The notes under the pieces were generated by a model, which was not told the DNA's origin, did no database searches, and saw only the letters and a list, made by a program, of their open reading frames with translations. A DNA stretch of 37,286 bases from Sulfurovum sp. (GTDB taxonomy: Bacteria > Campylobacterota > Campylobacteria > Campylobacterales > Sulfurovaceae), in contig JALSJI010000091.1 of assembly GCA_026989435.1 (NCBI GenBank), positions 1 through 37,286 on the forward strand, read 5' to 3'. Shown here in pieces: positions 1-37,286 of this stretch; positions within the stretch are counted from its first letter, which is position 1, and each line of letters begins with the position of its first letter. The position numbers were made by a program, and so were the translations under genes.

Positions 1-309
1 GCCTTCAGGGAGATCATCACGGTTGAAGTAAATTTGTACAAGCCCATCTTCATCTTCTATCTTGGCAAAAGCTGCTTTACCCATGATACGTACAAACTTG
101 ATACGACCTGTGAGTCTATAGGATTTTGTTTTATCCTGTTTCATTTCACCGTCGTTTACCTCTACGTCATGGAGGTAGTTGCACTCTTTTAAAAATATTG
201 CAGAAGGTGTACCTTTTTTGACTTGGTTAGGGTAAGGGTTGATGCCTTTTTCTCTGAGTGTTTGGGTTTTTTTAATACGCTCTTGAATATATTGATTTTC
301 AAATATCAA
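1..309 (-). CDS. lysS: Lysyl-tRNA synthetase, N-terminal part (cut by window start)
   Basis: The first 103 codons of a class II lysyl-tRNA synthetase, which charges tRNA-Lys in the cytoplasm. The reverse-strand translation begins LIFENQYIQERIKKTQTLRE and continues through GINPYP, TGRIKFVRIMGKAAFAKIED and QIYFNRDDLPEG. This is the typical LysS N-terminal helix followed by the OB-fold anticodon-binding domain. I chose the TTG at 309 because AGGAGA lies about four bases upstream and no ATG fits; the frame stays open to base 1. It is the last visible gene of the gatC-pilT-cvpA-fur-lysS run, 37 bases after fur. From memory, fur followed by lysS is also the Campylobacter jejuni order. The catalytic domain is outside the window. 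Confidence 0.93.
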   Translation of the reverse strand, partial: MIFENQYIQERIKKTQTLREKGINPYPNQVKKGTPSAIFLKECNYLHDVEVNDGEMKQDKTKSYRLTGRIKFVRIMGKAAFAKIEDEDGLVQIYFNRDDLPEG

Positions 310-346
310 GGGTTCTCCTGTTGTTATAATGATAATTATAGTATGT

Positions 347-787
347 TTATGCTTGGCATTTTTCGCAAAGACCAACGATTTTCATCGTATGATCAGTCAT
401 ATGAAAGTTAAATTGTTTGGCAATTTGTTTTTGTCTCTCTTCAATAGTTTCATCAAAGAATTCTATAATCTTACCACAGGCTGTACAGATGAGATGGTCA
501 TGATGTTTTTTGAGTCCCAATTCATATTTTTTGCCTGCCGATCCAAAAGAGATCGAAGAGACAATATTTGACTCTTCTAAAAGTGAGAGTGTTCGATAGA
601 CCGTTGCAATACCTATTTTGATATTTGGGTGGTGTTGTTTAAGTTTCATATAGATATCTTCCGGTGTAAAGTGCGCATCGTTCTCATAAAGAAACTTGAG
701 AATCAATTCACGCTGTTTGGTAAATTTTAGTTGATTATTCCTAAGCAGTGTTTTAAACTGTTCTAAAAGTTTTTCGTAGCTGATCAT
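347..787 (-). CDS. fur: Ferric uptake regulator (Fur family)
   Basis: A 146-residue metal-dependent repressor of the Fur family. The N-terminal winged helix contains KFTKQRELILKFLYE and the recognition segment GIATVYRTLSLLEE. The C-terminal dimerisation/metal domain carries HHDHLICTACGK and ends LCEKCQA, so the two CxxC pairs that hold the structural zinc in many Fur proteins are present, as is the HxH metal ligand group. Length is normal. In Campylobacterota, Fur represses iron uptake with Fe(II) as corepressor. PerR is the closest alternative. I favour Fur because of the position directly before lysS, which matches the Campylobacter fur locus as I recall it. The gap to cvpA is 34 bases, consistent with cotranscription. 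Confidence 0.9.
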   Translation of the reverse strand: MISYEKLLEQFKTLLRNNQLKFTKQRELILKFLYENDAHFTPEDIYMKLKQHHPNIKIGIATVYRTLSLLEESNIVSSISFGSAGKKYELGLKKHHDHLICTACGKIIEFFDETIEERQKQIAKQFNFHMTDHTMKIVGLCEKCQA

Positions 788-821
788 ACTTATTTCTTTG
801 TTGTCTTTATAGGCTTTGATT

Positions 822-1460
822 CTATTCTACCTGCGTGATATTGTCTTCATCGGATAGTGATCTATGTGTACTGTCCGTTTGCGTATCATTGATATCCTCT
901 TTTACTACCGTACTTTGTATATCTTGTGAGGCAGAACCGTTTTTTAATGTTAAGGAGTTTGGGTCAAGGTTGATAATATAAGCACCTGCTTTTTTAAGAT
1001 AGGGATAGAGAATAGAATCTTCTACGTGTTTTTCGAGATTATCTTTTACCAAAGCGACATTTGAGAGGGCTGTTACAATAAGAGCAAAAATTAAAAAATA
1101 CTTTCCGCCACCTGCAACAAATCCGAAAATTCTGTTTAAAAAACCCAAGCCGCTGGCGCTAGTAAGTTTTGAAAGTATTGAGCCTATGATGTTGGCACCT
1201 ATCCAAATAAGAATTAAGATAGCCAAAAAACCAATTAGCTTAAGAAGGGCCTGGTTTTCAAGGTGTAGAAAGTTTGTATCGATAAAAACTGCAGCTTTGT
1301 CAGAGAGACGAGAGGCAAAATAGACCCCTCCGATAAGTCCAAGGAGTCCAAATACCTCTTTGATAAAACCGTGCATAAAACCTTTTATGCCCAGTAGTAG
1401 AATAATTGCTGCAATTACGACATCAAAATAGTTGAAATCTGTTATTGTAAAATGTTCCAT
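822..1460 (-). CDS. cvpA: CvpA family inner-membrane protein
   Basis: A 212-residue protein of the CvpA (colicin V production) family. Four hydrophobic segments are visible at about residues 12-32, 37-52, 68-92 and 108-132, including the family-typical glycine-rich start IKGFMHGFIKEVFGLLGLIG. After residue 165 the protein becomes polar and Ser/Thr/Asp-rich, a probably disordered cytoplasmic tail. The molecular role of CvpA in bacteria without colicin V is poorly defined; it has been linked to envelope integrity. The gene lies between pilT and fur on the same strand. A GGGAG sits ten bases upstream of the ATG, a slightly long spacing. Confidence 0.85.
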   Translation of the reverse strand: MEHFTITDFNYFDVVIAAIILLLGIKGFMHGFIKEVFGLLGLIGGVYFASRLSDKAAVFIDTNFLHLENQALLKLIGFLAILILIWIGANIIGSILSKLTSASGLGFLNRIFGFVAGGGKYFLIFALIVTALSNVALVKDNLEKHVEDSILYPYLKKAGAYIINLDPNSLTLKNGSASQDIQSTVVKEDINDTQTDSTHRSLSDEDNITQVE

Positions 1461-1539
1461 TAAAGTATCATCTCCCTACTATAATTTCATTCTAAGGTTA
1501 GATTATACCTATAAATGGCTTTTATTTCCAACTTTTGTT

Positions 1540-2610
1540 TTAGCGCAGTGTCAGCGTGGCTTTTTCTACCTCATCACGTTTATTTGCATATTGCAGTGCC
1601 GTCTCTTTAGAGATTTTTCCATCTTTTAAAAATTTCACAAGTGCCTGTGTTTGGGTCTGCATACCGCTGTCCCCTTGCCCTAGCTGCATTTGTGAGTATA
1701 TTTGGTGTACTTTGTCTTCGCGAATAAGGTTTGATATGGCATGGTTGGTTACCAATATTTCTGAAGCCGCTACACGTCCGCCGCCTAGTTTAGGCAAGAG
1801 TGCCTGTGCAATCACGGCTACCAACGAAGAGGAGATCATTGCTCTAATTTGCGGTTGTTCATCACCGGAGAATACATCAATAATACGGTTAATCGTTCCT
1901 GGAGCAGAGGAGGTGTGGAGGGTACCGAAGACAAGGTGTCCTGTCTCAGCAGCCGTTAGTGCTGCTTCAATCGTCTCTTTATCCCTCATTTCCCCAATGA
2001 GAATAATATCGGGATCTTGACGCATAGCATATTTGAGTGCCGTAGCAAATGATTTGGTATCCTCTCCTACACCTCTGTGAGAGAAGACGCATTTTTTATG
2101 CTGGTGAATAAACTCTACGGGATCTTCTACGGTTACAATATGTTTTTGTTCTGTCATATTGATTTCGTTGAGCATCGCTGCAAGTGTGGTAGATTTACCT
2201 GAACCTGTTGGTCCTGTAACCAGGATAAGACCTTTTTCTCTTTTAATTAATCTTTTATAGACTTCCGGTGCGCCCAGATCGTCCAGTGAGGGGACGTCAA
2301 TAGGGATAATTCTGAATGCAGCTGCCATATTGCCAAGCGTGCGATAGTAGTTTGCCCTAAACCGTCCGATATTAGGAAGCAAAAGTGCAAAATCGAGTTC
2401 ATCATACTCTTCAAAATACTGTTTTTGTTTTTCTGTAATAAGAGAGTAGCACATCTCTTCGATATCATCGCCTTCAAGTTTGGGAAGGTTTACGGCTTTT
2501 AGTATACCGTCTAGACGAATTTGCGGTTCTGAACCTGTTACAAGGTGTAAATCAGAAGCTTTGTGTGCGACCACGGATTGAAGAAGTTTTTTTATGTCAA
2601 ATGCAGCCAT
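1540..2610 (-). CDS. pilT: PilT-type twitching motility ATPase
   Basis: A 356-residue hexameric secretion ATPase of the PilT/PilU group, which powers type IV pilus retraction. The N-terminal PAS-like domain starts with SDLHLVTGSEPQIRLDG, the normal PilT signature. Then come the Walker A GPTGSGKSTT (about 137-146), the Asp box VTVEDPVEF, the Walker B DIILIGEMRD and the His box HLVFGTLHTSSA. The AIRNLIRE box, characteristic of retraction ATPases, appears here as AISNLIRE. Length is slightly above the family norm (about 345). No other pilus gene is nearby, so it is an orphan in a housekeeping operon. The start has AAAGGA six bases upstream. Confidence 0.93.
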   Translation of the reverse strand: MAAFDIKKLLQSVVAHKASDLHLVTGSEPQIRLDGILKAVNLPKLEGDDIEEMCYSLITEKQKQYFEEYDELDFALLLPNIGRFRANYYRTLGNMAAAFRIIPIDVPSLDDLGAPEVYKRLIKREKGLILVTGPTGSGKSTTLAAMLNEINMTEQKHIVTVEDPVEFIHQHKKCVFSHRGVGEDTKSFATALKYAMRQDPDIILIGEMRDKETIEAALTAAETGHLVFGTLHTSSAPGTINRIIDVFSGDEQPQIRAMISSSLVAVIAQALLPKLGGGRVAASEILVTNHAISNLIREDKVHQIYSQMQLGQGDSGMQTQTQALVKFLKDGKISKETALQYANKRDEVEKATLTLR

Positions 2611-2653
2611 TGTTTTCCTTTGTCATAATATTTTAAAATATTATAGCAGATTT

Positions 2654-2944
2654 TTATTCAATAATAGCAGGAACGATAAAAAAATCATCTTTTGCTTGCG
2701 GTGCATGAGAGAGAATTTCTTGTGTAACGGTCTGTTTTTGTGTAGGAATATCTTCTCTAAGCGGTGTTCCGCCTTCCAATGTAGAAAAGCGAGCATCTAG
2801 CATATCGGTATTGAGTTCATTAAGATTTTCAATATAGTCCAATATGCTTGAAAGCTGTTGTCTTATCTCATCACGTTTGTCGTTGTCTATAGATAGATGT
2901 GAGAGTTTTTCTAACTTTTCCAAAACAGCATCATCAATGTACAT
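2654..2944 (-). CDS. gatC: Asp/Glu-tRNA amidotransferase subunit C
   Basis: A 96-residue GatC, the small subunit that holds GatA and GatB together in the amidotransferase making Gln-tRNA(Gln), and Asn-tRNA(Asn) where needed, by transamidation. The sequence starts MYIDDAVLEKLEKLSHLSID and has the conserved LSSILDYIENLNELNTDML segment followed by the PLREDIP motif typical of the GatC C-terminal half. Length is normal. AAGGAAGG lies immediately upstream of the ATG. It is the first gene of the leftward operon; gatA and gatB are not in the window, as is common in this phylum. Confidence 0.93.
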   Translation of the reverse strand: MYIDDAVLEKLEKLSHLSIDNDKRDEIRQQLSSILDYIENLNELNTDMLDARFSTLEGGTPLREDIPTQKQTVTQEILSHAPQAKDDFFIVPAIIE

Positions 2945-3060
2945 GACCTTCCTTCATCGCAGCTTTACTGTAAGTTTTAAATGATTATATAGTAATTTTA
3001 TTGTATATTAACTTTACTTGGTTATAAAAAAAAGATAAAGTATCAAAAGGAGAAGTAGCT

Positions 3061-3411
3061 ATGACAACAATAGATATGCAGTCAGAAGAGTTTAAAGAGG
3101 AGTTGGAAAAAACGAGAAAGTTTACCGATAAAGTATGTGAAAGCAAAGGTTGGGTCTACAATAAGAATGAAGATATCAACGAGGGTATTATTTTAGGTCT
3201 TACACGGCATAAACTTCTTTACGGAAAACGTTTTTGTCCTTGTTTTATGGTAGAGCCTGATCCTCAAAAAGAGGGGAAGTTTAAAAGTGTAGATGATAGA
3301 ATCTGTCCTTGTAAGCCTGCAATAGAAAAAGAGATACCCGAAGACGGTGTGTGCCACTGCCAAATATTTTGCACGCCAGAATATAGAGCGAAACAAGATC
3401 AAGAGGGATAA
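3061..3411 (+). CDS. Ferredoxin-thioredoxin reductase catalytic-subunit-like protein
   Basis: A 116-residue protein of the ferredoxin:thioredoxin reductase beta (catalytic) family. The diagnostic cysteine pattern is complete: CPC at about 59-61, CPC near 82-84 and CHC near 98-100, with one further Cys near residue 27. In plant FTR these cysteines hold a 4Fe-4S cluster next to a redox disulfide, and the enzyme passes ferredoxin electrons to thioredoxin. The spacers here are longer than the plant form (20 and 13 residues against 16 and 8, from memory). No variable alpha subunit is adjacent. AGGAG precedes the ATG by eight bases. Downstream are a rhodanese and two thioredoxin-fold proteins, suggesting a thiol-redox role, but the electron acceptor is inferred. 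Confidence 0.85.
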   Translation: MTTIDMQSEEFKEELEKTRKFTDKVCESKGWVYNKNEDINEGIILGLTRHKLLYGKRFCPCFMVEPDPQKEGKFKSVDDRICPCKPAIEKEIPEDGVCHCQIFCTPEYRAKQDQEG

Positions 3412-3485
3412 AACTATAGATTTATACAGCAAATTATAATAATGATTTACTATAATTATAAAAATTATATAAGAAAGGTATTTAC

Positions 3486-3830
3486 TTGCAATCATTATTA
3501 CAACAGGAGAATGTAGGCTCAGAAGAGCTTGAAATGCTTTTTGAAGCACGTGGAAAAGGAGAAGTGGATTTTTTATTGGTTGATGTGCGTGAAGAGTACG
3601 AATACAATGACGGACATATTAAAGGAGTGGATCTGTTAAAACCTACGACACAGTTTCAGCAATGGGCACATGATTTTCTTACGGAGACTAAAGAGAAGAA
3701 GGTGATCTTTACCTGTCGTACAGGTAGCCGTAGTGCACAGGTACAGCAGATATTTAGGCAGCACGGGCATAACGGAGCTATAAATCACTATGGGGGTATA
3801 GTTACCTATAGCGGCATAATAGAAAGATAG
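3486..3830 (+). CDS. Rhodanese-like sulfurtransferase domain protein
   Basis: A 114-residue single-domain rhodanese. The fold markers are VDFLLVDVREEYEYNDGHIKGV and the active-site loop CRTGSRS, whose Cys would carry the persulfide. No signal peptide is seen, so it should act in the cytoplasm, as a sulfurtransferase or persulfide carrier. The TTG start at 3486 is chosen because AAAGG lies about seven bases upstream and it gives a complete domain; the next Met (residue 17) would leave a shorter leader. The stop is directly followed by the ATG of the esterase gene, so the two are surely cotranscribed. Two TATAAT-like boxes lie in the AT-rich gap upstream. Confidence 0.85.
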   Translation: MQSLLQQENVGSEELEMLFEARGKGEVDFLLVDVREEYEYNDGHIKGVDLLKPTTQFQQWAHDFLTETKEKKVIFTCRTGSRSAQVQQIFRQHGHNGAINHYGGIVTYSGIIER

Positions 3831-4388
3831 ATGTTAAAAATACTTTTTCTTCATGGTTTTTCTTCTTGTGGCATGGGCAATAAATCTAAAATGTTAAAGG
3901 CATACTTTGGAGAAGATGGAGTCATTGCAGACAATTTGCCCTATGCTCCTTTTGAAGCTATCGAAGCTATCGAAAAAATACTTTTATCTAAAAAAATCGA
4001 TCTTTTGGTAGGATCATCTTTGGGTGGATTTTATGCTACCTATTTAGCAGAGAAGTATAGATTAAAGGCCGTACTTCTTAATCCTTCCACAGAGCCATGG
4101 AAGACACTTAAACCTTATGTCGGAAAACAAAAACGTTTTTGCGACAATGATACGTTTAAGTTTAAAAAATCTTATCTTAAAGAGTTAAAAAAATTAAGTA
4201 TTGAACCGGTGAAGGGAAGATATTTGGTTCTTCTGCAGAGTGAAGATGAACTTTTAGACTATACTAAAGCACAATCTCTTTATAGTATGCATTATGTTGT
4301 TGTTGAGCACGGCGGTAATCATCGCTTTGAAAATATTGATGCATATATGTCTATGATACGAAAATTTAGAGCAGTGGGAACATTATGA
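3831..4388 (+). CDS. YqiA/UPF0227-type alpha/beta hydrolase (esterase)
   Basis: A 185-residue small alpha/beta-hydrolase resembling Escherichia coli YqiA/YcfP. The oxyanion region is LFLHGFSSCGMGNKS, the nucleophile elbow is GSSLGGFYATYLAE (Ser in GxSxG), and the C-terminal catalytic His is in VEHGGNHRFENID; an Asp in LQSEDELLDY could complete the triad. YqiA-like enzymes hydrolyse short acyl esters in vitro and their cellular substrates are unknown. The gene begins at the base after the rhodanese stop and overlaps dapE by four bases (ATGA), so it is translationally coupled on both sides. Confidence 0.82.
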   Translation: MLKILFLHGFSSCGMGNKSKMLKAYFGEDGVIADNLPYAPFEAIEAIEKILLSKKIDLLVGSSLGGFYATYLAEKYRLKAVLLNPSTEPWKTLKPYVGKQKRFCDNDTFKFKKSYLKELKKLSIEPVKGRYLVLLQSEDELLDYTKAQSLYSMHYVVVEHGGNHRFENIDAYMSMIRKFRAVGTL

Positions 4389-5497
4389 ATGTTGTAGACC
4401 TTTTATTAAAACTTTTGTCTTGTAAATCCCTCACCCCAGATGATGACGGTTCCTTGCAATTCATAGAAGAATACCTTGATGGGTATGAAGCACTTTATGT
4501 GAACAAAGAAGGGATTAAAAACCTTTTTTTATACAAGACTTTTGGTAATAAAAAGTTTGGAGAGGGTACACACCTTTGTTTTGCGGGACATGTAGATGTG
4601 GTACCGCCAGGAGATCATTGGGATACGAACCCTTTTGTACCCGTCATTAAAGAAGGAAACATCTATGCACGTGGTGCACAGGATATGAAATCCGGAGTTG
4701 CAGCTTTTGTACAGGCCTGTAAAGAGGTAGAAAATTTTAACGGTACACTCTCTTTATTGCTTACTTCGGATGAGGAGGGTGAGGGGAAATACGGTACTTC
4801 GGTAATGCTTGAGTATTTAAAAGAAAAAGTCATGTTGCCGGATTACTGTATCGTGGCCGAACCAACGTGTGAGATGGTTTTTGGTGATGCTATTAAAATA
4901 GGCAGAAGAGGATCTATTAATGGTTATTTGACCATACAGGGTAAGCAAGGGCATGCTGCTTACCCAGAAAAAGCCGTAAATCCTCTCCATCAGATAGCTC
5001 CTGTTTTAGATAAAATTGCAGGTGTAGACTTGGATGAGGGTGATGATGATTTTTCTCCAAGTAAAATGGTTATTACGGATATTCGTGGCGGGATGGAAGT
5101 GACTAACGTTACCCCGGGGTCACTGAAGATCATGTTTAATGTACGCAACTCCACTAAAACTACACAAGAAGATATTAGAATGCATATTGAAAAGTATTTT
5201 GATGGATTAGACTATAGTCTAACATTGACACAAGGTTCATACCCTTTTGTGACAACAAGAGATTCAAAAGTGGTAAAGATACTTACACAAAGCATAGAAG
5301 AGATTACCGGTATCAAAACGAAACTTTCTACTGCCGGAGGTACGAGCGATGCACGTTTCATGGGTGCATACGGCATAGATGTCGTGGAGTTTGGCGTGAT
5401 CAATGATACTATTCATGCTCCCAATGAGCATACCTCCGTTCAAGAAGTAGAAAAGCTCTATAAGGTCTTTACAAGATGCATTCAAAATTTTAGTTAA
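4385..5497 (+). CDS. dapE: Succinyl-diaminopimelate desuccinylase
   Basis: A 370-residue M20-family dizinc amidase that hydrolyses N-succinyl-LL-diaminopimelate to LL-diaminopimelate and succinate in the lysine/peptidoglycan pathway. Visible metal-site motifs are CFAGHVDVVPPGDHW (His and Asp region), YARGAQDMKSG (bridging Asp), SDEEGEG (catalytic Glu pair), EPT and the C-terminal His in NDTIHAPNEH. The dimerisation insert follows GRRGSINGYLTIQGKQGHAAYP. Length fits DapE (about 375). The start overlaps the esterase stop. Assignment to DapE rather than ArgE or another M20 member rests on RGAQDMKSG and the GGTSDARFM segment. Confidence 0.93.
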   Translation: MNVVDLLLKLLSCKSLTPDDDGSLQFIEEYLDGYEALYVNKEGIKNLFLYKTFGNKKFGEGTHLCFAGHVDVVPPGDHWDTNPFVPVIKEGNIYARGAQDMKSGVAAFVQACKEVENFNGTLSLLLTSDEEGEGKYGTSVMLEYLKEKVMLPDYCIVAEPTCEMVFGDAIKIGRRGSINGYLTIQGKQGHAAYPEKAVNPLHQIAPVLDKIAGVDLDEGDDDFSPSKMVITDIRGGMEVTNVTPGSLKIMFNVRNSTKTTQEDIRMHIEKYFDGLDYSLTLTQGSYPFVTTRDSKVVKILTQSIEEITGIKTKLSTAGGTSDARFMGAYGIDVVEFGVINDTIHAPNEHTSVQEVEKLYKVFTRCIQNFS

Positions 5498-5505
5498 AGG
5501 TATTT

Positions 5506-5901
5506 ATGATGTTAAAGGGAATTTCCATTTTGATAATATGTACAGGGGTACTTTTTGGGCTTGATTGGGTTAAAGATATAGATACGGCATTTCATTTAGC
5601 AAAAAAAGAGAATAAAAGTATCATGGTCTTTGTAGAGAGTGAGCATTGTAGATGGTGCAAAAAAATGAAAGGTCGTACGCTCTCAGATGAAAATGTGCAA
5701 AAGAGGCTTGAGCATTTTATTCTTGTTAAGGTAATGCGAGAGGATAAAAATGCTATGCAGTACCTCCCTGAGGTAAGAGGCGTACCTACTATCTTTTTTA
5801 TGGACAAAGAGAAGAGAATATTAGAAGATATCTTAGGTTATTTTGATGTTTTGGATTTTACCTCTTATATCGATGATGTTGAGAGAAAGATGGCGAAATA
5901 G
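5506..5901 (+). CDS. Secreted thioredoxin-fold protein, first of a tandem pair
   Basis: A 131-residue protein with a hydrophobic N-terminus (about residues 4-18, ISILIICTGVLFG) that could be a signal peptide or anchor. A thioredoxin_7-like domain follows: the CxxC site is EHCRWCKKMKGRTLSD and the cis-Pro loop is RGVPTIFFMD. It should act in the periplasm as a thiol-disulfide reductase or thiol chaperone; the partner is unknown. A Cys at residue 12 lies in the hydrophobic stretch but does not form a convincing lipobox. The gene follows dapE by eight bases and is followed after one base by a paralogue with the same CRWCKKMK site. Two adjacent ATGs (5506, 5509) are both possible starts. Confidence 0.82.
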   Translation: MMLKGISILIICTGVLFGLDWVKDIDTAFHLAKKENKSIMVFVESEHCRWCKKMKGRTLSDENVQKRLEHFILVKVMREDKNAMQYLPEVRGVPTIFFMDKEKRILEDILGYFDVLDFTSYIDDVERKMAK

Positions 5902-5902
5902 T

Positions 5903-6343
5903 ATGTATCTACGCAGTATATTGTTCGTTTCGTTTTTTTGTTCTTTTGTGATTGCAGAGGGGAGTAGAGAGCTTGAAACCAAGGGTGATGCAGTAACAAA
6001 TATTGCGGGTTTGTCATGGTATTTAAACATGGAAACAGCACTACAAAGAGCAAAGAAAGAGAAAAAAGATATGCTTATTATGATAGGTGAAGAGAGTTGC
6101 AGATGGTGCAAAAAGATGAAAAACAGAACCCTTACAGACAGACGTATACAGGAGAAATTAAAATCCTATATTTTGGTTTCTCTCAAACGTTCGGACAAAG
6201 AGTCGATAAGGTATTTTCCGAATTTTGACGGTAATATACCTTCCTTTTTTTTTATGCGGGAGAATGAAGAGGTGCTTGATTCTATCGTAGGATATTTCAA
6301 GGCAGATGATTTTTTAGGCTATTTAAACGAAGTAGATGAGTAA
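5903..6343 (+). CDS. Secreted thioredoxin-fold protein, second of a tandem pair
   Basis: A 146-residue paralogue of the preceding protein. The ATG at 5903 gives a clean signal peptide, RSILFVSFFCSFVIAEG, probably cleaved after VIA; the longer open frame starting at 5843 would overlap the upstream gene by 59 bases and bury this signal. The thioredoxin-like domain has EESCRWCKKMKNRTLTD (CxxC) and the cis-Pro in GNIPSFFFM. The two proteins share the pattern AL/AF-x2-AKKE...C-RWCKKMK-x-RTL, pointing to a local duplication. Family role: periplasmic thiol-disulfide exchange; the substrate is unknown. Six bases after its stop comes the histidine kinase. Confidence 0.82.
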   Translation: MYLRSILFVSFFCSFVIAEGSRELETKGDAVTNIAGLSWYLNMETALQRAKKEKKDMLIMIGEESCRWCKKMKNRTLTDRRIQEKLKSYILVSLKRSDKESIRYFPNFDGNIPSFFFMRENEEVLDSIVGYFKADDFLGYLNEVDE

Positions 6344-6348
6344 CAACG

Positions 6349-7374
6349 GTGATATTCTTCAAGCGTTATCGTTTTAAAGAGTATATTATAGTCAATGCCA
6401 TTGTTATAGCATTTGTTTTTATTGGTGTATTTTCTCTCTTGTCTCTTTACTTTATTCCGTATAAAAATGAGGCGATGACTGCAATTATCTTATTTACCCT
6501 GGGGGTTTTGGTTTTTCTATTTTTCCTCTATTTGGGAGCGGCAAAGATACAAAAAGAGCTTTTGTTGATTAACCAATATCTTAAAAATCTTGAAAACATT
6601 GATACCGTTGATACAAAAAGAGCTTTTTATATATCGGAGTTTGAAGAGATTCATCAAGATCTTATTAAGGTACATAAGGGTGCAAAAAAACGTGAAGATA
6701 TCAAGCAGCGATATAATGCAAAACTTAAACTGAAAAATCGACAACGTGCGGATATGATTTCTGCGATTGTACATGAGTTTAGAAATCCTATTGCTTCTAT
6801 TATGGGGTATGCACAGACACTGAAGGATGATCCTGATATTCCTAAAGCATTGCAAGAGAAATTTTTAATGAAAATTTATCATAACGGTAATAAAATTGAA
6901 ACATTATTGGCACGTCTTAGCTTATGGAATAAATTTGAGAATAAAGAGGCAAAAGTATATAAGAGCAGATTTGATATTTATCAAATCGCCAATGAAGTGA
7001 AGCAGAGTCTAGAGGATGTGTATAAAGAGAGGAAGATTCATCTTAAGGGGAAAGAGCGAGAGGTGGAAGCAGACAGAACGCTTATAGAGGTGGTTCTTAA
7101 AAATTTGATTGAAAACGCCTTGAAGTATTCAAAAGACGATGTCGTTATCGATATTCAGGATAGAATGATTTCGGTGATTGATAGAGGAATAGGTATTAAA
7201 GAGAAAGAAATAGAGAAGGTAACAAAAAAGTTTTACCGTTCCGATGCACAGTCATGGGATAACTCTATGGGATTGGGGTTGGCAATTGTAAAGACAATTC
7301 TTGCACTTCATCAGACAAAACTCATCATTGAAAGCAAAGAGGGAAAAGGTTCGATTTTTTCTTTTATGATTTAA
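6349..7374 (+). CDS. Membrane histidine kinase without adjacent response regulator
   Basis: A 341-residue sensor kinase. Two membrane helices (about 12-35 and 43-64) are joined by only a short periplasmic turn, so there is no obvious extracytoplasmic sensor domain. The HisKA box is SAIVHEFRNPIASIMGY with phospho-acceptor His142. The ATPase domain has KNLIENALKYSKDD (N box, Asn256), VIDRGIGIKEKE (G1) and NSMGLGLAIVK (G2), so it should be active. It starts with GTG at 6349, five bases after the thioredoxin-like gene, with only a weak ribosome site. No response regulator adjoins it. Coupling to the two periplasmic thiol proteins suggests it might sense membrane or thiol redox state, but that is inference. 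Confidence 0.88.
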   Translation: MIFFKRYRFKEYIIVNAIVIAFVFIGVFSLLSLYFIPYKNEAMTAIILFTLGVLVFLFFLYLGAAKIQKELLLINQYLKNLENIDTVDTKRAFYISEFEEIHQDLIKVHKGAKKREDIKQRYNAKLKLKNRQRADMISAIVHEFRNPIASIMGYAQTLKDDPDIPKALQEKFLMKIYHNGNKIETLLARLSLWNKFENKEAKVYKSRFDIYQIANEVKQSLEDVYKERKIHLKGKEREVEADRTLIEVVLKNLIENALKYSKDDVVIDIQDRMISVIDRGIGIKEKEIEKVTKKFYRSDAQSWDNSMGLGLAIVKTILALHQTKLIIESKEGKGSIFSFMI

Positions 7375-7493
7375 ATTTATAGTAAAGATGAAAAAAACTG
7401 GATAATAGATATTCGGTTTTGCATTATTCTATGTATTTTTCATTATTTTACAAATGTTTTTTTAAAATTGTTTAGAGTTAATTTGCTTTTCTA

Positions 7494-7499
7494 TATAAT
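7494..7499 (+). promoter_or_regulatory. Probable -10 box of the molybdoenzyme operon
   Basis: TATAAT 40 bases before the first gene of the operon, downstream of the T-rich 164-base gap that follows the kinase gene. Campylobacterota sigma-70 promoters often have a good -10 preceded by T-rich sequence and a poor -35, which is what is seen here. The ribosome site AAGGAGG precedes the ATG at 7539. Confidence 0.5.
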
Positions 7500-7538
7500 A
7501 TGTAAAATTGATGATTTTAAGAAAATGAAGGAGGATGC

Positions 7539-8294
7539 ATGAAGTTGGGTTTCTTAGTCGACCTGAACCTCTGTATGGGTTGTAAAGGTTGCGAGATAGC
7601 GTGTAAAGTGGAAAATGAAGTGCCGTTAAGTACATGGCGTTTGCGTGTAAAGTATATTGATTTGGGGACATTCCCAGATACGAGACGATCTTTCACTCCG
7701 TTACGATGTAATCACTGTGAATCAGCTCCTTGTGAGCGTATTTGTCCGGTCTCGGCACTGCATTATCTTGAAAACGGTATTGTAAATATAGATAGTGAAA
7801 GATGTATCGGGTGTGCAGGGTGTATGATGGCCTGTCCTTATGGCGCTATCTATATGGATCCTGAGACAAATACGGCAGACAAATGTACATATTGTGCCCA
7901 TCGTATTGAGTCGGGTATGATGCCTGCTTGTGTAGTTGCCTGTCCGGTTGAGGCAAATATATTCGGAGATTTAGATGATGATCATTCAAATATATCACTC
8001 TATATCATGGAGCATAAAGGTGCCGTACAGGTACGTAAACCTGAAAAGCATACAGTCCCTACACATTTTTATGTAGGTGGTGGAAACCAAACACTTAATC
8101 CTCTGGCACATAAGAGACTAGAGGGGTATAATCTCTTTAACGATGTGACTCATTTAGAGCATGTGGGTGACAAAAATCACGGTATTTTGGATAGGTTTTT
8201 AGCCCCGTTTGTAGGGCATGAAGAGCTGGACAACAAGAGCTTTGTTGAGTCTGCTACATCTAAAGAAACACATAGCCAAGAGGGAGGTCACTAA
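7539..8294 (+). CDS. Four-cluster Fe-S electron transfer subunit (PsrB/DmsB/NrfC type)
   Basis: A 251-residue polyferredoxin subunit. Four cysteine groups are visible: CMGCKGCEIAC, CNHCESAPCERICP, CIGCAGCMMACP and CTYCAHRIESGMMPAC followed by VACP, the usual order in the beta subunits of DMSO, polysulfide, tetrathionate and related reductases. It would relay electrons between the membrane subunit and the molybdenum site. It has no Tat signal of its own, so it is presumably exported together with the Tat-tagged catalytic subunit. The C-terminal 70 residues are less conserved in appearance. The gene order B-C-A (Fe-S, membrane, catalytic) differs from the A-B-C order of classical psr and dms operons. 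Confidence 0.92.
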   Translation: MKLGFLVDLNLCMGCKGCEIACKVENEVPLSTWRLRVKYIDLGTFPDTRRSFTPLRCNHCESAPCERICPVSALHYLENGIVNIDSERCIGCAGCMMACPYGAIYMDPETNTADKCTYCAHRIESGMMPACVVACPVEANIFGDLDDDHSNISLYIMEHKGAVQVRKPEKHTVPTHFYVGGGNQTLNPLAHKRLEGYNLFNDVTHLEHVGDKNHGILDRFLAPFVGHEELDNKSFVESATSKETHSQEGGH

Positions 8295-8295
8295 A

Positions 8296-9246
8296 ATGAT
8301 AGAGAATACAGTTCATGCAACACAAGCAGTTGTTTCACTTGATGTACCTATACAAGGTCTTGTTTGGGGAAGTATTATTACTGTCAATATGTGGGCAAAG
8401 AGTATTGGGACGGGTGTAGTTTTTTTGGCAGCTTTTCTTTGGTTTAGACACAAAAAAGATGATATGCCAAATTTAAAATGGGCGATGCCTTTAATTGCCT
8501 TTGTCTCATTAAATGTATTTTTGTTCTTTACGTTAATAGATTTACATCAACCATATAGAATGATACATATCTTTACACATCCGCACTGGACTTCGTCTAT
8601 TACTGTGGGTGCATGGATGGCATCTCTCTTTTTGGGTTTAATTACTATACTTATGTTGATTGGTATAGGAGAAAAATTTCCCGGTGTACCCTTTAAGGGG
8701 TGTTTACTAACTAAGTTTGGCAGAAACAATGCATCACTTTATGAAAAAATATTTCCGTTTTTGGTATTTTTGGCAATTCCTGTTACAACCTATACTGCTA
8801 TCATTATGGCACAATCTTCTGCACGCGAGTTGTGGCAGGCACCGACAGAAGTGATGCAGATGATGTGGGCAGCACTCATGGCAGGTTCGGCAGCACTTGT
8901 ATTTATCTCCGGTTCATGGTCGAGAGAGGCTAGAAGAGATTTGACACTGATTCTTGCAATCTCTACATTTTTCTCGTTCGCTATGTATATGTCGGAGTAT
9001 TTTTTCTCATTTAAGTCGGCAGAAGCAGAAGCAGTCTTAGAGTATGTTCATGTAGGCGGTCCATACAATATTGAATTTTGGGCTGGATTGACTTTAGGGT
9101 TTATTATTCCATTTTTTATTGCAGTAGGCAATATGAAAAGCGACAATAAAACACTGCTTAAATTTGCAGCATTGTTGGCATTGGTAGGTTTATTCCTAGT
9201 TAAAGATGTGTGGCTTAAGATTCCACAATTATTACCATTAAGTTAA
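8296..9246 (+). CDS. NrfD/PsrC-type membrane quinone-interacting subunit
   Basis: A 316-residue polytopic protein of the NrfD/PsrC family, with about eight hydrophobic segments starting near residues 20, 55, 90, 135, 168, 205, 230 and 265. It has no haem-ligand pattern and would exchange electrons with the membrane quinone pool. I start it at the ATG at 8296, which follows AGGGAGG by seven bases; the open frame goes back to 8218, but that extension overlaps the Fe-S gene out of frame. Motifs such as PHWTSSITVGAWMASLFLG and PYNIEFWAGLTLGFIIPFF resemble the family. The stop is 13 bases before the catalytic subunit. Confidence 0.9.
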   Translation: MIENTVHATQAVVSLDVPIQGLVWGSIITVNMWAKSIGTGVVFLAAFLWFRHKKDDMPNLKWAMPLIAFVSLNVFLFFTLIDLHQPYRMIHIFTHPHWTSSITVGAWMASLFLGLITILMLIGIGEKFPGVPFKGCLLTKFGRNNASLYEKIFPFLVFLAIPVTTYTAIIMAQSSARELWQAPTEVMQMMWAALMAGSAALVFISGSWSREARRDLTLILAISTFFSFAMYMSEYFFSFKSAEAEAVLEYVHVGGPYNIEFWAGLTLGFIIPFFIAVGNMKSDNKTLLKFAALLALVGLFLVKDVWLKIPQLLPLS

Positions 9247-9259
9247 GGAGCAGGCGACT

Positions 9260-12200
9260 ATGACAAAATCAATGAAAAATGATAACAATTTTATCGAAGG
9301 AAGAAGATCTTTTTTAAAAGGTACGGCATATACAGTCGCAGGTGCCACACTTGCATCCGGAGTATTTAAGACCTTGGCAGATACCCCTGCACAAGCAGAA
9401 ACAAAATTTACACCCACACCAAAAACACTTGCTTTTTATCCACCTTTAGAGAAGTGGGATAGTTTTTACGAGCTAAGCGGAGAAGATTGGAAACGTGGCG
9501 GAACATTAAGACACGGTGTACAAAGTAAAGAGAATCCGGATGGTATTAAAGCCATTGAATATATGCTTGTACCGACATCGTGTTCAAACTGTGAGGCTTC
9601 ATGTGGTTTGACTGCATGGGTGGATTTGTCTACCTATAAGGCCGGGGGACAACTTGCCGTAAAGAAATTTATGGGAAATCCGCTACACTCGGGATCTCGT
9701 GGAAGAAACTGTGCAAAGGGTTATGCCGCTCAGTCACAGATGTACGACCCGGATAGAATACCATTTCCGCTTATGAGAGCACCGGGAAGTAAGAGAGGTG
9801 AAGGTAAATGGGTAAGGACTACCTGGGATGAAGCAATGGCAAAAATAGGGAAGAAGATGCATGATACGTTTAAGGTGGGTGATGAGATTTCTAAAAAGTC
9901 GATCATGTATCACGTGGGGCGTCCAAATGAAAACGGTTTTGGTCATCGTGTTCCTCACTCATTGGGTATAGACGGGTATGATTCTCATACGAATATCTGT
10001 TCGGCAGGTGCTAGACAGGGAACAATTCAGTGGACAAATGATGATAGAAACTCACCAGACTGGTCTAATGCAAAACTTATTTTTCTTCAGTCTTCTCATG
10101 CAGCAGACGCAGGCCATTACTACCAACAAGCAGCAGGGCGTATTGCCGAAGCACGTAAAAAAGGTGCTAAACTTGTGGTCTTGGATCCTAGGCTTTCAAA
10201 CTCTGCCGGTATGGCAGACTTATGGGTGCCTTGTTGGCCGGGAACAGAGACGGCTTTATATCTTTATCTTGCAAATCGAATCCTTAATGAAAAAGGTCTT
10301 AACGGAGAGGATTTAGTTAATCACAATTTTGTAAAAAACTGGGTGAACTGGGATCGCTTGATGAAAGATAGAGAGTATTTGCAGGTTTTAGTAGATAAGG
10401 GGTATATCAAGTCGGTTCCAGAAGGTGACAGCTATGAAGATTTTATTAAAATGATTGCAGAAATGTACTCTCCTTATACACTTGATTTTGTAGCAAAAGA
10501 GTGTCGTATAGAAAAACGTATTGTAGAAAAACTTTATGATATGTTTATTGATGCGGGAACAAGGGTTACTACATACATCTGGCGTGCAGGTCCTATAGGA
10601 CATAAGGGCGGATGGATGATTGCACGTTCTGCATTTTTGCCTTTTGTACTCCGCGGTGCAATGCAGGGAGACAAAGGCGGTATGGGACTACACCACTGGC
10701 ATGTAATATCCGTCAACGGCAAGGGTGATGCAGCCACTGAGGCGGGGGAACGTCCTGCAAAAGTAGATGTATGGAACGAGATTGCTTGGCCACCTGAGTA
10801 TCCGCTCTCTTCTTATGAGTTGAGCCATCTTATGCCACATTTGCTTTTAGACGATGAATGGAGAGCCAAATGGAATGCAAAAGGATTGCAAGTGCCTGAG
10901 AAGTTGGCCGTTTGGATACCTCGTATGTATAATCCGGTTTGGATTAATCCAGACGGATTTAGATGGATTGAGGCATTAAAACGTGAAGATAAAATTGAGC
11001 TCTCATTTAACCTCTCACCGACATGGTCAGAGACAAACTGGTATTGTGACTTTATTTTGCCTGTAGGATTAGCGGGTGAGAGACATGATCAACACTCAGA
11101 AGCCACTGAGCCTAAAAGATGGCTCTCTTTCCGAAATCCTGCACTTAGAGTTGCTTTGGAAAAAACAGGATGGAAACCAAAAGATCCGACTAGGGCAACG
11201 CTAGAGGCACATATTGAAGCAGGATTAGGTGAAGTATGGGAAGAGGTTGAATTTTGGGCAAATATTATGGTGCATCACGTAGACCCTGACGGATCTTTAG
11301 GCATTAGAAAGTACTGGGCATCCAAAGAGGATCCGACAAGGGCAGTGACGATTCCCGAGTGGTATCAGGCGGCTTTCGATAAGCTTCCAAACTTAAGACG
11401 TGCTGCAAAAGCAAAATACCCTAATTCAAAATATCCGAATTATGAGATGATGCGTGACATGGGTACATGGCTGGAAGAAGCCAATATCTATAAACCGCAA
11501 GAGAGACCGTTGAAAAAGGTTGGTTCCACCTATATTGCACATGGGCATGAGTATCCTCAAGAGCAGGTAAGAAAAGATGAGTTTGGTGTACTTTTAGCAA
11601 CAGATGAGCATGGTAAAGAGAAAGCCATCGGTGTAGAGGTTGATGGTGAGATAGTACAGGGATTCCACACGCTTACTAAAAAGCTTGATTTTTATTGTGA
11701 ATGGTTTAAAGAGTGGAAATGGCCGGAGTATGCAGTGCCGATTTATCCAACGACCAAAGAGAAACGTCAGGAGATGACGCATGTGGTAACACACGTACAT
11801 CATGACTTTATGACAAAAGAGAATGAGTTTGTACTCAATACGGTATTTAGATTGCCCTATAATATTCATACCCGTTCAGTAAACTCAAAACATCTTATGG
11901 AAATTTCACAAAACCATAATCCCGTATGGATTTATACAGAAGATGCAAAAAGGCTTGGTATTAAGCGCGGAGATGCCGTAAAAGTAACAATTACCGATAC
12001 CGTATCCGGACTTGAATCCGGTTATTTTATTGCTATGGCTGTGCCGACAGAAGCTACGATGCCGAGTGTATTAGCCTGTTCTCACCATGCAGGAAGATGG
12101 AAGCTTAAGAATGCAGTCGAGATACCAGGATTTGAACATAAGTTGGGTGTTATGGGTGTAGGTTCTCCACTCTATGACTTGACGATGGACGGTAAGATAG

Positions 12201-12589
12201 GTACGTTGAAGCCTAAACAGGGGATTGTTGCGGGTATGGAAGAGAATAAAGACTCTTGGCAGTTTAAAGCGTATAACAGAGACCTTGATAATATCTGGTG
12301 GGACGGACTTTCCGGTTCATGGCAAAATGCAGTGGCACCTACGCATACGGATCCTATATCGGGACACCATGCATGGCATCAAAAAGTTATTCTTGAAAAA
12401 GCAGGAAAAGATGATGTGATTGGTGATATCTATGTTAATTATGAGAATAATATGAAAGTCTATCAGGCTTGGAGAGACAAGTTGACTCGTCCGCTTGATA
12501 GTAATGATAAACTCAGACGTCCTCAACATATTAAACGTCCTGCGGTACCTTTGTCTGATAAAGCGTATGCAGTAAATATTAAGGGATAA
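9260..12589 (+). CDS. Tat-exported molybdopterin oxidoreductase, catalytic subunit (substrate unassigned)
   Basis: A 1109-residue CISM (DMSO-reductase) family enzyme. The twin-arginine signal is GRRSFLKG (Arg15-16), with hydrophobic residues 21-36 and likely cleavage after PAQA near 46. The 4Fe-4S site is Cys108-x2-Cys111-x3-Cys115-x35-Cys151. The likely molybdenum ligand is Cys247 in HTNICSAGARQG. Further domain signs are RKKGAKLVVLDPRLS and the C-terminal MGD-binding half with RLPYNIHTRS and AKRLGIKRGDAV. It would be periplasmic. It is longer than polysulfide reductase PsrA (about 750) and nearer TtrA (about 1020), so a polysulfide, tetrathionate, arsenate or related reductase or oxidase is possible; I cannot decide the substrate. 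An AAGGAG lies upstream. Confidence 0.9.
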   Translation: MTKSMKNDNNFIEGRRSFLKGTAYTVAGATLASGVFKTLADTPAQAETKFTPTPKTLAFYPPLEKWDSFYELSGEDWKRGGTLRHGVQSKENPDGIKAIEYMLVPTSCSNCEASCGLTAWVDLSTYKAGGQLAVKKFMGNPLHSGSRGRNCAKGYAAQSQMYDPDRIPFPLMRAPGSKRGEGKWVRTTWDEAMAKIGKKMHDTFKVGDEISKKSIMYHVGRPNENGFGHRVPHSLGIDGYDSHTNICSAGARQGTIQWTNDDRNSPDWSNAKLIFLQSSHAADAGHYYQQAAGRIAEARKKGAKLVVLDPRLSNSAGMADLWVPCWPGTETALYLYLANRILNEKGLNGEDLVNHNFVKNWVNWDRLMKDREYLQVLVDKGYIKSVPEGDSYEDFIKMIAEMYSPYTLDFVAKECRIEKRIVEKLYDMFIDAGTRVTTYIWRAGPIGHKGGWMIARSAFLPFVLRGAMQGDKGGMGLHHWHVISVNGKGDAATEAGERPAKVDVWNEIAWPPEYPLSSYELSHLMPHLLLDDEWRAKWNAKGLQVPEKLAVWIPRMYNPVWINPDGFRWIEALKREDKIELSFNLSPTWSETNWYCDFILPVGLAGERHDQHSEATEPKRWLSFRNPALRVALEKTGWKPKDPTRATLEAHIEAGLGEVWEEVEFWANIMVHHVDPDGSLGIRKYWASKEDPTRAVTIPEWYQAAFDKLPNLRRAAKAKYPNSKYPNYEMMRDMGTWLEEANIYKPQERPLKKVGSTYIAHGHEYPQEQVRKDEFGVLLATDEHGKEKAIGVEVDGEIVQGFHTLTKKLDFYCEWFKEWKWPEYAVPIYPTTKEKRQEMTHVVTHVHHDFMTKENEFVLNTVFRLPYNIHTRSVNSKHLMEISQNHNPVWIYTEDAKRLGIKRGDAVKVTITDTVSGLESGYFIAMAVPTEATMPSVLACSHHAGRWKLKNAVEIPGFEHKLGVMGVGSPLYDLTMDGKIGTLKPKQGIVAGMEENKDSWQFKAYNRDLDNIWWDGLSGSWQNAVAPTHTDPISGHHAWHQKVILEKAGKDDVIGDIYVNYENNMKVYQAWRDKLTRPLDSNDKLRRPQHIKRPAVPLSDKAYAVNIKG

Positions 12590-12596
12590 TTATAAA

Positions 12597-12636
12597 TATT
12601 GCAAGGAAGAGGCTTGTTGGTCTCCTCGATGCAATA
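12597..12636 (+). other. Intergenic hairpin after the catalytic subunit
   Basis: TATTGCA (12597-12603) and TGCAATA (12630-12636) form a perfect 7-bp stem that encloses a second GAGG/CCTC pairing. It begins seven bases after the catalytic subunit stop, and no T-run follows. It may be a processing or stability element that adjusts expression of the chaperone gene relative to the structural genes. Confidence 0.45.
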
Positions 12637-12649
12637 CTCTACCGTTTTG

Positions 12650-12680
12650 AAGATAGATGATTTTGCTGTTTATCTATCTT
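12650..12680 (+). terminator. Possible attenuator hairpin before the chaperone gene
   Basis: AAGATAGAT (12650-12658) and ATCTATCTT (12672-12680) form a perfect 9-bp stem with a 13-base loop, followed by TAAAG rather than a T-run. It sits 46 bases before the TorD-like gene. It is a weak terminator at best and could be a partial attenuator or an RNA-processing site. Confidence 0.4.
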
Positions 12681-12726
12681 TAAAGCTGTAAAGTGTCAAA
12701 TATTGAACATGAAAGAAAATAGATAG

Positions 12727-13380
12727 ATGGAAGAGCTTAAGATAGAGTTACAAAACCGTATTGCCATTTATGGCTTGATTTCAAGATTGATGTTGGTAGA
12801 GGTGGATGATGTTTTTTTAGATACCTTGGAAAAGGATCAAGCATTATTAGACCTGTTTCCAAACTATCAAAAATGGAATAAACGCAATGAACTTTCACGA
12901 GAAGAGCTTGTAAATAGATACTATAATGTAGACTTTACAAATCTTTTTTTAATGCATCTTGTACCCTATGAGTCTTTTTATACAAGAGATGATCAGATGA
13001 TTGAATCCGGTGGAGATAATCCTGTACTTGCACTCTATAACGATTTGGACTTTAAGGTCGATTTGCAAAAGGCTAGGGTTGTGAGTCCTGATCATATCGG
13101 GGTAGAATTGGAGTTTATGTATATGCTTTGCGTAGCCTCACTAAAGGCATTTTCTGCAGATGACAAAGATGCACTGTGTGAGCTCTATCAGGTACAGCGG
13201 GCATTTTTAAAAGAGCATCTTTTAGAGTGGGCACCGCTTTTTCTTATTAATGCTAAGCGTGAATCACGTACACCTTTGTATCATGACGGAAGTGAATTGA
13301 CTTTAGAGTTTTTGCTTTCGGATTTTGAATATCTTACGGATAAGTTAACTACATATTGCGGGAACCCTGTAGTATCATGA
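12727..13380 (+). CDS. TorD/DmsD-family molybdoenzyme chaperone
   Basis: A 217-residue, mostly helical cytoplasmic protein of the TorD/NarJ redox-enzyme maturation family. The family segment E-x2-YxxLFxxP appears in degenerate form as VDFTNLFLMHLVPYESFYTRD. HIGVELEFMYMLC corresponds to the helix usually written D-H-x2-x-E-L-x-F-M, and LLEWAPLFL to the later W-x-P-x-F motif. It would bind the Tat signal of the catalytic subunit and hold it until the cofactor is loaded. Its stop overlaps the next start (ATGA). The ribosome site is weak, which would keep chaperone levels below those of the structural subunits. Confidence 0.83.
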   Translation: MEELKIELQNRIAIYGLISRLMLVEVDDVFLDTLEKDQALLDLFPNYQKWNKRNELSREELVNRYYNVDFTNLFLMHLVPYESFYTRDDQMIESGGDNPVLALYNDLDFKVDLQKARVVSPDHIGVELEFMYMLCVASLKAFSADDKDALCELYQVQRAFLKEHLLEWAPLFLINAKRESRTPLYHDGSELTLEFLLSDFEYLTDKLTTYCGNPVVS

Positions 13381-14513
13381 AACTGCATTTAACTCTTAGC
13401 TCATGTGTACGTGCGACATCAAAGTTCTCAAAGTGTACCAAATGTGTGGATGCTTGTCCCGAATTTATACAAATATTGGATAATTTACCTACTTTTGCAA
13501 ACAATACGGGGGTAGAAGCAGCCGCTTGTGTGGGAGCATGTCCTACAGAATCATTTTCTCTTTCCGGGTTTTCTACTACGGAGTTTTTCTTTACTTTTTT
13601 AGAGTCGAAAATTAGACTGATATCACCAAAATTAAATGTGCCTTGTCTTTCGGTTCTCTCAGTAGAGCACCTTGTCTCTTTGGCACTGGTATCAGAAGAG
13701 ACGATTACGTTGGATATGAGTGCCTATGACAGTGAGAGTATATTGTATGAGCAGATTGATGCACGGATTGAGGAGGCAAATTTTATTCTCTTTTCTTTTA
13801 GTGATAAGCAACTAGAGACAAATATGCAAAAAATTGAGCATAAAACAGAGGAGGGTGTATCTAAACAAGACGAAGAAGAGGTGTCGTCTAGACGCTCTTT
13901 TTTAGGATCGGCTTCTCTTAAAGGCGTGGTTAAACATAAATTGACTTTTGATGAAGCCATTGAGGCTGAGGAGTTAAAGGCATTTCAGTTAGACAGGGCA
14001 ACGATTGCTAAAATACGAGAAAAAAATATACCTGATAAAAGGAAGATACTCTTTACTGCTCTTAAGCGTGCAGGTGTACCGGAAGTTTTTGAGGTGTTAC
14101 CCGAAGAGGAAGTCAGTTTTATTTCACAGAAGTTTGTTGATGATTCATGTACAAACTGTCAGATTTGTTATCGTATCTGTCCTACAGGGGCATTAAGTAC
14201 TGACGGAAAATTTTCTCTGATTCATTTTGATGCCATGCTTTGTGTGAAATGTAGATTGTGTCATGATGTATGTGAACCTGATGCGATACAGATGCAACCG
14301 GGATTTGAGATCAAAGAGTTGTTTGAGCCAACACAAAGAGTATTAGCCAAGTTTGATATAAAAAGATGTAATGAGTGTGGAAATAATTTTACTTATAAGG
14401 GCGGTGAACAGACTTGTCCACGCTGTCTTATTGAAGAGGAAGAGGCAATCTTTTTACATCAAAATGCTCTGAAGATGAAAGCACTTCTTGAGGATAAAAA
14501 AGAGGATACATAA
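13377..14513 (+). CDS. Polyferredoxin with C-terminal zinc-ribbon-like motif, molybdoenzyme operon
   Basis: A 378-residue cytoplasmic Fe-S protein. The N-terminal part has Cys10, Cys20-x2-Cys23-x3-Cys27-Pro and Cys51-x3-Cys55-Pro, an incomplete ferredoxin pattern. The C-terminal part has a regular pair, Cys258/261/264/268-Pro and Cys289/292/295/299. It ends with Cys331-x2-Cys334 and Cys347-x2-Cys350, resembling a zinc ribbon or rubredoxin-type knuckle. Between the halves, residues 171-177 read SRRSFLG, like a twin-arginine motif but internal and not followed by a hydrophobic stretch. The start is taken at the ATGA overlap with the chaperone gene (13377). A role in enzyme maturation or cytoplasmic electron supply is inferred from position. 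Confidence 0.8.
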   Translation: MKLHLTLSSCVRATSKFSKCTKCVDACPEFIQILDNLPTFANNTGVEAAACVGACPTESFSLSGFSTTEFFFTFLESKIRLISPKLNVPCLSVLSVEHLVSLALVSEETITLDMSAYDSESILYEQIDARIEEANFILFSFSDKQLETNMQKIEHKTEEGVSKQDEEEVSSRRSFLGSASLKGVVKHKLTFDEAIEAEELKAFQLDRATIAKIREKNIPDKRKILFTALKRAGVPEVFEVLPEEEVSFISQKFVDDSCTNCQICYRICPTGALSTDGKFSLIHFDAMLCVKCRLCHDVCEPDAIQMQPGFEIKELFEPTQRVLAKFDIKRCNECGNNFTYKGGEQTCPRCLIEEEEAIFLHQNALKMKALLEDKKEDT

Positions 14514-14560
14514 GTGTAGTGTTATAAAGCACTATACGGCTTTGAGGAGAATCAAGCAGT

Positions 14561-15043
14561 ATGAGACCAGAAGAGATAAAGCCTGATACGGCATTGTGTA
14601 CTATTTTGGGGTATAATGCCCAAACAGGGTACATGCGTAGATATTTCAACAAGATTATGAAATTGAATGCGATTAATGCAACGGCAATTGCACTCAATAT
14701 TAAAGATGAGCACTTTGATGTAACCATGTCAAGCGTGGGTGCATCAAAAGTGAAACAGATGATGATAGAAAAAGAGTTTGGACAAAGGGCCATTGGCTAT
14801 TGTGAAGACCTCAATGAGTGTGCCAAGAGGCAAGGGTATGTTGATTGTATAGAAGTACACGATAAAAAGGTATATGGTTATTGTTTTGATGATGATGCAG
14901 AGGCTCTTTTTGATCATAAAGTATTTTTAGATGAGCATATTGTATTTGTCGCTAAAATTATGTTGATAGCGCATCGCTGGTTTGGAGCCGATATCGATAT
15001 CAATAAGATCCCAGTATTAATAGGAGATAAAGTCGATGGATGA
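14561..15043 (+). CDS. Unrecognised 160-residue protein in the molybdoenzyme operon
   Basis: I do not recognise this protein. It has no signal peptide or membrane segment and is predicted cytoplasmic, with mixed alpha/beta character. It opens MRPEEIKPDTALCTILGYNA and has a stretch LNAINATAIALNIKDEHFDV that faintly recalls the substrate-binding half of shikimate dehydrogenase-type folds, which I cannot verify. Five cysteines (Cys13 and others in YCEDLNECAK, VDCIE and GYCFDDD) are not in a classical cluster pattern. It follows the polyferredoxin by 47 bases and overlaps the next gene by eight bases. Its place in the operon suggests a function tied to the molybdoenzyme. Confidence 0.72.
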   Translation: MRPEEIKPDTALCTILGYNAQTGYMRRYFNKIMKLNAINATAIALNIKDEHFDVTMSSVGASKVKQMMIEKEFGQRAIGYCEDLNECAKRQGYVDCIEVHDKKVYGYCFDDDAEALFDHKVFLDEHIVFVAKIMLIAHRWFGADIDINKIPVLIGDKVDG

Positions 15044-15494
15044 TTTAAGAAAAGAGTTTGAGAGTATTAGTGAACAACATTTTTATGCAAAACCGGCATT
15101 TGGACCTGACGGTCAGTGTGCTGCAGACGAAGAGGTTGATTTAAAAGATTATCCCTCTTATACGGAAGCACTCTATGCAAAGTTAATAGCACCCCATGTC
15201 TCGGGTGTCTATATTTCACGTTGGGATATTAAAGAGATTGCATTGGCAGCAGGTGATTCTATGGCAATTCATCCAAGAAAACGTATGTTTGAGCTTTTAA
15301 TGAAATATGCAACGAGTAAAGAAAATATGCAAAAGGTACTTGAGGTACTTAAGGTGCATATGGAGGATAAGATTGCGATTTATGAAGGATTTATTCAAGA
15401 CTTCCCAAGCACTGCTGAAGTTTTTGTACCAAAAATAGAAAAAGCCAGAAAAACAATTCAAATGTTTCCAAAAATTATTGAAGAGTACTTTTAA
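15036..15494 (+). CDS. Unrecognised 152-residue helical protein, end of the molybdoenzyme operon
   Basis: I do not recognise this protein. It is cytoplasmic and mainly helical. The first 45 residues are acidic, with a lone Cys in DGQCAADEE. The middle has YISRWDIKEIALAAGDSM and PRKRMFELLMKYA. The C-terminal half is a long amphipathic region rich in Lys and Glu (EDKIAIYEGFIQDF onward). The shape is compatible with a small chaperone or adaptor, but no motif proves it. The start at 15036 overlaps the preceding gene by eight bases, with AGGAG about nine bases upstream, so the two are probably translationally coupled. Confidence 0.72.
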   Translation: MDDLRKEFESISEQHFYAKPAFGPDGQCAADEEVDLKDYPSYTEALYAKLIAPHVSGVYISRWDIKEIALAAGDSMAIHPRKRMFELLMKYATSKENMQKVLEVLKVHMEDKIAIYEGFIQDFPSTAEVFVPKIEKARKTIQMFPKIIEEYF

Positions 15495-15702
15495 AAGTGC
15501 AAAATGGATCATCGCGGTATTTCATCGAATAGAGGGTGTATCAACATAGTTTTTATTGGTAAGACGAGAATCTTCTAAACACAAATTTTGTATACTGGTA
15601 TACGGTGAAAAAAGGGCACATCATAGTAGGAAGAAGCGAAAAGTCGATAGCATACTATATTTTATATGAATTAATATTAATAAAACAGAAAGTATATTCG
15701 GT
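15495..15702 (+). promoter_or_regulatory. 208-base gap with a GTATAC tandem; likely promoter region of the DUF2868 gene
   Basis: No gene is seen here. Two copies of the self-complementary hexamer GTATAC (15590-15595 and 15598-15603) are separated by two bases, which could be an operator or part of a -10. Further on, an AT-rich stretch (15650-15690) contains TATATT-like boxes before the ATG at 15703. The ribosome site there is poor. Confidence 0.35.
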
Positions 15703-17088
15703 ATGGATTTAAAACTTTATTTGAATTTGTATGCATTGTTGCAAAGAGATGTTTCAACAAAAGAGCAGCAAAGAGCTTTTGGGTTGGAGCATGCAGTACT
15801 TAAGCACAAACCAATAGCACAATTGGCAGCATGGGAAAAGAGGTATATAGATCTTCTTAAAAGACCCTTGTTAAGTGAGAGGGTGACCTCCTATCTGTAT
15901 ATTATGACATTTTTGTTGGGTACGCTCTCTTTTATACTTGGATTATTTTCCGGAATTGCTTTGCTTAGTTATAACGGGCATGAGCCTGTCAATGTAGTCT
16001 ATTTTATGGCTATGGTTATATTTTTCCCTTTGTTTACTATGCTTTTGGCACTTTTTGCGATGTTTAAGTCTAGGAGCAATAGCAATATTTTGATGCATCT
16101 GACACCGGCATATTGGATGGAGAAGATTGCAGCACGCTTTGCGCATAAAGAGGAGAGCTTTAAAAAGCATTTCAATATGGATCCGATTCTTGCAAAGTGG
16201 ATTGTCTTAAGACGTGCTCAGTGTATGGCACTTCTTTTTTCTGTGGGATTGCTTCTTGCCTTGTTGGGGACGGTTGTGACAAGAGATCTTGCTTTTGCAT
16301 GGAGCACAACGTTGAAGATTACTCCGGATGGCTTTTACGCTTTTCTTAATATGTTGGCATTTCCTTGGAGAGAGTTTATTCCATCGGCTATTCCCTCCCT
16401 TGAATTGATAGAGCATAGTCAATACTTTAGATTAGGTGAGAGACTCAGCAATGAGATGATAACCCATGTTGAACAATTAGGCGAGTGGTGGAAATTTTTA
16501 GCCATGGCAACACTTTTTTATGCGCTCTTTTTAAGAACAATACTCTACCTTATTGTCACTATAGGTTATAAGAGGGCACTTAAAAAATCGATATTTTCCT
16601 TAGAGGGAACGTCTTTGTTGTTAAATAATATGAATAAACCGTTTATAACGACCGGTGCCCTTGAAGGTGAGGGTGTTGTCTTTTCGGTATCCAAAGATGT
16701 CCAGATGCTGCGAGAGTTAGAGAGCGTATATGATTTTATACAAGGGTGGGCGCTTTCTAGCTCTTTTTTAGAGGTTTTAAATGAGGTGATGAAGGTGAAA
16801 GCACAACATCAAGTCGTAGAGGTAGGGGGAAGTAATACCTTGTCTCAAGATAGTGAAATCGCACGGAAAAGTTTCGGAAAGGTGTTACTTTATGTTAAAG
16901 CATGGGAACCGCCTACATTGGATATATTAGACTATATAGAGTTACTTCTTGAATACGCGGGTAGGGTAGTTATATATCCCGTAGGTACGGAGAATGAAGG
17001 GTATCAGGCAAAAGAAAAATATATTCAGATTTGGGTAGATAAGATCTCAATGATAGATACGTCAAAAATATGGATAAAAGTACCATGA
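15703..17088 (+). CDS. DUF2868 membrane protein
   Basis: A 461-residue inner-membrane protein that I assign to the DUF2868 family from its layout and partner gene. Hydrophobic segments are at about 63-92, 97-125, 172-200 and 265-290. They are separated by a long soluble stretch and followed by a 170-residue cytoplasmic C-terminal domain ending KISMIDTSKIWIKVP. A DUF2868 protein next to a DUF3482 GTPase is a recurrent gene pair in proteobacteria; its function is not established. The stop overlaps the start of the GTPase gene. An alternative label is simply a multi-pass protein of unknown function. Confidence 0.75.
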   Translation: MDLKLYLNLYALLQRDVSTKEQQRAFGLEHAVLKHKPIAQLAAWEKRYIDLLKRPLLSERVTSYLYIMTFLLGTLSFILGLFSGIALLSYNGHEPVNVVYFMAMVIFFPLFTMLLALFAMFKSRSNSNILMHLTPAYWMEKIAARFAHKEESFKKHFNMDPILAKWIVLRRAQCMALLFSVGLLLALLGTVVTRDLAFAWSTTLKITPDGFYAFLNMLAFPWREFIPSAIPSLELIEHSQYFRLGERLSNEMITHVEQLGEWWKFLAMATLFYALFLRTILYLIVTIGYKRALKKSIFSLEGTSLLLNNMNKPFITTGALEGEGVVFSVSKDVQMLRELESVYDFIQGWALSSSFLEVLNEVMKVKAQHQVVEVGGSNTLSQDSEIARKSFGKVLLYVKAWEPPTLDILDYIELLLEYAGRVVIYPVGTENEGYQAKEKYIQIWVDKISMIDTSKIWIKVP

Positions 17089-18497
17089 AAAAACACCCTA
17101 GATTTGCAGTCGTCGGACATCCTAATAAAGGGAAGAGTTCCATTGTGTCTGCTTTAGCCATGGATGACAGCGTGCAGATTTCAGATATGCCGGGAACAAC
17201 GCAAAAGCAGAGGTCTTTTCCGCTAAAAGTAGACGGGAAAGTACTCTATGAGCTTATCGATACACCGGGTTTTCAAAGACCAAGACAAGTACTTGAATGG
17301 TTGCAAAAAGAGAAGGTTTCAGCAGAAAAAAGAGAGGAAAGGATTCGACTTTTTATTAATAAATATGAAAATGATGAGCGTTTTAATGATGAAATTGAAC
17401 TGCTTAAACCTATTGTAGAAGGTGCAGGTATTATTTATATTGTGGATGCTTCTAAACCATACGGACAAGAGTATGAGACTGAGATGGAGATACTCCGTTA
17501 TACCGGACAGCCCTCTATGGCACTGATTAACCATATTGAAGAGGCAGACTATGCTTTAGAGTGGAAGAGGGTGCTTGGACAGTATTTTAAGATGGTACGC
17601 ACGTTTAATCCAATGAGTGTCAATTTGGAAAATCATATCTCTATACTTGAGAGCATGGCACAGCTAAAAGAGGAGTGGATTAGACCCGTAAAAGAAGCTA
17701 TCGAACTTTTTGAATCCTATCATAAACAGATGCTTGAGAAAAGCTGTGAAGTGATAAGTCATTTGATATACGATGCTTTAAGTTATAAAGAGAGACTCTC
17801 TTTAAAAAATGAAGAAGTGCAAGAGAGTGAAAAAGAGGAGATCGAGCAGAAATATCAAGCATCATTGAGGCAATTAGAGAGAAGAAGTCAAAAGAAGATA
17901 GAGGAAATATGGAACCACAAAAATTTAGAAAAAACACAGAATATACTCGCCTTTGAAGAGATAGATCTATTTTCCAAAGAGGCAGCATCCGTTTTTGGGT
18001 TAACGCGTCAGGAACTTGTGGTAACAGGTGCAACAAGTGCGGCTATTGCAGGAGCAGGTATAGATCTCTTGTTTATGGGGCATACTTTGTTGCTTGGTGG
18101 AGCGATTGGAGGGCTGGTTGGAGGAGTAGGAGCTTATTTTAGTTTTGACAAACTTTCTGAGATAAAACTCTTAGGGCAGAAGGTAGGAAAACATTATTTG
18201 CAAATGGGTCCTATGCAAAATAGAAATTTTCCTTATATTTTATTGGGACGTGCTTTATATCATCTCTTTATCATAATGCATCGTTCTCATGCATTAAGAA
18301 GTGCCGTAGAGTTAGATGAAGGCCAAGCCTTTAAAGTAGAGTGGCTGAATGATGCCTTAAAAAAAGATTTAGAGCGCTACCATCAGCTTTTTCGAAAAGA
18401 GATCGTTGTAGAGGGGGAAAAATTAACAGAGTATGCAAGAGTAGTACAAAGTGCAATAGGGAATATAGATAATAAAGTATTAAATATATTAAACTAG
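17085..18497 (+). CDS. GTPase with DUF3482 C-terminal region
   Basis: A 470-residue Era/YfjP-like GTPase. G1 is GHPNKGKSSI, G2 lies in SDMPGTTQKQ, G3 is DTPG and G4 appears as NHIEEAD in place of the usual NKxD, so nucleotide specificity may be relaxed. After the G domain come a Glu/Lys-rich coiled coil (about residues 235-290) and a glycine-rich hydrophobic segment, GATSAAIAGAGIDLLFMGHT onward (about 318-365), that could insert into membrane. The start is taken at 17085 for the ATGA overlap with the DUF2868 gene; an in-frame ATG at 17070 is the alternative, and neither has a strong ribosome site. It probably works with its membrane partner. Confidence 0.82.
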   Translation: MKKHPRFAVVGHPNKGKSSIVSALAMDDSVQISDMPGTTQKQRSFPLKVDGKVLYELIDTPGFQRPRQVLEWLQKEKVSAEKREERIRLFINKYENDERFNDEIELLKPIVEGAGIIYIVDASKPYGQEYETEMEILRYTGQPSMALINHIEEADYALEWKRVLGQYFKMVRTFNPMSVNLENHISILESMAQLKEEWIRPVKEAIELFESYHKQMLEKSCEVISHLIYDALSYKERLSLKNEEVQESEKEEIEQKYQASLRQLERRSQKKIEEIWNHKNLEKTQNILAFEEIDLFSKEAASVFGLTRQELVVTGATSAAIAGAGIDLLFMGHTLLLGGAIGGLVGGVGAYFSFDKLSEIKLLGQKVGKHYLQMGPMQNRNFPYILLGRALYHLFIIMHRSHALRSAVELDEGQAFKVEWLNDALKKDLERYHQLFRKEIVVEGEKLTEYARVVQSAIGNIDNKVLNILN

Positions 18498-18529
18498 CAT
18501 ATTTAATATTACTATAATAATATTTTATA

Positions 18530-19027
18530 TTAAATAAGCACTAATTTATTTGCTCCCATTAAAATAAGAGAAGCTAAAAGCCCCCCCGCAAATCCTGCTA
18601 ATACATCATCAAGCATCACACCCATACCTCCTTTGAGCTCTCTATCAATCCATCCTATGGTTGAGGGTTTCCAGATGTCAAAAAGACGAAATGTAGCGAA
18701 GCTTAATATAACGGCTAGTATTTCCGCATAAACATAAACCATAGCAGTAGCGGTGGAGTAGGCAATCATTAAACACAGCCACATGCCTACAGCCTCGTCA
18801 ATGACAATATGTTGTTGGTCATGCACGCCCGTCTCTTTTTCATATTTATTAATTTCAAATATGCCGATAACCGTGGTGGCAAGAGTAAGCATAAAGAGTG
18901 CTTCCATACCAAGGTAGTATAGCACGACCAACCCTACCGGAAGAGCGCAGAGTGTACCTATGGTACCCGGGGATTTAGGGCTTAATCCTGATCCAAAAAA
19001 GGTAAGAAAAAGTTTTTGAAGATTCAT
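18530..19027 (-). CDS. pgpA: Phosphatidylglycerophosphatase A
   Basis: A 165-residue inner-membrane phosphatase that removes the phosphate from phosphatidylglycerophosphate in phosphatidylglycerol synthesis. The sequence has the PgpA landmarks: FFGSGLSPKSPGTIGTL at the N-terminus, HIVIDEAVGMWL in the middle, FRLFDIWKPSTIGWIDREL and the GGMGVMLDDVLAG motif with its acidic pair. Three to four membrane helices are visible. It lies 18 bases after the restored end of the sat-like gene on the same strand and is probably cotranscribed with it; I recall the same order in Campylobacter jejuni. Confidence 0.93.
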   Translation of the reverse strand: MNLQKLFLTFFGSGLSPKSPGTIGTLCALPVGLVVLYYLGMEALFMLTLATTVIGIFEINKYEKETGVHDQQHIVIDEAVGMWLCLMIAYSTATAMVYVYAEILAVILSFATFRLFDIWKPSTIGWIDRELKGGMGVMLDDVLAGFAGGLLASLILMGANKLVLI

Positions 19028-19045
19028 TGTTATTCCTGATTTTAT

Positions 19046-20226
19046 TTATGTAAGCGAGGAGGTTTGATAAAGGCTAATTAGTTTCAGATAAAATTGCTCT
19101 TCATCGAGATTTTCGAGTAAGCCTGAATTTGGCATAAGAGAATCATGAATTTGTTGCAAGTATTCAAATCTTTCAGGAAATAGGGCAGCTAGAATGTTCG
19201 CAGAGACCTCTTTACGTACTAAGATGGGAGGCGGAACCAGTCCTGTTGAATAAGCTTCATGATAGATTCGGAATGATAGTGGATATGATGATGTTGTCCA
19301 TGTGGACAGTTGGCAGTGCTAACGAGTGTTTTACAGGTATTACAATAGACATATTCGTCTACTGTTTTTATATCGATATCGATATTTTTACAGTGATCAA
19401 AAACGGTAGAGAGTCTATTTTTATCATAAAACAGTCCTAGTCCTTGATGGTTTTTGCCAATAACAAGTTGATCGCAACCATAATTTTTTACCATATTTGC
19501 TTCTAGAATCAGTTCGTCTTGGCCTGTAAAGATATAGCTGTTCTCAAAAGGAATAATGAGTATTTTGTTTTTGGGGATATAGTGATTGATGAATGCATTG
19601 AGGGCATTGTAGCGAATTTCATATTTTAAAATATCAATAGAGTATGGTTTTTTTAAAAATATAACAAGTAAATCGGAATCGGAAATAGCCTGCCTTATCA
19701 TTCGTTCATGTGCACGGTTGAGAGGGTTTGCAGTTAGCATCATGGAGGAGACAAATTTGGCACCTGTCATTTTAATCATCTCTTTGATGCGACGTTTATT
19801 GTCCTCTATGATAGGGTAATTTACATGATACTCCCCACATACGGCAAGGTTTCCTAGTCTAGAAAGGATTTTTTTTACACCCGGATGGGATGGGTCCGAT
19901 GTACCGTAGATATTGGAGAGACGTTTTTCAAAATTGATTGAAAAGGTTTCATCTACAATCATTTCACCCACTTTGCTGTTTTCACAAAAGAGATCAACTT
20001 TTTCTCCTTTTTTAAGTGTTTTGAGTACGGTATCATTTCTTCTCCCGTTGGGTGCTAGGACAAATGCAAAGGGAAAAGGCACCCCTTTGTAGATTTTTTT
20101 CTCATTGACTTCTTTGGCTTCCATGCTGTTCATGAGTTTATCAACCGGAGTCATGAGTCCTGCTTGTACAAGTGCCAAGGTAGAAAGGGCTTCTGTATCA
20201 ATATAGAGTGATTTTCTGGTTGGCAT
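19046..20226 (-). pseudogene. sat: Sulfate adenylyltransferase-like gene with a one-base frameshift near the 3' end
   Basis: The intact frame from 20226 gives 335 residues of an ATP-sulfurylase-like protein ending at 19219. Family marks are SDPSHPGVKK, VKNYGCDQLVIGKNHQGLG and a zinc knuckle Cys295-x2-Cys298-x8-Cys307-x-His309. Past about 19250 the typical C-terminus continues in the -1 frame as GLVPPPILVRKEVSANIL and stays open to a TAA at 19046-19048. Adding one base near the ATTCAACAGG stretch restores 393 residues, the normal length. The HxxH region reads LTANPLNRAHE instead of QTRNPxHRAHE, so Gln, Arg and the first His are lost at positions 164, 166 and 170. Either a decayed or repurposed paralogue, with the frameshift real or a sequencing error. 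Confidence 0.8.
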
Positions 20227-20253
20227 CTTAAATCCTTTTTTGGGGTCTATAAT

Positions 20254-21135
20254 TTATTTCTTTTTAAAGAGATCAAATTTTCTTCTTTTTTCCCAAAGAC
20301 TCTTTCTTGAAATACCCAATTTCTTAGAGAGTTCCGTATCTGGAAATTTGTATTGAAATGCTTTGACGATATATTTGACATAATCATCGATAGTTAGGAT
20401 CTCATTTTGATCATAGAGCTTAGAGTCCGTGTTCAGCGAGATAGTTGTAAATTCACATTCAAGTTCGCAGGTAGTACAGATAATGAATTCATATTGTTTA
20501 ATATTACTAAACAGGTACTCTCTGTCTGTTTTTTTGAGTGACTCTATTTCAGTGAGATAGAGTAGAGAGTTACGATAACTTTTTGCTATTTTCTCTTTCC
20601 AGTTGTTTTGGCTCAGTGGGATAAAAGTAAGAAGTTTATTTTTTGTTTTTGCATACTCAAAAACTACTTTGTCAATAAGTCTTTGGTAGTTTGTTTCTAT
20701 CACCAACGGTGTACTGATACTATCCATGGAGATATCCAGTGTTATCTCTTTAAGCAGGTTGTCAATATATGTTTGATAGCACTCTGTTTTCTTTTTGAGT
20801 TTTTGAAATTCTTGATAGTGGGCTATTTTTCGAATAAGTTCTTCAATCATAAAGGGTTTGACAATGTAGTCTTTAGCGCCAAGTTTTAAAGGTATGCTTA
20901 CTGTATCATTGTTGATATAATTGACCATAAGTATGATAATTTTATCTTTATATTTTTTGATAAGCTGGTCGCTGTTTTGACCCGGCATATTGGTAGAGAG
21001 GAGATAGATATCACCGTTAGCTTGCATCGCTTCTTTGGTCGAGCTATATATTTCTGTCTCAAAGTTTTGTTCATTGAGTTTTGAGGCAATACTTTGCGCT
21101 AGATGGAGTTCGTTTTCTACAATAATTATTTTCAT
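20254..21135 (-). CDS. Atypical response regulator with degenerate receiver and Fis-type HTH
   Basis: A 293-residue protein. The N-terminal 115 residues are a receiver fold: KIIIVENELHLAQSI (acidic pocket reduced to Glu-Asn-Glu) and the conserved Lys in KDYIVKPFM. At the phospho-acceptor position YLLSTNMPG has Ser where Asp is expected. The C-terminus is a Fis-like helix-turn-helix, ELSKKLGISRKSLWEKRRKF. The centre (about 165-245) looks like a shrunken NtrC-type ATPase: LLYLTEIESLKKTDREYLF resembles the Walker B/switch region, but no Walker A or GAFTGA is visible. So it is probably not phospho-controlled and not a sigma-54 activator. It overlaps ispDF by four bases and precedes the sat-like gene by 27. 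Confidence 0.8.
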   Translation of the reverse strand: MKIIIVENELHLAQSIASKLNEQNFETEIYSSTKEAMQANGDIYLLSTNMPGQNSDQLIKKYKDKIIILMVNYINNDTVSIPLKLGAKDYIVKPFMIEELIRKIAHYQEFQKLKKKTECYQTYIDNLLKEITLDISMDSISTPLVIETNYQRLIDKVVFEYAKTKNKLLTFIPLSQNNWKEKIAKSYRNSLLYLTEIESLKKTDREYLFSNIKQYEFIICTTCELECEFTTISLNTDSKLYDQNEILTIDDYVKYIVKAFQYKFPDTELSKKLGISRKSLWEKRRKFDLFKKK

Positions 21136-22253
21136 AATGTTTTCCAGTTAATATAGGTTAAATTTGCTACTGCATGAACAGTGATCCCCTCTTTACGTCC
21201 AATGAAACCTAGTTTTTCGGATGTGGTTGCTTTGATATTTACAAAGTTTTTTCGAATACCTAGTATATTGGCAAGCGTCTGTCTCATCTGCTCTTTATAG
21301 GGTAAAAGTTTTGGTACTTCAGCGATGATGGTCATGTCTATATTGCCTACCTCCAAGCCAAAAGCGTTGATACGCTTGAGTGTATCGCGTAAAAGTATTT
21401 TTGAATCGGCTTTTGCATATTGCTCTTCCGTATCCGGATAGAACTCACCGATATCACCCATACCAGCAGCACCTAAAAGAGCATCGATTAAAGCATGTAT
21501 GGCAACGTCTCCGTCACTGTGCGCTTTTAATCCATAGGGAACATCTATCGATACGCCACAAAGAAACATCTGTTTTCCCTTTTGAAAAGGGTGTATATCG
21601 ATACCAAAGCCTGTAAGTGTTTTGCTACCGGGTGCTTGTAAGCACGTTATTTTTTGAAAGTCTTCTAGGGTGGTGAGTTTATGTGCTTGAGTAGACCCCT
21701 CCACAAAGTGTATTTTCTCACCCAATGAGGCGACGGCAGAGGAGTCATCTGTAAAGAGTGTATCTGTCTGTAAGGCTTTTTTTAGTATAGATGTACATGA
21801 GAGCTGAGGTGTCTGTATGATTTGGACTTTTTTTCTATCTATAGGGGCATTATTAAAGTAGAGTGTATCGGTTACGGGAAGTGCGGGCACAATACAAGAG
21901 GCCTTCTTTTTTGCAGATAGTATACGTTTTATCATATCCTCAGGTACACAGCATCGTGCGATATCAGAGACAAGTACATATTTTGATGTGACATGCTCCA
22001 GTGCCTTGCTAAGAGAGCCTTGCCTGCTGTTATCGCCTTGTATATAGGTATAGTCTGCAAATGTTTTCATTAGTGTTATCTCCTCAGAGGAGGAGACGAC
22101 GATAATGTCACAAAAGGTAGCAGTTTTTTCAAAGTGTTGTGCTACATATAGCCATAGAGGAGAGTCTTGTGTATAGATCCACTGTTTCTTGACAGAAGCT
22201 TTAAAACGTGATGAGTTTCCTGCACCTAAAAGAATTAAAGTTGTGTCTGACAC
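21132..22253 (-). CDS. ispDF: Bifunctional IspD/IspF isoprenoid enzyme
   Basis: A fused enzyme of the methylerythritol phosphate pathway. The N-terminal half is IspD cytidylyltransferase (LILLGAGNSSRF with the CTP-binding glycine/arginine loop; VSDIARCC). The C-terminal half is IspF 2-C-methyl-D-erythritol 2,4-cyclodiphosphate synthase (GFGIDIHPF, GLKAHSDGDVAIHALIDALLG, MGDIGEFYPD). The fusion is typical of Campylobacterota and alphaproteobacteria. I choose the GTG at 22253 (MSDTTLILLGAG, 373 residues) because AGGGG lies five bases upstream; the ATG at 22280 would add nine residues and has no ribosome site. The stop overlaps the response regulator start. Confidence 0.93.
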   Translation of the reverse strand: MSDTTLILLGAGNSSRFKASVKKQWIYTQDSPLWLYVAQHFEKTATFCDIIVVSSSEEITLMKTFADYTYIQGDNSRQGSLSKALEHVTSKYVLVSDIARCCVPEDMIKRILSAKKKASCIVPALPVTDTLYFNNAPIDRKKVQIIQTPQLSCTSILKKALQTDTLFTDDSSAVASLGEKIHFVEGSTQAHKLTTLEDFQKITCLQAPGSKTLTGFGIDIHPFQKGKQMFLCGVSIDVPYGLKAHSDGDVAIHALIDALLGAAGMGDIGEFYPDTEEQYAKADSKILLRDTLKRINAFGLEVGNIDMTIIAEVPKLLPYKEQMRQTLANILGIRKNFVNIKATTSEKLGFIGRKEGITVHAVANLTYINWKTL

Positions 22254-22430
22254 CTTAGCCCCTATGGTAATTTGTAGCATTTAGTAACGGAATTATACAT
22301 AAAAAAGCTTTATTCCTGCTTTGTAGGGTTGGTTTGTAGGAATGTGTTTATGACAGGTTTGTTAAAATTTAATCCTTATTTAAGATTGTACTGGTATAAC
22401 TCATTATATTTTAAAAAGTGAAGGATATTC

Positions 22431-23615
22431 ATGACAGAACAAAATGTATTGGATGCATTGAAAAATGTGATATACCCGGGATTTACAAAAGATATCGTAA
22501 CGTTTGGGTTTGTGAAAGATGTGGTTGTAGAAAATACAACTGTAGGTTTGATGCTAGATATTACTTCATCTGCGGATGAGGTAAAGGACGAGTTAAAAAA
22601 GAGAGCCACCGAAGAGTTAAAGAAAGCAGGCTTTGAAGAGATTCATGTCAATATCAAGGCACCTGAGGCACCTAAAATGATGTCAAACTCAGTAAGTGGC
22701 AAAAATATAGCTCCGCATATTAAAAACTTTGTAATGATCAGTTCAGGTAAAGGCGGAGTAGGGAAATCGACTACTTCGGTAAATATGGCTATTGCCTTAG
22801 CGATGCAGGGTAAAAAAGTAGGTCTTTTGGATGCAGATATCTATGGACCGAATATTCCTCGTATGATGGGTGTTGAAGGACAAAAACCTCAAATTCAGGG
22901 TAATAAACTCGAACCGCTTAAAGCCTATGGTGTAGAGATTATGTCGATGGGTTCAATTATGGAAGAGGGTAAAGCCTTGATATGGAGAGGTTCAATGATT
23001 ATGAAGGCTATTGATCAGTTCTTAAGAGATATTTTATGGTCAGAGCTTGATGTGCTTGTGATTGATATGCCTCCTGGAACAGGGGATGCACAACTCTCCT
23101 TGGCACAATCCGTACCGGTTACAGCGGGGATTACGGTAACAACGCCTCAAGAGGTTTCGTTAGATGATAGTCGACGTTCACTCAATATGTTTAAAAAACT
23201 TAATATACCGACAGCGGGAGTCGTAGAGAATATGTCAGGATTTATCTGTCCTTCTTGCGATGAAGAGTCGGATATTTTCGGTATGGGTACTTCAGAGGCT
23301 GTAGCAAAAGAGTTTGAAACAGAGCTTTTAACCCGTATTCCTATTGAACCGGCCGTAAGAATCGGCGGTGATACAGGACAACCGATTGTCTATCACAAAC
23401 CAGATTCTGAGACGGCAAAACGCTATCAAGAGGCAGCGAGTAAGTTATGGGCATTTATAGAAGATATTAATAAAAAAGGTGGTGTTGACAATGCTAGCGT
23501 ACAGCCTACTACTCCTCCGGGGGTGAGTGCTTGTAGTACAGCCGGTGCAGCAACTGCTGCACCGGCAAAAGCAACAGAAGGTGAGAGTTGCGGTACAGGA
23601 TGCGGTTGTCATTAA
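22431..23615 (+). CDS. mrp: Mrp/ApbC-type Fe-S cluster carrier ATPase
   Basis: A 394-residue P-loop ATPase that binds and hands on Fe-S clusters. The N-terminal 80 residues are a MIP18/DUF59 domain. The deviant Walker A is SSGKGGVGKSTT (about 104-115), followed by LLDADIYGPNIPRMMG, DMPPGTGDAQLS and the cluster-binding CxxC in FICPSCDEE. The C-terminus has an extra tail of about 45 residues: an Ala/Pro/Thr-rich linker and then ESCGTGCGCH, three cysteines and a His that look like an additional metal site. GAAGGA precedes the ATG by about six bases. It is divergently transcribed from ispDF across a 177-base gap. Confidence 0.93.
   Translation: MTEQNVLDALKNVIYPGFTKDIVTFGFVKDVVVENTTVGLMLDITSSADEVKDELKKRATEELKKAGFEEIHVNIKAPEAPKMMSNSVSGKNIAPHIKNFVMISSGKGGVGKSTTSVNMAIALAMQGKKVGLLDADIYGPNIPRMMGVEGQKPQIQGNKLEPLKAYGVEIMSMGSIMEEGKALIWRGSMIMKAIDQFLRDILWSELDVLVIDMPPGTGDAQLSLAQSVPVTAGITVTTPQEVSLDDSRRSLNMFKKLNIPTAGVVENMSGFICPSCDEESDIFGMGTSEAVAKEFETELLTRIPIEPAVRIGGDTGQPIVYHKPDSETAKRYQEAASKLWAFIEDINKKGGVDNASVQPTTPPGVSACSTAGAATAAPAKATEGESCGTGCGCH
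23541..23566 (+). repeat. Perfect 11-bp inverted repeat inside the mrp 3' end
   Basis: GCCGGTGCAGC (23541-23551) and GCTGCACCGGC (23556-23566) are exact reverse complements around the four-base loop AACT. The arms are GC-rich in an otherwise AT-rich gene. They encode the Ala-rich linker of the Mrp tail, not the catalytic domain. Confidence 0.8.
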
Positions 23616-23640
23616 GCCCACTATGTTTACTGCATGTTGA

Positions 23641-23685
23641 CCAAACGGTTGTATTACGTTTGGTTACGTAATACTGTCTTTGTTT
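23641..23685 (+). terminator. mrp terminator with two overlapping hairpins
   Basis: GTATTACG (23651-23658) and CGTAATAC (23667-23674) form a perfect 8-bp stem followed by a T-rich stretch (TGTCTTTGTTTTCTC). An overlapping stem, CCAAACG (23641-23647) with CGTTTGG (23657-23663), uses part of the same bases, so the two foldings exclude each other. The rest of the 200-base gap to 23816 is AT-rich and I see no gene in it. Confidence 0.6.
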
Positions 23686-23815
23686 TCTCTCTATACTTAC
23701 ATTGAGTAAACTAACGTATTTTAATATATTTTCTTACTTGATAAGAACATATAAAATTAATTTACGAAGAATATAAGCGAAACTTTTTTTCTATTTTATA
23801 ACTAAAGAGATATTA

Positions 23816-24136
23816 TCACTTTTCTTGGCTCTTTTTTACATCAGTGATGAACTGCTCAAAGTTTTCTACGTAATTGTCAAAGTTCTCTTCAAACATTAGC
23901 TTATATTGTGTTGTAAAAAAGTTTACAATCTCGTCTTTCTCTGCTTTCATCTCTTGGGCATTGTGAAATCCCATAGCGGTTATCCAAGCATTAAAGCGTG
24001 ACGATGCGAACATAAGAGAGTTTGTAGCGTCTGCCGGAGGGCATGTTTTATCGATGTGACTGTTGGCTAGTTGTATGTGTGCATCAGCGCGTTTATAAAA
24101 GTGTGCATCTATGGGGGTTTTATGTGTATCTGACAT
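23816..24136 (-). CDS. DUF3144 family small protein
   Basis: A 106-residue cytoplasmic protein that fits my memory of the DUF3144 family: FYKRADAHIQLANSHI near the N-terminus, then SLMFASSRFNAWITAMGF and a helical C-terminus FDNYVENFEQFITDVKK. The family is widespread in proteobacteria and has no established function. AAGGA lies six bases upstream of the ATG. It is divergent from the small acidic protein gene across 73 bases. Confidence 0.75.
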   Translation of the reverse strand: MSDTHKTPIDAHFYKRADAHIQLANSHIDKTCPPADATNSLMFASSRFNAWITAMGFHNAQEMKAEKDEIVNFFTTQYKLMFEENFDNYVENFEQFITDVKKSQEK

Positions 24137-24175
24137 TTAAGTTCCTTCTTTTTACGTATTGTACATTTTTTTGGC

Positions 24176-24181
24176 TATAAT
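24176..24181 (+). promoter_or_regulatory. Probable -10 box for the small acidic protein gene
   Basis: TATAAT 28 bases before the ATG at 24210, preceded by a T-run, as expected for a Campylobacterota sigma-70 promoter. AGGAAGAG follows as the ribosome site. Confidence 0.5.
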
Positions 24182-24209
24182 TCGACTATATCAATAATCA
24201 GGAAGAGTC

Positions 24210-24470
24210 ATGACTAATGCAGATAAACTTAAAAACCTTTTAGAATTAGAAATCATCCCTGATTTAGAAGCAGCAATTGACGAGCTTTTTTCGGCCATAG
24301 ATAAAAACAAAAATGCCTCTAGGGAACAAAAAGAAGACCTAGAAGAGATGCGCCAGATGCGTACAGAGTGTTTTGCCATCGTTGAAGAGCTTGGGCGCAA
24401 TGAGCTTGACGAAGAAGAAGTAGATGAACTTCTTGCTGAACTTGTAGATATAAAGACCAAAGAGGAGTAG
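24210..24470 (+). CDS. Small acidic helical protein, function unknown
   Basis: An 86-residue protein with no recognised family. It is strongly acidic and nearly all helix-forming, with heptad-like leucine spacing (LKNLLELEIIPDLEAAIDEL, later LEEMRQMRTECFAIVEELG), so it is probably a short coiled coil or helical hairpin. There is one Cys. It has no signal peptide. A clear promoter box, a good ribosome site and a terminator-like hairpin at its stop support it as a real single-gene unit. The opposite strand also has an open frame here, but that product is serine-rich with no ribosome site and is rejected. Confidence 0.75.
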   Translation: MTNADKLKNLLELEIIPDLEAAIDELFSAIDKNKNASREQKEDLEEMRQMRTECFAIVEELGRNELDEEEVDELLAELVDIKTKEE

Positions 24471-24477
24471 TCCTCTT
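24460..24477. terminator. Bidirectional terminator between the small acidic protein gene and metE
   Basis: AAGAGGA (24460-24466) and TCCTCTT (24471-24477) form a perfect 7-bp stem with loop GTAG, overlapping the plus-strand stop codon. CGCTTTATTTT follows on the plus side. It lies 9 bases beyond the end of metE on the minus strand, so it could end both convergent transcripts. Confidence 0.6.
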
Positions 24478-24486
24478 CGCTTTATT

Positions 24487-26754
24487 TTATAAATTTTCTC
24501 TCACTATCTCTACGGCTTTGACCATATTGATAAGACTAGGTTTTACCTCTTCCCACTTACGGGTTTTGAGTCCACAGTCCGGGTTTATCCAAAGTTGCTC
24601 TTTTGGGAGTACTTTTAGTAGTAGTTTTATCTGCTCTACTATCTCTTCTATGCTAGGTATACGTGGAGAGTGGATGTCGTAGACACCAGGCCCTACCTCT
24701 TGTTTATATCCTACCTCTTTAAATATTTTGAGTAACTCATTACCTGAACGTGCAGTTTCTATAGAAATCACATCAGCATCCATGGCTTCTATGGTTCGTA
24801 TAATGTCGTTAAACTCTGAGTAGCACATGTGGGTGTGTATTTGAGTTTCTTTCTTGGCAGTACTTACTGATATCTTAAAATCCCTCACTGCCCAAGCTTC
24901 ATAATCTGAAATATTTTCAGTACGTAGCGGATACCCTTCTTTAAAGGCTGCTTCATCGACTTGTATTATCTTGATACCTGCTTTTTGTAAGTCGTCTATC
25001 TCATCACTTAGAGCCACGGCTATTTGTTTTGAGACATCGCCTCTAGCCATGTCGTCACGTACAAATGACCAGTTTAGAATCGTCACAGGCCCTGTGAGCA
25101 TACCTTTCATGATTTTGTCTGTTTTAGACTGTGCATAGGTCATCCACTCTACAGTCATAGGCTTAGGACGGCTGATGTCTCCGTAGATAAATGGTGGCTT
25201 TACGCAACGGCTACCATAACTTTGTACCCAACCATTTTGGCTAAAGCCATAGCCGTCTAACTGCTCACCGAAGTACTCAACCATGTCATTACGTTCCGGC
25301 TCACCGTGAACGAGTACTTCTAATCCACACTCTTCTTGGAATGCGATACAGTCATCGATATAGTTTTTCATCTCTGTTTCATAGGCTTCTGTAGAGATGG
25401 CACCTTTTTTAAAGTCTGCTCTGGCTTTGCGTACTTCAGGAGTTTGAGGGAATGAACCTATGGTTGTAGTCGCTAAATCTTTATAGCCTAAACGCTCTCG
25501 TTGAATGTTTATACGCTCTTCAAACACACCGTCACGTTCAAGTTTCGTGAAGTTTGATACTCTCTTTTGTACAGCGGTGTTGTGAATACGTTGTGAGTTT
25601 TGTCTCTCCTTGTTTGCAGCTTCATTGGATTGTAATGCTTTTTGTTCCTCAACACTTAAAGTTTCCTTGAAAAAGAGCTTGGATACTAAGGAGACTTCAT
25701 CTAGTTTTTCTACCGCATACGCAAGCCAGTTTTTAATCTCTGCATCCATTTTCTCTTCGTATCTTAGGGTAAATGGTGTATGCAAGAGTGAACAAGAACT
25801 AGAGACTAGGATATTCTTTTTTGCCACTTTTTGGGCGATGTTTTCTAAGAGTTTTGTTGTCTTGGCAATGTTGTTTTTCCAAATGTTTCTACCATCTACT
25901 ACCCCTGCAATGAGTTTTTTACCGCTCTGTTGGATAAGCGTCAAACTTTCTACATTCTTCCTACCATACAAAAAGTCAAGCCCTATACCCCATACAGGTG
26001 TATGCACCAGCACTTTTGTGGCTTCGTTAGAGTGTTCAAAGTATGTGGTGACGATGATGTTAATGTTACTAGAGACTGTACATAAGGCATCGTAACAAGG
26101 TTTTATGAGACTCAGTACTTTTGGCTTCATGCCTTTTACAAAAATTGGTTCGTCTATCTGCAGGGTAACACTGTCATCAAGCATGGCTATTTCTGCTAAA
26201 AGGGCTTTATAGACAGGTAGTATTTTCCCAAAAAGTTCATAGGTATCGCCTCTATCTATACGCTTAGAGAGTCCTAAAAATGTAATAGGTCCTATGAGAT
26301 TGATTTTGGTTTTAATGCCTAGTGCTTTTGCTTCTTTATATTCATTGATAATTTTTGTAGCATTCAGTGTATAGTTGTCAGAAAGCGAAAGCTCAGGTAC
26401 GATGTAATGGTAGTTGGTGTTAAACCATTTGGTCATCTCCATTGCTACGGTATCTTTGTTCCCACGTGCCATAGAGAAGTAGCGTGTTTCATCTTTAAGA
26501 GCTTGAAATCGATGGGGTATGGCTCCTAACATGATAGCAGTATCAAGTACATTATCATAGAGTGAAAAGTCATTTGAGGAGATGAAGTCTATACCTGCAT
26601 CTTTTTGGTAGTTCCAGTGTCTTGCTTTGAGGGTAGAAGCTACTTTTTCTATTTCAGCAAATGTTGTGTTGTTCGCCCAGTAAAGCTCTAGTGATTTTTT
26701 AAGTTCTCTTTGTTCCCCGATACGCGGGAATCCTACGATGTAGTTGCGTGACAT
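24487..26754 (-). CDS. metE: Cobalamin-independent methionine synthase
   Basis: A 755-residue MetE, which transfers a methyl group from 5-methyltetrahydropteroyl-triglutamate to homocysteine. The N-terminal half opens RNYIVGFPRIGEQRELKKSLE. The linker and C-terminal barrel contain TTIGSFPQTPEVRKAR, the zinc ligands His and Cys in QIHTHMCYSEFND, DADVISIETARSG and the final Cys in WINPDCGLKTRKW. Length is normal. The ATG at 26754 is preferred over 26778 because AAAGGA lies six bases upstream and MSRNY is the usual type of MetE start. No cobalamin or SAM riboswitch is evident upstream. Confidence 0.95.
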   Translation of the reverse strand: MSRNYIVGFPRIGEQRELKKSLELYWANNTTFAEIEKVASTLKARHWNYQKDAGIDFISSNDFSLYDNVLDTAIMLGAIPHRFQALKDETRYFSMARGNKDTVAMEMTKWFNTNYHYIVPELSLSDNYTLNATKIINEYKEAKALGIKTKINLIGPITFLGLSKRIDRGDTYELFGKILPVYKALLAEIAMLDDSVTLQIDEPIFVKGMKPKVLSLIKPCYDALCTVSSNINIIVTTYFEHSNEATKVLVHTPVWGIGLDFLYGRKNVESLTLIQQSGKKLIAGVVDGRNIWKNNIAKTTKLLENIAQKVAKKNILVSSSCSLLHTPFTLRYEEKMDAEIKNWLAYAVEKLDEVSLVSKLFFKETLSVEEQKALQSNEAANKERQNSQRIHNTAVQKRVSNFTKLERDGVFEERINIQRERLGYKDLATTTIGSFPQTPEVRKARADFKKGAISTEAYETEMKNYIDDCIAFQEECGLEVLVHGEPERNDMVEYFGEQLDGYGFSQNGWVQSYGSRCVKPPFIYGDISRPKPMTVEWMTYAQSKTDKIMKGMLTGPVTILNWSFVRDDMARGDVSKQIAVALSDEIDDLQKAGIKIIQVDEAAFKEGYPLRTENISDYEAWAVRDFKISVSTAKKETQIHTHMCYSEFNDIIRTIEAMDADVISIETARSGNELLKIFKEVGYKQEVGPGVYDIHSPRIPSIEEIVEQIKLLLKVLPKEQLWINPDCGLKTRKWEEVKPSLINMVKAVEIVRENL

Positions 26755-26857
26755 TATTGTTCCTTTTGAATAAAACAAATATCCATGTAGAGTGAGTGAA
26801 AAAAGCCACCGTACATGACATATTTATAGTGTGTGAATAATTGCTAGTGATAGTTGT

Positions 26858-27067
26858 TTATTTTGGAAGGATAGTAAAAGGAGGATGCACGCCCGTACGT
26901 CTAAATGCATAAAAGGTTGTATAAAACGGGCATCTAGGGATGTAATGATTTAAGAGTAGGGCAAGTCTTGTTCTGAGTTTAAAATAACAGTTACAATGAC
27001 ACGCTTTGGCAACATGTAAAGGAGAATGTGTAACAGCATCAATCAAACGCATAAACAGTGCTGGCAT
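26858..27067 (-). CDS. Possible 69-residue Cys-rich protein upstream of metE
   Basis: I do not recognise this product. The open frame starts with ATG at 27067 and has a near-perfect ribosome site AAAGGAG five bases upstream, which is the main reason to keep it. The peptide is basic, with a Cys/His group in KACHCNCYFK and a later single Cys. It ends 103 bases before metE on the same strand, so it could be a leader peptide or a small metal-binding protein; that is inference. Codon use is unremarkable and the frame may still be spurious. Confidence 0.4.
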   Translation of the reverse strand: MPALFMRLIDAVTHSPLHVAKACHCNCYFKLRTRLALLLNHYIPRCPFYTTFYAFRRTGVHPPFTILPK

Positions 27068-27165
27068 ATCACTCCTTTGATGAGTTTATATTTGTACAAG
27101 TATATCAAAAGTGAGGTTCATGCATTCTGAATCGTTTTATGATTAAGAGACCTTTTATATTTTTT

Positions 27166-27177
27166 ACACTATAGTGT
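27166..27177 (+). promoter_or_regulatory. Palindrome containing the probable -10 of the thiC leader
   Basis: ACACTATAGTGT is a perfect 12-base palindrome. Its TATAGT (27170-27175) is a plausible -10 box, placing the transcript start about six bases before the TPP aptamer. The palindrome might also bind a dimeric regulator. Confidence 0.4.
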
Positions 27178-27187
27178 TGATGGTATC

Positions 27188-27289
27188 AAACCTCTCGGGG
27201 TGCTATGTTGAGATACATAGCTGAGATAGCAGATAATGCTTGACCCGTTGAACTTGAACTGGTTAAGACCGGCGTAAGGAAGAGAATGG
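27188..27289 (+). ncRNA. TPP riboswitch (THI element) upstream of thiC
   Basis: The conserved TPP-aptamer blocks occur in order: CGGGGTGC (27196-27203), a P3 hairpin CTATGT/ACATAG (27203-27220), CTGAGAT (27221-27227), ACCCGTTGAACTTGAACTGG (27243-27262), TAAGACCGGCGTAAGGAAG (27264-27282). The outer helix P1 pairs TCTC (27193-27196) with GAGA (27282-27285). Thiamine pyrophosphate binding normally switches such leaders to the off state. About 190 bases lie between the aptamer and the thiC start, holding several hairpins (27316-27362, 27408-27423, 27437-27455) and a pyrimidine tract complementary to the P1 3' arm. I see no T-run terminator. Confidence 0.95.
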
Positions 27290-27442
27290 TGTTGCTGCAT
27301 GGACTTAGCTCCTTTAATGGATAGTCTTTCTACTTAGATACAAGGTAGTAAAATTATCCATTGAACATACCTCATTTTCTCTTTCCGTAAACAATATATG
27401 TGCTTTAATGCGAGCAGTCGCATGAGCCAATTTTGGAGTTGA

Positions 27443-29368
<1,926 letters not shown>

Positions 29369-29388
29369 TTTTATTTAAAACGTCTAGC

Positions 29389-29408
29389 GTGTTGTCCCCT
29401 GACAACAC
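29389..29408 (+). terminator. Hairpin after thiC
   Basis: GTGTTGTC (29389-29396) and GACAACAC (29401-29408) form a perfect 8-bp stem with loop CCCT, 20 bases after the thiC stop. No T-run follows, so it may protect the thiC mRNA end or partially terminate rather than stop transcription into thiO. Confidence 0.5.
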
Positions 29409-29468
29409 CACATAATAAAACTCGAATGAGATATAGATTTCTCCCTAAGGGTTAAAGTAAATTTTTTT

Positions 29469-29509
29469 CAAGGGTGTTCGAAAGGACAAGACACGCTATT
29501 GCGTGATTA
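29469..29509 (+). repeat. Degenerate 41-base repeat, copy 1 (before thiO)
   Basis: This stretch and 31726-31766 align without gaps over 41 bases with 29 identities, 9 of the 12 differences being transitions. The last 11 bases (TTGCGTGATTA) are identical. In this copy CACGC (29492-29496) and GCGTG (29501-29505) form a hairpin. It ends 17 bases before the thiO start. Confidence 0.55.
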
Positions 29510-29526
29510 ACGGGAAGGATAAAAGT

Positions 29527-30555
29527 ATGCATATAGGTATAGCAGGTGTTGGTTTAGTCGGGCGTGTTTTGGCATTGAACTTGCTCAAACAAGGTCACAC
29601 TCTTACACTTTTTGATGAAGACACAGCCTATGGTGACAAGCCTGCGGGGATGACTGCTGCCGGTATGCTTGCGATGTTTGCCGAGCTTGAGACTGCAGAG
29701 TCTGTAATTTTTGAGTATGGAAAACGTTCAACAGTATTATGGACGGGGTTGTTAGAACAAGTGGGTATCCCTGAAGCTTATCAGCAAAAAGGAAGTATTA
29801 TCACTGCTCACCCACAGGACTATAAGGAGTTAGACCATTTTATAGAGACCCTTAAATATAAAGTAGAAGAAGCTTCAGGGATTCAGCTACTTGATAGAAG
29901 AGCGTTAACCAAGCTAGAGCCGGATTTAGCGCATCATGCCAAAGCATTTTTTATACCCCATGAGGGGCAGGTAGATGCGCAGCGTTTTATGCAAGCAAGT
30001 AGTGATTATCTGCTTTCGCATCCAAAGGTTGTATGGCATCAAGAGGTAACAGTAGATGAAGTAAAGCAGGAAGGTATTGTGCTAGGAGAGACGCTGGACT
30101 CTTTTGATTGGGTATTTGATACACGTGGTTTAGGGGCAAGAGGTCAAGTCAAGCATCTGCGAGGAGTTAGAGGTGAAGTGATTTGGCTTGATGCTCCGGA
30201 AGTAAAGATTACTAGGCCTACACGCATGCTGCATCCTCGCTATAAGATATATATTGTTCCGCGTTTAAACAACAGGTATATTATTGGGGCAACGGAGATA
30301 GAGAGCGATGATCAAAGTCCCGTGTCTGTACGTTCGTCACTTGAATTATTATCTGCTCTATATAGTATGCACTCTGGTTTTGCAGAAGCGCGTATCGTAA
30401 AGACATTGACAAATTGTAGACCGGCATGTAAAGATAACTTACCGTATATTGAACAAAAAAGAGGAATGACACGTATTAACGGACTCTATAGACATGGTTA
30501 TCTTCTTGCCCCTGCTATTATAGAAAAAGCGTTAAAAGAAGGAGTATTGAGATGA
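29527..30555 (+). CDS. thiO: Glycine oxidase, thiazole branch (FAD-dependent)
   Basis: A 342-residue flavin oxidoreductase of the ThiO/DAO family, which uses oxygen to convert glycine to the iminoacetate (dehydroglycine) needed by ThiG. The FAD-binding start is HIGIAGVGLVGRVLALNLLK, followed by PAGMTAAGMLA, the mid-protein HEGQVDAQRFMQ and the C-terminal flavin loop RHGYLLAPAIIEKAL. The ATG at 29527 has GGAAGG six to seven bases upstream. It overlaps thiS by four bases (ATGA). Having ThiO rather than the anaerobic ThiH implies thiazole synthesis under at least micro-oxic conditions. Confidence 0.9.
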   Translation: MHIGIAGVGLVGRVLALNLLKQGHTLTLFDEDTAYGDKPAGMTAAGMLAMFAELETAESVIFEYGKRSTVLWTGLLEQVGIPEAYQQKGSIITAHPQDYKELDHFIETLKYKVEEASGIQLLDRRALTKLEPDLAHHAKAFFIPHEGQVDAQRFMQASSDYLLSHPKVVWHQEVTVDEVKQEGIVLGETLDSFDWVFDTRGLGARGQVKHLRGVRGEVIWLDAPEVKITRPTRMLHPRYKIYIVPRLNNRYIIGATEIESDDQSPVSVRSSLELLSALYSMHSGFAEARIVKTLTNCRPACKDNLPYIEQKRGMTRINGLYRHGYLLAPAIIEKALKEGVLR

Positions 30556-30755
30556 TAAAAGTATCAGTCAACGGCGAAGTAAAAGAGATAGAAGAGGGGT
30601 TAAACATTCATCAGCTTATAGAAGTTTTAGAATATAAAGTCAAAGGGTTTGCCGTTGCCGTGAATACAACCTTTGTTCCTATTTCAGAGTATCATAAAAA
30701 GATTGTGCAGGAGGGGGATAAGATAGATATTTTGGCTCCTGTGCAAGGTGGTTAA
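30552..30755 (+). CDS. thiS: Sulfur carrier protein ThiS
   Basis: A 67-residue ubiquitin-like protein that carries the thiazole sulfur as a C-terminal thiocarboxylate. It has the beta-grasp pattern [20 protein letters not shown] and ends in the required Gly-Gly (APVQGG). It is translationally coupled to thiO by an ATGA overlap and lies directly before thiG, its acceptor enzyme. No thiF gene to activate it is present in the window. Confidence 0.95.
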
Positions 30756-30774
30756 TATGGATGAGGAATTGAAT

Positions 30775-31569
30775 ATGAAGAGTGATTTATGGGAGATTGG
30801 GGGAAAACGTTTATCTAGTCGTTTACTTATAGGCTCGGCACTTTATCCAAGTCCTTCTAATATGGAAGATGCGATTAAAGTTTCTAAAGCACAGATAGTG
30901 ACAGTCTCTCTACGTCGTCAGGCCGCAGGAGAGGGCGGAGGGAACGCTTTTTGGGAAATTATAAAATCGATGAACATAGAAGTATTACCCAATACGGCAG
31001 GTTCTCACTCTGCTAAAGAGGCGATAACCACTGCAGAGATGGCAAGAGAGGTTTTTGGTACCCATTGGATTAAATTAGAGGTCATAGGTGACCAGTACAA
31101 TCTACAGCCTGATCCTTTTGAGACTGTAAGAGCTGCCGAGATACTCATAAAAGAGGGGTTTGAGGTTTTCCCTTATACGACAGATGATTTAGTGGTGGCT
31201 AAACGCCTTGCTGATGTAGGGTGCAAGATTATCATGCCTTGGGGTTCGATGATAGGTTCGGGCAAAGGGCTGATGAATCCTGATAATCTTATTGCTATTC
31301 GTAAACAGTTTCCCGACTTACAACTAGTCGTAGATGCAGGTATAGGCAAGCCTTCTCATGCTACACAAGCTATGGAGCTTGGTTATGACGGTGTACTGCT
31401 TAATTCTGCCATTGCGTTAGCACAAGACCCCGTAAAGATGGCAGATGCCTTTAGGGTAGCAGTCGTTGCAGGACGGCTAGGGTATGAGGCGGGAGTAATG
31501 AAAGAACGTGAATTTGCATCCCCTTCTACACCGACGGTAGGGACGCCGTTTTGGCATCAGTTTGATTAA
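30775..31569 (+). CDS. thiG: Thiazole synthase
   Basis: A 264-residue TIM-barrel enzyme that condenses deoxyxylulose phosphate, dehydroglycine and ThiS-thiocarboxylate to thiazole phosphate. Key segments are [20 protein letters not shown], the Schiff-base lysine in [23 protein letters not shown] (phosphate-binding glycine loop) and [20 protein letters not shown] place the start at the ATG at 30775 ([10 protein letters not shown]), preceded by GAGGA at seven bases and matching the family N-terminus. ATG 30757 and GTG 30748 in the same frame are alternatives, the latter overlapping thiS. Confidence 0.95.
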
Positions 31570-31725
31570 TATATGTACATCTCTATTTTATTTGATTTAT
31601 TGAAATTTTCTTTAAATTTAAATTGTGGTGATGTAGCTCTCTTCATTTTTTCAGAAAAAACGAAGCAAAAAATTATCTTCCCTTTCATGCAATCGCGCAG
31701 GAACGAGGACCAATCGCTCCGCTTT

Positions 31726-31766
31726 CAAGGGTATTTGGGACGATGGGGCATGCATTTGCGTGATTA
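31726..31766 (+). repeat. Degenerate 41-base repeat, copy 2 (between thiG and thiE)
   Basis: The partner of 29469-29509. The hairpin is kept here as CATGC/GCGTG with one G-U pair and loop ATTT. It sits in the 282-base gap between thiG and thiE. An open frame across this gap (31573-31773) has no ribosome site and is not taken as a gene. Confidence 0.5.
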
Positions 31767-31779
31767 TAAATAAGAAATA

Positions 31780-31829
31780 GGAGTCTGGTGATTTGTTGTA
31801 TCGCAATGAATCATGAATCATCTGACTCC
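31780..31829 (+). other. Long imperfect hairpin before thiE
   Basis: GGAGTC (31780-31785) pairs with GACTCC (31824-31829). After a T-T mismatch GGTGATT (31787-31793) pairs with AATCATC (31816-31822) with one G-U pair. The 13-pair stem ends 22 bases before the chosen thiE start. It has no T-run, so a role in mRNA processing or translation control is more likely than termination. Confidence 0.5.
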
Positions 31830-31851
31830 CGTAAATATAAATGGAGACAAG

Positions 31852-32478
31852 ATGAAATTTCCAAAATGTGACTATACCCCACTGGGTATCTATCCTATAG
31901 TAGATAGAGCTTACAAACTCAAACCTCTTTATGAAGTAGGTATTACTACAGCTCAGCTACGTATCAAAGAGGCACTCTCCGGCAAAGCATTAGAAGATGA
32001 AGTGGTAGAAGCTATTCAAATATCAGAGGTATATCATGTAAGGTTTTTCCTTAATGACTTTTGGGAGTTGGGTATCAAACATAAAGCCTATGGTATCCAT
32101 TTAGGGCAAGAAGATATTCAAGAAGCTGATGTGCAAGCTATACTTGATGCAGGTATTAGACTGGGGATTAGCAGCCATACCCCAAAAGAGATAGAGTTTG
32201 CTTTAGGTTTTGAACCCTCTTATTTAGCTATAGGTCCTATCTACGAGCCTATTTCTAAAAAACTTGTTTATGATACCGTAGGTACAGACGGTCTTAAAAG
32301 ATGGGCAGAGAAAGTAGAGTATCCCATTGTAGCCATTGGCGGCATTACTATAGAGAATATCCATGAAGTTGTAAAGACAGGTGTAGCTTCGGGTATTGCT
32401 ATGATTTCAGATGTGTTAACAGAGGGTGAGATATCTAAAGAGAAGACAAGAGCCCTTATTAATGCTTTTGCTTATTAA
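31852..32478 (+). CDS. thiE: Thiamine-phosphate synthase
   Basis: A 208-residue TIM-barrel enzyme joining HMP pyrophosphate and thiazole phosphate to thiamine phosphate. Motifs are TAQLRIKEAL, RFFLNDFWELGIKHKAYGIH with the following LGQED, LAIGPIYEPISKK (phosphate-binding; usually PTxTK) and AIGGITIENIHEV. The ATG at 31852 has GGAGA six bases upstream; a start at 31813 would lie inside the upstream hairpin. The regulator-like homologue TenI is the alternative, but the NDFWELG and HLGQED segments and the location behind thiG favour ThiE. The Ser replacing Thr in the phosphate loop is a mild deviation. Confidence 0.87.
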   Translation: MKFPKCDYTPLGIYPIVDRAYKLKPLYEVGITTAQLRIKEALSGKALEDEVVEAIQISEVYHVRFFLNDFWELGIKHKAYGIHLGQEDIQEADVQAILDAGIRLGISSHTPKEIEFALGFEPSYLAIGPIYEPISKKLVYDTVGTDGLKRWAEKVEYPIVAIGGITIENIHEVVKTGVASGIAMISDVLTEGEISKEKTRALINAFAY

Positions 32479-32527
32479 AGTATTCTTAAGCATAAATATA
32501 GGCAAGATAAAGTATAAATCGATATCC

Positions 32528-32612
32528 ATTTTTGGGCTACTAAGTCTATTTATTTCTTAGCTGAGAAAACCCATTGAACTTGAACCGGTTCATACCGGCA
32601 TAGGAAAGAGAA
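32528..32612 (+). ncRNA. TPP riboswitch upstream of the TonB-dependent receptor gene
   Basis: The second TPP aptamer. Conserved blocks are GGGCTAC (32534-32540), a CTAAG/CTTAG stem (32540-32560), CTGAGAAAACCC (32561-32572), TTGAACTTGAACCGG (32574-32588), CATACCGGCATAGGAAAGAG (32591-32610). The P1 helix is weaker than in the thiC leader, since TTTTT before GGGC would pair with AGAGA through G-U pairs. Its 3' arm, AGAGAAGT (32607-32614), is fully complementary to ACTTCTCT (32629-32636). The receptor start is only about 50 bases beyond, with AAGGAA in between, so control at translation initiation is plausible. Confidence 0.92.
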
Positions 32613-32664
32613 GTGTCTTTGTAAATATACTTCTCTATTCATATAGATACTTTAAGGAAATATT

Positions 32665-34740
32665 ATGAAATCTAAGACTTTAACACTCTCATTCATCGCC
32701 TCTTTTGCTTTAGCAAGTAGTGCTATGTTTGCTGAAGAAGTGATACTTGATCCTATTGTTGTGGGAGCAGATTTTAGAGAGCAAAATCTCTCAAAGGTAG
32801 CCGCTTCAGTGAGTATGATGACAGAAGCAGATATCTATGATAAAGCAGTACACTCCTCTATTGAAGTGATTGCTGCAGAGCCAAATGTAAATTTTTCTGC
32901 AGGCGCATCCAAGGCAAAATTTATTCAAATACGAGGTATTGGCGAGAGGAGCCAATTTGTTACGCCTATGAATCCTTCGGTAGGGATAATGGTAGATGGG
33001 ATTGATTTTTCACAATCTGCTTTGGGTGTGAGCATGTATGATCTAAAACAGATTGAAGTACTGAGAGGACCACAGGGAACCACTTTTGGGGTTAACGGAC
33101 TTGCAGGGGTGATTAACATTGAGAGTAATGACCCAAGTGATGAGGCAGGTGGACATATTGAGGCGACAGTAGGAAATTATCATACAAAAGCTTTTGGATT
33201 TACCTTTAATACACCGCTGGTAGAAGAGAGACTGTTTGCACGGTTTTCGCTTTATAAAAACACCTCTGAGGGTTATATGAATAATGTTTTTTTAGGACGT
33301 AAAGATACTCAAAATATTGATGAACTGTCAGCAAAAGCAAAATTTCGTTGGATTGCAGCAGACAATCATACCATTGATGTGACGCTACAGCATATTAATA
33401 TTGACAATGGCTATGATGCTTTTACTTTTGATAATTCAAGAGACTCTTACGCTGATGAGCCGGGCCGTGACGCACAGAAAACAAATGCTGTTGCATTGAA
33501 GTCTACCTATGAGGTAAACGAAGCAATGCATCTTGTCTCTGCCGTGAGTTACAGTAAATCGGATTTGGAATATAGTTTTGATGTGGACTGGTCTCATGTA
33601 GGTCGTTTTGATGATGCCTTGGGTCCATACAGTGCTTTTGATCAGTATTTAAGAGAGAGAAAACAGTTGGATATAGATGTACGTTTAGTCTCGGATGAAC
33701 CGGTGGAATTCTTTACGGGAATGACAGATTGGACGATAGGAGCTTATTATCGAGACTATTCGGAAGATTTGTCGCGTCATTATGATTTCATAGCACCGTT
33801 TAGTTCAGTATATGATACAAAAAATGTAGCACTTTATGGACAGTTAGATACACACTTGTCTGATAGATTGACTTTAGTAACAGGACTTAGATTGGAGCAG
33901 TGGGAGTCTGAATATACAGATTCTCAGAAGGTGGCTATTGAAACGGATGAGTTTCTCATAGGCGGTAAGATCGGGTTAAGCTACCAAGCTTCGGACAAAC
34001 GTCTATACTATATTGCTTTAGCTAAAGGGTATAAACCGGGTGGTGTGAATGCGGATAATAGATTATCATTGTCCCGGAGAGAGTATAATACAGAGGCATT
34101 ATGGAATATCGATCTTGGTGTAAATTCAACCTATTACAATGATACTTTAAAAAGTCGTTTTAACTTTTTTTACGGCAAACGTAAAGAGCAACAGGTGAAT
34201 GACTCTTTGGTGATTCCCAAAAACGATGGAAGTACAGAGTTTGTAGGATATATCAGCAATGCAGCTGAAGGTCATTACTATGGTTTAGAATCACAGATTG
34301 ACTATTTCCCTTATGAAGACCTGCATCTATTTACAAGTCTTGGGTTACTTCAAGCAGCATTTGATGAGTATCCTAATAATAGTGCAATGACAGGACGTAC
34401 ACCTGCAAACTCTCCTGAATATCAATACAACATAGGTTTTGATTACCGGTTTTTGGATGGATGGTTCTTTAAGACAAATCTTGAGGGGAAGGCAAGTCAG
34501 TATTTTTCAAATAGACATAATGAAAAAGCAGATGCGTATAGTTTATGGCATGCAAGTTTAGAGTATACTACCGGTACATTTACGGCATCTTTGTGGGCAA
34601 GAAATATCACAAATGAAGTATATTATGTGAGAGGTTTCGGCACTTTTGGCAATAATCCGGCTAATGGATATGCAACGGAACTTTACACACAACTCGGTAC
34701 ACCAAGAACGGTGGGTGTAACCCTCTCTTACGACTTTTAA
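32665..34740 (+). CDS. TonB-dependent outer-membrane receptor, probable thiamine transporter
   Basis: A 691-residue outer-membrane receptor. A signal peptide spans about residues 1-22 (ending SSAMFA-EE), then a TonB-box-like DPIVVGA near 30. The plug domain contains FIQIRGIGERSQF and IEVLRGPQGTTFGVNGLAGV, followed by a 22-strand-type barrel with alternating aromatic strands and the terminal Phe in GVTLSYDF. The family imports scarce ligands using TonB/ExbBD energy. The TPP riboswitch directly upstream and thiB-thiP directly downstream indicate thiamine or a phosphorylated form as ligand; this rests on context, as the barrel itself is not diagnostic and most relatives are siderophore receptors. 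Confidence 0.87.
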   Translation: MKSKTLTLSFIASFALASSAMFAEEVILDPIVVGADFREQNLSKVAASVSMMTEADIYDKAVHSSIEVIAAEPNVNFSAGASKAKFIQIRGIGERSQFVTPMNPSVGIMVDGIDFSQSALGVSMYDLKQIEVLRGPQGTTFGVNGLAGVINIESNDPSDEAGGHIEATVGNYHTKAFGFTFNTPLVEERLFARFSLYKNTSEGYMNNVFLGRKDTQNIDELSAKAKFRWIAADNHTIDVTLQHINIDNGYDAFTFDNSRDSYADEPGRDAQKTNAVALKSTYEVNEAMHLVSAVSYSKSDLEYSFDVDWSHVGRFDDALGPYSAFDQYLRERKQLDIDVRLVSDEPVEFFTGMTDWTIGAYYRDYSEDLSRHYDFIAPFSSVYDTKNVALYGQLDTHLSDRLTLVTGLRLEQWESEYTDSQKVAIETDEFLIGGKIGLSYQASDKRLYYIALAKGYKPGGVNADNRLSLSRREYNTEALWNIDLGVNSTYYNDTLKSRFNFFYGKRKEQQVNDSLVIPKNDGSTEFVGYISNAAEGHYYGLESQIDYFPYEDLHLFTSLGLLQAAFDEYPNNSAMTGRTPANSPEYQYNIGFDYRFLDGWFFKTNLEGKASQYFSNRHNEKADAYSLWHASLEYTTGTFTASLWARNITNEVYYVRGFGTFGNNPANGYATELYTQLGTPRTVGVTLSYDF

Positions 34741-34750
34741 GTATCAGATA

Positions 34751-34773
34751 AAGGTGTTATTGGATAACACCTT
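34751..34773 (+). terminator. Hairpin between the receptor gene and thiB
   Basis: AAGGTGTTAT (34751-34760) and ATAACACCTT (34764-34773) form a perfect 10-bp stem with the three-base loop TGG, 10 bases after the receptor stop. There is no T-run. It may be a partial terminator or an mRNA stabiliser setting a high receptor-to-ABC ratio. A TATAAT at 34784-34789, five bases before the thiB ATG, is noted but too close for a normal leader. Confidence 0.5.
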
Positions 34774-34794
34774 GTAAAAGAGGTATAATATACC

Positions 34795-35784
34795 ATGTTT
34801 AGACTAATTATCATTTGTTCCCTCTTCGTATTGATACTTTTTGCTTCCGACAAACCACTGCTTAGTATTTATACTTATGATGCATTTTCAGCCTCTTGGG
34901 GTGCAGGACCTAAGATAAAACAAGCCTTTGAAAAAGAGCATGATGTCACAGTGAAGTTTGTAGGACTCTCAAGCTCCATCGTAGCACTGCGTAAGATACA
35001 GCTAGAGGGAAAAAAAACAAAAGCAGATATCTTGCTTGGCATTGACACAAACATTGCACAAGTTGCTAAAAAAACCGGTTTGTTTGTGCCACACGAACTA
35101 AATAGCACAAAATTAGATTTGCCTTTTGCTTATACAGATGACATTTTTGTACCGTTTGACTACTCGTATTGTGCTTTTGTCTATAGTGAAAAAAGAGTAA
35201 AAAAGGTGCCACGCTCTTTTGAAGAGCTAGCTTCTATGCCAAAAGAGTTTAAGATAGTCATACAAGACCCCAGATCTTCCACGGCAGGCTTGGCATTGCT
35301 ACTATGGGTGAAGTCAGTTTACGGTGACAAGGCAGGGGAGTACTGGAAACGTCTAGCCCCACACATACTTACCATCACCAAAGGCTGGTCTGAAGCCTAT
35401 GGACTTTTTTTAAAAGGTGAAGCAGACATGGTACTTAGCTACACCACTTCACCAGCCTATCACATCATAGATGAAAACAGAACAGATATTAAGGCTGCCC
35501 CCTTTATGGAAGGACACTACGGACAGATAGAAGTTGCAGGCATCTTAAAAAGCTCCAAACAAAAAGCCTTAGCTAAAAAGTTTTTAGCCTTCATGCACTC
35601 TGAGACTTTTGCAGACATCATCCCCACAGGAAACTGGTCTTACCCTGTAACCAAAGGTACTAAGCCTTTGCCTAAAGCATTTGACACACTTCATAAACCT
35701 AAGATGCTTTTGATGAATGGTAAAGTAGTAGAAACTCAGAGAAAAGCTATTATCAATGAGTGGCTAAGAGCCATACAGAAGTAG
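34795..35784 (+). CDS. thiB: Thiamine ABC transporter, periplasmic binding protein
   Basis: A 329-residue periplasmic protein with an N-terminal signal (LIIICSLFVLILFAS, about 3-17). It starts its mature part with LLSIYTYDAFSASWGAGPKI, very close to the ThiB motif TYDSFxxxWGPGP as I recall it. Further family features are ADILLGIDTNIAQ, PFDYSYCAFVY (aromatic residues that stack on the ligand), QDPRSSTAGLALLLW and SYTTSPAYH. It binds thiamine, thiamine phosphate or TPP and delivers it to ThiP. The ribosome site is weak (AGAGG, 11 bases upstream), perhaps relying on readthrough from the receptor gene. The stop is two bases before thiP. Confidence 0.92.
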   Translation: MFRLIIICSLFVLILFASDKPLLSIYTYDAFSASWGAGPKIKQAFEKEHDVTVKFVGLSSSIVALRKIQLEGKKTKADILLGIDTNIAQVAKKTGLFVPHELNSTKLDLPFAYTDDIFVPFDYSYCAFVYSEKRVKKVPRSFEELASMPKEFKIVIQDPRSSTAGLALLLWVKSVYGDKAGEYWKRLAPHILTITKGWSEAYGLFLKGEADMVLSYTTSPAYHIIDENRTDIKAAPFMEGHYGQIEVAGILKSSKQKALAKKFLAFMHSETFADIIPTGNWSYPVTKGTKPLPKAFDTLHKPKMLLMNGKVVETQRKAIINEWLRAIQK

Positions 35785-35786
35785 CG

Positions 35787-37286
35787 ATGTTAAAAGGATT
35801 ACTACGATTTAAAGGCACAGTTTTTCCTGGTATTTTTGTGAGTTTTTCTCTGCTTTCCTTTGCCTTTGTACTTTTTTTGACACTTTATCTTGCTGATGAT
35901 ACGAATCTTTTTACGTCACTTGACAGCCACATACTAGGACTGCTAAAATTCACCCTCTACCAAGCCTTTTTATCTACAGTACTTTCTTTGCTAGTAGGGG
36001 TACTGCTTGCATGGGCATTGGCTCATCAGAGTAAGTTTAGGGGGCGTTTACTTTTGGTGGCTTTGTTCTCATCTTCTCTAGTTTTACCCACACTCATTGT
36101 AGTTTTCGGACTCATAGGTATCTTTGGGCGTAGTGGGTACTTGAACCAAGTGAGCCTTTTTCTTTTTGACCACTCTTTTGGCTCTTACTTGTATGGGCTA
36201 GGGGGTATACTCTTAGCCCATGTCTATCTCAATGCTTCTTTTGCATCTCGAGCCTTACTGCATAGCTTTGAGTCAATCCCTAAAGAGAAGTATAAACTTG
36301 CAAAGAGTCTAAACTTCTCTGTATTTGAGCGTTTTTTATATGTGGAGTACCCTGCTATAAAGTCTACCTTGCTTAGTATAGGTTCTACTATTTTCTTGCT
36401 CTGTTTTACCTCTTTTGCCGTGGTACTTTTGCTAGGTGGAAACCCAAGCTACAACACACTTGAAGTTGCCATCTATGAAGCGGTAAAACTTGACTTTGAC
36501 ATCGCACTTGCACTAAAGCTAGCATTGGTACAGCTTAGTATCTCTGCTGTACTAGTGGTGCTTTCTTCAGGCTTTAGAACAGGACTGTCAAACTTAAAAA
36601 CAAGTGTAACTGCCATACCATGGAAAGAGAGTAGGCTCTTAGGCATGGTTCAGTGGGCTGTTATAGGTCTGTTTACTCTGTTTTTCATCTTGCCTTTAGT
36701 GGTTATCGTCATAGATGGTATAGGGGCAGACTTTTCTCGTATCTTGCGTGATGCTTTGTTTGTGCAGTCTTTCATAACTTCTATCTCTCTGGCAACGGTG
36801 TCTAGTTTTCTCACAGTCATCATCGCATTGTTGCTATCAAATGCGAGACGAGGGTTTACGCTTTCTACACGTTTAGGCTCTAAGCCATTTTCTAAAGTGT
36901 CAGATGCACTTATAGCCTTTTCAGGGAACTTGTATCTGGCTATCCCATCACTGGTCATGGGACTAGGGTTTTTTCTGATGTATCAAAAGTATGACGGTTC
37001 ACAAGTACTGTGGTCTACTATGGCACTACTCACTGCTAATGTCTTGATGTCTTTACCTTTTGCACTTTCAGTACTCACACCTGCTATGCACAAAACGGCA
37101 CAGCGTTATGACAAGTTGGCTTTCTCTCTAGGACTAAAAGGTTTTACACGTTGGAAATACATAGAGTACCCTTACATCAAGTCATCTTTGGCGTATGTCT
37201 TTGCTTTGGCTTTTTGTTTTTCTCTAGGAGATTTGGGTATCATAGCACTCTTTGGATCTGATGAGTTTATGACTCTGCCGTGGTAC
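35787..37286 (+). CDS. thiP: Thiamine ABC transporter permease (3' end beyond window)
   Basis: An open frame of 500 codons without stop to the window end. It starts MLKGLLRFKGTVFPGIFVSF and contains two copies of the binding-protein-dependent permease domain. Each has its cytoplasmic EAA-type loop: FESIPKEKYKLAKSLNF in the first half and YDKLAFSLGLKGFTRWKY in the second. The last visible residues, FSLGDLGIIALFGSDEF, match the ThiP C-terminus, so only some 30 residues should be missing compared with the about 536-residue E. coli protein. It is the inner-membrane channel of the ThiBPQ importer; thiQ is expected just outside the window. Confidence 0.93.
   Translation, partial: MLKGLLRFKGTVFPGIFVSFSLLSFAFVLFLTLYLADDTNLFTSLDSHILGLLKFTLYQAFLSTVLSLLVGVLLAWALAHQSKFRGRLLLVALFSSSLVLPTLIVVFGLIGIFGRSGYLNQVSLFLFDHSFGSYLYGLGGILLAHVYLNASFASRALLHSFESIPKEKYKLAKSLNFSVFERFLYVEYPAIKSTLLSIGSTIFLLCFTSFAVVLLLGGNPSYNTLEVAIYEAVKLDFDIALALKLALVQLSISAVLVVLSSGFRTGLSNLKTSVTAIPWKESRLLGMVQWAVIGLFTLFFILPLVVIVIDGIGADFSRILRDALFVQSFITSISLATVSSFLTVIIALLLSNARRGFTLSTRLGSKPFSKVSDALIAFSGNLYLAIPSLVMGLGFFLMYQKYDGSQVLWSTMALLTANVLMSLPFALSVLTPAMHKTAQRYDKLAFSLGLKGFTRWKYIEYPYIKSSLAYVFALAFCFSLGDLGIIALFGSDEFMTLPWY

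Follow-up and report, generated by a model that had tools for sequence, protein, structure and literature searches.

The residues through which ATP sulfurylase (Sat) contacts its substrates have been assigned: Q199 and R201 to sulfate and R365 to pyrophosphate (numbering and roles follow the part of PMC3779200 available to us). In Campylobacterota, a gene named for this enzyme is currently taken as evidence of sulfate activation. The accessible text of PMC10092268 counts a Nautilia protein as a sulfur respiration enzyme, dissimilatory sulfate adenylyltransferase, and PMC4674564, in the portion consulted, finds sat conspicuous in a Campylobacterales genome possibly without other genes of assimilatory sulfate reduction. 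Campylobacter jejuni is described as missing several sulfate assimilation enzymes and as not growing on sulfate (PMC9855970, accessible sections). Its Cj1609 is, according to the available text of PMC10077673, core to four species but essential in two of them only, in six strains of C. jejuni and four of C. coli, and not in C. hyointestinalis 35217 or C. lari 35221; the reported essentiality may owe something to polarity on pgpA. Epinephrine up-regulated both Cj1608 and Cj1609, which lie downstream of Cj1607 ispDF (PMC4435418, in the part seen). A word search of PMC11334517 gave no occurrence of Cj1609, nor did the words tried occur in the main text of two C. jejuni Tn-seq papers (PMC5557513 and PMC5430854). 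Among the titles and abstracts listed, none dealt with a Campylobacterota Sat that is inactive or repurposed, although such work may exist; Cj1609 as a word occurs in two papers.

The window, by which we mean the whole stretch of 37,286 nucleotides of Sulfurovum sp. DNA that was analyzed, carries a Sat-like open reading frame on its minus strand (19219..20226; 335 residues as read, frameshifted near its end) with both Pfam domains of the Sat fold, PUA_2 (57 bits) and ATP-sulfurylase (PF01747; 154 bits, cut-off 24.3). Two relatives, L003 and a protein of Sulfurovum sp. NBC37-1 (P0061), align with frame -3 down to position 19246 at 75% and 72% identity, and from 19246 to 19049 they match frame -2 at 76% and 79% identity. 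Because the frame changes at 19246, the last residues of the 335-residue reading are not the family C-terminus; the family protein's final 66 residues, ending LYQTSSLT, are encoded in the other frame (19049..19246, minus strand). Intact genes in relatives commonly encode 385–399 residues. The frameshift, which has conserved sequence on both sides, may be a recent change or an assembly error. Upstream on the same strand lie a response-regulator-type protein (20254..21135), whose gene order and size match the HP1021/CemR type, and ispDF (21132..22280), and downstream lies pgpA (18530..19027). On the plus strand, an overlapping pair encoding a DUF2868 protein and a DUF3482 GTPase adjoins pgpA (window 15703–18497); 39 of the 80 named loci have the GTPase gene next to the cluster.

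An earlier note on this DNA, made from the letters alone, had reported a degenerate catalytic motif at 19690–19735. The motif itself stands, LTANPLNRAHE replacing QTRNPxHxxHE at residues 164–174, but its correct span is 19705..19737 (minus strand). As had been claimed, residues 164, 166 and 170 no longer carry the Gln, the Arg and the first His, and alignment to solved Sats places the motif here and nowhere else. The same alignment bears out the second replacement, GKNHQG for GRDHAG (residues 257–262; 19441..19458, minus strand). Retention of the fold is borne out by the Pfam domains, and that of the zinc knuckle by the zinc pattern at residues 295–314 (19285..19344, minus strand), which bears the family signature CPHGxHHH.

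How far these losses are shared was examined in 193 family representatives, obtained by clustering at 85% (100 from loci, 93 from protein searches) and leaning to Sulfurovaceae and Campylobacter. Before counting, the window itself (L001, L002) and partial, extended or short entries (L045, L057, L059, L061, L194, L195) were removed, and L182–L187 were transferred to the true Sats; lengths fall between 370 and 420 residues in 419 of 423 family rows. One excluded entry is a 511-residue Sat-like protein (L061 727–2259 / L195) with about 110 or more extra residues ahead of the ATP-sulfurylase domain and no PUA_2 match. Comparison was with 126 control Sats, all relatives of one Arcobacter Sat and hence not a balanced sample, in which each canonical residue considered here is present in at least 124. 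Neither Q199 nor R201 occurs in any family representative (0/193 each), so the direct sulfate ligands are missing throughout; absence from all 193 makes the motif loss more than chance. The loss described in the earlier note is thus shared for Gln and Arg but is not general for the first His, position 205 being H in 126, N in 66 and T in one. The window's exact L/A/N state is found in 56 representatives, and N202 is retained in 83.

The loss is also wider than had been noted. The pyrophosphate arginine R365 is R in only 10 of 193 and the SGTxxR motif around it has gone (S360 in two, T362 not among the commonest states), while the Asp of the GxxKxxD loop is found in none, 192 representatives having a gap there. 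In the GRDHAG loop, D297 has become N in 173 members, with D not among the five commonest states, and the Arg is R in 11. Other positions are held: H208 in 191 and E209 in all 193, G295 in 185, H298 in 182 and G300 in 181. Overall, true Sats have 84 columns that are at least 98% fixed; at least 90% of the family retains the Sat residue in 17 of them, and at most 10% does so in 40. Measured against Sat, the window protein has LTAN for the QxRN sulfate/phosphate loop, NRAH for HxxH and GKNHQG for GRDHAG, and belongs to a family without the GxxKxxD loop or, with few exceptions, the SGTxxR arginine. It falls well short of the curated NCBIfam Sat cut-offs (153 versus 387 bits and 109 versus 323 bits), as do four relatives (127–197 bits against 387), whereas two true Sats score 422 and 426 bits, one of them lying just below the cut-off of the second model.

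A homolog is present in 306 of 397 Campylobacterota genomes. One of these, G122, has as its only match a true Sat with the same sequence as the one in Arcobacter nitrofigilis, leaving the Sat-like protein in 305; six of the 306 carry two matches, which in five cases include a true Sat and in one reflect a split gene. Family members by public name include C. jejuni, C. coli, C. lari, Sulfurovum sp. NBC37-1 and Nitratiruptor sp. SB155-2. Among the matches listed in order of score, true Sats occur in six of the 397 genomes (above 248 bits; next score 209), and all six have QxRN and GRDHAG. Their genes (L182–L187) lie away from the ispDF cluster, with none of ispDF, the regulator or pgpA alongside, and five of the six genomes also carry the Sat-like protein. 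The window gene is the sole PF01747 match of its 87% complete genome, where the second, canonical sat that the earlier note had suggested seeking was accordingly not found.

Could the family have remained an ATP sulfurylase, either with weak activity or with catalysis taken over by other residues? The fold and the 154-bit Pfam match speak for this, as does the annotation, which where given is mostly sulfate adenylyltransferase. Set against it are the direct sulfate ligands missing in 193 of 193, the reported failure of C. jejuni to grow on sulfate (PMC9855970, as far as its available text goes) and the company kept by sulfate-activation genes. CysD exceeded its cut-off in 6/6 loci with APS reductase or APS kinase (five genomes), and CysN in both of two such loci scanned. 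In a set of 53 genomes (50 carry the Sat-like gene), APS reductase reached at least 200 bits in 13 (11 of the 50), nine exceeding the curated cut-off, and APS kinase at least 80 bits in 17 (16 of the 50), the 200- and 80-bit lines being our own thresholds; 26 of the 50 have neither. AprA exceeded its cut-off in none of the 53, nor did it in any control genome. The window genome gave no match to APS reductase or APS kinase and a sub-threshold match only to AprA. We regard continued ATP sulfurylase activity as very improbable. In agreement with the earlier note's proposal that sulfate is no longer adenylated, the residue pattern indicates that the family very probably makes no APS and, with the sulfate-binding residues lost, very probably has another job.

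The losses are accompanied by gains. CPHG.H is present in 190 of 193 family representatives (CPHG.HHH in 173) and a YQ-like C-terminal ending in 171, versus 0 of the 126 true Sats in each case; the tail ends in SLT in 123 and in YMV in 29. The zinc pattern is common to both groups (193/193 family, 125/126 true Sats). On average the zinc segment and the HxxH loop are best conserved (means 0.685 and 0.668), ahead of the tail (0.561) and the N-terminal domain (0.441). In a quick tree of 47 of the 193 family rows and 11 of the 126 Sat rows, the family forms one side of a branch with SH-aLRT support of 100, and at least four changes are needed for the first-His state and six for the G..H state. The genes are under purifying selection, with a median dN/dS of 0.049 and a maximum of 0.095 over 54 of 153 pairs from 18 genes that we chose among 80 named loci, the 99 saturated pairs being omitted.

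These data also bear on the view that the family is a functionless relic in decay. In favor of it, the window copy carries a frameshift and 91 genomes lack a match altogether (20 listed and 71 unlisted; the 20 comprise 16 of family f2, 13 of them in genus g21, two of f6, one of f5 and one of the window's own genus). The frameshift, however, is flanked by conserved sequence and may be an assembly error, dN/dS is low in the pairs described above, new residues have become fixed, and Cj1609 is reported as a core essential gene in strains of C. jejuni (six) and C. coli (four) (PMC10077673, in the part seen). A relic is thus barely credible. The claim that the protein is retained for some role finds support in its presence in 305 of 397 genomes, in that essentiality and in the median dN/dS of 0.05; fixation of new residues at such a value, which is not expected of mere decay, points to repurposing.

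One role proposed in the earlier note was a regulatory function with the adjacent pseudo-receiver regulator, making the protein a dedicated partner of the HP1021/CemR-type neighbor. In the 80 named loci, which are the best 80 of 516 from an alignment-based contig search and nearly all Sulfurovaceae-type records, the neighbors are the regulator in 80, ispDF in 75 and pgpA in 76, the gaps perhaps being contig ends. Among 50 sampled genome loci (L142–L181 and L188–L197), 45 have the order ispDF, regulator, Sat-like gene, 42 of these with pgpA as well. L160 lies near a contig end with a different gene order. Against a dedicated partnership, of 22 genomes lacking the Sat-like protein 19 have a strong regulator homolog (E of 1e-45 or better), and neither ispDF nor the regulator nor pgpA is found near the Sat-like gene in four loci (L156–L159) from the family code to which Arcobacter nitrofigilis belongs; the common operon may be mere history. 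The proposal is not supported by this evidence and we consider it improbable, but adjacency is still so common that the link is not disproved. At the relocated loci, QueH adjoins the Sat-like gene wherever L156–L159 were scanned by Pfam, and L156, L158 and L159 have after it a small open reading frame, lipoprotein-like by eye and with no Pfam match where scanned. A separate candidate association, with N-glycosylation (PglB, PF02516; present in 37 of the 47 genomes that carry the Sat-like gene and in 3 of the 13 that do not), is weak given ten exceptions and shared ancestry, and was dropped.

The pattern of losses and gains shows how the pocket differs from that of Sat. The family retains the fold of Sat along with its zinc site and the pocket side that in Sat faces the nucleoside or ribose and the alpha-phosphate (HE of HxxHE and G..H.G), and has discarded the sides facing sulfate and pyrophosphate together with the GxxKxxD loop. 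It has gained the fixed CPHGxH segment, with new histidines in the stretch that connects the adenine and pyrophosphate regions of Sat, and the C-terminal tail; the zinc and tail half could contact a putative partner. The protein is related to ATP sulfurylase, and we infer that it was repurposed as a nucleotide-binding scaffold or regulator, a reading to which we give about even weight and of which the scaffold role with its partner contact is the least certain part.

Counting against a scaffold, conservation of the HxxH loop ranks among the highest in the protein, as expected of ongoing chemistry, and 177 of 193 representatives keep G..H. A rival reading, in line with the different nucleotidyl transfer suggested in the earlier note, is a working nucleotidyltransferase with a different acceptor, its pocket having drifted from Sat towards the general HxGH type. 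The HxGH-type loop reads NRAH in the window, its first position varying across the family as given above for H205; CoaD has T at that position. The phosphate-side S/T..R motif near the domain end is missing, although an Arg from elsewhere could substitute. Further against transfer chemistry stand the near absence of the pyrophosphate-side Arg, the N at H205 in 66 members and the loss of G..H in 16, and a common fold says nothing on function. We regard a nucleotidyltransferase as possible but doubtful; its bolder form, a phylum-wide Sat-fold enzyme, essential in some species, that transfers nucleotidyl groups to an undescribed non-sulfate acceptor in an unmapped step of Campylobacterota metabolism, seems unlikely. 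Our preference for the repurposed scaffold is a judgement on three points: the arginine is lost, H and N exchange at position 205, and G..H is broken in 16 members, all of which retain the zinc signature and the tail's FY.

The database name ATP sulfurylase sits on a protein, found in most Campylobacterota genomes examined, that has lost its sulfate-binding residues. A family unable to bind sulfate would explain the conspicuous sat described in PMC4674564, and would correct reconstructions such as those in the consulted parts of that paper and PMC10092268. In the partial texts cited above, C. jejuni is described as unable to grow on sulfate while its ortholog is reported to be essential, and the real role of the protein should be accessible to simple assays.

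Among described proteins, C. jejuni protein P0125 belongs to the same family by sequence; it is taken to be Cj1609 by name, family and gene order rather than by locus tag, and the order Cj1607 ispDF, Cj1608, Cj1609 in the published text available agrees. Unlike the window protein, it retains the first His (SSFDPLHRAHE) and its tail ends in YMV. The ATP sulfurylases of Thermus thermophilus (1V47) and Allochromatium vinosum (4DNX) have the sulfate ligands, pyrophosphate arginine and GxxKxxD loop that the family has lost, whereas CPHGxH and the C-terminal tail are the family's gain relative to them. With CysDN sulfate adenylyltransferase the likeness is confined to the nominal annotated reaction: CysD and CysN are separate protein families with their own models, found with APS reductase or APS kinase in the six sulfate-activation loci. 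Compared with HxGH nucleotidyltransferases (CoaD, NMNAT and the citrate lyase ligase CitC), the family is without the phosphate-side SGTxxR-type motif and adds a PUA-like domain, a zinc site and a tail.
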